DNA of 45,944 nt from Candidatus Sulfotelmatobacter sp. Lineage in GTDB: Bacteria; Acidobacteriota; Terriglobia; Terriglobales; Acidobacteriaceae. The notes under the pieces are model-generated. The model ran no database searches, was not told where the DNA came from, and saw nothing but the letters and a program-made list of their open reading frames with translations. Location of the stretch: assembly GCA_030041475.1 (NCBI GenBank), contig JASHNU010000034.1:1-45944 (forward strand), written 5' to 3'. Within the stretch, counting starts at the first letter, position 1; every line of letters starts with the position of its first letter. The translations under genes and the position numbers were made by a program. This document shows positions 1 through 45,944 of this stretch, piece by piece.

Positions 1-154
1 TGGGCAGGTTGAAGTGGCAGACGAAGGTGCGGCGTTCCTCGTCGAGGGTGAACTGGAGGTGCATGCCCTCGGGGTTGTCGGGGCCGCAGGCGAAGCAGTA
101 GTTTTTCTTCTGCTGCAGGGTGCGGGTTTCGTGGCCGTGGATCTGCTGAGACAT
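1..154 (-). CDS. PaaI-like hotdog-fold thioesterase, N-terminal fragment
   Basis: The reverse strand reads from an ATG at 154 to the window edge with no stop, giving 51 residues. The segment CFACGPDNPEGMHLQF is the typical N-terminal signature of 4HBT/PaaI-type hotdog thioesterases (CFxCGxxNPxGLxLxF), which hydrolyse acyl-CoA thioesters in the cytoplasm. The catalytic part lies outside the window, so substrate cannot be judged. It is transcribed divergently from the Asp-box gene at 340. The family call rests on this one motif; the gene is partial only because the window cuts it. Confidence 0.7.
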   Translation of the reverse strand, partial: MSQQIHGHETRTLQQKKNYCFACGPDNPEGMHLQFTLDEERRTFVCHFNLP

Positions 155-339
155 GGGAATGATTCTATTGGAAAAAGCGGTTGCGGCGGATTTTCACAAA
201 TGAACACGGATCACGAAACTATTTCCTCCAGCGGTTCAATTCCTGTATACATATCGGTTTTGGCAAATCCTGCGCCGCCGAGATCACCAGGTGCGCCGCG
301 CGGCGATTTCTTTCGACGCACCTGAACCTGGAGATCGCC

Positions 340-3300
340 ATGAAATCGTTCGCCACGTTCGTTGCTGTTCTGGCCATGTTATTTGCGAGTTCGTTTCTTG
401 CCGCACAGGACGCGGAAAAGCCCGCGGCGCCTGCTGCGACGGCTGTGACTAAGAAAGATCAAAAGAAAGAGAAGAAGGAAGAGAAGAAAGAAGAAGCCAA
501 AAAGGAAGAGGGCAAGGAGGAGAAGAAAGGCGGCATGACCGCCGACACTTTCTCCGGCCTGAAGTTCCGGCTTATGGGGCCGGCGGTCGCCTCCGGGCGC
601 GTGATGTCGATTGCCGTGAATCCGAAGAACAAGTCGGAGTTTTATGTCGGCGTTGCGTCGGGCGGAGTGTGGAAGACGGTGAACGACGGCACGACTTGGA
701 CTCCGGTGTTTGACGGCGAAGGCTCGTACTCGATTGGCTGGGTCGCAATCGATCCGAACGATTCTTCGGTTGTCTGGGTCGGGTCGGGCGAGAGCAATTC
801 GCAGCGCAGCGTGGGATGGGGCGATGGAATTTATCGGTCCAACGACGGCGGAAAGAGCTGGGAGAATCTTGGGCTGAAAAAGTCGGAGCACATCGGACGC
901 GTGGTGATTGACCCGCGCGATTCGAAGGTTGTGTATGTCGCGGCGGAAGGACCGCTGTGGGGGCCGGGCGGCGATCGCGGCCTCTACAAGACGACAGACG
1001 GCGGCAAGACCTGGAAGGCCGTGCTGACGATCAGCGAGAACACAGGTGTGGTTGACATAGCGCTCGACCCGTCGAATCCGGACATCCTTTACGCCGCTGC
1101 CTATCAGAGGCGGCGCCACGTATTCACCTTGATCGACGGCGGCCCGGAGAGCGCAATCTACAAGTCCACCGACGCCGGCGCGACCTGGAACAAGTTGAAG
1201 TCGGGCCTGCCGAGCGTTGACATGGGGCGTATTGGTTTGGCGGTTTCGCCGGCCGATCCCAACGTCGTGTACGCCACGATCGAGGCCACGGATGGTAAAG
1301 GCGGCATTTTCCGATCTACCGACAAGGGTGCGACCTGGGAGAAGCGGAACGACTTCGATGCCGGAGCCATGTATTACGCGCGGGTGGTGGCCGATCCGAA
1401 AAATGTGGATCGCATTTTCATCATGAATGTATGGCTGCAGGAATCGCTGGACGGCGGCAAGACCCTGCACAAGGTCAATGAGGTCAATCATCACGAAGAT
1501 AACCACGCGATGTGGATTGATCCAGAAGATACGAAGCACTGGCTGGAAGGCTCCGACGGCGGCATGTGGGAGACCTGGGACGATGCAAAGTCGTGGCAGT
1601 TCAAGGCTAATCTGCCGACGGTGCAGTTCTACGACGTAGCTGTGGACAATGCCCTGCCCTTCTACCACGTCTGCGGAGGCACGCAGGACAATTTCTCCTG
1701 GTGCGGGCCGACGCGGACACGCAATCTGAACGGGATTATGAATGCGGACTGGTACGTAACCACCAACGGAGACGGCTTCCGGTCGCAGGTGGATCCGGTG
1801 GACCCGAACACCGTTTATGCAGAGTCGCAGTATGGCGTGCTGGTACGGTACGACAAACCAACGGGTCAGGAATTAGTGCTGCAGCCGCTCGAAGGCAAGG
1901 GCGAGCCGCCGCTGCGGTGGAACTGGGATTCGCCGATTATCATCAGCCCGCACTCGCATACGCGGCTGTATTTCGCGGCGAACAAGCTCTTCCGCTCGGA
2001 TGATCGCGGCGACACCTGGAAGGCGGTTTCTGGCGACCTGACGCGGCAGATCGATCGCAACAAACTGCCGGTCATGGGCAAGGTGTGGGGTCCAGATGCG
2101 GTGGCAAAGAATCAATCAACTTCGTTCTACGGGAATATCGTTTCGCTTTCCGAGTCGCCGAAAAAAGAGGGCCTGATCTATGTCGGCACGGATGATGGAC
2201 TGATTCAGGTCACGAGCGACGGCGGCGCGAATTGGACAAAGCTCGAAAAGTTTCCGGGCGTTCCCGAGATGACTTATGTGAGCCGTCTGGCCGCTTCGAA
2301 TCAGGATGTCAACACGGTCTACGCGGCATTTGAAGGCCACAAGAACGAGGACTTCAAACCGTATCTGCTGAAGTCAACGGACTCGGGGAAGACCTGGACC
2401 TCGATCGCTGGCAATCTGCCCGAGAACGGCCCGGTGCTAGCATTTGCCGAAGATCCGGTGAACGCGAACCTGTTGTTTGCCGGAACTGAATTCGGCGCTT
2501 TCTTCACAATCGACGGCGGCCAACACTGGGTGCGGCTGAAAGGTGGACTGCCAACCATCGCCGTCCGCGACATGGTCATTCAGACGCGTGAAAACGACTT
2601 GGTCATAGCGACCTTCGGGCGCGGGTTCTACGTCCTCGATGACATCACGCCGCTGCGGCAGATCAAGCCGGAATCGGTGGAGCAGCCGGCGGCTCTGTTC
2701 CCTGTGAAGGATGCGCTGGTTTACATCGAACGGCACCCGTTAGGCGAACCGAAAAAAGGGTTTCAGGGCGACGCGTTTTATACCGCCGACAATCCGCCTT
2801 TCGGAGCGGTGTTCACGATGTACTTGAAGGAGAAGATCAAAACCAGAAAAGAGAAACGGCAGGATGCGGAGAAGGAAACGGCGAAGAAGAACCAGACGCT
2901 TTCCTACCCGACCAATGACGAACTGCGCGCCGAGGCGCAGGAGGCGAAGCCCGAGGTTTACTTCGTCGTGTATGACGAAGGTGGAGCCGCGATCCGCCGC
3001 GTGGAAGGCAGCACCGAGTCGGGATTTCAGCGCGTGGCATGGGATCTGCGGTATGCCGCGCCAAAGGTGCCTGAGCATCGGAGCGAGGGCGAGGAGGATT
3101 TTCCTGAGGCCGGGTCGCAGGGTCCACTGGTGCTTTCCGGAAACTACTCCGTGCGAGCGTTTCAGAAAGTCGATGGCGTAGTGACAGAACTGGCCGGACC
3201 GCAGTCGTTCAAGGTAGCAACCGAGGGGTCCGCTTCCATGAGCGCGTCAGACCGGGCGGCACAGGAGGAATTCTTGCGCAAGACGGCACGATTGTATCGC

Positions 3301-3726
3301 GCTGTGTCGGGAGCGCTGCACACAGCCGAGGACGTGCAGTCGCGGCTGAAAACCATCCGCGAAGCACTGCGCGAGGTCCCCACCGTTGAGAAGCAGCTCG
3401 GCGCAGCTGCCGATTCGATCGAGCAGAGTGATCGGGAAATTCTGCGTGCCTTGCGCGGCGACGTCGAAATCGCGCGCAGAAGTGAAAATGTGCCTTCGTC
3501 GATCGCCGAACGCATCAATTCGGTGATGGAAGGCGAGCGTTTCTCATTGGCCAAACCCACGCAGTCTCACATCGATTCGTACAGTATCGCGGCCGCAGAG
3601 TTTGCGGAACAACTGACCAAGCTTCATGCGCTGGTTGAAGTCGATCTTGGCAAGTTGGAGAAAGACATGGAGGCCGCGGGGGCCCCCTGGACGCCGGGAC
3701 GAGTGCCAGAGTGGTCGGATAAATGA
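340..3726 (+). CDS. Secreted Asp-box (BNR/sortilin-like) beta-propeller protein
   Basis: This 1128-residue exported protein starts at ATG 340. GGAG lies 6 bases upstream and a clear signal peptide follows (MKSFATFVAVLAMLFASSFL, then AAQ); an in-frame start at 181 would bury that peptide. After cleavage comes a Lys/Glu tract (about residues 37-65). Then come many Asp-box repeats of the form SxDxGxxW (for example YRSNDGGKSW, YKTTDGGKTW, FRSTDKGATW, LKSTDSGKTW), which build one or two beta-propellers like the VPS10/sortilin and xyloglucanase-type folds. The last 250 residues are helical and charged, with no domain I recognise. Acidobacteria carry many such proteins. They are thought to bind or process polymers or peptides outside the membrane, but no catalytic site is evident here. 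It may be cotranscribed with the Dph6-like gene 37 bases downstream. Confidence 0.85.
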   Translation: MKSFATFVAVLAMLFASSFLAAQDAEKPAAPAATAVTKKDQKKEKKEEKKEEAKKEEGKEEKKGGMTADTFSGLKFRLMGPAVASGRVMSIAVNPKNKSEFYVGVASGGVWKTVNDGTTWTPVFDGEGSYSIGWVAIDPNDSSVVWVGSGESNSQRSVGWGDGIYRSNDGGKSWENLGLKKSEHIGRVVIDPRDSKVVYVAAEGPLWGPGGDRGLYKTTDGGKTWKAVLTISENTGVVDIALDPSNPDILYAAAYQRRRHVFTLIDGGPESAIYKSTDAGATWNKLKSGLPSVDMGRIGLAVSPADPNVVYATIEATDGKGGIFRSTDKGATWEKRNDFDAGAMYYARVVADPKNVDRIFIMNVWLQESLDGGKTLHKVNEVNHHEDNHAMWIDPEDTKHWLEGSDGGMWETWDDAKSWQFKANLPTVQFYDVAVDNALPFYHVCGGTQDNFSWCGPTRTRNLNGIMNADWYVTTNGDGFRSQVDPVDPNTVYAESQYGVLVRYDKPTGQELVLQPLEGKGEPPLRWNWDSPIIISPHSHTRLYFAANKLFRSDDRGDTWKAVSGDLTRQIDRNKLPVMGKVWGPDAVAKNQSTSFYGNIVSLSESPKKEGLIYVGTDDGLIQVTSDGGANWTKLEKFPGVPEMTYVSRLAASNQDVNTVYAAFEGHKNEDFKPYLLKSTDSGKTWTSIAGNLPENGPVLAFAEDPVNANLLFAGTEFGAFFTIDGGQHWVRLKGGLPTIAVRDMVIQTRENDLVIATFGRGFYVLDDITPLRQIKPESVEQPAALFPVKDALVYIERHPLGEPKKGFQGDAFYTADNPPFGAVFTMYLKEKIKTRKEKRQDAEKETAKKNQTLSYPTNDELRAEAQEAKPEVYFVVYDEGGAAIRRVEGSTESGFQRVAWDLRYAAPKVPEHRSEGEEDFPEAGSQGPLVLSGNYSVRAFQKVDGVVTELAGPQSFKVATEGSASMSASDRAAQEEFLRKTARLYRAVSGALHTAEDVQSRLKTIREALREVPTVEKQLGAAADSIEQSDREILRALRGDVEIARRSENVPSSIAERINSVMEGERFSLAKPTQSHIDSYSIAAAEFAEQLTKLHALVEVDLGKLEKDMEAAGAPWTPGRVPEWSDK

Positions 3727-3763
3727 CCACTCTGCCAAGCGTCCCGCGGATCGGATTAGGATC

Positions 3764-4426
3764 ATGAAACGAATTCTTCTGTCTTGGAGCAGCGGGAAAG
3801 ACAGCGCATGGAGCCTGCATGTTCTGCGGGAGCGCGCGGAATATGAGGTGGTCGGACTGCTAACGACCTTCAATCGAGAGGCCGATCGCGTGGCCATGCA
3901 TGCGGTGCGAAGAGAATTGGTCGAACGTCAGGCTGGCGCCACGGGACTCCCGCTTTGGCAGGTTCCCTTGCCCTGGCCCTGCTCCAATGAGCAGTATGAA
4001 TCGTTGATGGGGCAAACGTGCGCGAAAGCAGTTGCGGAAGGCTTGTATGGAATCGCATTTGGCGATTTGTTTCTTGCCGATGTGCGCGCTTACCGGGAAA
4101 AGCGACTGAAAGATACGGGCTTGATTCCCGTCTTTCCGGTCTGGGGCTTGCCCACTGCGGCGCTGGCGCGAGAGATGATCGCATCCGGGGTGCGAGCAAA
4201 ATTGACTTGCGTGGATACTGCGAAGTTGGACTGCTCGTTCGCTGGCCGTGAATTCGATGAAGCGCTGCTCGCCGCCCTGCCGGAAGACGCCGATCCGTGC
4301 GGCGAACAAGGTGAGTTTCATAGCTTTGTGTACGCAGGCCCGATGCTCAATGCTGTATTGCCCGTTTCTCTCGGCGCGACTGTGGTTCGCGATAGATTTG
4401 TGTTCGCGGACCTGACTTGGGGTTGA
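3764..4426 (+). CDS. Dph6-like adenine nucleotide alpha-hydrolase (ATP pyrophosphatase)
   Basis: A 220-residue cytoplasmic protein of the DUF71/diphthine-ammonia ligase family. The N-terminus has the P-loop-like SSGKDS motif (residues 9-14) that binds ATP pyrophosphate, followed by SAWSLHVLRE. The C-terminal half has CGEQGEFHSFVYAGPM, which matches the GENGEFHT signature of the family. Archaeal and eukaryotic members amidate diphthine on EF2. Bacteria have no diphthamide, so the bacterial substrate is unknown and the ligase name should not be carried over. The start at ATG 3764 gives the usual family N-terminus; the longer in-frame ORF from 3626 only overlaps the preceding gene. The gap to the Asp-box gene is 37 bases, so the two are probably cotranscribed. 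Confidence 0.8.
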   Translation: MKRILLSWSSGKDSAWSLHVLRERAEYEVVGLLTTFNREADRVAMHAVRRELVERQAGATGLPLWQVPLPWPCSNEQYESLMGQTCAKAVAEGLYGIAFGDLFLADVRAYREKRLKDTGLIPVFPVWGLPTAALAREMIASGVRAKLTCVDTAKLDCSFAGREFDEALLAALPEDADPCGEQGEFHSFVYAGPMLNAVLPVSLGATVVRDRFVFADLTWG

Positions 4427-4654
4427 GAAGGCTTTACGCTCTCAAAACACAAATTTCCGCGGAGCGATCCGCATCATCCACAGCGATCTGCTTCTCACGG
4501 ATTTTTTCTCACACCTGCTTGATTTTTTCACGCGCGGCTGTGGTACACTCGCCGCCGACTGTGCTTGCGTCTGATTCGCCCGGACAAGACGGGCGTGGCG
4601 CTGGCCGTGGGGAAAATCCTTTTCGTGTGGTCCTAAGTTCTGGAGGGCTGGGGA

Positions 4655-5461
4655 ATGGGCCTCGCGTTGCTGGTTTTGATCTGGCTGATCACCTTGGTCA
4701 GCACGTATTTCTTTGTCGCCAAAACCTGGTGGCTTCCGGTGGGTGCCGCGCAGGCGGCGCACTGGATCGACGGGCAGTTCGCTCTCACTTACATCGTGAT
4801 GGGGATAGTCTTCCTAGCAGCCCAGCTGGGATTAGGCTACATCGTTTGGAGATACCGCGAGACGCCGTCGTCGCCGCCCGTGAAGTATTCTCATGGCAAC
4901 ACCACGCTCGAGGTCGTATGGACGCTGCTCACCGCTGTACTTTTCATCGGGCTCAACCTGATGGGCAGCACGGTCTGGGCCAGCCAGCGCTTCGCGCCGG
5001 CTGAGGCCGGCGCCGTGCAGGTGGAAGTCACCGGCATGCAGTTCGCATGGTATTTCCGCTATCCCGGCGCGGACGGCACCTATGCCAAGACGACCCCGAA
5101 GCTGATGGATCCCTCGGCGGGCGGCGAAGCCGCGGTGGGGCTTGACCCCAACGATCCTTCCGCCAAGGACGATGTCGTGACCGGCACAATGTATCTGCCG
5201 GTGAATCGCGAAGTCGACTTGAGCCTGCGCGCGGTGGACGTGATTCACAGCTTCTTTGTGCCGTCGCTGCGCTTCAAGCAGGACGCGGTTCCGGGACTGA
5301 ACATTCACTTGCATTTCAAGCCGACCGCGATCGGCGAGTACGAGATCGCCTGCGCCGAACTCTGCGGCCTGGGCCACTACAAGATGCACGGCATGGTGCA
5401 CGTCGTCAGCCAGGAAGATTTTGACAAGTGGCTGGCGGCACGGGAGGCGGAGAAACAGTAA
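4655..5461 (+). CDS. coxB: Cytochrome c oxidase subunit II
   Basis: This 268-residue subunit II of an aa3-type oxidase accepts electrons from cytochrome c at the CuA centre. The CuA ligands are visible: H198 in VIHSFFVP, then C233, E235, C237, H241 and M244 in CAELCGLGHYKM. Hydrophobic segments lie at about 3-22, 45-66 and 86-108. The last two are the usual hairpin; the first is either an uncleaved extra helix or a signal sequence. There is no C-terminal cytochrome c domain, so this is not a caa3 fusion. The start ATG 4655 has GGAGG about 10 bases upstream. It leads the oxidase operon and its stop is one base before the coxA ATG. The 228 bases upstream hold a weak promoter-like TTGATT/TACACT pair near 4519-4549. 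Confidence 0.95.
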   Translation: MGLALLVLIWLITLVSTYFFVAKTWWLPVGAAQAAHWIDGQFALTYIVMGIVFLAAQLGLGYIVWRYRETPSSPPVKYSHGNTTLEVVWTLLTAVLFIGLNLMGSTVWASQRFAPAEAGAVQVEVTGMQFAWYFRYPGADGTYAKTTPKLMDPSAGGEAAVGLDPNDPSAKDDVVTGTMYLPVNREVDLSLRAVDVIHSFFVPSLRFKQDAVPGLNIHLHFKPTAIGEYEIACAELCGLGHYKMHGMVHVVSQEDFDKWLAAREAEKQ

Positions 5462-5462
5462 A

Positions 5463-7199
5463 ATGGCGACCCCAGTTACGGTCCACGCACACGCTGCTCC
5501 TCAAGGGTTCATCCGCAAATACATCTTCAGCACGGACCACAAAGTCATCGGGCTTCAGTACTACTTCCTGGCGCTGGCAGCGGTGTTTGTGGGGATGTTC
5601 CTGTCGCTGCTGATGCGCATTCACATGATCTGGCCCAACACGGTGCTGCCGCTGGTCGGCGAAATCAAGCCCGAGACCTATCTGAGCCTGCTGACGATGC
5701 ACGGCACGATCATGGTGTTTTTCGTGCTGACGACTGCGCCGCAGGGCGGGTTTGGCAATTATGTGCTGCCCATCCAGATTGGCGCGCCGGACATGGCCTT
5801 TCCGGTCTTGAACATGCTGTCGTTCTGGACGACGTTTGTTGGGTTCATCGTGATCATCGCTGCTTTTTTCGTGGGGGGCGGAGCGCCACTGCATGGCTGG
5901 ACTGGATATCCCCCGCTGAGCGCGGTGCAGACGGCCGGACCGGGCGAGGGACTGGGCGCGGATTTGTGGATCACGAGTATCGCCATCTTCTGCCTGGCGT
6001 CGCTGATGGGTGCGCTGAACTTCATCACCACGACGCTTGATCTTCGTGCCAAGGGCATGATCCTGATGCGGATGCCGCTAACGGTCTGGTCGTGGTTCAT
6101 CACCGCGATTCTCGGCTTGCTCGCATTTGGCGTGCTGCTCTCGGCGGGAATTCTGCTCCTCCTCGACCGGAACCTGGGAACGAGCTTCTATGTCCCGCTG
6201 ATCGTCGTCAACGGCGTGGTAATGCAGCACAAAGGCGGCTCCCCGCTGCTCTGGCAACATCTATTCTGGTTCTTCGGCCACCCCGAGGTCTACATCGCGA
6301 TTCTGCCGGGCATGGGCGTGGCTTCGCAGATTATCTCGACGTTCTCGCGCAAGCCGATTTTCGGTTACAAGGCGATGGTCTACGCCATGCTGTCGATCGG
6401 CTTTTTCGGCTTCATGGTTTGGGGCCATCACATGTTCATGAGCGGGATGAGCCCATACTCGGCATTCGCCTTCTCGATCCTGACCATGTGCATCGGCGTG
6501 CCGTCGGCCATCAAGACGTTCAACTGGCTGGGCACGATGCTGCACGGGCACATCCGCTTCCAGACGCCGATGCTGTATGCCATCGGCTTCGTTTCGCTGT
6601 TCGTGTCAGGCGGGCTGAGCGGGCCGTTCCTGGCCCAACCCGTGCTAGACATTCAACTGCATGACACGTACTTCGTCGTCGGGCACTTCCACCTGATCAT
6701 GGGCGTGGCGGCAATCTTCGGCATTTTCGCGGCGACCTATTACTGGTTCCCGAAGATGTTTGGCCGGATGATGAACGAGACCTGGGGGCGCATTCACTTC
6801 TTCATTACGCTGGCCGGAACGTACGCAATCTTCATGCCCATGCATTATCTGGGGATGGCCGGCCAGACGCGACGGTACTCGCAGTTCACAGAAGTGGCCT
6901 ATCAGACCAAGCTGATTCCACTGCAGACCTTCATGACCTACGCGGCGTTCATCACGATCGCGGCGCAATTGATTTTCGTGATCAATCTTTTCTGGAGCAT
7001 GTTCAAGGGGCCCAAGGCCAGCGACAATCCGTGGGAAGCGACTACGCTGGAGTGGACGACCTCGACTCCGCCGCCGCCCGACAATTTCGGCGGCAAGACA
7101 CCGGTTGTGCACAACGGTCCGTATGAGTATGGCGTCCCGGGTGCGCCAAAAGATTACGTGATGCAGACGGATCCGGCGGTGGCGGCAGCCGGACATTGA
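5463..7199 (+). CDS. coxA: Cytochrome c oxidase subunit I
   Basis: The catalytic subunit (578 residues) of a proton-pumping heme-copper oxidase. Visible ligands are H80 (low-spin heme), H273, H322 and H323 (CuB), and H408/H410 in HDTYFVVGHFH (high-spin and low-spin hemes). The FGHPEVY motif supplies the pump glutamate E275 and the cross-linked tyrosine Y277, which places it in the A1 subclass. K351 in VPSAIKTFNW fits the K channel, and the NYVLPIQIGAPDMAFP stretch contains the D-channel aspartate. The ATG at 5463 follows the coxB stop by one base; an in-frame start at 5421 would overlap coxB and adds nothing conserved. Reduces O2 at the cytoplasmic membrane with electrons from coxB. Confidence 0.97.
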   Translation: MATPVTVHAHAAPQGFIRKYIFSTDHKVIGLQYYFLALAAVFVGMFLSLLMRIHMIWPNTVLPLVGEIKPETYLSLLTMHGTIMVFFVLTTAPQGGFGNYVLPIQIGAPDMAFPVLNMLSFWTTFVGFIVIIAAFFVGGGAPLHGWTGYPPLSAVQTAGPGEGLGADLWITSIAIFCLASLMGALNFITTTLDLRAKGMILMRMPLTVWSWFITAILGLLAFGVLLSAGILLLLDRNLGTSFYVPLIVVNGVVMQHKGGSPLLWQHLFWFFGHPEVYIAILPGMGVASQIISTFSRKPIFGYKAMVYAMLSIGFFGFMVWGHHMFMSGMSPYSAFAFSILTMCIGVPSAIKTFNWLGTMLHGHIRFQTPMLYAIGFVSLFVSGGLSGPFLAQPVLDIQLHDTYFVVGHFHLIMGVAAIFGIFAATYYWFPKMFGRMMNETWGRIHFFITLAGTYAIFMPMHYLGMAGQTRRYSQFTEVAYQTKLIPLQTFMTYAAFITIAAQLIFVINLFWSMFKGPKASDNPWEATTLEWTTSTPPPPDNFGGKTPVVHNGPYEYGVPGAPKDYVMQTDPAVAAAGH

Positions 7200-7209
7200 C
7201 GAATTCGCG

Positions 7210-7243
7210 CACCCTCTTTCGCAATGAACGCGAAAGAAGGGTG
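7210..7243 (+). other. Strong hairpin between coxA and the first subunit III gene
   Basis: A 13-base arm at 7210-7222 pairs with 7230-7243 (one bulged A), leaving a 7-base loop. It lies 11 bases after the coxA stop and 24 before the next start. GGGGCAACC follows it rather than a T-run, so it is not a standard intrinsic terminator. It could stabilise or process the operon mRNA, or be a dispersed REP-like palindrome. Confidence 0.6.
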
Positions 7244-7266
7244 GGGCAACCACGGGCTTTTCAGTT

Positions 7267-8001
7267 ATGGCGACTTACACACCAACGACGCCGATTGATG
7301 GAATCGGAGACGGACACAAGCCTCCCGTGCCGCCCGTTGGCGGAGGCGACGACGGCCGGGGCAACAATCTCCCGGACTACGGTGCGCGCCTGCGGCGTGC
7401 TCGGCTGGGCCTGATCTGCGCCATTGCAACCGTTTGCATGGTTTTCATCTCGCTGACCAGCGCTTACATCGTGCGCAAGGGACTGCCGACGTTTGACGAT
7501 GCTTCGTCCAGCTATGTACACGACTGGGGCGTGGTACGCCTGCCCTGGCTCTTGCTGGCCATCAACACAGCCTTGCTGCTGGTGAGCAGCGCGACCATGG
7601 AACTGGCCAGGCGGCAGGCAGCGCGGCAAGCGGCACTGGCTCCGGTGAGTTCGATCCCGGGAGTTTCGCTGGGAAATGAACGCTCATTCCCGTGGCTTGG
7701 ACTGACCGTGCTTCTCGGGTTCGGCTTTCTCGCAGGCCAGTGGCTCGCCTGGGGCGAGTTGCACAACGGCGGCTTTTACATGAATACGAACCCCAGCAGC
7801 TCGTTTGCATTTCTGTTGACCATCACCCACGCGGTGCATCTTGCCGGCGGGATCATCGCGCTCCTTTGGGCTGCAAGTGCTTCCTTGTTGCACCGGCCGG
7901 TGGAAGCGCGGCGGATTGCTGTCGACATTACGGCATGGTACTGGCACTTCATGCTGGTGTTGTGGATTTACATTTTTGCGCTGCTCGGATTCGCGCGATA
8001 G
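7267..8001 (+). CDS. Heme-copper oxidase subunit III, first copy
   Basis: A 244-residue membrane protein of the subunit III (CoxC/CtaE) family, which stabilises subunit I and proton uptake. Hydrophobic helices are visible at about 40-62, 80-105, 137-158, 176-200 and 218-240. Family-typical stretches are FLLTITHAVHLAGGIIALLW and YWHFMLVLWIYIFALLGF near the C-terminus. The first 40 residues are soluble and Pro/Gly-rich. The ATG at 7267 has no strong ribosome site. It is followed 21 bases later by a second, clearly different subunit III gene; the two share the layout but little sequence. It may be the partner of the second copy in one complex, or belong to an alternative isoform. Confidence 0.85.
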   Translation: MATYTPTTPIDGIGDGHKPPVPPVGGGDDGRGNNLPDYGARLRRARLGLICAIATVCMVFISLTSAYIVRKGLPTFDDASSSYVHDWGVVRLPWLLLAINTALLLVSSATMELARRQAARQAALAPVSSIPGVSLGNERSFPWLGLTVLLGFGFLAGQWLAWGELHNGGFYMNTNPSSSFAFLLTITHAVHLAGGIIALLWAASASLLHRPVEARRIAVDITAWYWHFMLVLWIYIFALLGFAR

Positions 8002-8022
8002 AGGGAAAGGGGAATCTAAGGA

Positions 8023-8844
8023 ATGGCCGACGCTACGCTGGAACATGCTGCGGTCGGGCACGGCGCTCCGGGAGAGTTCGAGGCTCCGCTGTTCGGGGCT
8101 TACTCGAAAAAGGTGGGGATGTGGCTCTTCCTCGCGTCAGACTCGCTTACGTTCGGGGCGCTGTTGTTCGCCTTCAGCTACAACCGGCTTTACACCGTTC
8201 CCTGGCCCACGCCCTTCCACGCGGAAAGCATTGCTAGCGCCACCGTCATGACCGCATGCCTGCTTTCGAGTTCGCTGACGATGGTGCTGGCCGTCTTCGC
8301 TGCACAGCGCAACGATCGTGCCTGGACGCGCAACTGGCTGCTGGCCACGATGATCTTTGGCACAGCGTTCATCGTGTTGCACGGCATGGAGTGGACGAAA
8401 CTGATCTCGGGAGGACTGTCGCTGCCCGGGTTTGTAACGATCCTGGGCGTGCATCCTGCCAGTGGTTCTGGAGAGTTAAGCGACATTTCGAAGAACATCC
8501 CACAATTCCCGCAGGCATTTTTCGGGCTCACGGCCATGCACATGCTGCATGTAACCATCGGCGTGATTTACTTGGGTGTGGTCGCGTTCCGGAAATGGTT
8601 TCTGCCGATTCTGGCCGTGATTTGGATCGCGGCGGCGCTGCTGATTCCCGCGGGCAACGTCTTTCACATCCCGGTCCATGTGCTGGGCCTCGGGCTGCTT
8701 CTATGCGCGGTGATTCTGTTTCTCAAGCCGAAGGATTACGACGCACATGACGTGGAAGTTGCGGGGCTGTATTGGCACTTTGTCGACCTGGTGTGGATGT
8801 TCATTTTCCCGCTGGTGTATTTGATGTCGACTAAAGTTTCGTAG
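8023..8844 (+). CDS. Heme-copper oxidase subunit III, second copy
   Basis: A 273-residue subunit III homologue with about seven hydrophobic segments. Recognisable family features are KKVGMWLFLASDSLTFGALL near the N-terminus, AMHMLHVTIGVIYLG in the middle, and the terminal YWHFVDLVWMFIFPLVYL. The last matches the classic C-terminal motif of subunit III better than the preceding gene does. The ATG at 8023 has AAGG close upstream. It sits between the first subunit III gene and the subunit IV gene in one transcription unit. Two adjacent divergent subunit III genes are unusual compared with the one copy in most A1 oxidase operons. Confidence 0.9.
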   Translation: MADATLEHAAVGHGAPGEFEAPLFGAYSKKVGMWLFLASDSLTFGALLFAFSYNRLYTVPWPTPFHAESIASATVMTACLLSSSLTMVLAVFAAQRNDRAWTRNWLLATMIFGTAFIVLHGMEWTKLISGGLSLPGFVTILGVHPASGSGELSDISKNIPQFPQAFFGLTAMHMLHVTIGVIYLGVVAFRKWFLPILAVIWIAAALLIPAGNVFHIPVHVLGLGLLLCAVILFLKPKDYDAHDVEVAGLYWHFVDLVWMFIFPLVYLMSTKVS

Positions 8845-8908
8845 TGTGAAAGATCGGTGAGGGCACGATAATCGAAGAGGGTGCGGCTTCAGCCGCCGAG
8901 GACCGACC

Positions 8909-9244
8909 ATGCACGGGATGGCAGCAACGCATGAAGACAGCAAGCTAAAATACTTCTGGGTTTGGGGAGCGCTGCTGGTTCTGACGGCGATCGAGGTGGT
9001 GCTGGGATACAAGCAGGTCTTCCAGCCGGTGCGCATGCTCGAAGCCCTGATCTTTCTTTCCGTGATCAAGTCGGCGCTGATCATCGGCTACTTCATGCAT
9101 CTGAAATTTGAAAAGGCCCTGATGCGCTGGCTGCTGGTGATTTCGGTGACGGCCTGCTTCGTCATCATGTATTTCTTTTTCTTTCCGGACGCCGATCGGG
9201 TACAGCCGCCGCCGAACGGAGTCGGCTTGCAATACGGGAAATAG
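8909..9244 (+). CDS. Prokaryotic cytochrome c oxidase subunit IV
   Basis: A 111-residue membrane protein with three hydrophobic helices (about 17-35, 46-68 and 74-94). This is the size and layout of the small CtaF/COX4_pro subunit of bacterial aa3 oxidases. The phrase LIFLSVIKSALIIGYFMHLKFE is typical of this family. The ATG at 8909 has GAGGA at 8898-8902; a second in-frame ATG at 8918 is possible. A 5-base-pair hairpin with a TTCA loop (8883-8896) lies just in front of the ribosome site. It probably helps assemble subunits I and III. Confidence 0.85.
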   Translation: MHGMAATHEDSKLKYFWVWGALLVLTAIEVVLGYKQVFQPVRMLEALIFLSVIKSALIIGYFMHLKFEKALMRWLLVISVTACFVIMYFFFFPDADRVQPPPNGVGLQYGK

Positions 9245-9264
9245 CGATCACGAAGGAAGTGGCG

Positions 9265-9519
9265 TTGAAACTCTTTGCCAAATTTCGCTGGGCGCTGGGC
9301 GCGTTGATTCTCGCCTTTAGTATCACGCCTGCGTTCGCGCAAGGCTGCCAGATGTGCTATGAGAGCGCGAAAGGTGCGCCCAAGGATGGGCAGATCGCGC
9401 TGAGCCGCGCCATCCTGATTCTGCTCGTGCCGCCGCTCGGCGCCATGACCATCGGCGTGGGCTTCGCCTTCCGCTACGGCAAGCAGCGGGATCGGGAGAA
9501 AGATTCTCTGATCGACTAA
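9265..9519 (+). CDS. Small exported CxxC membrane protein at the end of the oxidase operon
   Basis: An 84-residue protein. A signal peptide (KLFAKFRWALGALILAFSIT, then PAFA) is followed at once by QGCQMCYESAK, a CxxC pair on the outer face. One transmembrane helix then follows (about 48-68), and a charged cytoplasmic tail (RYGKQRDREKD). The start is probably TTG at 9265, because AAGGA (9253-9257) lies 7 bases from it. The GTG at 9259 would be only one base from that site. Its place 20 bases after subunit IV suggests a role in oxidase assembly, such as copper or thiol chemistry at the CuA site, but no known family was recognised. No Sco or heme A synthase gene is nearby. Confidence 0.65.
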   Translation: MKLFAKFRWALGALILAFSITPAFAQGCQMCYESAKGAPKDGQIALSRAILILLVPPLGAMTIGVGFAFRYGKQRDREKDSLID

Positions 9520-9546
9520 TCCTGCACGACACCACAGAAGTGTGAC

Positions 9547-10077
9547 TTAAGCTACAGCTTGCGTATCCACCTCTTCCAGCAAAGCTGCACTCTCGTCCGC
9601 GCCCGTTAGACGAAACAACTCGAGCGCCCAGGCCAGCCGCGCGTTGTCAACCACGGCGATATAAACCATGAACCCGCCCCGCTGCAGCTGCGCTTCCAGG
9701 CGAGCTGCATCCGGGTCCGTGAAACCTAACCCGGCGAGCGTTCGGGAACTGCCACACAGAGCGGGCGCGTCCCTTGTCAGCAGCAGCGCGCGCACAAACG
9801 CCTGCGAACGGACGAAAAAACCAACCGAAGGAATCACGACCGCCCCGAAATTGGACAGCCAGCCGATTAATCCCGCGGTTACCGCACTCGCAGCGCGATC
9901 CTCGTTCAACAGATTCGCATCTCTGACCACCGTGGCAATAGGATGCGAAGGGGCGAGCATCAGACAGATGTGTTCGTTGACAAAGCCCGCGTCGTTGAAG
10001 GCGCGGACTACTCCGGCCGCTTCAATCAAATTGGGATAGATTCCATAGGCTGCTGACGCATTCTCCGCAGTTCTCAC
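9547..10077 (-). CDS. General stress protein of the YflT / heat-induced type
   Basis: A 176-residue protein with the layout of the general stress protein 17M (YflT) family. It has an N-terminal alpha/beta module (YGIYPNLIEAAGVVRAFNDA, then GFVNEHICLML). A glycine- and alanine-rich hydrophobic centre (GLIGWLSNFGAVVIPSVGFF) follows. A C-terminal module then repeats the fold (LEAQLQRGGFMVYIAVVDN). Function in the family is unknown beyond stress association. The start is taken as GTG 10077: AAGGAG (rc of 10084-10089) stands 6 bases away and the encoded N-terminus begins close to the conserved YGIYP. ATGs at 10107 and 10140 have no ribosome site. It converges on the oxidase operon with a 27-base gap. 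Confidence 0.75.
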   Translation of the reverse strand: MRTAENASAAYGIYPNLIEAAGVVRAFNDAGFVNEHICLMLAPSHPIATVVRDANLLNEDRAASAVTAGLIGWLSNFGAVVIPSVGFFVRSQAFVRALLLTRDAPALCGSSRTLAGLGFTDPDAARLEAQLQRGGFMVYIAVVDNARLAWALELFRLTGADESAALLEEVDTQAVA

Positions 10078-10083
10078 GCACTG

Positions 10084-10089
10084 CTCCTT
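10084..10089 (-). promoter_or_regulatory. Ribosome-binding site that sets the GTG start of the stress protein
   Basis: The reverse complement is AAGGAG, a near-perfect Shine-Dalgarno sequence, 6 bases upstream of GTG 10077. No comparable site precedes the two longer in-frame ATG candidates. Confidence 0.7.
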
Positions 10090-10193
10090 CCCGCCGGCGT
10101 GCGCCATCCAAACCAGCGCGCACGACAGACGCACCAGCATGTCAGTTGCGGGGGCCCCGAATTCTTCGACAGCTCATGCACAATCGTTGCCAA

Positions 10194-10217
10194 ACGCGAA
10201 ACCTGTTGGTTTCGCGT
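10194..10217. repeat. Perfect 10-4-10 inverted repeat
   Basis: ACGCGAAACC (10194-10203) and GGTTTCGCGT (10208-10217) are exact reverse complements around TGTT. No T-run follows on either strand. It lies 117 bases upstream of the stress protein start, so it could be an operator or a leader hairpin for that gene. Confidence 0.6.
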
Positions 10218-10403
10218 GGTGTCTCGAAAGTGGTTACCAGCAAAAATCGCAAGATCGCTGTGTAAGTTTTTCCCGCGCGCCATCGTGCTGGGGGGAACTG
10301 GCTGAAGAAGAATTCTTCTTCAACATAGCAAAATTTACGGAGCGGCGAGTCAGTAGCCCCGCCGTCCTGATGTTGTCTGCAAGCGTCTGCGCTCCGTTGC
10401 CGA

Positions 10404-10420
10404 TTGGCACACAGCTTGCA
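10404..10420 (+). promoter_or_regulatory. Sigma-54 (-24/-12) promoter
   Basis: TTGGCAC-N5-TTGCA matches the RpoN consensus, with GG at 10406-10407 and GC at 10418-10419 separated by exactly 10 bases. Transcription would begin near 10431, 35 bases before the ATG of the secreted protein at 10466. No sigma-54 activator gene lies in the window. Confidence 0.7.
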
Positions 10421-10465
10421 GAGCGCAGGTCCAAGAAACCCAACCCTATCTCTCGGAGGTTCGTA

Positions 10466-10822
10466 ATGAAGAAGCTATTAGTGCCCCTGCCTCTGGCGGC
10501 GGCGCTGACTTTCACAGCCGGAATTGCCGCCCTGGCGGTTCAGGTCAGGCAGCAGCCGCCCGACGCACAACAACCCGGCGCCACCCAACAGCCAACCGCA
10601 CAACAGAACGACATGCAAATGCAGGAGGTCAAAGCCTTCAACGGCACGATCATGAAGGAGAAAGGCAAACTAGTCCTGCGCGACAACCTTGCAAAGATCA
10701 GCTACCAGCTCGACGATCAGGAGAAAGCGAAGCAGTACGAAGGCAAGCAGGTCAAGGTCACCGGCAAGCTTGATCTCGACAGCAACCTCATTCACGTGGA
10801 TAGCATTGAGCCGGTTTCGTAG
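10466..10822 (+). CDS. Small secreted protein with a DUF5818-like (OB-type) domain
   Basis: A 118-residue exported protein. A signal peptide (about residues 1-29, ending near AALAVQ) is followed by a Gln/Pro-rich linker (about 30-55) and a compact beta-rich domain (about 56-118). The phrases FNGTIMKEKGKLVLRDN and YEGKQVKVTGKLD resemble DUF5818/OB-fold domains in Acidobacteria. The ATG at 10466 has GGAGG six bases upstream. The gene stands alone behind a sigma-54 promoter, so it is probably made only under a specific condition sensed by an RpoN activator. Function is unknown; the domain name is from pattern memory and moderately sure. Confidence 0.75.
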   Translation: MKKLLVPLPLAAALTFTAGIAALAVQVRQQPPDAQQPGATQQPTAQQNDMQMQEVKAFNGTIMKEKGKLVLRDNLAKISYQLDDQEKAKQYEGKQVKVTGKLDLDSNLIHVDSIEPVS

Positions 10823-10863
10823 CCGGCTTTCCTGTCCGAAAATCCGCGCCAAAGTCGTCGGCG

Positions 10864-10889
10864 CGCGGAGGGCTTCTGCGCTCTCCGCG
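10864..10889 (+). terminator. Possible hairpin terminator after the secreted protein
   Basis: CGCGGAG (10864-10870) pairs with CTCCGCG (10883-10889) 40 bases after the stop. There is only a weak T-run behind it (CCGGTTTC), so termination is uncertain. Confidence 0.3.
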
Positions 10890-10911
10890 CCGGTTTCGGA
10901 TCAGTGCCCAT

Positions 10912-11085
10912 ATGAACTCGGAACTTCATCCCCATTACGATCTGTCAACCGCGGTAACGTTTTTTCTCGCCGGACTCGGCGCCGGATCGCTACTGGCGCT
11001 GATCTTCTCGCCGCGCGGAGTCTTCCCTCTTAGCTCCTCTACCTGCCTGTCGGCGCAAACCGATAAACCATCGTCTGCCTTATAA
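10912..11085 (+). CDS. Possible 57-residue YtxH-like membrane micro-protein
   Basis: An ATG at 10912 opens a 57-codon frame. It has a soluble head and then one glycine-rich membrane helix, TAVTFFLAGLGAGSLLALIF followed by SPRG. That pattern (FxxGLGxGxxLxLLFxPxxG) is the membrane anchor of YtxH-type stress proteins. After SPRG the sequence no longer resembles the family, so it may be a remnant or chance. No ribosome-binding site is visible and the frame ends inside the uvrA promoter. Confidence 0.35.
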   Translation: MNSELHPHYDLSTAVTFFLAGLGAGSLLALIFSPRGVFPLSSSTCLSAQTDKPSSAL

Positions 11086-11086
11086 T
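11081..11086 (+). promoter_or_regulatory. -10 element upstream of uvrA
   Basis: A perfect TATAAT at 11081-11086 lies 79 bases before the uvrA start. No good -35 hexamer is found at 16-18 bases, so recognition may depend on other elements. No LexA-type box was recognised. Confidence 0.45.
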
Positions 11087-11164
11087 AGAAAGATTCGGTA
11101 GGCCTCGCGGAGCCGGCTGAGCACGTTCGCCCGGCGGAGCGGGGCGTGGTTCCGGCCCGACTCG

Positions 11165-14110
11165 ATGTCTGACGCCCTCAAGCCCACGGAAAATATTGTT
11201 GTGCGCGGCGCCCGCGTTCATAACCTGAAGAACATCGATTTTGAGATTCCGCACAACACCCTGACAGTCGTGACCGGCGTGTCCGGTTCCGGCAAGTCCT
11301 CGCTCGCTTTCGACACGATTTATGCCGAGGGCCAGCGGCGCTATGTGGAGTCGCTTTCGGCCTACGCGCGGCAATTTCTGGAGCGCATCGAAAAGCCGGA
11401 TGCGGACACGATCGACGGCATTGCCCCCGCAGTCGCGATCCGGCAGAAGAATACGACGCGGAATCCACGCTCGACTGTGGCCACGGCGACGGAAATCTAC
11501 GACTACCTGCGGCTTCTGTTTGCGCGCGTGGGGCAAACTTACTGCGCAAATTGCGGACGCGAGATCAAGAAGGACACAGTGGATGAGGTCACCGATGCGA
11601 TTGTGGCGCTCGACCCCGAAACGCGCCTGCAGGTGTTGTTTCCTTTGCAGCGGTCGAACGGAGCTGCGCAGGAAGCTCTCGCAAAGTCAGGCCGAGCCAC
11701 GAAGTCCAAGAAGGCTGCCGTAACGGGCCAACTTACCGACGCACTCAAGACGCGGCTGTTCGATCTGCGCAAGGCCGGATTCAACCGGCTCTATCAGGGC
11801 GGGCAGGTTTTTGAGTTCTCCACGCCCGAGTCCTTGCTGGATATTAACTTCGATCAGCCGGTATTCGTGCTTGTAGACCGACTGACCGTCTCTGCAGAGT
11901 CCCGCTCGCGCATCGTGGACGCGATCGAGACCGCCTATCGTGAATCGGGCGAAGTGATCTTCGAAATGCCGCAAACCGAAGGCCAAACATCCACGATGCG
12001 CTTTGCCCAGCGTTTTGAATGCAAGAACTGTAACCTGCGCTATGAAGAGCCGGAGCCTAGACTCTTTTCTTTCAATAACCCGTACGGGGCGTGTCCGCGC
12101 TGCCAGGGATTCGGCAACACGATCGATTTCGATCTTGACCTGGTCATTCCGGACAAGATGAAAACGCTGGCGGAGGGCGCCATTGAGCCGTGGACCAAGC
12201 CTAAGTATCGGCCGCTGTTTACCGATCTAAAGCGCTTTGCCAAGCAGGCGGGTATCCCGCTCGATGTGCCGTGGGTTGACCTGGGGGAAGAGCACAAGAA
12301 TGCAGTGCTCAACGGGGAAGGACGATTTCCGGGTGTGCGGGGATTCTTCAACTATCTGGAGCGCAAGAAGTACAAGCTGCACGTTCGCGTGTTTCTCAGC
12401 CGCTATCGCGGGTATTCCCTGTGCCCGGCTTGCAACGGAACGCGTCTGCGGCTCGAGGCTCGCCAGGTGAAAATCAATGGGCGCAACATCTGCGAAGTTT
12501 GCGCGCTCACGGTGGAAGATGCCGCTCGGTTCTTCGCCCAGGTGGAGTTGAGCCCGGAGCAAGCCGAGATTGCCGATAAGCTTCTGCAAGAGATTCGCGA
12601 GCGCCTGCTTTTCCTGAATGACGTGGGGCTCGAATATCTGACGCTGGACCGCCTTTCGTCGACGCTCTCCGGCGGCGAAGCGCAACGCATTCAGCTGGCC
12701 ACGTCGCTCGGCTCCCGGCTGGTCGGCACTCTTTACGTACTGGATGAGCCTTCGATCGGGCTGCATCCACGCGATACACACCGGTTGATCAGGATTCTTC
12801 ACGACCTACGCAATCTGGGAAACACGATCCTGGTGGTCGAGCACGATCCCGACATCATGCGCGCCGCCGACCGCATTCTCGATCTCGGGCCGGGCGCGGG
12901 CGAAAATGGCGGCAAGCTCGTCGCTTCGGGAACGTACGACGAGATCCGACGCAATGCGAATTCGCTGACCGGGCGTTATCTATCCGAGGAACTGCGCATT
13001 CAGCCGCCGCTCACACGGCGCAAGCCGGGTGCGCAGCAGATTACGATTCGCGGAGTGCGCGCCAACAATCTGAAGGGCGTCGAGATCAGCATTCCACTCG
13101 GCATGCTGGTAGCCATCACCGGCGTTTCCGGATCGGGCAAATCGACGCTGCTGCATCAAGTGCTGTACCGGGCTCTGGCTCAGGCCAAACAGCAGTCCAC
13201 GAATGGAGCGAACGGACCCGCCGCCACCTGGGAAAGTCTCGAGGGTGACAGGTTCATCGATGAAGTTGTGCTGGTCGATCAATCGCCAATCGGGCGCACG
13301 CCACGCTCGAATCCGGTTACGTACATCAAGGCATTTGACGCCATCCGCGAACTGTTTGCTTCGCTGCCGGAAGCCAAGAAGCGCGGCTTCAGCTCGGGGC
13401 ACTTCTCTTTCAACATCCCTGGAGGCCGTTGCGAGACTTGCCAGGGAGATGGAACGGTTACGGTAGAAATGCAGTTTCTCGCCGACGTCGAACTTATTTG
13501 CGAGGAGTGCAAAGGCACGCGCTACAAGCCGCAGGTGCTCGAAGTGCGCTATCGGGGAAAGAATATTCACGACGTCCTGAACCTGACGGTGAAGGAGGCG
13601 CTCAAGTTCTTCGCCGAAGCGCCCAAGGTCACCGAAAAGCTGCGCACTCTGGAGGAAGTCGGCCTCGGCTATCTTCGCCTGGGACAGTCCGCGACTACGT
13701 TGTCTGGCGGCGAGGCACAGCGAATGAAGCTGGCCGCGCATCTTCAGCCCACCACGCGGGAGGGCGGCCGGGGCACCCGAAATGGCGACTCACAGCCCAA
13801 GCGACGCCTGCTCTACATTTTTGACGAGCCCACAACCGGCCTGCACTTCGACGATGTGAGCAAGCTCTTGGCGGCTTTCCGCCGCCTGATTGACGCAGGA
13901 GGTTCGATCCTCGTAATCGAACACAATCTCGAAGTAATCAAGACGGCTGACTGGGTGATCGATCTCGGCCCCGAGGGCGGGAATCGCGGTGGCAAGGTGG
14001 TCGGCGCAGGTTCTCCCGAAGCGATTGCAAAGCTGGCCGATTCTTACACCGGAAAATACCTGGCAGGTATTCTCAATGGCAATGGCTTGCGTTCCAGAGA
14101 TCGCTCCTAG
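11165..14110 (+). CDS. uvrA: Excinuclease ABC subunit A
   Basis: UvrA (981 residues) finds bulky DNA lesions and loads UvrB in nucleotide excision repair. Both ATPase halves are complete. Walker A motifs are GVSGSGKSS (38-46) and, in the second half, [17 protein letters not shown] signatures occur twice, and the Walker B stretches are [12 protein letters not shown] and [12 protein letters not shown]. Zinc modules are visible as CKNC...CPRC in the first half and CETC...CEEC in the second. It is about 40 residues longer than the E. coli protein, partly from a Gly/Arg-rich insertion ([19 protein letters not shown]) just before the second Walker B. The start at ATG 11165 has no obvious ribosome site. 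The TPR gene starts 7 bases after its stop. Confidence 0.97.
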
Positions 14111-14117
14111 GCCTACG

Positions 14118-15551
14118 ATGGGACCCGGGAGGCGATTCCCGACGGGAGCTACCACGACTGTGCTAGTGGCTATTGTTTTCGCCTGCGCGATGGCTGGCGC
14201 GCAAGCTGCGTATCGAAATCCGCTTTCGGCCAGTTCCTCATCATCTACGCAACAGCCCGCCACTGATCAGACTCAACCGCAAGCCGAGGAATCTCCTTCC
14301 GGCAAGCCGCATCACAAAACGCGCGTTGTTGACGAGGATGCGCAGCCACGCCCGGAACTGACCAAGGCTGAAGACCTGATTCAGAAGCAGAACTACGCTG
14401 CGGCAGAGCCTCTGCTGAAGCAGGTAGTCGAGACCGAGCCCTCAAATTACGAGGCATGGTTCGACCTTGGATTTGTGGAGAATGGTCTGGGCAAGGTCGA
14501 AGATTCGATTGCGGCGTACCGCAAATCGGTCGCGGCCAAGCCGGACGTTTTCGAATCGAACCTGAACCTGGGGCTGCAACTGGCCAGGACCGGTCAGCCG
14601 GACGCGGAACGGTTTCTGCGCGCCGCGACGCAGCTCAAGCCGACCAGCCACACAGCCGAGGGGAAAGCCCGTGCCTGGCTCTCTTTGGGACACGTGCTCG
14701 AAAAGTCAAAGCCGGAACAAGCGCTTGCCGCCTATCAGCAAGCCGCCACACTCCAACCTAAGGATCCCGAGGCGCATCTTGCGGCCGGGCGTCTACTCGA
14801 GGAGCAGGAAAAATTCTCCGACGCTGAGGATGAATACAAACGAGCCTTCGAGCTGGCGCCATCTACCGACGCTACCGCAGCCGACGCTCTGACTGGGCTG
14901 GCCAATATTTCGATGCGCGGCCGCCTTTTCGCCGACGCAGAAGCATACCTGCGCGAGCTTGTGGCGGTGCGTCCGAATGATGCCGCGGCCCACGTGCAAC
15001 TGGGGCGCGTTTTGGCGGCGGAAAGCAAGAACGACGCTGCCGTTCTCGAGTTGGAAACCGGCGCCAAGCTTGCTCCCGCGGACCTATCCGTCCAGTACGA
15101 CCTGGCGGAGGTCTATGACACGCTCGGTAAGAACGATCGGGCGGAAGCGGTTTACCGCGGCCTGATCTCCGGTTCTCCGAACGATGCCGAGCTACATCGT
15201 GACTTGGGACATTCACTCGTGCTCGAAAGAAAATTCCCTGAAGCGCAGAAGGAGTTTCTCATCGCCGTGAAGCTCAAGCCTGACTTCGGCGAAGCGTACG
15301 GCGATCTCGCCTTCGCCGCCGGCGAGAACAAGGATTACACGCTCACCATCAAAGCGCTCGACACCCGAGCGAAGTTTTTGCCGGAAATACCCATCAGTTA
15401 TTTTCTGCGCGCCTCCGCCTACGACCATCTCAAGGATTTCAAGCAAGCGGCGCTCAACTATCACCTCTTCCTCAACACTGCCAACGGGAAGTATCCTGAT
15501 CAGGAATGGCAGGCCAGGCACCGGCTGGTTGCCATCGAACCGAAGAAATAA
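14118..15551 (+). CDS. Exported TPR-repeat protein
   Basis: A 477-residue protein with an N-terminal signal or anchor segment (FPTGATTTVLVAIVFACAMA, then GAQA) and a low-complexity Ser/Gln/Pro stretch to about residue 80. At least ten tetratricopeptide repeats follow (for example AEPLLKQVVETEPSNYEAWF, AAYQQAATLQPKDPEAHLAA and AEAVYRGLISGSPNDAELHR). TPRs form a superhelix for protein contacts; here it would face the periplasm. Start ATG 14118 is preferred since it sits just before the signal peptide and after the uvrA stop; ATGs at 14076 and 14082 lie inside uvrA. It is the second gene of a run from uvrA to 17449. Specific partner unknown. Confidence 0.85.
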   Translation: MGPGRRFPTGATTTVLVAIVFACAMAGAQAAYRNPLSASSSSSTQQPATDQTQPQAEESPSGKPHHKTRVVDEDAQPRPELTKAEDLIQKQNYAAAEPLLKQVVETEPSNYEAWFDLGFVENGLGKVEDSIAAYRKSVAAKPDVFESNLNLGLQLARTGQPDAERFLRAATQLKPTSHTAEGKARAWLSLGHVLEKSKPEQALAAYQQAATLQPKDPEAHLAAGRLLEEQEKFSDAEDEYKRAFELAPSTDATAADALTGLANISMRGRLFADAEAYLRELVAVRPNDAAAHVQLGRVLAAESKNDAAVLELETGAKLAPADLSVQYDLAEVYDTLGKNDRAEAVYRGLISGSPNDAELHRDLGHSLVLERKFPEAQKEFLIAVKLKPDFGEAYGDLAFAAGENKDYTLTIKALDTRAKFLPEIPISYFLRASAYDHLKDFKQAALNYHLFLNTANGKYPDQEWQARHRLVAIEPKK

Positions 15552-15584
15552 AAATGCCGAAGAAGTGCGCCTAGAGTTTGCAAT

Positions 15585-16052
15585 ATGCGCAGCCTAATGT
15601 CCCCGTTGCGATTTTGTGCTACCGTCGTGCTCGCTGCAGCTCTCGCGGCATCTATATCGCAGGCAGCCCGGTCGGGCGAGCCCAGCATCGAAGAACTGAA
15701 GGCGCGGGTTGCCGCGGCGAGTGTAGGCGACCGGCCCAAGATTTGTTTGCAGATCGCGCACCGGCAACTGGCCGAAGCCGACAGGCTCTACGAGGCTGGC
15801 GAGCCCGAAAAAGGGCAAACGTCATTAGCCGACGTGGTTGCTTTCTCGGAGTTGGCGCGGGACTATTCGATTCAGACCCACAAGCACGAAAAACAGACTG
15901 AAATTGCTGTGCGCGGCATGACGCGCAAGCTCAACGACATGCTTCATACTCTCACTCATGACGAGCACCCGCCGGTCGAAGACGCCATCAAGCGTCTGCA
16001 GCGAGTACGCGACGATCTGCTTACAGCCATGTTTCCGAAGGGGGCAAAATGA
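15585..16052 (+). CDS. Small exported helical protein
   Basis: A 155-residue protein with a Sec signal peptide (LRFCATVVLAAALAASISQA, about residues 8-27). The mature domain is predicted to be helical: EELKARVAAASVGDRPKICL is followed by a stretch with paired heptad-like leucines and a His-rich end (THKHEK, HTLTHDEHPP). No known family was recognised. The start could be ATG 15585 or 15597. Its stop overlaps the start of the next gene by 4 bases (ATGA), so the two are translationally coupled and likely act together in the periplasm. Confidence 0.75.
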   Translation: MRSLMSPLRFCATVVLAAALAASISQAARSGEPSIEELKARVAAASVGDRPKICLQIAHRQLAEADRLYEAGEPEKGQTSLADVVAFSELARDYSIQTHKHEKQTEIAVRGMTRKLNDMLHTLTHDEHPPVEDAIKRLQRVRDDLLTAMFPKGAK

Positions 16053-16624
16053 TTGCGCCACGGCCTCGCCATATTCTGGGCACCTTGCTGTTGATCATCG
16101 GGGCCTTGACCCCGGTTGCGTCCGCGCAGCGCCATCACGATCCACTGACGCAGCAAGAGATCGACCAGATTCGCGACGCCAGCTGGGAACCGCAGCAACG
16201 CTTGGCGCTCTACGTCCAGTTCGCCCGCGCCCGCTTGGTGAAGTTGGAGCAAATGCGCGCCGACCCCAAGGTGAAGGATCGCCCGCAACAGACGCACGAC
16301 ATCCTCTCCGACTTTTTGCTGCTTTACGACGAGCTCAACGACAACATCGATACCTACGTCGGCCGCAAGGACGACATCCGGAAACCGCTGAAGGGCGTCA
16401 TCGCCGCAGATACGGAATTCCAGGCGAAGCTGCGCGCACTCAAGGGCGCCGCCAGGGTCAAGCCGGAAGAGTTCCGTGAGTACGAGTTCGTCCTGACGAA
16501 CGTTCTAGATACCGTGGACGACTCGGCCGTCGACCATCGCAAACTGCTGGAGGATCAGGACGACGCGGCGAAACACAAGAAGTTGAATACGGAAGAGAGC
16601 GTGAAGAACGGGAGGCCGGAATAG
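16049..16624 (+). CDS. Small exported helical protein, partner of the preceding gene
   Basis: A 191-residue exported protein with a signal peptide (ILGTLLLIIGALTPVASA) cut before QRHHDP. The rest is charged and helical (for example WEPQQRLALYVQFARARLVK and DILSDFLLLYDELNDNIDTY), without cysteines or a recognisable catalytic motif. The ATG overlaps the stop of the upstream gene (ATGA), which strongly suggests coupled translation. Both proteins have the same layout of signal plus about 130-170 helical residues, so they may be distant paralogues or two halves of one periplasmic assembly. Function unknown. Confidence 0.78.
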   Translation: MIAPRPRHILGTLLLIIGALTPVASAQRHHDPLTQQEIDQIRDASWEPQQRLALYVQFARARLVKLEQMRADPKVKDRPQQTHDILSDFLLLYDELNDNIDTYVGRKDDIRKPLKGVIAADTEFQAKLRALKGAARVKPEEFREYEFVLTNVLDTVDDSAVDHRKLLEDQDDAAKHKKLNTEESVKNGRPE

Positions 16625-16762
16625 CAGGGGATAGAGGCAGTTGTCAGGGCTCAGGCCCCAGGCACGAGACGTCCGGAGCTCACGACTGGCCGCGATGACA
16701 GGCCTCGGATTACTGATTACTGACCTGAGCACTTGCCCCTCTCGTGCTAACCTACCTTCACC

Positions 16763-17449
16763 GTGCGTTCCGGGCTGCTCGAAATCTTTCAGGAAACTTA
16801 CAGCGAACTGCGTCCGGGCTCTTCACCGCCCGAGTTGAAGATCGAGTTTTTCGCCTTCGCCAACGTCAACAACACGATTCGACTGCGCGATGGCCGTCTG
16901 TTGGTGAGGCTCTCCGACCTGCTGGAAGGTGCGCCCGATGAGGTTTTGCGGGCGATCGCGCACATTCTCCTCGCCAAGATGTACCGGCGGCCAATCGATC
17001 GCGGGCACGCAGCCCGGTATCGGAAATATGTCGCCGGCCATGAGATTGTCCGCAAGGCGCATCTCGTCCGCCAGATGCGCGGGCGCAAGCGCCTGCGCCC
17101 GGCGCGCGGGCACTTCTACGATCTCGACGCGACCTTCGAGGAACTGAACACACGTTTCTTTCACGGCCTGATGGCGCGGCCGCGGATGAGCTGGAGCCAG
17201 TCGAAGACACGCCGAATCCTGGGCCACTACGACCCAGCACACAACGCCATCATCATCAGCCGCATCTTTGACCATCCCCAAATACCGCGCTACGTGCTCG
17301 AATACATCGTCTACCACGAAATGCTGCACCTGAAGCATCCCGTAAAGCTGCGCGGCAGCCGGCGCTGCGTGCATTCGGCCGAGTTCCAGGCCGAGGAAAA
17401 GCTGTTTCCGCGCGCCGGAGAGGCGAACGCGTTCCTGAAGCGGCTGTGA
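16763..17449 (+). CDS. SprT-like zinc metallopeptidase
   Basis: A 228-residue cytoplasmic protein. The C-terminal domain (about 120-228) has the gluzincin motif YHEMLHLKHP (H185, E186, H189) and a downstream HSAEFQAEEKLFP, where H204 is the likely third zinc ligand. This is the SprT/YgjP (M48-like) pattern. The N-terminal half (1-110) resembles the helper region of such proteins and contains an Arg-rich stretch (QMRGRKRLRPARG) that could contact DNA. SprT-like proteases in eukaryotes cut DNA-protein crosslinks; whether this one does is inference, though it lies in a run with uvrA. The start is GTG 16763 with no clear ribosome site, so it might begin a little differently. Confidence 0.8.
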   Translation: MRSGLLEIFQETYSELRPGSSPPELKIEFFAFANVNNTIRLRDGRLLVRLSDLLEGAPDEVLRAIAHILLAKMYRRPIDRGHAARYRKYVAGHEIVRKAHLVRQMRGRKRLRPARGHFYDLDATFEELNTRFFHGLMARPRMSWSQSKTRRILGHYDPAHNAIIISRIFDHPQIPRYVLEYIVYHEMLHLKHPVKLRGSRRCVHSAEFQAEEKLFPRAGEANAFLKRL

Positions 17450-17512
17450 GTGGGATCGCCTCTTACGCCCGTTGCGGGCAGCAAAAAGCCGTTCAGTGCC
17501 GCGCTTCCACCA

Positions 17513-17528
17513 TGTGATTCTAATCACG
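17513..17528 (+). promoter_or_regulatory. CRP/FNR-like palindrome upstream of the iron operon
   Basis: TGTGATTCTAATCACG follows TGTGA-N6-TCAC(A) with one mismatch and contains the exact 6-2-6 palindrome GTGATT-CT-AATCAC. It lies 97 bases before the ftr1 start and 56 bases before the Fur-like box. Confidence 0.5.
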
Positions 17529-17583
17529 CCGGATTGTGAGGCGGCGGATTGACGCCTTAGCCCGGCCCAGACTATCCTTGAAG

Positions 17584-17606
17584 TTGAAATTGAAATTCAT
17601 TTTCAA
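17584..17606 (+). promoter_or_regulatory. Fur-box-like palindrome in front of the iron operon
   Basis: Two 11-base arms, TTGAAATTGAA and TTCATTTTCAA, flank a central A; 10 of 11 positions are complementary. The inner 19 bases match the classical Fur consensus GATAATGATAATCATTATC at 14 positions. It ends 18 bases before the ATG of the FTR1 gene, where a bound repressor would block transcription. A DtxR-type protein could use such an AT-rich palindrome too. Confidence 0.6.
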
Positions 17607-17624
17607 AATCATAGGGCTCTTCTC

Positions 17625-18875
17625 ATGTTACAGGCATTCATCATTACCCTCCGCGAAGGCGTCGAGGCCGCCCTTATCGTCGGCATCACCCTCGCCTATC
17701 TAACCAAGATCGGACGCGCCGAACTCCGCAAGACTGTCTACGCCGCTCTGGGGGCCGCGTTTCTGGGCAGCATCGGCGTGGCCATCGTGATCTCCCGCAC
17801 TCATCTCAACGAAGACGTTTTCGAAGGCTGGGTCATGCTGGTGGCCGCGTTCTTCGTGGTCACTATGGTCGTCTTCATGATGAATACCGGCCGCAAGATG
17901 AAAGGCGAGATCGAAGGCAAAGTCGGCCTGCTCGCTGGCAACGACGCCTGGTTCGGCCTGTTCATTTTCATCTTTCTGATGGTGCTCCGCGAGGGCGCCG
18001 AGACGGTTCTGATTCTCTCTGCGGTTACGCTCAACTCCTCGGAACTGATGAGCTTCCTAGGCACTCTGCTGGGGGTTCTCGCCGCTATCGCCTTTGGCGT
18101 GATGTTCGTCAAAGGCAGCGTGCGCATCAACCTGCAGAAATTTTTCCGGGTCACCACAGCAATCATGTTCCTGGTGGCCGGGCAACTACTGATCTCAGGC
18201 CTGCACGAACTTTCCGAGAGCGGAGTGATCGCTTCGTCGAAGCGCGAAATGGCGATCATCGGCCCGATCGTCTCGAATGACTGGTTTTTCTTCGTGACGA
18301 TTTTTGCCCTGGCCGCGCTCATGATCCTGTTTGACGCCAAGCGGCGCCAGCCCGTACCTGATTCGCCCTCGCCCGCCGCACGCCGCAAGGCCGCTTGGAC
18401 GGCGCGCCGCGAGCGCCTCTGGATGGCCTCGGTCTGCACCTTCTCCTTCGTGTTTATCGTGATGGTCACGGCCGAGTTCATTTATTCTAAGAGCGTGAGC
18501 GCGCTCTCGCCCGCAACCCAGGTCGTCTTCACCAACGGCGCGGTAACCATTCCACTCGTCCAGGTCTCTGACGGAGACCTGCACCGCTTCCAGGCGAAGG
18601 AGAACGGCACAGAGGTGCGATTCTGGCTCTATCAAAAGCCGGATGGCAAGATTGCCACCGTGTTCGATGCCTGCGAAATCTGCGGTGCGGTCGGCTTCTA
18701 CAAGAGCGGCAACGGCGTGGTGTGCAAGAACTGCGCGGCGCCGATCAATCCGCAGTCCGTGGGCATGGCCGGAGGCTGCAATCCCATTCCGCTGAAAGCC
18801 ACTCAAACCACCGACGCGATCATCATCCAGGAGGCCGACATCGCGGCCGGCAGCCGCCTGTTCGGGGCACAGTAG
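17625..18875 (+). CDS. FTR1 iron permease fused to a DUF2318 (Fe-S type) domain
   Basis: A 416-residue inner membrane protein with two joined parts. Residues 1-240 are an FTR1/EfeU-type high-affinity iron permease with about seven helices and both signature REGxE motifs (REGVE 10-14, REGAE 122-126) that carry iron across. After a Pro/Arg-rich linker (241-262) and one more helix (267-287), residues 300-416 face outward and match DUF2318. The match rests on H320 (GDLHRF), CEIC (350-353), CKNC (367-370) and the GGCNP loop with C385. In the Campylobacter p19/ftr1 and E. coli fet loci these two parts are separate proteins. The cysteines and histidine could bind metal or pass electrons to iron before import. 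First gene of a four-gene operon; AGGG lies 8 bases before the ATG. Confidence 0.92.
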   Translation: MLQAFIITLREGVEAALIVGITLAYLTKIGRAELRKTVYAALGAAFLGSIGVAIVISRTHLNEDVFEGWVMLVAAFFVVTMVVFMMNTGRKMKGEIEGKVGLLAGNDAWFGLFIFIFLMVLREGAETVLILSAVTLNSSELMSFLGTLLGVLAAIAFGVMFVKGSVRINLQKFFRVTTAIMFLVAGQLLISGLHELSESGVIASSKREMAIIGPIVSNDWFFFVTIFALAALMILFDAKRRQPVPDSPSPAARRKAAWTARRERLWMASVCTFSFVFIVMVTAEFIYSKSVSALSPATQVVFTNGAVTIPLVQVSDGDLHRFQAKENGTEVRFWLYQKPDGKIATVFDACEICGAVGFYKSGNGVVCKNCAAPINPQSVGMAGGCNPIPLKATQTTDAIIIQEADIAAGSRLFGAQ

Positions 18876-18877
18876 CC

Positions 18878-20143
18878 GTGTTCGTCCGGCTCGTTTACGA
18901 ATCGTTCCGGCGGCAGAAACGCCGAAAGGTGCTGGCCGGGGCAGCGATCACGCTGGGCGTCACCGTCGCCACGGCGATGATTGCCGTCGCCACCGACATC
19001 GGCGATAAAATCAACCGCGAACTCCGTACCATCGGCGCCAACCTGATCGTTACCCCTCAGGAAGATTCGCTCGACGTAGAGATCGGCGGCGTCAATCTGA
19101 AGCCCCCGACCGATGGCGCTTTCCTCAACGAAGCAGACCTGCCCAAGATTAAAGACATTTTCTGGCGCAACAACATTACGGCCTTCGCGCCCATGCTTCC
19201 AGTCAACGTTGCGATCCAAAACGATGGCAAGCAGCAGGACGTGACTGTGCTGGGCACGTACTTTGCAAAAGACATCCAGCTCGGCAAGGAAGATTTCGTG
19301 ACCGGAGTCCGTACGACGCATCCGTGGTGGAAAGTCGAAGGCGAATGGCCGAGCGACAACTTGCGTGATGTCTTGGTCGGCGAAAGGCTCGCGGCACGCC
19401 TGGGCGTGAAAGTCGGCGGCACTATCGATCTTTCCGGGCGCGATCTGCATGTCAGTGGAATTCTTTCCACCGGCGGTACTGAAGACGATCAGATCGTCGC
19501 ACCGATGGCACTGGCGCAGGAAATTCTTGGCCGGCCGGGCGTGGTGCGGCGCATTTACGTCAGCGCCTTGACCAAGCCCGAAGACGCCTTTGGCCGGCGC
19601 GATCCGAAAAGCATGTCAGGCGCAGTGTATGAGCGCTGGTACTGCACACCGTATCCGGCAGCGATTGCGCTGCAGTTGACCGAAGCCATTCCGCATTCGC
19701 ACGCCGAGCAGATTCGCCAGGTCGCGCAAAATGAAGGTGCGATGCTGACGCGTATCGAGGGCCTGATTTTTCTGATCACGCTGGCTGCACTGTTTGCCTC
19801 GGCGCTGGCCGTTTCGGCGGCGATGGCCACAACGATTTTCGAGCGGCGCGCGGAAGTCGGATTAATGAAAGCCCTTGGCGCTGGCAAGCTCGCGGTAGCT
19901 GCGGTTTTCTTTGCTGAAGCTTTTTTGCTGGCTCTTTTCGGCGGACTCATCGGCTTTGCCGCCGGCGCGCTTTTGGCGGATCAAATCGGCCACTCCATTT
20001 TCAATTCGCAGATATCGATCCAGCCGGTGCTGTTGCCGGTGATTCTCGCGATTGCCGTGATTGTGACGTTTGCCGGGAGTGCGGCGGCGATCCGGCGCGC
20101 GATAGGGCTTGATCCCGTTTTTGCTTTGCGAGGTGAACTGTGA
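18878..20143 (+). CDS. FtsX/MacB-type ABC permease, first of the iron operon
   Basis: A 421-residue permease with the MacB-like plan. One N-terminal helix (about 18-40) leads to a large periplasmic domain (about 42-280), then three C-terminal helices (about 290-320, 335-365, 378-400). The FERRAEVGLMKALGAGK motif between the last helices is the cytoplasmic coupling element that contacts the ATPase. The start is GTG 18878, two bases after the ftr1 stop; longer frames upstream lie in ftr1. It matches the paired permeases of the p19/ftr1 (Campylobacter) and fet (E. coli) iron loci. By analogy with MacB it may act as a mechanotransmitter on periplasmic partners rather than as a channel, which is inference. 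Confidence 0.9.
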   Translation: MFVRLVYESFRRQKRRKVLAGAAITLGVTVATAMIAVATDIGDKINRELRTIGANLIVTPQEDSLDVEIGGVNLKPPTDGAFLNEADLPKIKDIFWRNNITAFAPMLPVNVAIQNDGKQQDVTVLGTYFAKDIQLGKEDFVTGVRTTHPWWKVEGEWPSDNLRDVLVGERLAARLGVKVGGTIDLSGRDLHVSGILSTGGTEDDQIVAPMALAQEILGRPGVVRRIYVSALTKPEDAFGRRDPKSMSGAVYERWYCTPYPAAIALQLTEAIPHSHAEQIRQVAQNEGAMLTRIEGLIFLITLAALFASALAVSAAMATTIFERRAEVGLMKALGAGKLAVAAVFFAEAFLLALFGGLIGFAAGALLADQIGHSIFNSQISIQPVLLPVILAIAVIVTFAGSAAAIRRAIGLDPVFALRGEL

Positions 20144-21297
20144 GCGCGCCCGTCTCCAATGCCGCGCGGGATGTAGCTGCCGGCCGGGCCGACGCGCCGC
20201 ACACTTCCATGCTCGTGCGCATGTTGCTGCGCGCGGCGGTGCTGCGCCGCGGACGGGCAGTTTCCGCATTGTTTGCCATGGTAGTGGCGGCCGCGGTTGC
20301 GACCGCGATGCTGAATCTTTACGTCGACGTCCAGGCCAAGCTGCGCCGCGAATTCCGCAACTACGGCGCGAACATCATTCTGGTCGGCAAAGACGGCGCT
20401 TCCCTTCCCGCCAGTGCGCTGGTGCAGGTCGATTCCGTCCTGGCGGGACGCGGGATCGCAGCGCCTTTTGGCATGATCGTGGCGCGCACCGGCGACGGCC
20501 AGCCGATCGTGGTCGCGGGCGCGGATTTCAATCGCGTGCGGCAACTGAATCGCTGGTGGAAGGTGAGCAGTTGGCCCGCTGGGCCGCAGCAAGCCCTGAT
20601 TGGCGTGCGTGCCGCACCCATCGTCACGCCAAAGGACCAAGCGTTCGATTTGACCTTCCAGGGACGCGTGTTGCACGTCACTCCGGCCGGTACGGTGCAG
20701 ACCGGAGCGGCAGAAGACAGCCGCATTTTTATTTCGACGTCTGATTTCGAGGCGTGGACCGGCCTCCAGGCATCGACGATTGAAGTGGCTGCCAGCGGCT
20801 CGCCTGAAGAAATTGCCGTGATCATGAATCAACTCACTCGGACTTTTCCGGCGGTTGATGTGCGACCAGTGCGCCAGATCATGGAAGGCGAAGCGCGCGT
20901 GCTGGGCAAGACGCGAGCTACTTTACTGGCCGCAACAGCGCTCATCATTTTAACTTCCGCACTTTGCGTGCTTTCCACGCTGATGGGGTGGGTTTTCGAC
21001 CGGCGACGCGACTTCGCCATCATGAAAGCGCTGGGCGCTTCGGGAAGGCTGCTCAATGGATTCTTCGCCGCCGAGGCGGCGGCTTTGGGCGCAATCGGTG
21101 CCCTGGTCGGATTCGCGGTTGGTATCGGCATCGCTGCGTGGATCGGACGCATCAACTTCCACGCTCCCGTGGTGCCGCGATGGAGCGTGCTGCCGGTGGT
21201 CTTAGCTGGTAGCATGATAGTCACGCTTTTGTCCGCAGTCCTTCCCATTTCGTTGCTGCGGCGCGTGCAGCCGGCCGTGATTCTCAGGGGAGAGTGA
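20140..21297 (+). CDS. FtsX/MacB-type ABC permease, second of the iron operon
   Basis: A 385-residue permease similar in plan to the preceding one but clearly diverged. The first 20 residues are soluble, a helix follows at about 40-60, a periplasmic domain spans about 62-260, and three helices sit near 267-290, 310-335 and 345-370. FDRRRDFAIMKALGASGRLL is its coupling motif. It starts with GTG 20140, whose GTGA overlaps the previous stop by 4 bases, so translation is coupled. The two permeases probably form a heterodimer served by the ATPase encoded one base downstream. No catalytic residues are expected. Confidence 0.9.
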   Translation: MSAPVSNAARDVAAGRADAPHTSMLVRMLLRAAVLRRGRAVSALFAMVVAAAVATAMLNLYVDVQAKLRREFRNYGANIILVGKDGASLPASALVQVDSVLAGRGIAAPFGMIVARTGDGQPIVVAGADFNRVRQLNRWWKVSSWPAGPQQALIGVRAAPIVTPKDQAFDLTFQGRVLHVTPAGTVQTGAAEDSRIFISTSDFEAWTGLQASTIEVAASGSPEEIAVIMNQLTRTFPAVDVRPVRQIMEGEARVLGKTRATLLAATALIILTSALCVLSTLMGWVFDRRRDFAIMKALGASGRLLNGFFAAEAAALGAIGALVGFAVGIGIAAWIGRINFHAPVVPRWSVLPVVLAGSMIVTLLSAVLPISLLRRVQPAVILRGE

Positions 21298-21298
21298 A

Positions 21299-22546
21299 AT
21301 GATTCAGATCAACGACGTCACCAAGCTCTACCCCGCCAAGGAAGCGGGAAACGGATCGGGGAAAGATAACGGCGCGATTCATGCGCTCGATCACATTTCT
21401 TTGCATGTGACGCCCGGCGAATGGTTGTCAATCATGGGGCCGTCGGGGTCGGGCAAATCGACGCTGGTCAATCTGATCGGCTGCCTCGATCGGCCGACTT
21501 CCGGCGAGATTTGGCTCGACGGGCAAAATGTAGCCGGAATTTCTTCCTCCGAATTGAACCGTGTGCGCGCCGAAAAAATCGGATTCGTCTTCCAGCAATT
21601 CCACCTCATTCCCTTCCTCACTGCAGTCGAGAACATCATGCTGGCCCAGTATTTTCACAGCATGACCGACGAGAAGGAAGCGATCGATGCCCTAGCGCGC
21701 GTCGGCTTGGGTGACCGCGCGCATCATCTGCCCTCGCAGCTTTCCGGGGGCGAGCAGCAGCGTGTATGCATTGCTCGCGCTCTGATCAACGATCCGCGCA
21801 TCATCCTAGCCGACGAACCCACGGGCAATCTCGACGCGCAGAATGAAGAAATCGTGCTGCGGCTGCTGCGCGAATTTCACCAGCAGGGCCGCACCATCGT
21901 GATGGTTACGCACGACCCGGTGGTGGCGCGGCTGGCCGACCGGCGCATCGAACTGCACCACGGCAAAATCGCGGCGCAGGAAGTGTTCTCGATGGCCGAC
22001 GAGGAGCAACTCGACGAGGTGCTGGAAGAACTCTGGGTGCTCGCCGAGCATGGCGAGATCGCCGAGGTCGAGCGCATGGAAGTACATGGCGCACTGCCCG
22101 TAAGCCTGGCGATCGAAAAGATGATCGAACTGGAACTGGTGAGATCAGCGCCGCATCCGCCGGAAGCGCATGATCACAAGCCATTCGTGAATCCCTGCCA
22201 CGACGCGCTGAAGCCTGTGTCGTCGTCAGTGGGCGATGGCACGATGATCGTGGAATTGACGCCGCGCGGCCGGGAACGCGCCGGCAGCATCATCCGTCGG
22301 CACCGCCTGGCCGAGCGTTTGTTCACCGACAGCCTGGCGATGGACAGCGAGACCGAAATCGAGCAACAGGCCTGCAAGTTCGAGCACATCCTCTCGCCGG
22401 AAGCCACCGACAAGATCTGTAGCTTTCTCGGCCATCCGCGCACGTGCCCGCACGGCGCGCCCATTCCGCCGGGGCCGTGCTGCGGACGCACGGCAGAAGT
22501 CTCAGGCGTTGCCTCCGACGTGGCAAGAACTCATCCTAAGGCATAG
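21299..22546 (+). CDS. ABC ATPase fused to a DtxR-like iron-dependent repressor module
   Basis: A 415-residue protein with two full modules. Residues 1-228 are a LolD/MacB-type ATPase: Walker [10 protein letters not shown] (47-55), Q-loop FVFQQF (97-101), signature LSGGEQQR (148-155), Walker [13 protein letters not shown] (168-179) and switch H205. Residues 233-390 match DtxR/MntR regulators. There is a winged-helix-like segment (about 237-283), then [20 protein letters not shown] with H335 and E339 (DtxR H79 and E83). [11 protein letters not shown] follows, with C359, E362 and H363 (DtxR C102, E105, H106), and then [14 protein letters not shown]. DtxR H98 is E355 here, and the M10 position is acidic as in MntR. 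So the metal-binding core is preserved. A short tail ends with GPCCGR. ATG is one base after the permease stop, with AGGGGAG before it. It may sense iron to gate transport or bind DNA. Confidence 0.92.
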
Positions 22547-22636
22547 ACCGGGCCGCAGAAAGATCCCAGCAGTCCGAACATTCCTGATCACTGCTCGATT
22601 CATTGCCCACTGCTATCATGAAGCGCGATCGCCCCA

Positions 22637-23470
22637 ATGAGTCCTCGTCGTGCCATTATCGGCGTATTCGATTCCGGGTTCGGCGGGTTAACCGTCCTTA
22701 AAGCTTTACTTGAAGTTATCCCCGACGCCGACTACGCCTACTTCGGCGACACAGCGCGCCTGCCCTACGGTTCAAAATCCGTCGAGACGGTGGCTCGATA
22801 TGCCGTCGAGGCGGCACACTATCTCGAATCCCACGGAGCCCAGTTGCTGGTAATCGCCTGCAACACGGCGACGGCGCTGGCTCTCGACCGGATCACAAAC
22901 GCCGCACATGTGCCCGTCGTAGGTGTCGTCGAGCCCGGCGCAGAAGCGGCCGCCGCGGCCACCAAAAACGGGAAAATTGTCGTCATCGGGACTGAGGCTA
23001 CCGTCAGCAGCCACGCCTACCGAAAGGCGCTTGAAGCCCGCGCCCTCGAGGCGCGGGAAAAGGCGTGCCCGCTACTGGTTCCCCTAGTCGAAGAAGGGTG
23101 GGTGGATCATGCCGTGACCGAGCAGGTTGCGCGCATCTATCTCGGCGAGGCCTTTGCCGACGGCTTCGCTGACGCTGACGTTCTCGTACTGGGCTGCACG
23201 CACTATCCACTACTGAAGCCGCTGCTGCATCGTGTCGCCCCAGCGCATGTGCGGATCGTGGATTCGGCCGAATCTACGGCGCGGGCTGTCGCCAGCCATC
23301 TTCGGCAACTTTTGCCGCCCAGGCCAGCCGCTCTTTACAACGACGAGCGTCGCGCGGTCGCCCGACTGAAATTCTTCGCCACCGATTCGGTGGAGAAATT
23401 CCGGCGCCTCGGCCAGCGCTTTCTCGGACACGAGCTCGCCGACGTTCTTCACGTGGATCTGAAGGAATAG
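22637..23470 (+). CDS. murI: Glutamate racemase
   Basis: MurI (277 residues) converts L- to D-glutamate for peptidoglycan in the cytoplasm. The two catalytic cysteines are present: C75 in IACNTAT and C187 in LGCTHYPLL. The N-terminal IGVFDSGFGGLTVLKAL and YFGDTARLPYGSKS stretches are diagnostic, as is VGVVEPGAEAA. Length is normal. It is monocistronic as far as can be seen, 90 bases after the iron operon and 94 before the GNAT gene. No ribosome site of note precedes ATG 22637. Confidence 0.96.
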   Translation: MSPRRAIIGVFDSGFGGLTVLKALLEVIPDADYAYFGDTARLPYGSKSVETVARYAVEAAHYLESHGAQLLVIACNTATALALDRITNAAHVPVVGVVEPGAEAAAAATKNGKIVVIGTEATVSSHAYRKALEARALEAREKACPLLVPLVEEGWVDHAVTEQVARIYLGEAFADGFADADVLVLGCTHYPLLKPLLHRVAPAHVRIVDSAESTARAVASHLRQLLPPRPAALYNDERRAVARLKFFATDSVEKFRRLGQRFLGHELADVLHVDLKE

Positions 23471-23564
23471 TTTTCCCCACAAGATTCGGATAGCGCCCGG
23501 CGCATATTCACAATTACTGTGTCTTCAGCGCGCCGTCCGAAATCAAATCCTCCACCGGCTGCCC

Positions 23565-24275
23565 ATGCATCCCCTCGATAACGTCATCTGGCAGGCGCTC
23601 ACGACACGGCAGGCACACTTTGCCGAAGGGGGGTCTCGCGCCCGCAAATTTATCCGCGAGGTCAGCCCTCTGGCGGCATTTGAAGAAGACGGACCGGATG
23701 GTTACGCGGAGTTGGCGGAATTGCTTCTGCCCAGCGGCACGTTAGGCCTGTTCCTGGACCATCCTTACGAGCCTCGGCCTGCATGGAGCTACGTCGTGGG
23801 CGCGCCGTTGTTGCAAATGGTTTGCGAAAACGATGTCGGTCCGGTTCCACTCGCGGCCTCCGCGACAATGATCGAGGAACTCGGTGACGCGGACTCTCCT
23901 GAAATGATTGAATTGACCGCCTTGACCAAGCCCGGACCATTCGGGGCGCGCACGCACGAACTCGGCATGTACGTTGGCATTCGGCGTGAAGGAAAGCTGG
24001 TTGCCATGGCCGGCGAACGGCTCAAAGTGCCCGGCTACGCGGAGGTCAGCGCAGTGTGCACGCATCCCGAGCACACGCGCAAAGGTTACGCGGCCATGCT
24101 GATGACGGGGGTCATGCGGCTCATCTGCAATCGCGGAGAGATCCCTTTCCTCCACGTTCGGCAAGATAATTTTCGCGCCATCGAGCTGTATCGTCGGCTG
24201 GGATTTCGCGACCGGAAGCTCGGCTACTTTGCAGTGTTAAGGAAGTCTCCGGAAACGGCTGGGCACTCTCAGTAG
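23565..24275 (+). CDS. GNAT family N-acetyltransferase (FR47-like)
   Basis: A 236-residue acetyltransferase. The C-terminal half has the acetyl-CoA motif VSAVCTHPEHTRKGYAAMLM (161-180), where the R/G-x-G-x-A loop binds the pyrophosphate. NFRAIELYRRLGFRDRK is motif B of the fold. The N-terminal half (1-110) is weakly conserved and resembles the FR47-like subgroup. The acceptor substrate cannot be told. The ATG at 23565 lies in a gap without a strong ribosome site. Its last 7 bases overlap the end of the tonB gene on the opposite strand. Confidence 0.82.
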   Translation: MHPLDNVIWQALTTRQAHFAEGGSRARKFIREVSPLAAFEEDGPDGYAELAELLLPSGTLGLFLDHPYEPRPAWSYVVGAPLLQMVCENDVGPVPLAASATMIEELGDADSPEMIELTALTKPGPFGARTHELGMYVGIRREGKLVAMAGERLKVPGYAEVSAVCTHPEHTRKGYAAMLMTGVMRLICNRGEIPFLHVRQDNFRAIELYRRLGFRDRKLGYFAVLRKSPETAGHSQ

Positions 24276-25264
24276 AGGTGGAAGTCAACTTCGAGCGCAA
24301 TCTCGACGGCCACGGGATGGCCGTCTTTCATCCCCGGCTCGAAGCGATACTTCTTTGCTGCTTCAATCGCCTTCTCGTCCAGGCCCATACCCAGGCTGCT
24401 GGTTACACGGATGTTGGTGGGGCGGCCGTTGGCGTCCACAATCAGCGCCAACACACAGGTCCCCTGATACTTGGCCTTGCGCGCTTCCTCGGAGAACTCG
24501 ATGTCAGGCTGGTAGATCACTCGCGGCGGGGAAACACCGCCCCCGACGTGGAAGACTCCTCCTCCGACGCCGCCGCCCTCACCGGGACCAAACCCGGGCC
24601 CCTTGCCTGAGCCGACGCCGCCGCCGCTGCCAGTACCAATTCCGCCGCCCGAGCCGGTTCCATTGGAGGGCACAACCGCTCCGGCCATGGGATCGCCCAG
24701 GTTCGGCATGTTATTCGATGCCAGGTGAACCTGCGGCGGAATCACGATCGTGGGCTCCACAGGCAGCTTGGGATTCAGATTGCGAATCACCGCTGCCGGA
24801 GGAGCGATCTGAGTCATGGCCAACTTCGGTAGCCGTCCCTTGCTGGCCGCCAATACATCGCGGTCGCCGCCGCCGCCACCGCCGCCGACTTGGGTCTTGG
24901 ACGGCTTAAGAGCAGGTATATCATCGGTATAGATGGGCGTGACGGTCACTTTCGCGACGGGTGTCGCAGTCACAGCGCGCCTTGCCAACATGTACCCGAC
25001 GACGACGATTGCGGCGATCAAAATATGCACGCCAGTAGAACCCAGCGCGCCCTTCCCTTTGTAGTTGTAAAACCCCCAGATGTCCTTAACAGGTTCCGGC
25101 TTCGATTCCAGCTTAAGAGGCGGGAGCTTCTTGGGAAAGAAAAAGTCGTCGAGTTCGTTAAAAAGGGACTTCCACAGGGGCTCTTCAAAGGTCTGCGAGC
25201 CGAGGCAGAGATGCAGTTCTGGCTCCTGGGCAGCGATGTTCGGATTAACCTGAGCGGATCCCAT
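24269..25264 (-). CDS. Energy transducer TonB
   Basis: A 331-residue TonB protein that couples the proton gradient to outer-membrane receptors. A long cytoplasmic head (1-75) precedes one membrane helix (about 76-94, VHILIAAIVVVGYMLA). A Pro-rich part and two glycine-rich stretches follow (VGGGGGGGDRD and a 60-residue Gly/Ser/Pro block at about 205-240), which span the periplasm. The C-terminal TonB domain starts near 245 (PRVIYQPDIEFSEEARKAKY, then QGTCVLALIVDANGRP) and ends in the usual VEIALEVDFHLY. Acidobacterial TonBs share this long head. ATG 25264 is used; TTG 25288 is an alternative. It is not in an operon with ExbBD here. Its 3' end overlaps the GNAT gene by 7 bases. Confidence 0.88.
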   Translation of the reverse strand: MGSAQVNPNIAAQEPELHLCLGSQTFEEPLWKSLFNELDDFFFPKKLPPLKLESKPEPVKDIWGFYNYKGKGALGSTGVHILIAAIVVVGYMLARRAVTATPVAKVTVTPIYTDDIPALKPSKTQVGGGGGGGDRDVLAASKGRLPKLAMTQIAPPAAVIRNLNPKLPVEPTIVIPPQVHLASNNMPNLGDPMAGAVVPSNGTGSGGGIGTGSGGGVGSGKGPGFGPGEGGGVGGGVFHVGGGVSPPRVIYQPDIEFSEEARKAKYQGTCVLALIVDANGRPTNIRVTSSLGMGLDEKAIEAAKKYRFEPGMKDGHPVAVEIALEVDFHLY

Positions 25265-25288
25265 ATTTCCGGTCTGGAGTGCCCTCAA

Positions 25289-25621
25289 TGCCTGCTGGGA
25301 GTCCGCCTAACTTGCGTGGAATCCCTTCTTTACAGATGAGCGCCAGCCCCCACAAGTTGCTTGGGGCTGTCTCGGTCTGTGCTAAATTGCAGGTCCTGTA
25401 AGGCCCTCTTGGCAGACCGGGTGGCTCAACCACTGCTTGTTAAAATTGTAACTCGGACCCGCCGTTTCCGACAGTGCATTTCCATGTGCTGGTAAGTAGT
25501 CGGAAAGACATGTCCTACTCGTTCCCCGCGATACCTAGGCTACCCTTCAACGGCACACCTGTGAATTCGATTGAATTCGTTTTGCCGCCGTTCTTCTGGT
25601 GTTCTTCACTTTTCAGTTGTG
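25289..25621. other. 333-base gap upstream of tonB, no gene seen
   Basis: The region should hold the tonB promoter (minus strand). A strong hairpin at 25344-25369 (CAGCCC with GGGCTG, and inner CAAG with CTTG) lies about 80 bases before the tonB start. A short direct repeat of GAATTCG occurs at 25562-25578. No open frame with a recognisable product or RNA gene was found. Confidence 0.5.
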
Positions 25622-26083
25622 TCACTCGTCCTGAACGATGGTCCCCTGATGGTAAACAATCTTCCATCCCTCGGCGGTGTGCTGCCAGATAGTGGACCGC
25701 CGGGTCCGCCGCTTGCGGTCTTGCATGAGGGTGTAGGTCAGAAGGTAAACATCCGGTGCGAGTCTCCGGCAATGAAACCCACTGGTCTCCCACACGTCGG
25801 CGTGGGCTTTGGGATAAGGTTGCGCGTCGTCAGGCTGCGCATAACGTTTCTCGAGCGCGTCGAGCACATCGGATCGTGAATAACGCCGGCCCGAAGCCCC
25901 AACCTCCCAGAAGTCGTCCACGCTCATCTTCTCGAAGTCGGCGCGCGTGGTGCCGAGTTCCGGGCGATGAAAAATCGGCTCGCGGCGCGAGAGGTCCGCA
26001 AGAATCCCGGAGAGTTCTGCGGGCGTTACCAAGGTGGGTTCCATAGCGCGAAATGAGTCGGGAAGCATACCGCGAGCATACAA
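25622..26083 (-). CDS. DUF4440 / NTF2-like (SnoaL-type) small protein
   Basis: A 153-residue soluble protein. LSRREPIFHRPELGTTRADF at about 31-50, then DDFWEVGASGRRYSRSDVLD, and a C-terminal beta-sheet (DVYLLTYTLMQDRKRRTRRS, then TIWQHTAEGWKIVYHQGT) fit the cone-shaped NTF2-like fold of DUF4440 proteins. These are small binding proteins or enzymes of varied role, so no reaction is assigned. Starts at 26083, 26068 or 26044 are possible and none has a clear ribosome site; the conserved part begins after 26044. It faces ileS across a 95-base divergent promoter region. Confidence 0.75.
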   Translation of the reverse strand: MYARGMLPDSFRAMEPTLVTPAELSGILADLSRREPIFHRPELGTTRADFEKMSVDDFWEVGASGRRYSRSDVLDALEKRYAQPDDAQPYPKAHADVWETSGFHCRRLAPDVYLLTYTLMQDRKRRTRRSTIWQHTAEGWKIVYHQGTIVQDE

Positions 26084-26126
26084 GCCGGTGCAGACCTGTG
26101 CATAGACGTTCCCTACCCTCGCTCCC

Positions 26127-26132
26127 TATAAT
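26127..26132 (+). promoter_or_regulatory. -10 element upstream of ileS
   Basis: Perfect TATAAT, 46 bases before the GTG start of ileS. TAGACG at 26103-26108 is a weak -35 match with an 18-base spacer. Confidence 0.45.
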
Positions 26133-26178
26133 GAAAGATTCCATCACTTCATTTGGACAATCTGGGAGACGCGACTGA

Positions 26179-29043
26179 GTGCCGCTCGAACTGAAGGAAA
26201 CGCTTAATCTGCCGAAAACTGCCTTCCCCATGAAGGCCAACCTGCCCCAGAACGAGCCAAAAATGTTGGCCCGCTGGGAAGAGATGAAGCTCTATGAGCG
26301 CATTCGCGAAGCGCGGAAAGGTGCACAACTCTACGTCTTGCACGACGGCCCTCCCTACACCAGCGGCCCGATCCACCTGGGCACGGCTCTGAACAAGTGC
26401 CTGAAAGATTTCATCGTCAAATCGAAGACCATGGCCGGATTTGACGCACCTTATGTGCCCGGATGGGACTGCCACGGTCTGCCCATCGAGATCAAAGTCG
26501 ACAAGGAACTGGGCGGCAAGAAGCTGCAGATGAAGCCCACCGACGTGCGCGCGGCCTGCCGCAAGTACGCCCAGAGATTTCTCGACCTGCAGCGCACCCA
26601 GTTTAAGCGCATCGGCGTCTTTGGCCGTTTTGACCGGCCTTACGCCACCATGACTCCGCAGTACGAGTCGGTGGTGCTTTCCACGTTTTATTCCTTCTAC
26701 GAGAATGGCTTCGTCTACAAGGGGCTGCGCGCGGTGTACTGGTGCATGCACGACGAGACCGCGCTGGCTGAGGCAGAAGTCGAGTATGAAAATCACACCA
26801 GCCCGACGGTGTGGGTGAAATACGCGCTGGCGGATGATCCGGCGAAGATTGACCCCGCATTGGCAGGAAAGAAAGTCTCGACCATCATCTGGACCACCAC
26901 GCCGTGGACTCTGCCAGCGTCGATGGCGGTAGCGTTTCATCCGGATGAGGAGTATGGGGCATTCGAGATTGGTGGCACGAACGAAGTCTGGATACTAGCC
27001 ACGAAGTTGTCCGATCAGTTTTTTGTCAAAACCGGGCTTGGAAAGAATGGCTTCAGGGCGCTGGCATTGTTTCCCGGACGCAAGCTGGAGCGTCTCAACT
27101 TTCAACATCCGTTTCTCGATCGCAAAGTTCTGGGTGTGCTCGCTGACTACGTCACCATGGATACGGGCACGGGTGTTGTCCACACCGCGCCGTCACACGG
27201 CGCCGAGGACTTCGCGACTGGAGTGAAATATGGCCTCGACGCCACCAGCAACGTCGACGAAAAAGGCATTCTGCGCAACGGCCTGCCGGAGTACGAGGGC
27301 AAGCGCGTGTGGGATGCGAATCAGCCGATCGTGGATCTGCTGAAGTCGCGCGGCGCGCTGCTGCATTCCGAAAAAACCGTGCACTCGTATCCACACTGCT
27401 GGCGCTGCCACAATCCGGTGATTTTCCGCGCCACCGAGCAATGGTTCATTTCGATGGAAACGCCCATGCCGGGAGGCGCCGTGACGAATGACACTTTGCG
27501 CGCGCGGACGCTCGCCGAGATTAAGAGGGTGAAATGGGATCCTTCGTGGGGTGAAGAACGTCTTTCCAACATGATCGAAACCCGACCCGACTGGTGCATC
27601 TCGCGGCAGCGCGTTTGGGGAGTGCCGATTGCTGTATTCCTCTGCGAATCGTGCGGCAAGCCGCTCAATAACCACGCCATCAACCGCAAAGTTGTTGAAC
27701 TGTTTGCTAAGGCAGGGGCCGACGCCTGGTTCACTTCGGAGTCTGACGGAATTCTTCCCGGCGGAACAAAATGCCCGCACTGTAGCAGAACGAAGTTCGA
27801 GAAGGAGACCGACATTTTCGATGTGTGGCTCGAATCCGGCGCGAGTTATCTGGCCCTGATGGGAGAAGAAAAAACTCCGGGCCAGCCCGACTATCCCTGG
27901 CCGTCCGATCTCTATCTCGAAGGTGGAGATCAATACCGCGGCTGGTTTCAGTCTTCCCTGCTCTGCGCCATGGGCCTACGGCAAACTCCGCCATACAAAG
28001 GTGTGGTCACTCCGGGGTGGACGCTCGACGAAACAGGCCAGGCCATGTCGAAGTCGCGCGGCAATGACGTCGATCCGGTAGACATCTCCGACCGCCTGGG
28101 CGGAGAAATCGTGCGCCTCTGGGTGGCGTCAGTCGATTTCCGTGAGGACGTGGTCGGCTCGGAAAAGCTCATGCAGCGCGTGGCGGAGAACTACCGCGCC
28201 ATGCGGAACAATCTGTTCAAGAACGCGCTCGGCAATCTCTACGATTTCGATCCGCAGACGAACGCCCTGATGTTCGACCAGCTCGAAGCGCTCGACCAGT
28301 ATATGCTTCGCCAGACTTGGGCCCTGGTGGGTGATGTTCGCAAATGGTACGACGAATTCGCTTTCCACAAGATCTACCATCGCGTGAACCATTTCTGCGT
28401 GGTGGAGTTGAGCGCATTTTATTTCGACGTGATCAAAGACCGGCTCTACACCTATGCGCCGAATTCTCCCGGGCGACGCTCGGCCCAGACCGCCGTCTGG
28501 CGCATCACCGAGGCAATGGCCCGGCTGCTGGCGCCCATTCTGACATTCACCTGCGAAGAAGTCTGGCAGCATCTGCCGAAGGTTCCTGGCCGCGCTGAGA
28601 GCGTGCACCTGGCAAAGTTTCCTGATGCCGGAGATGTCCTTGGCAATGCGTCGGTCGCGGAGAATGATTCTCAAGCACCAGACTGGCCAATGCTTCTCGC
28701 CGTTCGCGAGCAAGTGATGAAGGCGCTGGAGGAGGAACGCAATGCAAAGCGCATCGGTAAGAGCTTAGAGGCGCAGCTTCTCATCACCGCGGCTGACCCT
28801 GCGTATTCGGTATTGAAGCGCTACGCCGACCAGCTTCGCTATCTTTTCATCGTCTCCTCGGTCACGCTCGCGCAAGGCTCCGGCAACGGCACTGGCGGCG
28901 TCCACGTAGAAGTGAAGAAAGCTGGCGGCGCCAAGTGCGAGCGCTGCTGGAACTACTCTCCGCACGTCGGCGAAGACAGGACTTACCCCACAGTCTGCGA
29001 GCGCTGCAGCGCGGTGCTGAAAGAACTGGAGGCGCAGCGTTAG
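26179..29043 (+). CDS. ileS: Isoleucyl-tRNA synthetase
   Basis: IleRS (954 residues) attaches isoleucine to tRNA-Ile. The class I signature region is LHDGPPYTSGPIHLGTALNK, where the usual HxGH reads HLGT (66-69). The second signature AMSKS lies at 622-626. PGWDCHGLPIEIKV is the conserved segment next to the active site. The editing domain includes TIIWTTTPWTLPASMAVAFH. The C-terminus carries a zinc module CERC...CERC typical of bacterial IleRS. GTG 26179 is the start, with GGGAGA nine bases before it. The stop is three bases before the lspA ATG, as in many bacteria. Confidence 0.96.
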   Translation: MPLELKETLNLPKTAFPMKANLPQNEPKMLARWEEMKLYERIREARKGAQLYVLHDGPPYTSGPIHLGTALNKCLKDFIVKSKTMAGFDAPYVPGWDCHGLPIEIKVDKELGGKKLQMKPTDVRAACRKYAQRFLDLQRTQFKRIGVFGRFDRPYATMTPQYESVVLSTFYSFYENGFVYKGLRAVYWCMHDETALAEAEVEYENHTSPTVWVKYALADDPAKIDPALAGKKVSTIIWTTTPWTLPASMAVAFHPDEEYGAFEIGGTNEVWILATKLSDQFFVKTGLGKNGFRALALFPGRKLERLNFQHPFLDRKVLGVLADYVTMDTGTGVVHTAPSHGAEDFATGVKYGLDATSNVDEKGILRNGLPEYEGKRVWDANQPIVDLLKSRGALLHSEKTVHSYPHCWRCHNPVIFRATEQWFISMETPMPGGAVTNDTLRARTLAEIKRVKWDPSWGEERLSNMIETRPDWCISRQRVWGVPIAVFLCESCGKPLNNHAINRKVVELFAKAGADAWFTSESDGILPGGTKCPHCSRTKFEKETDIFDVWLESGASYLALMGEEKTPGQPDYPWPSDLYLEGGDQYRGWFQSSLLCAMGLRQTPPYKGVVTPGWTLDETGQAMSKSRGNDVDPVDISDRLGGEIVRLWVASVDFREDVVGSEKLMQRVAENYRAMRNNLFKNALGNLYDFDPQTNALMFDQLEALDQYMLRQTWALVGDVRKWYDEFAFHKIYHRVNHFCVVELSAFYFDVIKDRLYTYAPNSPGRRSAQTAVWRITEAMARLLAPILTFTCEEVWQHLPKVPGRAESVHLAKFPDAGDVLGNASVAENDSQAPDWPMLLAVREQVMKALEEERNAKRIGKSLEAQLLITAADPAYSVLKRYADQLRYLFIVSSVTLAQGSGNGTGGVHVEVKKAGGAKCERCWNYSPHVGEDRTYPTVCERCSAVLKELEAQR

Positions 29044-29046
29044 TTG

Positions 29047-29589
29047 ATGTCCAGGAACTCCGTACGAGCCACATATTTCTTGCTCGCCCTCTTCGTTGTT
29101 GTCCTGGACCGCTGGACCAAGCATCTGGCAGCCACGCGCATCGCCTTGTATGCGCACATTCAGATCATCCCCGGATTTTTTCGCCTCACGCACACAGAGA
29201 ATACCGGCGCAGCTTTCAGCCTGTTCGCCGAATCGACGGCACACTGGAAGACGGGCCTTCTCATCGGCTTTTCCATCATTGCGATGGCCATCGTAATCGC
29301 GCTGCTGTGGAAACAGTCCCGGCCGCTGACGATGACCGGCATTGCACTGTCGTTGATTTTGGGCGGCGCGACGGGAAATTTGTGGGATCGCGTGGCCAGC
29401 GGCAAGGTGGTGGACTTCCTGCTTTTCTATGTGAAGCACTACCAGTGGCCGGTTTTCAATCTCGCCGACAGCTCAATCGTGATCGGAGCGGGATTGCTGG
29501 TGCTGGAGATCCTGTTCAGCAAGCCTCAGGCCAAGGAACTTCCATCCGACAGCTCTTCCGCAGAAAGCTCGAGCGTAACCGGGTCCTGA
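29047..29589 (+). CDS. lspA: Lipoprotein signal peptidase (signal peptidase II)
   Basis: LspA (180 residues) cuts signal peptides from diacylglyceryl-modified prolipoproteins in the inner membrane. Four hydrophobic helices are visible. Family motifs are LDRWTKH (D21), ENTGAAFSLF, GGATGNLWDRV and VFNLADSSI. The catalytic aspartates are D123 (KVVDF) and D141 (NLADS). The C-terminus ends in a Ser-rich tail. ATG 29047 is chosen over TTG 29044, with GGAGG about 14 bases upstream inside ileS. It forms an operon with ileS and converges with kdpA. Confidence 0.95.
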   Translation: MSRNSVRATYFLLALFVVVLDRWTKHLAATRIALYAHIQIIPGFFRLTHTENTGAAFSLFAESTAHWKTGLLIGFSIIAMAIVIALLWKQSRPLTMTGIALSLILGGATGNLWDRVASGKVVDFLLFYVKHYQWPVFNLADSSIVIGAGLLVLEILFSKPQAKELPSDSSSAESSSVTGS

Positions 29590-29638
29590 CGCTGGTCAGC
29601 CCTAACGTAGATCAACTTGGCCGCTTACCCCGGCTCCC

Positions 29639-31384
29639 TTACTTTCCAAACAGCAGCCGTTCCAGAATTGGACCCAGCGCCAGCGCGGGGAGATAACTCA
29701 GCGCCACCATCGTGATCAGGCAAGTACTGAGAAGAACGCCGAATGGCAGAGAATCGGTGGGCAGAGTTCCCGATGTCGCAGGCGAATTTCTCTGGCGAGC
29801 AAACAAACCGGCCAAAACGAGCGCGGGAGCAGCCAAGCCAAATCTGCCCGCCAACATCGCAACCGCCGTGGTGAGGTTGTAAAACACCGTGCCCGCATTC
29901 AGCCCGGCAAAGCTTTGGCCGTTATTGGCGAAGCAGGAGGTGTAAGCAAACAGAATTTCCGTGAAGCCGTGCGGACCGCCGTTGGTCCCCAGCCCCGCGA
30001 GCCCTAGCTTCGTGCTTACAGCAATTGCTGTAACCGGCAAGATCAATAGCGGTGCAGCCAGGGCGTAAAGCATGATCATCTTGTTCTCCGCCGCACCTAT
30101 CTTTTTCCCCAGATATTCCGGAGTGCGTCCAACCATCAGCCCGGCAAGAAAAACCGCGATCGCGGTGGCCATGACCATGCTGTAAAGACCGCTCCCCAGG
30201 CCTCCGAAAACAAGTTCTCCAAGAAGCATGTTCACAAGGAGCACCATGCCGCCCAGCGACGTAAAGCTGTCGTGCATGGCGTTATTGGATCCGGTTGCCG
30301 TGTTCGAGGCTACAACCGAAGTCAGCGTAGACCCGCCGATGCCGAACCGCACTTCCTTGCCCTCCATATTCCCAGCAGAGTTGAGCCGGACATTTTGCAA
30401 ATCGGCCGTGGCGGGCGCAGAGACTGCCTGCCGGACACCACTCGCATCGAAGTTACGCTTCTCAAAACGATGCACGAACAGAAGTCCGGAGCAGAAGAAA
30501 AAGACCATCACCCAGTAGAAAATCCATCCCTGGCGAGGCTGGCGAACCATTCTGCCGAACGTGTTGGTCAATGCCGCAGGCAACAAAACGATAGCCGCCA
30601 TCTCCAGGAAGTTTGTAAGCGGCGTGGGATTCTCATAGGGATGCGCTCCATTCGCGTTGAAGAAACCGCCGCCGTTGGTGCCCAGATTCTTGATGATTTC
30701 CAGAGCCGCGACGGGCCCTTGCGGAATCACCTGCTTACCTCCCTCGACTGAATTGGCCACAGCATAAGGGTGAAAATTCATGGGCACGCCCTGGCACACA
30801 AGCAGGCAAGCTCCCACCAGAGCTCCCGGCACCAGCACCCAGAGCAAAGCTCGCGTCAGGTCGACCCAGAAGTTGCCGAGCGTGCCCGATAACTGCCGTG
30901 CCATGCCACGGATGAATGCAATACCAACGGCCAATCCCGCAGCGCCTGCGAGAAAATTCTGAGCGCAGAGTCCCACCATCTGGCTGAAATAACTCATAGT
31001 GTTCTCGCCCGCGTAGGCCTGCCACGTGGTAGTGGTCGAGAAGCTGATGGCGGTATTCAGAGCGAGATCGGGAGTTAATGGCGTGATCTGATATTGCGGG
31101 TAGAACCAAGGAAGCCACCGCTGCATTCGAAGAATCGCGTATAACACAGCCGTTCCTGCAAGGCCAAAGAATACGAAGCAAGTCGTGTATTCCCTGGCTG
31201 TCATCTCCGCGTCAGGATTCACTGCCGTAACACGGTAGATTAACCGCTCCAGCGGAAGGCAGATGCAATCGAGAAAAGTCGGCCTTCGGGCGAAGACCCT
31301 TTCCATGTATCCGCCCAGAGGTTTCACCAGGACGGTGACGATGACGACGAACAGCAGGTATTGAAGAACGCTGTAGAGATCCAC
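29639..31384 (-). CDS. kdpA: Potassium-transporting ATPase, K+-binding subunit KdpA
   Basis: KdpA (581 residues, full length) is the channel-like subunit of the KdpFABC potassium pump. The selectivity-filter loops are visible, including SFSTTTTWQAYAGENTMSYF, NLGTNGGGFFNANGAHPYEN and the later GLGTNGGPHGFTEILFAYTS. About ten membrane helices are evident. The gene is not followed by kdpB or kdpC: 49 bases downstream the convergent lspA ends. Upstream there is no kdpF, only a lytic transglycosylase gene ending-side gap. Either kdpB/C lie elsewhere or this copy is orphaned. A 6-2-6 palindrome (31384-31397) covers the ribosome site at its start. Confidence 0.95.
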   Translation of the reverse strand: MDLYSVLQYLLFVVIVTVLVKPLGGYMERVFARRPTFLDCICLPLERLIYRVTAVNPDAEMTAREYTTCFVFFGLAGTAVLYAILRMQRWLPWFYPQYQITPLTPDLALNTAISFSTTTTWQAYAGENTMSYFSQMVGLCAQNFLAGAAGLAVGIAFIRGMARQLSGTLGNFWVDLTRALLWVLVPGALVGACLLVCQGVPMNFHPYAVANSVEGGKQVIPQGPVAALEIIKNLGTNGGGFFNANGAHPYENPTPLTNFLEMAAIVLLPAALTNTFGRMVRQPRQGWIFYWVMVFFFCSGLLFVHRFEKRNFDASGVRQAVSAPATADLQNVRLNSAGNMEGKEVRFGIGGSTLTSVVASNTATGSNNAMHDSFTSLGGMVLLVNMLLGELVFGGLGSGLYSMVMATAIAVFLAGLMVGRTPEYLGKKIGAAENKMIMLYALAAPLLILPVTAIAVSTKLGLAGLGTNGGPHGFTEILFAYTSCFANNGQSFAGLNAGTVFYNLTTAVAMLAGRFGLAAPALVLAGLFARQRNSPATSGTLPTDSLPFGVLLSTCLITMVALSYLPALALGPILERLLFGK

Positions 31385-31397
31385 TGAACCTGTTCAG
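31384..31397 (-). repeat. Palindrome at the kdpA ribosome-binding site
   Basis: CTGAAC-CT-GTTCAG is a perfect 6-2-6 inverted repeat directly before the kdpA ATG and includes its AGG ribosome site. It could be an operator or a small sequestering hairpin. Confidence 0.45.
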
Positions 31398-31557
31398 CTC
31401 AACCAATTCAAAATCAGGCTACTCTGATTCGACGGCGCAGTCCACATCTCAACGGCGCGATCCTTACGAAAGCTTTATGAGCTTTTGATTCGATGTTTAT
31501 GCGGAATGATGACACCTCGGATGAAACTGCATCCATGCGCGAGCTGGGGTAAAGAAT

Positions 31558-34107
31558 CTATGGCGCCCCGTAGAGCTGGCGGTAGACGCTGGCGTTGCGC
31601 AGGATCGCCTGCACATATTCGCGAGTCTCGGTGAACGGTATCGACTCGACGAACTCCTGCGCGTCGCGGTACTTGCCCTGACCCAGCCATTCCTCCACGC
31701 GGTCCGAGCCGGCATTGTAAGCGGCCAGCGCATACTCGAACGATCCACCAAAGTGATCGACCATGCCGCGGAAGTAGCGTGTGCCGAGCTCAAGGTTAAC
31801 GGTAGGCGTATAAAGCTCGCTGGGATTGTAGCGGTGCAGTTCCACTTGTCTGGCGACTACTTTACCGGTTTTGGGTAGAAGCTGCATCAGGCCAACGGCA
31901 TTGGCCCGCGACACCGCCTCGGGATTAAATTCCGATTCCTGCCGGACCAGCGAAGCCACCAGATAAGGATCGAGTCCGTTGGCCACAGAAAACCGCTTCA
32001 GGTCGGTCCAGTAGGGGCGGGGAAACAGCGCCTCCCAGTAGGCGCGCGGAAGGTCAGGAATATCCACGGCGAAATAGCTCGGCACGGAGTGTTTCATGAC
32101 TTCTATGGCGCGGTCGTAGTGCCCGGTGTCGGTATAAAGCTGCGCGGTTTCCGCCAAGTCCCAATTGCCGCCCTCGTCGCTCGCCGCTGCCTGCAGCTCG
32201 CGCACTGCGAAGTCGATCAGTCCACCGTTGCCCAGTAACTGCGCCTTCTGAAAATGCAGGTCGTCGGCTGGAGGATCGGTCAGAGTAACCTTATCGCCAT
32301 GCTCGAGCGGGGGAACATGGTCGAGCAGCGCATAGTGCACGGGAGCGTCCGGAGTGGGCGGAAGCTTGCTCATGCGCTGCCGTCCCAGCTCCGCGTAGTA
32401 GTAATTTCGATAGCGATCCGACAATTTCTGATAGAAGGCGCGCGCCATTGCCGGATCGGTGTCTTCCTCCGCCAGCCGCGCCCGCCAATAAAGCGCCGCT
32501 GAAGTTTCGTTACCCGAGGGATAGATCGCGATCTGTTCTTCGATTAATTTCTTTGCCTCGTCGTTGCGCCCCGCGCGTAGGGTCAACCACGAAACTTTCC
32601 AGTGCGCGTAAGCGGCGCGAGATCCGCTGGGAAAACGCTGCTGCAACTCGCGAAACGCGTCGAGCGCCAGATCGAATTCGTGGTGCACCAGGTGCAAATT
32701 TGCGGCCGAGAGTAACGCCGCCTCGAGCCACGGGCTGGTCGGCGCTGTCTCCCGCAATTGGTCGACCGTGCGGTAAAACGCTTCGTTCTCATCCAGGGAC
32801 CACGCGACCTGGCCGAGAATATAGAGCCGTTGTGCGCTCTGATCGGCAGTCGCACCGGGCAGTGTTGTCAGCTCCGCCCGGGCCTCTCGGTTGCGTCCGC
32901 TTCGCTGAAGCGCGTCCGCAAGGTTGAGCTCCGCTGCCGGACGCGCCTCGTTCGTGGCCCGAATCAGCAACTCCCGGTATTCCTCGACCGCATCGTTGTA
33001 GCGTTTGGCTTTTATCAACAAATCGGCGCGTGTCTTGCGCTGCGCAGCAGTCGCGGGAGGCTGTTGCGGCAACTTCTTCAACTCAGCGTAAGCGCCGTCG
33101 GCCTCCGTTGCAGTGGGCATGTTGTAGTAGACATTCTCGAGTGCCGCTGCAGCCTTCGCGCTCTCTCCAAGCGCGGCATAAGCACGGCCGATTGTTAACT
33201 CGATATCCGACCGCGTCGGCAACCGGTCCTTTTCCAACAGGGCTGCTGCTTCACTGGCCCGTCCCTCACTCAACAATGCGCCGGCATAACTCACATCGGC
33301 GTCGCGGACCAACAAGGAGTCCGGGAACGTGGTCGCGAAATCCGCCAGCGCAGCCAGCGCTTCCGCTTGATGACCGGTTTGCAGGTAGCTCGTCCCGAGA
33401 TAGTAGGTAACGTAGTCGCCGAGATCCCCCGCACGCGGCTTGGCGCGGTTCAGCGGATCAATGGCCTTTCCGTAGTCGTGATCGAGCACGTGGGCGTATC
33501 CCATCGCCAGGCAGGCGAGTGCGCCCGCATCTTCCTTGGCGTGCGCCCGTGCGTATGCCTCGACTCCGGCATAGGCCTGCGGAGTTCGATCTTGGATCAA
33601 CTGCTGCGCCATGGGCCGCAGATCCGTGGATGCCACAAACGCCTCGCGTATGCGGCGAACGCGGGGTGAGATAGGCCGCTTCTTTCTCTTCGCGGTCGAG
33701 TGCTTTGCTGTCGAGGCGTGGCCTGGACTTTTCCCCGGTGTTGTCTTGCTCGTGGCCGGGCTGGCCTTGGCCGTCGAACTCTTCGCCGTGGATTTGGGTG
33801 GCGAAGGTTTTGCCGGAGCACTCTCTGCCGGCGCGGAATTCTCTTGTGCGCTCTTTTCTGGCCCGGCCGACGTATTGGCAGGAGGCGTGGCCGGCTTGTC
33901 AGATCTGACAGGCGCAGTCGGAGTCGGCGCGCTGGGAACTGGAGAGGTCGGCGCAGATGAAGACGGAGTAGAGGGAGACGATTGCCGCGCGAAGGCTGGC
34001 GACGCCGAATACGCGCTCGAACCGGGGACGTTGAGCAACCCGCACCACAATGCCAGCCCGAGCACCCACCCCATCAAGCTACAGCGGATGAACCTAAGTC
34101 GAACCAC
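31558..34107 (-). CDS. Slt70-like soluble lytic transglycosylase
   Basis: An 849-residue exported murein hydrolase. A signal segment (about 9-35) leads to a long Ser/Pro/Thr/Lys-rich disordered stretch (about 36-150, many SAPAKPS and STAK repeats), then a helical superhelix of TPR-like repeats (about 155-690). The C-terminal SLT domain has VASLVRQESEFNPEAVSRAN with catalytic E724, followed by AVGLMQLLPKTGK and the closing LALAAYNAGSDRVEEW-type motif (seen as YALAAYNAGSDRVEEW). It cleaves MurNAc-GlcNAc bonds to give anhydro-muropeptides in the periplasm. The start GTG 34107 is uncertain; ATG 34074 also keeps the signal. Confidence 0.9.
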   Translation of the reverse strand: MVRLRFIRCSLMGWVLGLALWCGLLNVPGSSAYSASPAFARQSSPSTPSSSAPTSPVPSAPTPTAPVRSDKPATPPANTSAGPEKSAQENSAPAESAPAKPSPPKSTAKSSTAKASPATSKTTPGKSPGHASTAKHSTAKRKKRPISPRVRRIREAFVASTDLRPMAQQLIQDRTPQAYAGVEAYARAHAKEDAGALACLAMGYAHVLDHDYGKAIDPLNRAKPRAGDLGDYVTYYLGTSYLQTGHQAEALAALADFATTFPDSLLVRDADVSYAGALLSEGRASEAAALLEKDRLPTRSDIELTIGRAYAALGESAKAAAALENVYYNMPTATEADGAYAELKKLPQQPPATAAQRKTRADLLIKAKRYNDAVEEYRELLIRATNEARPAAELNLADALQRSGRNREARAELTTLPGATADQSAQRLYILGQVAWSLDENEAFYRTVDQLRETAPTSPWLEAALLSAANLHLVHHEFDLALDAFRELQQRFPSGSRAAYAHWKVSWLTLRAGRNDEAKKLIEEQIAIYPSGNETSAALYWRARLAEEDTDPAMARAFYQKLSDRYRNYYYAELGRQRMSKLPPTPDAPVHYALLDHVPPLEHGDKVTLTDPPADDLHFQKAQLLGNGGLIDFAVRELQAAASDEGGNWDLAETAQLYTDTGHYDRAIEVMKHSVPSYFAVDIPDLPRAYWEALFPRPYWTDLKRFSVANGLDPYLVASLVRQESEFNPEAVSRANAVGLMQLLPKTGKVVARQVELHRYNPSELYTPTVNLELGTRYFRGMVDHFGGSFEYALAAYNAGSDRVEEWLGQGKYRDAQEFVESIPFTETREYVQAILRNASVYRQLYGAP

Positions 34108-34194
34108 GTTTTCTATTTTCGCGCGGAGACGCGATTGCCAAAACCTGCAAATACCAGAACCTGTCTTTACGAGGCTGCTATCGTTACGGACCTT

Positions 34195-35331
34195 CTACTT
34201 GCGAAAACTTGCTCCCATCACGGAAAGATCGTCTTCTGCTAGGCTGCGCACAACTTCTTTCTGGAAGTAGTCGCCACTGGCGGCCGCCGTGCTGCCATAG
34301 CGCTTCTGAAACGTCGCACGGCTCTTTTCGATGTCATCTTTCAGGCGGTCATAGAGATCCCTGTGGCGACGACCTTCGGCAACTTTGGCTTGGTTGTAAA
34401 GCTTGATCTCGTCCACCAGGAGTCGCGCGAATCTTTGCGCCTTTCGGTGAGTGTCGGCATCTTCGGCCGAGATACCGGCAAATGGATCAGCAGCCGTTGC
34501 AGGAGCCGAAGCGGCGGCACTAGCTGCCGCGGCGTGCGTGGAAACCTCCACCACTTCCGCCGCCGCAGGTTCGGGTTCGGGCTCAGCCTTTGCCGCCGTA
34601 TGTTTGGGCGCGTGCGCGGCAAAGGGATCGGAGAACGAACTCACTTTCTGCACGGGCGCTGCGGACGCAGGTCGTTCCACCGCGGGAACTGCCTCCCCCG
34701 GCTCCCTCTGTGCCTGCTTGCGCAGCGACGCAACTTCCAGCCAGGCGCTGGTCGCCAGCACCAGCAGTTCCAGCGAGGCTCCATCCATCTGACCGGTTGC
34801 GCCGCCGTCGGCGTAGAGCAGGGCGGCGACTTTATCTTTCAATACCAGCGGCAAAACCAGAATCTGTTCGTTCTCCGGCCCGCCAAAGCGCTGTACAAAA
34901 CGTGCATCCATCTCGGCGATGTTGCCTGGAGTTGCGACGCGATTCTGGCAAGCGTGTGCGGCAGGTCCGGCTGCAATGTCGAGCGGGCAATCTTTGACGG
35001 CGTCTTCTTCACCAAAGCCGCGGCCTTGCCACCCAGTGGCTGTTCCCGATTTCACCACGAACAGCGCGGTTCGCGCTGCGTGCGCGCTAGCCGCATCGAG
35101 TAACGAGCGCAGAATCTCTTTTTGCGTGCTTCCGGCGTGAATGCTGAAAACGGCTTGCACCAGGTTGCCGACGTTGCCTTCGCGCGCCGCAGCCGGCGCC
35201 GCGGCGGTATCAGCGGGCAACTGTGCCAGCACACTCTCCACCAGCTCCCCCTGCATGCTGCGCATGTGGCGGTCGAGAACGTTCGCCACTGCACGCTCGA
35301 CGATTTGCTGGAGTTCCTTGCTGTCGCCCAT
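34195..35331 (-). CDS. GAF-domain-like protein with Ala/Pro-rich linker
   Basis: A protein of about 378 residues. The N-terminus (KELQQIVERAVANVLDRHM) is helical. Residues about 70-205 resemble a GAF-type sensor fold, with FSIHAGSTQKEILRSLLDAA and, later, VLPLVLKDKVAALLYADGGA, which is the usual strand near the end of GAF domains. A low-complexity Ala/Glu/Pro linker (about 240-300) leads to a conserved helical tail (ADTHRKAQRFARLLVDEIKL, then YNQAKVAEGRRHRDLYDRLK). Ligand and partner are unknown. The start is ambiguous: ATG 35331, 35352, 35394 or a start at 35439 are in frame without clear ribosome sites; 35331 keeps all conserved residues. Confidence 0.7.
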   Translation of the reverse strand: MGDSKELQQIVERAVANVLDRHMRSMQGELVESVLAQLPADTAAAPAAAREGNVGNLVQAVFSIHAGSTQKEILRSLLDAASAHAARTALFVVKSGTATGWQGRGFGEEDAVKDCPLDIAAGPAAHACQNRVATPGNIAEMDARFVQRFGGPENEQILVLPLVLKDKVAALLYADGGATGQMDGASLELLVLATSAWLEVASLRKQAQREPGEAVPAVERPASAAPVQKVSSFSDPFAAHAPKHTAAKAEPEPEPAAAEVVEVSTHAAAASAAASAPATAADPFAGISAEDADTHRKAQRFARLLVDEIKLYNQAKVAEGRRHRDLYDRLKDDIEKSRATFQKRYGSTAAASGDYFQKEVVRSLAEDDLSVMGASFRK

Positions 35332-35623
35332 TCTCAGAAGACCATTTCGCATTGCAGCTTTGTGTTCGCTGAATGAAATGTCTGCCCGGAACATCGATTC
35401 AACGCAACACCAATGCCTTAACTGCTGATTATAAGGCACTTGTTAGACTTCCAAAGGGTACGGAAGTAACAGACGAAATGCGCGTCGCCTTACCTTTGAA
35501 CTCTAGCGCAAATCTCTCTCGCCGCATACGGCAAAGCGATTGGGCAAATCGGCTGGTTACCAAGTAAAATAACAGATTCGGAACTGACCTCTGCGTCCAC
35601 CGAAAATACTGCATCCTCAAAGC

Positions 35624-36283
35624 ATGGGAGCCATCCAAAACAAACTAGCAGGGCCTGTCAGTGATGAGCTGGCGCTAGTTCAGGCGGCAAAGCGAGGCGA
35701 TGACTCAGCCTTTGAAGAGTTGGTGCGCCGTTACGACCGCAACGTTTTTCGAATCGCGCAGCACATCACGCAGAACCGGGAAGACGCGGAGGACGTAGTC
35801 CAGGAAGCGTTCCTGAAAGCGTACGGCAACCTCGCACAATTTCAGGAGCAGTCGAAATTTTACACCTGGCTGGTTCGAATTGCGGTAAACGAAGCGCTGA
35901 TGAAGTTGCGGCGCCGGCGGCCTGAGCGTACCGTTTCGCTCGATGAAGAGATCAAGACCGAAGATGATTCTCTGCCGCGTGAGATTGCAGACTGGAGCCC
36001 CAATCCCGAGCAGCAATACACGCAAGCCGAGTTACGCGAGATTTTGAGCAAGACCATCCAGGGCCTGCCTCCAGGCTTTCGGACGGTGTTCGTACTGCGA
36101 GACGTAGAAGGACTTTCGACGGAGGAAACCGCGGCTGCGCTCGAATTGAGCGTGCCTGCGGTAAAATCGCGCCTATTGCGGGCACGCCTGCAGCTGCGCG
36201 ATCGATTGGGACGTTACTTTCAGAAACGTGAGGGGGCAAATGGCAAGAGCAGTAATGTTACAAGCGGAGATGGCAACAAGTGA
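35624..36283 (+). CDS. ECF (group 4) sigma factor, RpoE-like
   Basis: A 219-residue sigma factor. Region 2 (about 26-95) reads FEELVRRYDRNVFRIAQHIT, then EDAEDVVQEAFLKAYGNLAQ and FYTWLVRIAVNEALMKLRRR. Region 4 (about 140-195) has GLPPGFRTVFVLRDVEGLST, then ETAAALELSVPAVKSRLLRA as its helix-turn-helix for the -35 element. It directs RNA polymerase to a stress regulon. The downstream gene is its zinc anti-sigma factor, overlapping by 4 bases (GTGA). The 292 bases upstream show a weak TTGGGC/TAAAAT pair near 35540-35570 and no clear ECF-type autoregulatory promoter. Confidence 0.93.
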   Translation: MGAIQNKLAGPVSDELALVQAAKRGDDSAFEELVRRYDRNVFRIAQHITQNREDAEDVVQEAFLKAYGNLAQFQEQSKFYTWLVRIAVNEALMKLRRRRPERTVSLDEEIKTEDDSLPREIADWSPNPEQQYTQAELREILSKTIQGLPPGFRTVFVLRDVEGLSTEETAAALELSVPAVKSRLLRARLQLRDRLGRYFQKREGANGKSSNVTSGDGNK

Positions 36284-36537
36284 AATGCTCTGAGTTTTTG
36301 CAGGAGTTGACCAACTACCTGGACGGCGTTCTCGACGAAAAGACCAAGGTCGAACTGGAGAACCATCTCTCCTGGTGCCACAACTGCTATGTCGTCTGCG
36401 ACACCACCAAGAAAACCATCGAAATCTACCGTGACTCCCAGCTTTACGAACTGCCCGAAGACCTCCGCGGCCGCCTGCGATCCGCCATCATGACCAAGTG
36501 CCAACAGCAGAAGAAGCGCGGGCCACAAAGCGTGTAG
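36280..36537 (+). CDS. Zinc-binding anti-sigma factor (zf-HC2)
   Basis: An 85-residue soluble anti-sigma factor. The zinc motif is C3 plus HLSWCHNC (His, then Cys-x2-Cys), the HxxxCxxC core of the ZAS domain that holds an ECF sigma factor inactive. There is no membrane helix, so the signal is probably sensed in the cytoplasm, perhaps redox or metal through the zinc site. It starts with GTG 36280 overlapping the sigma stop, so the two are made together. The C-terminus is basic (QQQKKRG). Confidence 0.9.
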   Translation: MKCSEFLQELTNYLDGVLDEKTKVELENHLSWCHNCYVVCDTTKKTIEIYRDSQLYELPEDLRGRLRSAIMTKCQQQKKRGPQSV

Positions 36538-36851
36538 AGTTTTTTCTGCTGCTAGGGATTCCTACGGACGTTGAGGAAATCCGCCAGATCGGTCGTCGGT
36601 ATTGCCATCCGACCACAAGAGCGTGCACACCAACTGCTCTGGAGTCCTTTTTCTCCACAATGTAAATGCCTCTCGCACAATAGCTTTGTGCGGTTTCCTT
36701 TTTGGAAAGGACTACCCTCCACAGAAAAGCCGAAACCCTTTCCTCCAGGGCTGAATCTAAGTATTGTAAGAGCGGCGCACACAGTTCATCGTGGAGGGGG
36801 CGCGCACTTAACCCAGGGATTCGGGCAGTCGCCCGAACAGAAGGTGGGCTC
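36538..36851 (+). other. 314-base gap with many stem-loops
   Basis: No gene is convincing here. Inverted repeats seen are: GGTCG with CGACC-type pairing near 36590-36615, AGAGC with GCTCT near 36618-36640, GGAG with CTCC near 36641-36656, a 7-base-pair hairpin with a U-rich tail (36674-36704), GGAAAGG (36704-36710) with CCTTTCC (36737-36743), and TTCGGGC with GCCCGAA (36820-36837). The last sits just before the ribosome site of the small gene at 36852. It could be a structured leader or a small RNA. Confidence 0.45.
36674..36704 (+). terminator. Intrinsic terminator after the sigma/anti-sigma operon
   Basis: CGCACAA (36674-36680) and TTGTGCG (36686-36692) form a perfect 7-base-pair stem with a 5-base loop, followed by GTTTCCTTTTT. 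It is 137 bases downstream of the anti-sigma stop. Confidence 0.6.
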
Positions 36852-37085
36852 ATGATCGCCAGGTTGGTGGACTCGTTGTTCGGTTGCAGGCACTCTCGCT
36901 ACAGCTTTCCAGTGACGGTTCGTCGCGGCAAGCGCCGGCCCCAGGCCGCTGCCCTGACCGGAACCTATGTTGCATGTCTCGAATGCGGCAAGGAATTTCC
37001 TTACGATTGGCAGGAGATGAAGGTCATCACTTCTCCTGAACGCCATCGCGAGCGGCTCGCCGAGCTGGCGAAGCACGCCGCCTAA
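36852..37085 (+). CDS. Small zinc-ribbon-like protein
   Basis: A 77-residue protein. RLVDSLFGCRHSRYSFPVT contains a Cys-x-His pair and YVACLECGKEFPYDWQEMKV a Cys-x2-Cys pair; together they could bind one zinc ion. The rest is basic (RRGKRRPQ). ATG 36852 has AAGGTG about 7 bases upstream, directly after a 7-base-pair hairpin. Longer in-frame starts (36702) would run through the structured leader. Similar short proteins are common in Acidobacteria, but I know no function. Confidence 0.65.
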   Translation: MIARLVDSLFGCRHSRYSFPVTVRRGKRRPQAAALTGTYVACLECGKEFPYDWQEMKVITSPERHRERLAELAKHAA

Positions 37086-37321
37086 GCTCGTCACCGGGAG
37101 ATCGTGCAGTTGTAATCCGATATTGCTTCGCCCCTCGCCGGGACACGGGATAGCGTGACCGAAAATCGCTGATCCCATTTTGAAAGTCCTCGCCCGACCG
37201 AAGTAACACCAACTCCTCCTGCCTTACCCAATTCTCTCCGCATCCGCGTTAAGGTGGATTGGAGCCTGGAAGATCGTTCGACGTCCGGACGAAATGCCGG
37301 GCACGTCCGTAAAGGAGCACA

Positions 37322-38308
37322 ATGAGCCAGGAAGCCGCACGATTGGCAGCGTCTCCAAGCGAATCGACGAAACCACCTGAATTGTCCAGAGACCGCTTCA
37401 GCGAACCAGCCGCGAAAAATCTCGCGCTGCAGCGAGCCTTTAGCGGAAAAGACGATCTGCTGGCTGCGATTCCCAGCGTTCCAGCCGTGCTTCAATCTTT
37501 GCTGAGTGAACTCAATCAAGAGGCCGACTCGGTGAACCTGCTTCGGGTGGCAGAAATCATCGGCCGGGATGAATCTCTTGCCGCGCAATGCCTGCGCATG
37601 GCCAATTCAGCGTTGTTTAGCCGCGGGCCCGGACCGGACTCGCTGTGCGGAGCCGTACGGCTGCTCGGCATCGCCCGCACCCGGGATATTGCCGTCTCCT
37701 GTGGCTTGATGCGAGTCCTTCCGGCTTCCATGCGAGTTCTCGACCCCATGGTCTTCTGGCAGCATTCCCTCGCCTGCGCCATCATCGCGCGTAAGTTGGC
37801 GCGTGCCGTCGGTTTTGGCGATCCCGAAAAAGCCTATCTCGCCGGCCTGATGCACGACATCGGTTACGTGGTGAACCTGGTCATTCTCCCTCGGGAAACG
37901 AAAGCGGCAATGGAAAAAGCACAACGTGAAGGGCTCTTTATGGGCGACGTGGAACTTTCCGATCTCGGCTTCACCCATTGCCAGAGCGGAGAAATCCTCG
38001 GTCGGCAGTGGCGCCTGCCCGACGGATTGGTGGAAGTGATTCTCTGCCACCACTATCCTCAGGCATCGGTCATCAGCCCCGCGTTAGTGGCGATCATTTC
38101 GCTCGCGGATCAGCTATGCCGGGCTTCGAACCTCGGACTCGGGTATATGGAAACTCACGGCCCGATGGAATCCTCGGAATCGGATTGGCGACTTCTGGTC
38201 GAGAAGTGTCCGTTTGCTTCCGACATCAGTTGGCAGGAGTTCGTCAAGGAATCCGGGACTTACGTTGACGAGATCCACAATCTCGTGACCGCCATGTACA
38301 AGGGCTAG
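37322..38308 (+). CDS. HDOD-domain signalling protein
   Basis: A 328-residue cytoplasmic protein. After a disordered first 40 residues, an HDOD domain covers about 45-250: IPSVPAVLQSLLSELNQEAD, then IIGRDESLAAQCLRMANSAL and FWQHSLACAIIARKLARAVG. YLAGLMHDIGYVVNL retains H178 and D179 of the HD motif, though HDOD proteins usually lack phosphodiesterase activity. Such proteins act in two-component or c-di-GMP-linked control of motility and stress. AAGGAG lies 5 bases before ATG 37322. The 236-base gap upstream has a CGTCCGGACG palindrome near 37281 and no gene. Confidence 0.88.
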   Translation: MSQEAARLAASPSESTKPPELSRDRFSEPAAKNLALQRAFSGKDDLLAAIPSVPAVLQSLLSELNQEADSVNLLRVAEIIGRDESLAAQCLRMANSALFSRGPGPDSLCGAVRLLGIARTRDIAVSCGLMRVLPASMRVLDPMVFWQHSLACAIIARKLARAVGFGDPEKAYLAGLMHDIGYVVNLVILPRETKAAMEKAQREGLFMGDVELSDLGFTHCQSGEILGRQWRLPDGLVEVILCHHYPQASVISPALVAIISLADQLCRASNLGLGYMETHGPMESSESDWRLLVEKCPFASDISWQEFVKESGTYVDEIHNLVTAMYKG

Positions 38309-38353
38309 CTGCACATCTTCGCCAGATAGGCCCGCATCGCGCTGCTAGTATCG

Positions 38354-40402
38354 TTATTTGTCGGCAGGCTTCAGCACGACTGTACTACGCTCATCGCCGG
38401 CTATCGTGCGATAGAACTTCCGCAGTTCTTCAACTCTGCTCACGGGCACACTCAGTTGCTTGATTTCGAACGTGCGTTTGTAGCGAATCACGCTGCCATC
38501 GGTTTCCGTTTTTGAGTGGTAGCTGGCAAAGCTGTAGTCGGTGTCCACTGAGGCAGGGATATCGTCGACTTTGTACCCTGCAGGAATCGTGATTTCAAAG
38601 CTGTCGGTGTCCTGCACCGGCCCTTCAAACTCAACCGGGAATTTGCGCGGCTCCTTGGTTTCAAGAAAATCTCGCGCTTTTATCCCAATCACCCGCGGCC
38701 GGAGCAACAGCAGACCGCCGGCATTCTTGGCATAGCCATCGGACTCGAACGAATAGTTAAAGCCGAAGGGCCGGTCCGTCTGCTGCAAATTGACGATTGT
38801 GGCGCGCGTGATACGGAAGTTGGTGAGGGAGCCGGCGAGCAGGCTTTCGATCGGTTTCACACGCTCTTTTTCGGCCGTGACAGTCTGCTGCCTCCAGCGT
38901 TCCGATGCGGCGCGGTCTCCGACGCGGACCTCCTTCACTTCCCCTTTCAAGCCACCCGCCGGGTCCAACGTAAGCGTGGCCGTCCGATGGATGCTGTTTG
39001 TGTTCGCGGGCTGCTGCGGCAACTGGATCAATTCGCCACCAGCCGGAGAGACCAGCAAGCCATAATTCGCCTGCAAGTCGCCGCGTATCTGGCCGAACGG
39101 CGTGATGGAATCGGTCGGGTCGAAGAAAAGAATCCTGCCCAGCTGGGGGTGCTGAAACGTCGCAATCAAGCTGGCGTCATCCACGCCGTCGGGCAGACGA
39201 ATGGCGACGATCACATGATTGAAACCGTTATGGGCCGGCGTTTCTGGCGTGATTGACCCGCGGCTGGTGTTGATCACGACGTGGTAGGACTCCAGTCCGA
39301 TTTCGCGCAACATGGAGCGTGTGAGCGTCGCTTTATCTTTACAGTCCCCATAGCGGTGCGCGAAAACGTCGGCCGCGGAGTGGGGTTGCCACCCCCCAAT
39401 GCCCAGTTCGATGGCGACGTAGCGAACGTCATGCTGAACGAACTCTCCTATGCTTCGCATCTTCGCCAGCGTCGTGCGGTTCGAGGCCGTCAACGCGGTG
39501 ACTTGCTGCTTGATCGCATCCGACGCATCCACACGGTTGCCGATCAGATTCGCGTACCAATTTCCCATCCCTCGCCAGTCCGAATATCCATTCTGCGGTG
39601 ACGGCCCGCCTGTGGTGAAGAAGGAAACCACCATCTCACCGGCCACTCCATGGAACGGGGGCATCGATGGTTCCTTGCGGATCCCTTTCACATCGTTGAT
39701 GACCCACTCCCACTGGTTATCACCCTTCTGCACCGGCTTTTCGTCGGGATGATTGAGCCACGATGCTTTGAACTCCCAGCCCTGAGGAAGCTGAATCGAG
39801 TAGTGGGCTTCGCGGACTGGAATCGTTTCCTGAAAATTCCATTCTTCCTGCAGGATGAACGGTCGCTCCTCTATCTCAAATTCGTATCCCACAAAGTTCC
39901 CCGGCTCGGCTGCAGGGATGCGCAGGAGTTTGGCTTTTACGTCGTTGACCAATTCCCCCCCGTCCACGCCGGGCGGAGAAACCTCGATCGCGTCTTTCTC
40001 CTTGACCTCGAAATCCTTGCCCTGCGGGGGAATGCACCACGCATGCAGGCTGGTGATTTCCTGCTGCTGATGACGGAACGGGACCACAACTTCACCGTAG
40101 CTGCGCCCTTCCGGACGCAAAATCTTGTACGCCTCGCGCACACGAGTCCTGACTTTGTCCGCCGAGAGAACTGTCACATTTGTTTCCGAGTACAGCAGCA
40201 CAGCATCAGTCTTATCGTCGTAGGCCGGAAGGGAAACGGAAGTTTGGGCGTGCATCCAGGCGGGGGCATCACCGGCGGCGGCGTTCTGCGGCGACAAAAA
40301 CAAGATTCCGACCGCGGCCACGATAATCACCAACCAAACCAGCGGCGATTGCTCAGTTGTTGGCGGTCGCCGTACCAGGCTGCAAGACAACTTGTTCCTC
40401 AT
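38354..40402 (-). CDS. DUF3857 / transglutaminase-like protein with intact triad
   Basis: A 682-residue exported protein. An uncleaved or late signal helix (about 20-40) is followed by a DUF3857 domain (about 60-260), a transglutaminase-like core (about 290-440) and a DUF2569/DUF3858-type beta region to the end. The papain-like triad is present: C354 in HRYGDCKDKATL, H396 in GFNHVIVAI and D428 in LFFDPTDS. It may act as a peptidase or cross-linking enzyme in the periplasm; the substrate is unknown. The start at ATG 40402 is backed by GAGGA about 7 bases upstream, although it overlaps the preceding gene by 50 bases. Second gene of a two-gene operon. Confidence 0.85.
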   Translation of the reverse strand: MRNKLSCSLVRRPPTTEQSPLVWLVIIVAAVGILFLSPQNAAAGDAPAWMHAQTSVSLPAYDDKTDAVLLYSETNVTVLSADKVRTRVREAYKILRPEGRSYGEVVVPFRHQQQEITSLHAWCIPPQGKDFEVKEKDAIEVSPPGVDGGELVNDVKAKLLRIPAAEPGNFVGYEFEIEERPFILQEEWNFQETIPVREAHYSIQLPQGWEFKASWLNHPDEKPVQKGDNQWEWVINDVKGIRKEPSMPPFHGVAGEMVVSFFTTGGPSPQNGYSDWRGMGNWYANLIGNRVDASDAIKQQVTALTASNRTTLAKMRSIGEFVQHDVRYVAIELGIGGWQPHSAADVFAHRYGDCKDKATLTRSMLREIGLESYHVVINTSRGSITPETPAHNGFNHVIVAIRLPDGVDDASLIATFQHPQLGRILFFDPTDSITPFGQIRGDLQANYGLLVSPAGGELIQLPQQPANTNSIHRTATLTLDPAGGLKGEVKEVRVGDRAASERWRQQTVTAEKERVKPIESLLAGSLTNFRITRATIVNLQQTDRPFGFNYSFESDGYAKNAGGLLLLRPRVIGIKARDFLETKEPRKFPVEFEGPVQDTDSFEITIPAGYKVDDIPASVDTDYSFASYHSKTETDGSVIRYKRTFEIKQLSVPVSRVEELRKFYRTIAGDERSTVVLKPADK

Positions 40403-42326
40403 CTGCGGTCCTCACTGCCTGAAAGAAATTCCGCAAGGCGGGGTAGTACTTCTGCTCGAGGTAGAGAAAATCGATCCTTAGCGTTCGGGAAAGGTGCAGG
40501 CTGGTCTCGCCGTCAACTTTCAGGTTATAGCTCACGACGTGCCCATCTTCGGTCTTCGCCGACGGAACACTCGCCACTTGCCAGCCCGCTGGCAGCTCGA
40601 CCGTTACATCGTCCGCTGTTTCGTACGGGTAATCGAAATAGATGGGATGAACTCGGTTGGCATGCTCGAAGATGCCTTTTTCGTGTGCCGTAAACATAGC
40701 TGCCGGAACCATCACTCGCTTCCCTGCACTCGACGCCCAGCCGGGAACTTTCAGATCAAACTCTGCCACGAGCGGCGCCTCTGAGCTGCTCCAGTCCGGC
40801 TTATTCGTCAGTTGCGCCTCGGCGGCAAACGGTATCTGACCTACGACTGCGTCTTCCAGAAGCTTCTTGCGCTCAAGCTCGCTGGAATGGCGGGCGTCCA
40901 GCCGGTGATACATAGCTTCCAGGCCGGTGTATGTGATCGTAAGCTTCCCCTCCAGTTCGCCTGTTTCCGACATCTTTAGCTTGGCGCTACGTTGGATCCG
41001 CGATTCCGAGCTCTCCGGCAGCGTGGTGTGGACCCACTTTCCCCCATTCTTGTCCAGGCACAACCCCTGCACTCCCGTCTCTGACCACGTCAGCATGCCA
41101 AACGGAGTAAATTCCGCTCCAGGATCCAGGTAAAGATCCTTGCCGTTCAACTTGACCAGTACAACGTTGGAATCGAGCTTTGAAGGTTGCATGGTCTTGG
41201 GATTGAAGAAATACTCGGCACGACTGGAGACCATGCAGCCATATGCCTCAAAACCGGCAGCCCTGACCAGGCCCAGATACAACCACGTCAATTGCGCGCC
41301 GTAACCATAACCTCGTTTCCAGACGTCTTCAACATTCACATCAGGTTTTTCTTTTTCGCGTTTTTCTTCCTGCTCCGTCTTGCTGATCTCGTACGACTTG
41401 TTCCGGATCTCTTGCACCCGGTCGTAGAGTTTCCTTAGCTTCACCTCTGCCGGATCGTTCGGTGCGACAATCTGTGCCACCGCTTGCTCCATGGCCTTAC
41501 GCTTGTCGACGAACCGATCGACGTTGCCATTCAACTTCTTAGCCACTGACTGCCAGAACTGGTCTGCATCCTTCGCCGCCTCATCGACCTCGTAGGTGAA
41601 ATCCACGCGCGCCTTCAGTTCATTTTCCGGAGGTTCGTGATCTTCCTTCTCGAAGGCAGGAATATTGTCTACATCCATCCGGATAATGTGGTCTGGCCCC
41701 TCAACTGGACCGGGGCCGGATGGCAGGTCTTTCCACGTCCAACGCAAACCAATGTTGTAGAATCCGTTGCCGCGGAAGGGCTTCAACTCATAGTGGGCGT
41801 GCTTGGTGAACAATTCCTCGCTCAGGATCCAATGCGAATCATAGACATAATGAAAATTTTCCGTGTAGAAGTACTCGATGATCCCCCCGATTTCTACGTC
41901 CGGCAGGGTAAAAGTTTTCGCCATCAGCCCAAAGCGACGAGCCTTGGCCAGAGACTTGTCGTAGACCTTCCCGTCGAAACTGACAATTGAGCCATCGGGC
42001 CTGATTGTCCGGCCGTTGAGATGGTCGATCGTTTCCGCTTCTTTCCAGAACGGGATTTCGACGTTGGCGTATTTGCGCCCTTCTTCGGTCAAAATCTTGA
42101 CCCGGACGTAGTTGTACTGGTGAGCCACACCTCGGACGCTGTCATCGCGATTTACCTGGTGGAAGAGAATGATGGCCTGGGCACCTTGAGCCATGGGTTC
42201 TTTGGTCAGCTTCAGTTCATCCGGCGAAACCGGCTGGAACCCGTCGGCCCAAAGCATGGTGGGCAGACAGAGTAGAGACCCAAGAATGGCAACTTTTGCC
42301 GACAGGAGAGCCGATAGACGAAACAT
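40353..42326 (-). CDS. DUF3857 / transglutaminase-like protein lacking the catalytic residues
   Basis: A 657-residue exported protein with the same plan as its downstream neighbour: signal peptide (MFRLSALLSAKVAILGSLLC), DUF3857 (about 40-235), transglutaminase-like core (about 255-410) and a C-terminal beta region. The triad is degraded. The YGDC segment of the neighbour reads GYGYGAQLTW, with glycine (about 343) in place of Cys. The histidine segment reads LDSNVVLVKL without His, while the aspartate is kept (LYLDPGAEF, about 401). It looks like a pseudoenzyme that may bind or regulate the active partner. ATG 42326 with GGGGT upstream is preferred to TTG 42350. Confidence 0.85.
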   Translation of the reverse strand: MFRLSALLSAKVAILGSLLCLPTMLWADGFQPVSPDELKLTKEPMAQGAQAIILFHQVNRDDSVRGVAHQYNYVRVKILTEEGRKYANVEIPFWKEAETIDHLNGRTIRPDGSIVSFDGKVYDKSLAKARRFGLMAKTFTLPDVEIGGIIEYFYTENFHYVYDSHWILSEELFTKHAHYELKPFRGNGFYNIGLRWTWKDLPSGPGPVEGPDHIIRMDVDNIPAFEKEDHEPPENELKARVDFTYEVDEAAKDADQFWQSVAKKLNGNVDRFVDKRKAMEQAVAQIVAPNDPAEVKLRKLYDRVQEIRNKSYEISKTEQEEKREKEKPDVNVEDVWKRGYGYGAQLTWLYLGLVRAAGFEAYGCMVSSRAEYFFNPKTMQPSKLDSNVVLVKLNGKDLYLDPGAEFTPFGMLTWSETGVQGLCLDKNGGKWVHTTLPESSESRIQRSAKLKMSETGELEGKLTITYTGLEAMYHRLDARHSSELERKKLLEDAVVGQIPFAAEAQLTNKPDWSSSEAPLVAEFDLKVPGWASSAGKRVMVPAAMFTAHEKGIFEHANRVHPIYFDYPYETADDVTVELPAGWQVASVPSAKTEDGHVVSYNLKVDGETSLHLSRTLRIDFLYLEQKYYPALRNFFQAVRTADEEQVVLQPGTATANN

Positions 42327-42389
42327 GACACCCCGCTTGGCGCGCCACAATGGGGGTGGGAACGGCGCGGCGTAGCAAGCTTTTTGGGG

Positions 42390-42418
42390 GCCCGGCGCGA
42401 AGAGCTATCGTGCCGGGC
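42390..42418 (-). other. Leader hairpin upstream of the DUF3857 operon
   Basis: GCCCGGC (42390-42396) and GCCGGGC (42412-42418) form a 7-base-pair GC stem with a 15-base loop, 64 bases before the start of the DUF3857 gene. It has no T-run in the operon direction, so it is not a normal terminator. Confidence 0.45.
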
Positions 42419-42470
42419 TCAATAAATTGTGGCCAACACATTAAGACCGATGCGAGAGGGTGTCAAGCAA

Positions 42471-42502
42471 GAAAAGGTCCACGCCGTGCCTGGCGTGGAC
42501 CT
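42471..42502 (-). terminator. Intrinsic terminator of gltA
   Basis: AGGTCCACGCC (42475-42485) and GGCGTGGACCT (42492-42502) form a perfect 11-base-pair stem with a 6-base loop. In the gltA direction a TTTTC run follows (42471-42475). It lies 32 bases after the gltA stop. Confidence 0.85.
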
Positions 42503-42533
42503 CTTTGGTTCGTCGAGGACTGTCGAATGACGG

Positions 42534-43835
<1,302 letters not shown>

Positions 43836-43902
43836 TAGAAGCGTCTCCTGCGGACTGCGCACTGTTTCCACCCTAGCCGAGACTAAGGGCTGTTCTCAAG
43901 CT

Positions 43903-43928
43903 GAATCTGTGATTAAGATCACAGATTC
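43903..43928 (-). promoter_or_regulatory. Perfect CRP-like palindrome upstream of gltA
   Basis: Arms GAATCTGTGAT and ATCACAGATTC are exact 11-base reverse complements around TAAG. The inner TGTGATTAAGATCACA is a full match to the CRP half-site rule TGTGA-N6-TCACA. It lies 68 bases before the gltA ATG. A TTGAGA (rc of 43894-43899) could be the -35 hexamer next to it. Confidence 0.7.
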
Positions 43929-43962
43929 GTGTGACCGGGTAGAATCCGGAACACTTTACCGC

Positions 43963-43992
43963 AAAACGAAACCGGCAGCCTAAGCCGCCGGT
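43963..43992 (-). terminator. Intrinsic terminator of the M48 protease gene
   Basis: ACCGGCAGC (43971-43979) pairs with GCCGCCGGT (43984-43992), one G-T wobble, loop of 4. In the gene direction it is followed by TTCGTTTT (rc of 43963-43970). It is 40 bases after the M48 stop. Confidence 0.75.
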
Positions 43993-44031
43993 TTATTGCT
44001 TTGCCTTAACGGCCGTTCAAAGGCCGCGACC

Positions 44032-45207
44032 TTAGTTGGAGTCATCGCGCCGCTTCAGCGTTGGACGATCGTCATCCTGCGAATTACCGTTGTTATCGCC
44101 TGAATTGGCCGTACGCCGCAGGCTGGGCTTGTTTGTGTCTTTCTGGTCGAGAATTTTGTGCTTGTTTTCCAGCGCCGCCAGCCGAGCTTTCACGTCGTCA
44201 AATTCCGACGTAGTCACGATGTACTGCTGCTTGGCCGGGAGAATCTTGCGGATCTCTTCCTGCGATTTCTCGATTCGCTCCGCATTCTGGGGGTGCGTCT
44301 CGAACGCCTTGGACAGCGTCCCCGGTTTCTTCTTCTCCATCGCCTGCAACTTTTCGAAGAAAGACACGAACGCCGATGGGTCGTAACCCGCACGGTACAT
44401 GTACTCGACGCCGAGATAGTCCGCCTCCGCCTCGAAAGTTCGCGAGAAGTGCAGGAACGTCAGCGGAATGCCCAGCCCCATGCCTTCATAGGCCGCATAG
44501 CCGATCCAGCCGCCCATGAAGATGGCGGGCAATGACATCATCTGCAGCAACTGCGCCCGTGTCATTTCGCGTCCGTAGTGGCACGCGGCCACATGGGCGA
44601 TCTCGTGCGCCATCACGCCAGCCAGTTCCGCCTCTTCGTCGGCGGCGAGAATTACGCCCGAGTTCACATAAAAGAAGCCGCCCGGCAACGCCATGGCGTT
44701 GACTACGTCGGAATCAACGACTTTGATCGTGAAGGGCACCTGCGCGTCGGAGTTGCGCACCAAATTCTGTCCCACCCGGTTCACATACTCAGTGACCACG
44801 GGGTCGTTCACCAGCTTCATCTGCGCTTCGATCATCTGCGAATAGCGGCGCCCGTCGGCCACCTGACGCTCGATCGAGTACCAGTTCCCAACACCACGTC
44901 CGCATCCCACATTGCGGTTGCCGACGGCATCCACGTCGTTCTTGCCGCCGTCATGCTTGATCTGGCTGTCATCCTGCGTGGGCAGTGCCGCCGGCTTCTG
45001 CGGAGGGGTGTTTTGCACGTCCGCAGCCTTGGGCTGGCCCTTGTCGGTATCAGGTGTAGGAGCTTGCGATTGCGGTTGCGATTGCCCCGGAGTCTGTGTC
45101 TGGTTCGGATCCTGCCCTTGCCCTGGGCTTTGCGTCTGCGCCGACATCCACGGTCCGGAGCTGAACGCCGCCAATGCCACCATGCTTGCCAGCCATCTGA
45201 GCTTCAT
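44032..45207 (-). CDS. M48 family metalloprotease, BepA-like
   Basis: A 391-residue exported zinc protease. The signal peptide (about 1-23, LASMVALAAFSSGPWMSAQ) is followed by a Gln/Pro-rich linker (25-80) and the peptidase domain: GVMAHEIAHVAACHYG with H201, E202 and H205, and a downstream EAEADYLGVEYMYRAGYDP that supplies the third ligand. VNAMALPGGFFYVNSGVILA is typical of the BepA/YfgC and LoiP group, which degrade or help fold outer-membrane proteins in the periplasm. The C-terminus is helical and charged, without clear TPRs. ATG 45207 has GGGAG about 7 bases upstream; the longer frame to 45252 is not needed. Confidence 0.9.
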   Translation of the reverse strand: MKLRWLASMVALAAFSSGPWMSAQTQSPGQGQDPNQTQTPGQSQPQSQAPTPDTDKGQPKAADVQNTPPQKPAALPTQDDSQIKHDGGKNDVDAVGNRNVGCGRGVGNWYSIERQVADGRRYSQMIEAQMKLVNDPVVTEYVNRVGQNLVRNSDAQVPFTIKVVDSDVVNAMALPGGFFYVNSGVILAADEEAELAGVMAHEIAHVAACHYGREMTRAQLLQMMSLPAIFMGGWIGYAAYEGMGLGIPLTFLHFSRTFEAEADYLGVEYMYRAGYDPSAFVSFFEKLQAMEKKKPGTLSKAFETHPQNAERIEKSQEEIRKILPAKQQYIVTTSEFDDVKARLAALENKHKILDQKDTNKPSLRRTANSGDNNGNSQDDDRPTLKRRDDSN

Positions 45208-45225
45208 AGGACCACTCCCTATTTG

Positions 45226-45231
45226 ATTATA
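45226..45231 (-). promoter_or_regulatory. -10 element of the M48 protease gene
   Basis: Reverse complement TATAAT, 18 bases before the start codon, with TTGGTG 15 bases upstream of it as a possible -35. This would give a leader of only about a dozen bases. Confidence 0.45.
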
Positions 45232-45433
45232 CCCCCGGTGGGAAGACACCAAGACCTTATCTTGGCCAGATAATTAGACGCCGAAGCGGGGGGTTTGGGT
45301 TATCCGGTACTTGCTCGATCGGAAACAAGACAAATGTTTCTCCGTGTGGCGTATTCCCCGTGTGCCTCCCTCCTTGCCAGCAGACGTATGCGGTCGTACC
45401 ATAGCCCCTTCCGTCGATTTCCGAGGAGGGTGC

Positions 45434-45944
45434 ATGCACGACCGCCGTCATTTTCTTTCCACAACCGTAGCCGGATTCGCCGCATCCCTTGCCCTCCGCG
45501 GTAGCCTTTTTGCCCAGCTGGAGAAAATCCCTCCGTTTCCTGATCATTCCCTGCTCGACAAGAACGAAGACGCATACTGGGCCGAAATCCGCCGCCAGTT
45601 CCTCATTCCCGAGGACGAAATCTACTTAAACAACGGCACCGTCGGCTCGAGCCCGGCGCCCGTCCTCCGGGCCATTTTCGACGGCTACGCCACCACGGAA
45701 AAAATGGATGCCGCGGATCCCGAAGACTACCCCATTTGGGGATACGCCGCTTGGAACGAGTTCCGCGACCCGATGGCCGACTTCGTCGGGTGCAAACGCG
45801 ACGAGATCGCTCTGCTGCGTAATGCTACGGAAGCTAATAGCTATATCGCCAACGGCGTTGATATGCAGGCCGGCGATGAGGTCCTCATGACCGACCAGGA
45901 GCATCCCGGCGGCGAGCATCCCTGGAACCTGAAGGCCAAACGCT
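45434..45944 (+). CDS. Class V aminotransferase (PLP enzyme) with Tat signal, 5' part
   Basis: Open to the window edge, 170 residues visible. The N-terminus has a twin-arginine signal ([19 protein letters not shown]) ending near SLFAQ. The mature part contains [16 protein letters not shown], the phosphate-binding start of aminotransferase V enzymes, and [18 protein letters not shown] plus TDQEHPGG, which match the isopenicillin-epimerase/cysteine-desulfurase-like group. The PLP lysine is outside the window. GGAGG lies 5 bases before ATG 45434. It is divergent from the M48 gene across a 226-base gap. Tat export of a folded PLP enzyme fits the known acidobacterial pattern, but the substrate is unknown. 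Confidence 0.82.

Follow-up and report, generated by a model that had tools for sequence, protein, structure and literature searches.

Among the described systems closest to the locus analysed here, the Fet system of Campylobacter jejuni supplies the names FetM, FetA, FetB, FetC and FetD (PMC10783030; this and the other papers are cited from excerpts of their text), where disruption of fetA, fetB, fetC or fetD is reported to cause iron-dependent growth impairment and where the substrate and job of FetBCD are unsettled even in that organism. A Fur box is reported to precede this cluster (PMC6083913). In the transinhibition of the transporters MetNI and ModABC, methionine acts on MetN and molybdate on ModC (PMC10710835). 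Among metal-dependent repressors, DtxR binds its metal through Met10, Cys102, Glu105 and His106, and PgMntR, with a hybrid D/C/E/H site, binds Mn(II) as well as Fe(II) (PMC4805248). Architectures combining FeoA with DtxR are already known, and the role of FeoA is debated (PMC8980893). Little is known of how bacterial Fe2+ importers are throttled after their synthesis.

The stretch of DNA analysed, referred to as the window, comprises 45,944 nucleotides of a Candidatus Sulfotelmatobacter genome and contains an apparent operon encoding an FTR1–DUF2318 protein, two FtsX-type permeases and, as its final gene, an ABC ATPase with a DtxR-like C-terminal tail (Table 1). With FTR1, DUF2318, two FtsX permeases and an ATPase together in one operon, it is by gene content a Fet system (FetM-FetA, FetB, FetC and FetD), which supports the iron-transport setting proposed earlier, and the fusion protein is, as judged from its sequence, a FetD-type ATPase that serves a FetBC transporter linked to FTR1. 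As no match to the periplasmic FetP (P19, PF10634) was found in the window's genome, which is 99.6% complete, the operon is described as Fet-like without FetP.

Table 1. Features of the Fet-like operon and of the FetD fusion (positions in the window)
Feature	Positions	Strand	Evidence or remark
Fur-type 7-1-7 box TGAAATTCATTTTCA upstream of the operon	17591..17605	+	Sequence; upstream regions; genome sites
FetM-FetA fusion: FTR1 iron permease and FtrD-like (DUF2318) Cys domain	17625..18875	+	PF03239 E 1.7e-35; PF10080 E 2.7e-31
FetB, MacB_PCD/FtsX permease	18878..20143	+	Likely GTG start at 18878; listed ORF starts at 18722
FetC, FtsX permease	20140..21297	+	PF02687 E 8.7e-16
FetD-sensor fusion, 415 aa	21299..22546	+	ORF; Pfam
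ABC nucleotide-binding domain, residues 1-228	21299..21982	+	
Sensor helix 1, residues 233-250; candidate acidic ligands E240 and E243, invariant W246	21995..22048	+	Model; conservation
Eroded HTH/wing remnant, residues 251-285; no helix 2 (>= 4 residues) in the model	22049..22153	+	
Wing insert, residues 286-315; H..H.HK..N.CH motif (50/93 fusions)	22154..22243	+	
DtxR metal-binding/dimerisation helices, residues 321-376: H335, E339, C359, E362, H363, C374	22259..22426	+	
Cys loop, residues 377-395: C383, H385, C394, C395 invariant in 93/93	22427..22483	+	

The fusion gene is one uninterrupted open reading frame. A Pfam search of its product placed PF00005 (ABC_tran) at residues 30–175 (E 8.9e-37) and PF02742 (Fe_dep_repr_C) at residues 321–390 (E 2.2e-26; 92 bits, cut-off 27), and gave no PF01325 match at E <= 1 and no C-terminal SH3/FeoA domain. 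The motifs GPSGSGKS (47–54), LSGGE (148–152) and ILADEP (169–174) and His205 were read directly in the nucleotide-binding domain (NBD), so that by motifs and fold the protein belongs to the MacB/LolD-type ABC ATPases. In a phmmer search of the PDB with the tail, IdeR (7b1v) was found at E 6e-16, and its alignment set H335, E339, C359, E362 and H363 on the DtxR/IdeR ligand columns, for which the residue numbers His79, Glu83 and His98 are taken here to denote further DtxR ligands. Both parts of the original prediction, the MacB/LolD-type motifs and a DtxR-like tail with these five ligands, were thus borne out, the tail giving a significant DtxR hit.

An AlphaFold model of moderate confidence (mean pLDDT 81, with residues 382–412 below 50), computed with an input of 93 sequences, comprises the NBD, a helix at residues 233–250 (helix 1), wing strands and three helices within residues 322–376. 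The last strand on the NBD side (223–229) is followed three residues later by helix 1, and the helix-turn-helix (HTH) region is predicted to contain a single helix (268–277) where an HTH normally has two, no second HTH helix of at least four residues being found in the model. Fold comparison of the whole fusion returned only ABC domains among the matches listed and is uninformative about the tail.

An origin of the fusion by frameshift or misassembly, with ATPase and regulator as two separate genes in relatives, had been raised as a risk and was rejected, since in 17 of 24 same-genus genomes the fusion is found at full length in one frame (88–93% identity); in the others it is split over two frames (G021), partial (G023) or without such a match (five genomes, some of them incomplete). 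The tail of the Candidatus Sulfotelmatobacter locus L030 is 97% identical to that of the window's fusion. A protein search with residues 229–415 gave 4576 proteins at E <= 0.001 (228–726 aa, fused or unfused), and among the 120 matches listed 118 contain PF00005 and PF02742 and two PF02742 alone. The fused matches are named generically, for example 'putative ABC transport system ATP-binding protein', and no description of an ABC ATPase–DtxR sensor architecture was found in the open-licence PMC literature. One fusion protein (P0093) comes from a source record that names Candidatus Aquilonibacter, presumably a lineage outside the Acidobacteriota, and may reflect transfer or misbinning.

The search for the same architecture across genomes that had been suggested with the original prediction was carried out genome by genome within the Acidobacteriota. 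Some kind of FTR1 match was found in 87 of the 297 genomes, and in 42 genomes the match covers most of the FTR1-FtrD protein. Of the latter, 21 genomes from eight families of the sampled phylum have a strong tail match on the same strand, at most 5 kb downstream. Fourteen of the 42 are without a close tail match and all belong to one genus (g12), where a short, tail-less ATPase was found in each of the eight loci read of the 14. Operons with a tail-less ATPase are also present in G045 and G037 and, as far as its contig reaches, in G030; in G334, G254, G079 and G051 the stretch read stops before the tail of the ATPase. To judge from the eight g12 loci, G037 and G045, whose operons contain a tail-less ATPase gene, the sensor tail is dispensable to the Fet operon. 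The FetD of G330 (L210:134-895) has a different short tail, ACPNCGMNLFKKHEH, perhaps another metal-binding appendage, and the fused sensor of G239 (L215; ATPase and tail match at 4282-5211) has no C/E/H ligands and a CC pair, and may be a decayed or re-tooled copy.

For residue conservation, 93 fusions were kept of 179, picked for ABC motifs, a length of > 340 aa and < 90% identity, and the presence of both PF00005 and PF02742 in 93/93 is consequently no estimate of prevalence. Of the DtxR-type ligands, C359, E362 and E339 are found in all 93 and H335 and H363 in 92. In helix 1, W246 is present in 93 and E243 in 86 (Gln in seven), and position 240 is Glu in 50, His in 42 and Asp in one; both positions are assumed to be ligands from MntR numbering and alignment ranges, not from a metal-bound model. 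The column of DtxR His98 varies, its six commonest residues being Glu (48), His (19), Asp (10), Ala (8), Gln (5) and Arg (2). C374, C383, H385, C394 and C395 are each found in 93/93, and the fusions have CPHG where the consensus of most ordinary DtxRs is DPHG. The wing insert with its motif looks like an additional metal site that only one lineage has. Over eight segments of 22 sequences of < 80% identity, the mean frequency of the major residue was 0.79 in the ATPase, 0.68 in helix 1, 0.49 in the HTH remnant, 0.76 in the metal domain and 0.87 in the Cys loop, the highest of the eight, and the median dN/dS was 0.038 for the ATPase, 0.072 for helix 1 plus the remnant and 0.036 for the metal domain (27–32 pairs; dS near saturation, about 1.4). 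By these values the metal-binding core is kept about as strictly as the ATPase, whereas the part that would contact DNA drifts more.

The fusion, its operon and the conserved ligands are read directly from the sequences, as are the loss of a recognisable DNA-binding domain and the kinship with FeoB-neighbouring sensors described below. Of the two mechanisms originally put forward, cis gating by cytoplasmic metal and autorepression, the former fits this evidence. With a probability of roughly 0.6, the FetD tail, of DtxR origin, senses ferrous iron and gates the ATPase post-translationally while transcription is left to Fur, and in soil Acidobacteriota it probably throttles iron import when the cell has enough. 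As cytosolic Fe2+ (or possibly Mn2+) rises, the metal would bind between helix 1 (E240 and E243) and the dimerisation domain (H335, E339, C359, E362 and H363) and would pull helix 1 against the sensor dimer lying under the two NBDs. Because helix 1 begins three residues after the NBD-side strand, clamping it would hold the two NBDs of a FetD dimer in a set position against the sensor pair and slow NBD closure, and FetM-dependent iron uptake would be shut down, much as in the transinhibition of MetNI and ModABC; operon transcription would stay under Fur. We infer both the sign of the effect (inhibition) and the identity of the metal (Fe2+). Since it is unsettled what FetBCD transports, the throttled step may be one that supports FetM, and not the passage of iron through FetBC.

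The tail could instead be an iron acceptor or chaperone that picks up Fe2+ on its exit from FetM at the inner face and then activates the pump, instead of inhibiting it, or passes the iron on. Together with the His/Cys insert of 50 of the 93 fusions, the invariant C374, C383, C394 and C395 could hold several metals, and metal activation is known for other transporters, for example YiiP (PMC10710835). However, the retained helix 1 and dimerisation core would resemble a switch more than a simple store, and the sensor is dispensable in g12, which makes this reading improbable. A thiol/redox or Fe-S switch, in which the four-Cys loop and not the DtxR site senses and FetBCD is tied to the cytosolic redox state, would account for the four invariant cysteines and the high conservation of that loop and would accord with the proposal that FetBCD is a source of reducing power (PMC10783030). 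Yet the DtxR ligands are about equally invariant and, because most ordinary DtxRs have DPHG and not CPHG, the loop may be merely a second metal site; a redox switch is thus quite unlikely.

On the evidence of domain searches and the model, the half of the DtxR module that binds DNA is eroded. The description of the tail as a complete DtxR module was wrong: PF01325 was found in 0/93 fusions at E <= 0.01 and in 0/48 PF02742-FeoA relatives, as against 19 of 21 ordinary DtxRs of the same phylum, and two relatives tested singly gave E 0.0027 and 0.025, neither of which passes the curated cut-off. The spacing between the Trp of helix 1 and the ligand His had a median of 59 in the 31 insert-free fusions measured and was 59 in 44 of 48 relatives, compared with 67 in 12 of 21 ordinary DtxRs. 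The median net charge of this stretch was -4 in the 93 fusions versus +1 in 13 of the 21 controls, with segments that were not cut identically. The fusion has the PF02742 domain and the metal ligands of DtxR/MntR repressors and is not classed as one because PF01325 is missing.

The palindrome upstream of the operon (17584-17606), formerly considered a possible target of the fusion itself, contains TGAAATTCATTTTCA and is a Fur-type box. Exact TGAAATTCATTTTCA sites number four in the window's genome (reversed control, none), one of them 58 bp upstream of a fur gene. At <=1 mismatch the box was found upstream of 55 of 95 FTR1 genes and in none of the shuffles, the other 40 being without it; of the 95 usable upstream regions, out of 120 loci, some are closely related and a few were entered twice from the same genome. 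The predicted delta-proteobacterial Fur box is WTGAAAATNATTTTCAW (PMC545781). The signal was weaker at FeoB operons than at FTR1, with 0/20 at <=1 mismatch and 4/20 at two (shuffles 0.1). A DtxR-type operator upstream of FTR1, sought with TTAGG..CTAA, which is taken here to be the DtxR-type pattern, was rejected, its best matches being no better than shuffles. These results, together with the missing PF01325 and the altered spacing and charge, disfavour the moonlighting autorepressor, in which the tail, released or membrane-tethered, would bind the palindrome when iron is plentiful; with a Fur-type operator that also precedes fur and no enrichment of a DtxR-type box, such a role is very unlikely. 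A structural leftover, in which the tail merely stabilises the NBD dimer without any metal response, would suit PF02742 as a dimerisation domain and the tail-less ATPases of some Fet operons, but is very unlikely with the ligands kept and with purifying selection on the metal domain that roughly equals that on the ATPase.

Other upstream elements were also seen. The two other exact Fur-type boxes of the window's genome lie in L221 and L222, one of them about 370 bp ahead of an ORF for a repressor of the Trns_repr_metal type (PF02583). In seven of eight g12 loci (L205-L209, L217, L218 and L220) a different element like ATTGACGACCAATTTAGTCC, presumably resembling an Rrf2-type site, was picked out by eye, and in L057, L062, L095, L097 (with one mismatch), L099, L101 and L103 an inverted repeat, TTGCAACTNAGTTGCAA, replaces the TGAAA box upstream of FTR1.

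The closest standalone relatives of the tail are PF02742-FeoA proteins, of which 48 were named by architecture and which are annotated as 'metal-dependent transcriptional regulator' and similar. Of the 22 loci in which the neighbours were read (loci from the better non-fused tail matches; coding heuristic and tblastn), 21 have feoB next to the gene for the relative. In a tree built by a quick method (141 columns, 114 rows) the fusions form one clade inside the PF02742-FeoA family (SH-aLRT 98), suggesting that the fusion arose once. The relatives that keep FeoA still model as winged helices. One FeoB-neighbouring sensor (L164:5419-5967) appears from its length to lack HTH helices 2–3 while keeping helix 1, PF02742 and FeoA, and may represent a natural form expected not to bind DNA.

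No FeoB_C was found in the window's genome. Across the survey FeoB_C is present in 1 of 21 fusion genomes (G171) versus 222 of 276 others (Fisher p 1.7e-12, kinship ignored), and FeoB is missing in 20/21 versus 54/276. In the window's family (f1, 31 genomes sampled), 21 genomes have FTR1 without FeoB_C and 10 FeoB_C without FTR1, a mutual exclusion of FTR1/FetM and FeoB_C which suggests that one ferrous importer displaced the other. Given this exclusion, FetM-FetBCD apparently takes the place of FeoB, with the sensor located on the remaining importer. The best explanation would be that, where FetM has that role, an Fe2+ sensor was transferred from FeoB to the FetBCD motor. A strict rule that genomes without FeoB carry the sensor on FetD is contradicted by g12, which has neither. 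A broader and more tentative proposal, held at slightly less than even odds, is that a DtxR-derived family mostly gave up DNA binding and became a portable post-translational Fe2+ throttle, acting on FeoB through the FeoA domain and fused to FetD where FetM-FetBCD replaces FeoB. If true, this would place a further control on iron next to Fur and the canonical DtxR, perhaps with redox sensing at a second site formed by the Cys4 group, and it suggests that some annotated DtxR regulators may not be transcription factors. As one polypeptide joins a known iron-sensing fold to an ATPase and the same domain lies beside FeoB, the role of FeoA and the job of FetBCD become directly testable.

Compared with known systems, the window's operon shares FTR1, DUF2318, two FtsX-type permeases and one ATPase with FetMP-FetABCDEF of C. 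jejuni and E. coli, and the upstream Fur box with C. jejuni; it differs in its fused FetM and FetA, in having no FetP in the genome and in the sensor on FetD, which is not mentioned for C. jejuni in the excerpts of PMC10783030 and PMC6083913. With DtxR, IdeR and MntR the fusion shares PF02742, the ligand columns H79, E83, C102, E105 and H106 of DtxR, and helix 1, but it has no detectable PF01325, has lost HTH helix 2 in the model, has no SH3/FeoA domain, carries four extra invariant cysteines and is joined at its N terminus to an ABC ATPase. The PF02742-FeoA proteins have in common with it the degenerate N terminus, the helix-1 motif, RRHRLAE, AC.FEH and CPHG.PIP.G.CC, whereas they are standalone, keep the FeoA domain, neighbour FeoB and are still predicted to form a winged helix. 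Like the trans-inhibited MetNI and ModABC, the fusion has a C-terminal ligand-binding domain on its ATPase, and nutrient feedback is proposed for it. The regulatory domains of MetNI and ModABC are ACT-like and TOBE-like, whereas that of the fusion is DtxR-derived and its gating is deduced. The protein belongs to a known kind, the ABC ATPases with a C-terminal regulatory domain.
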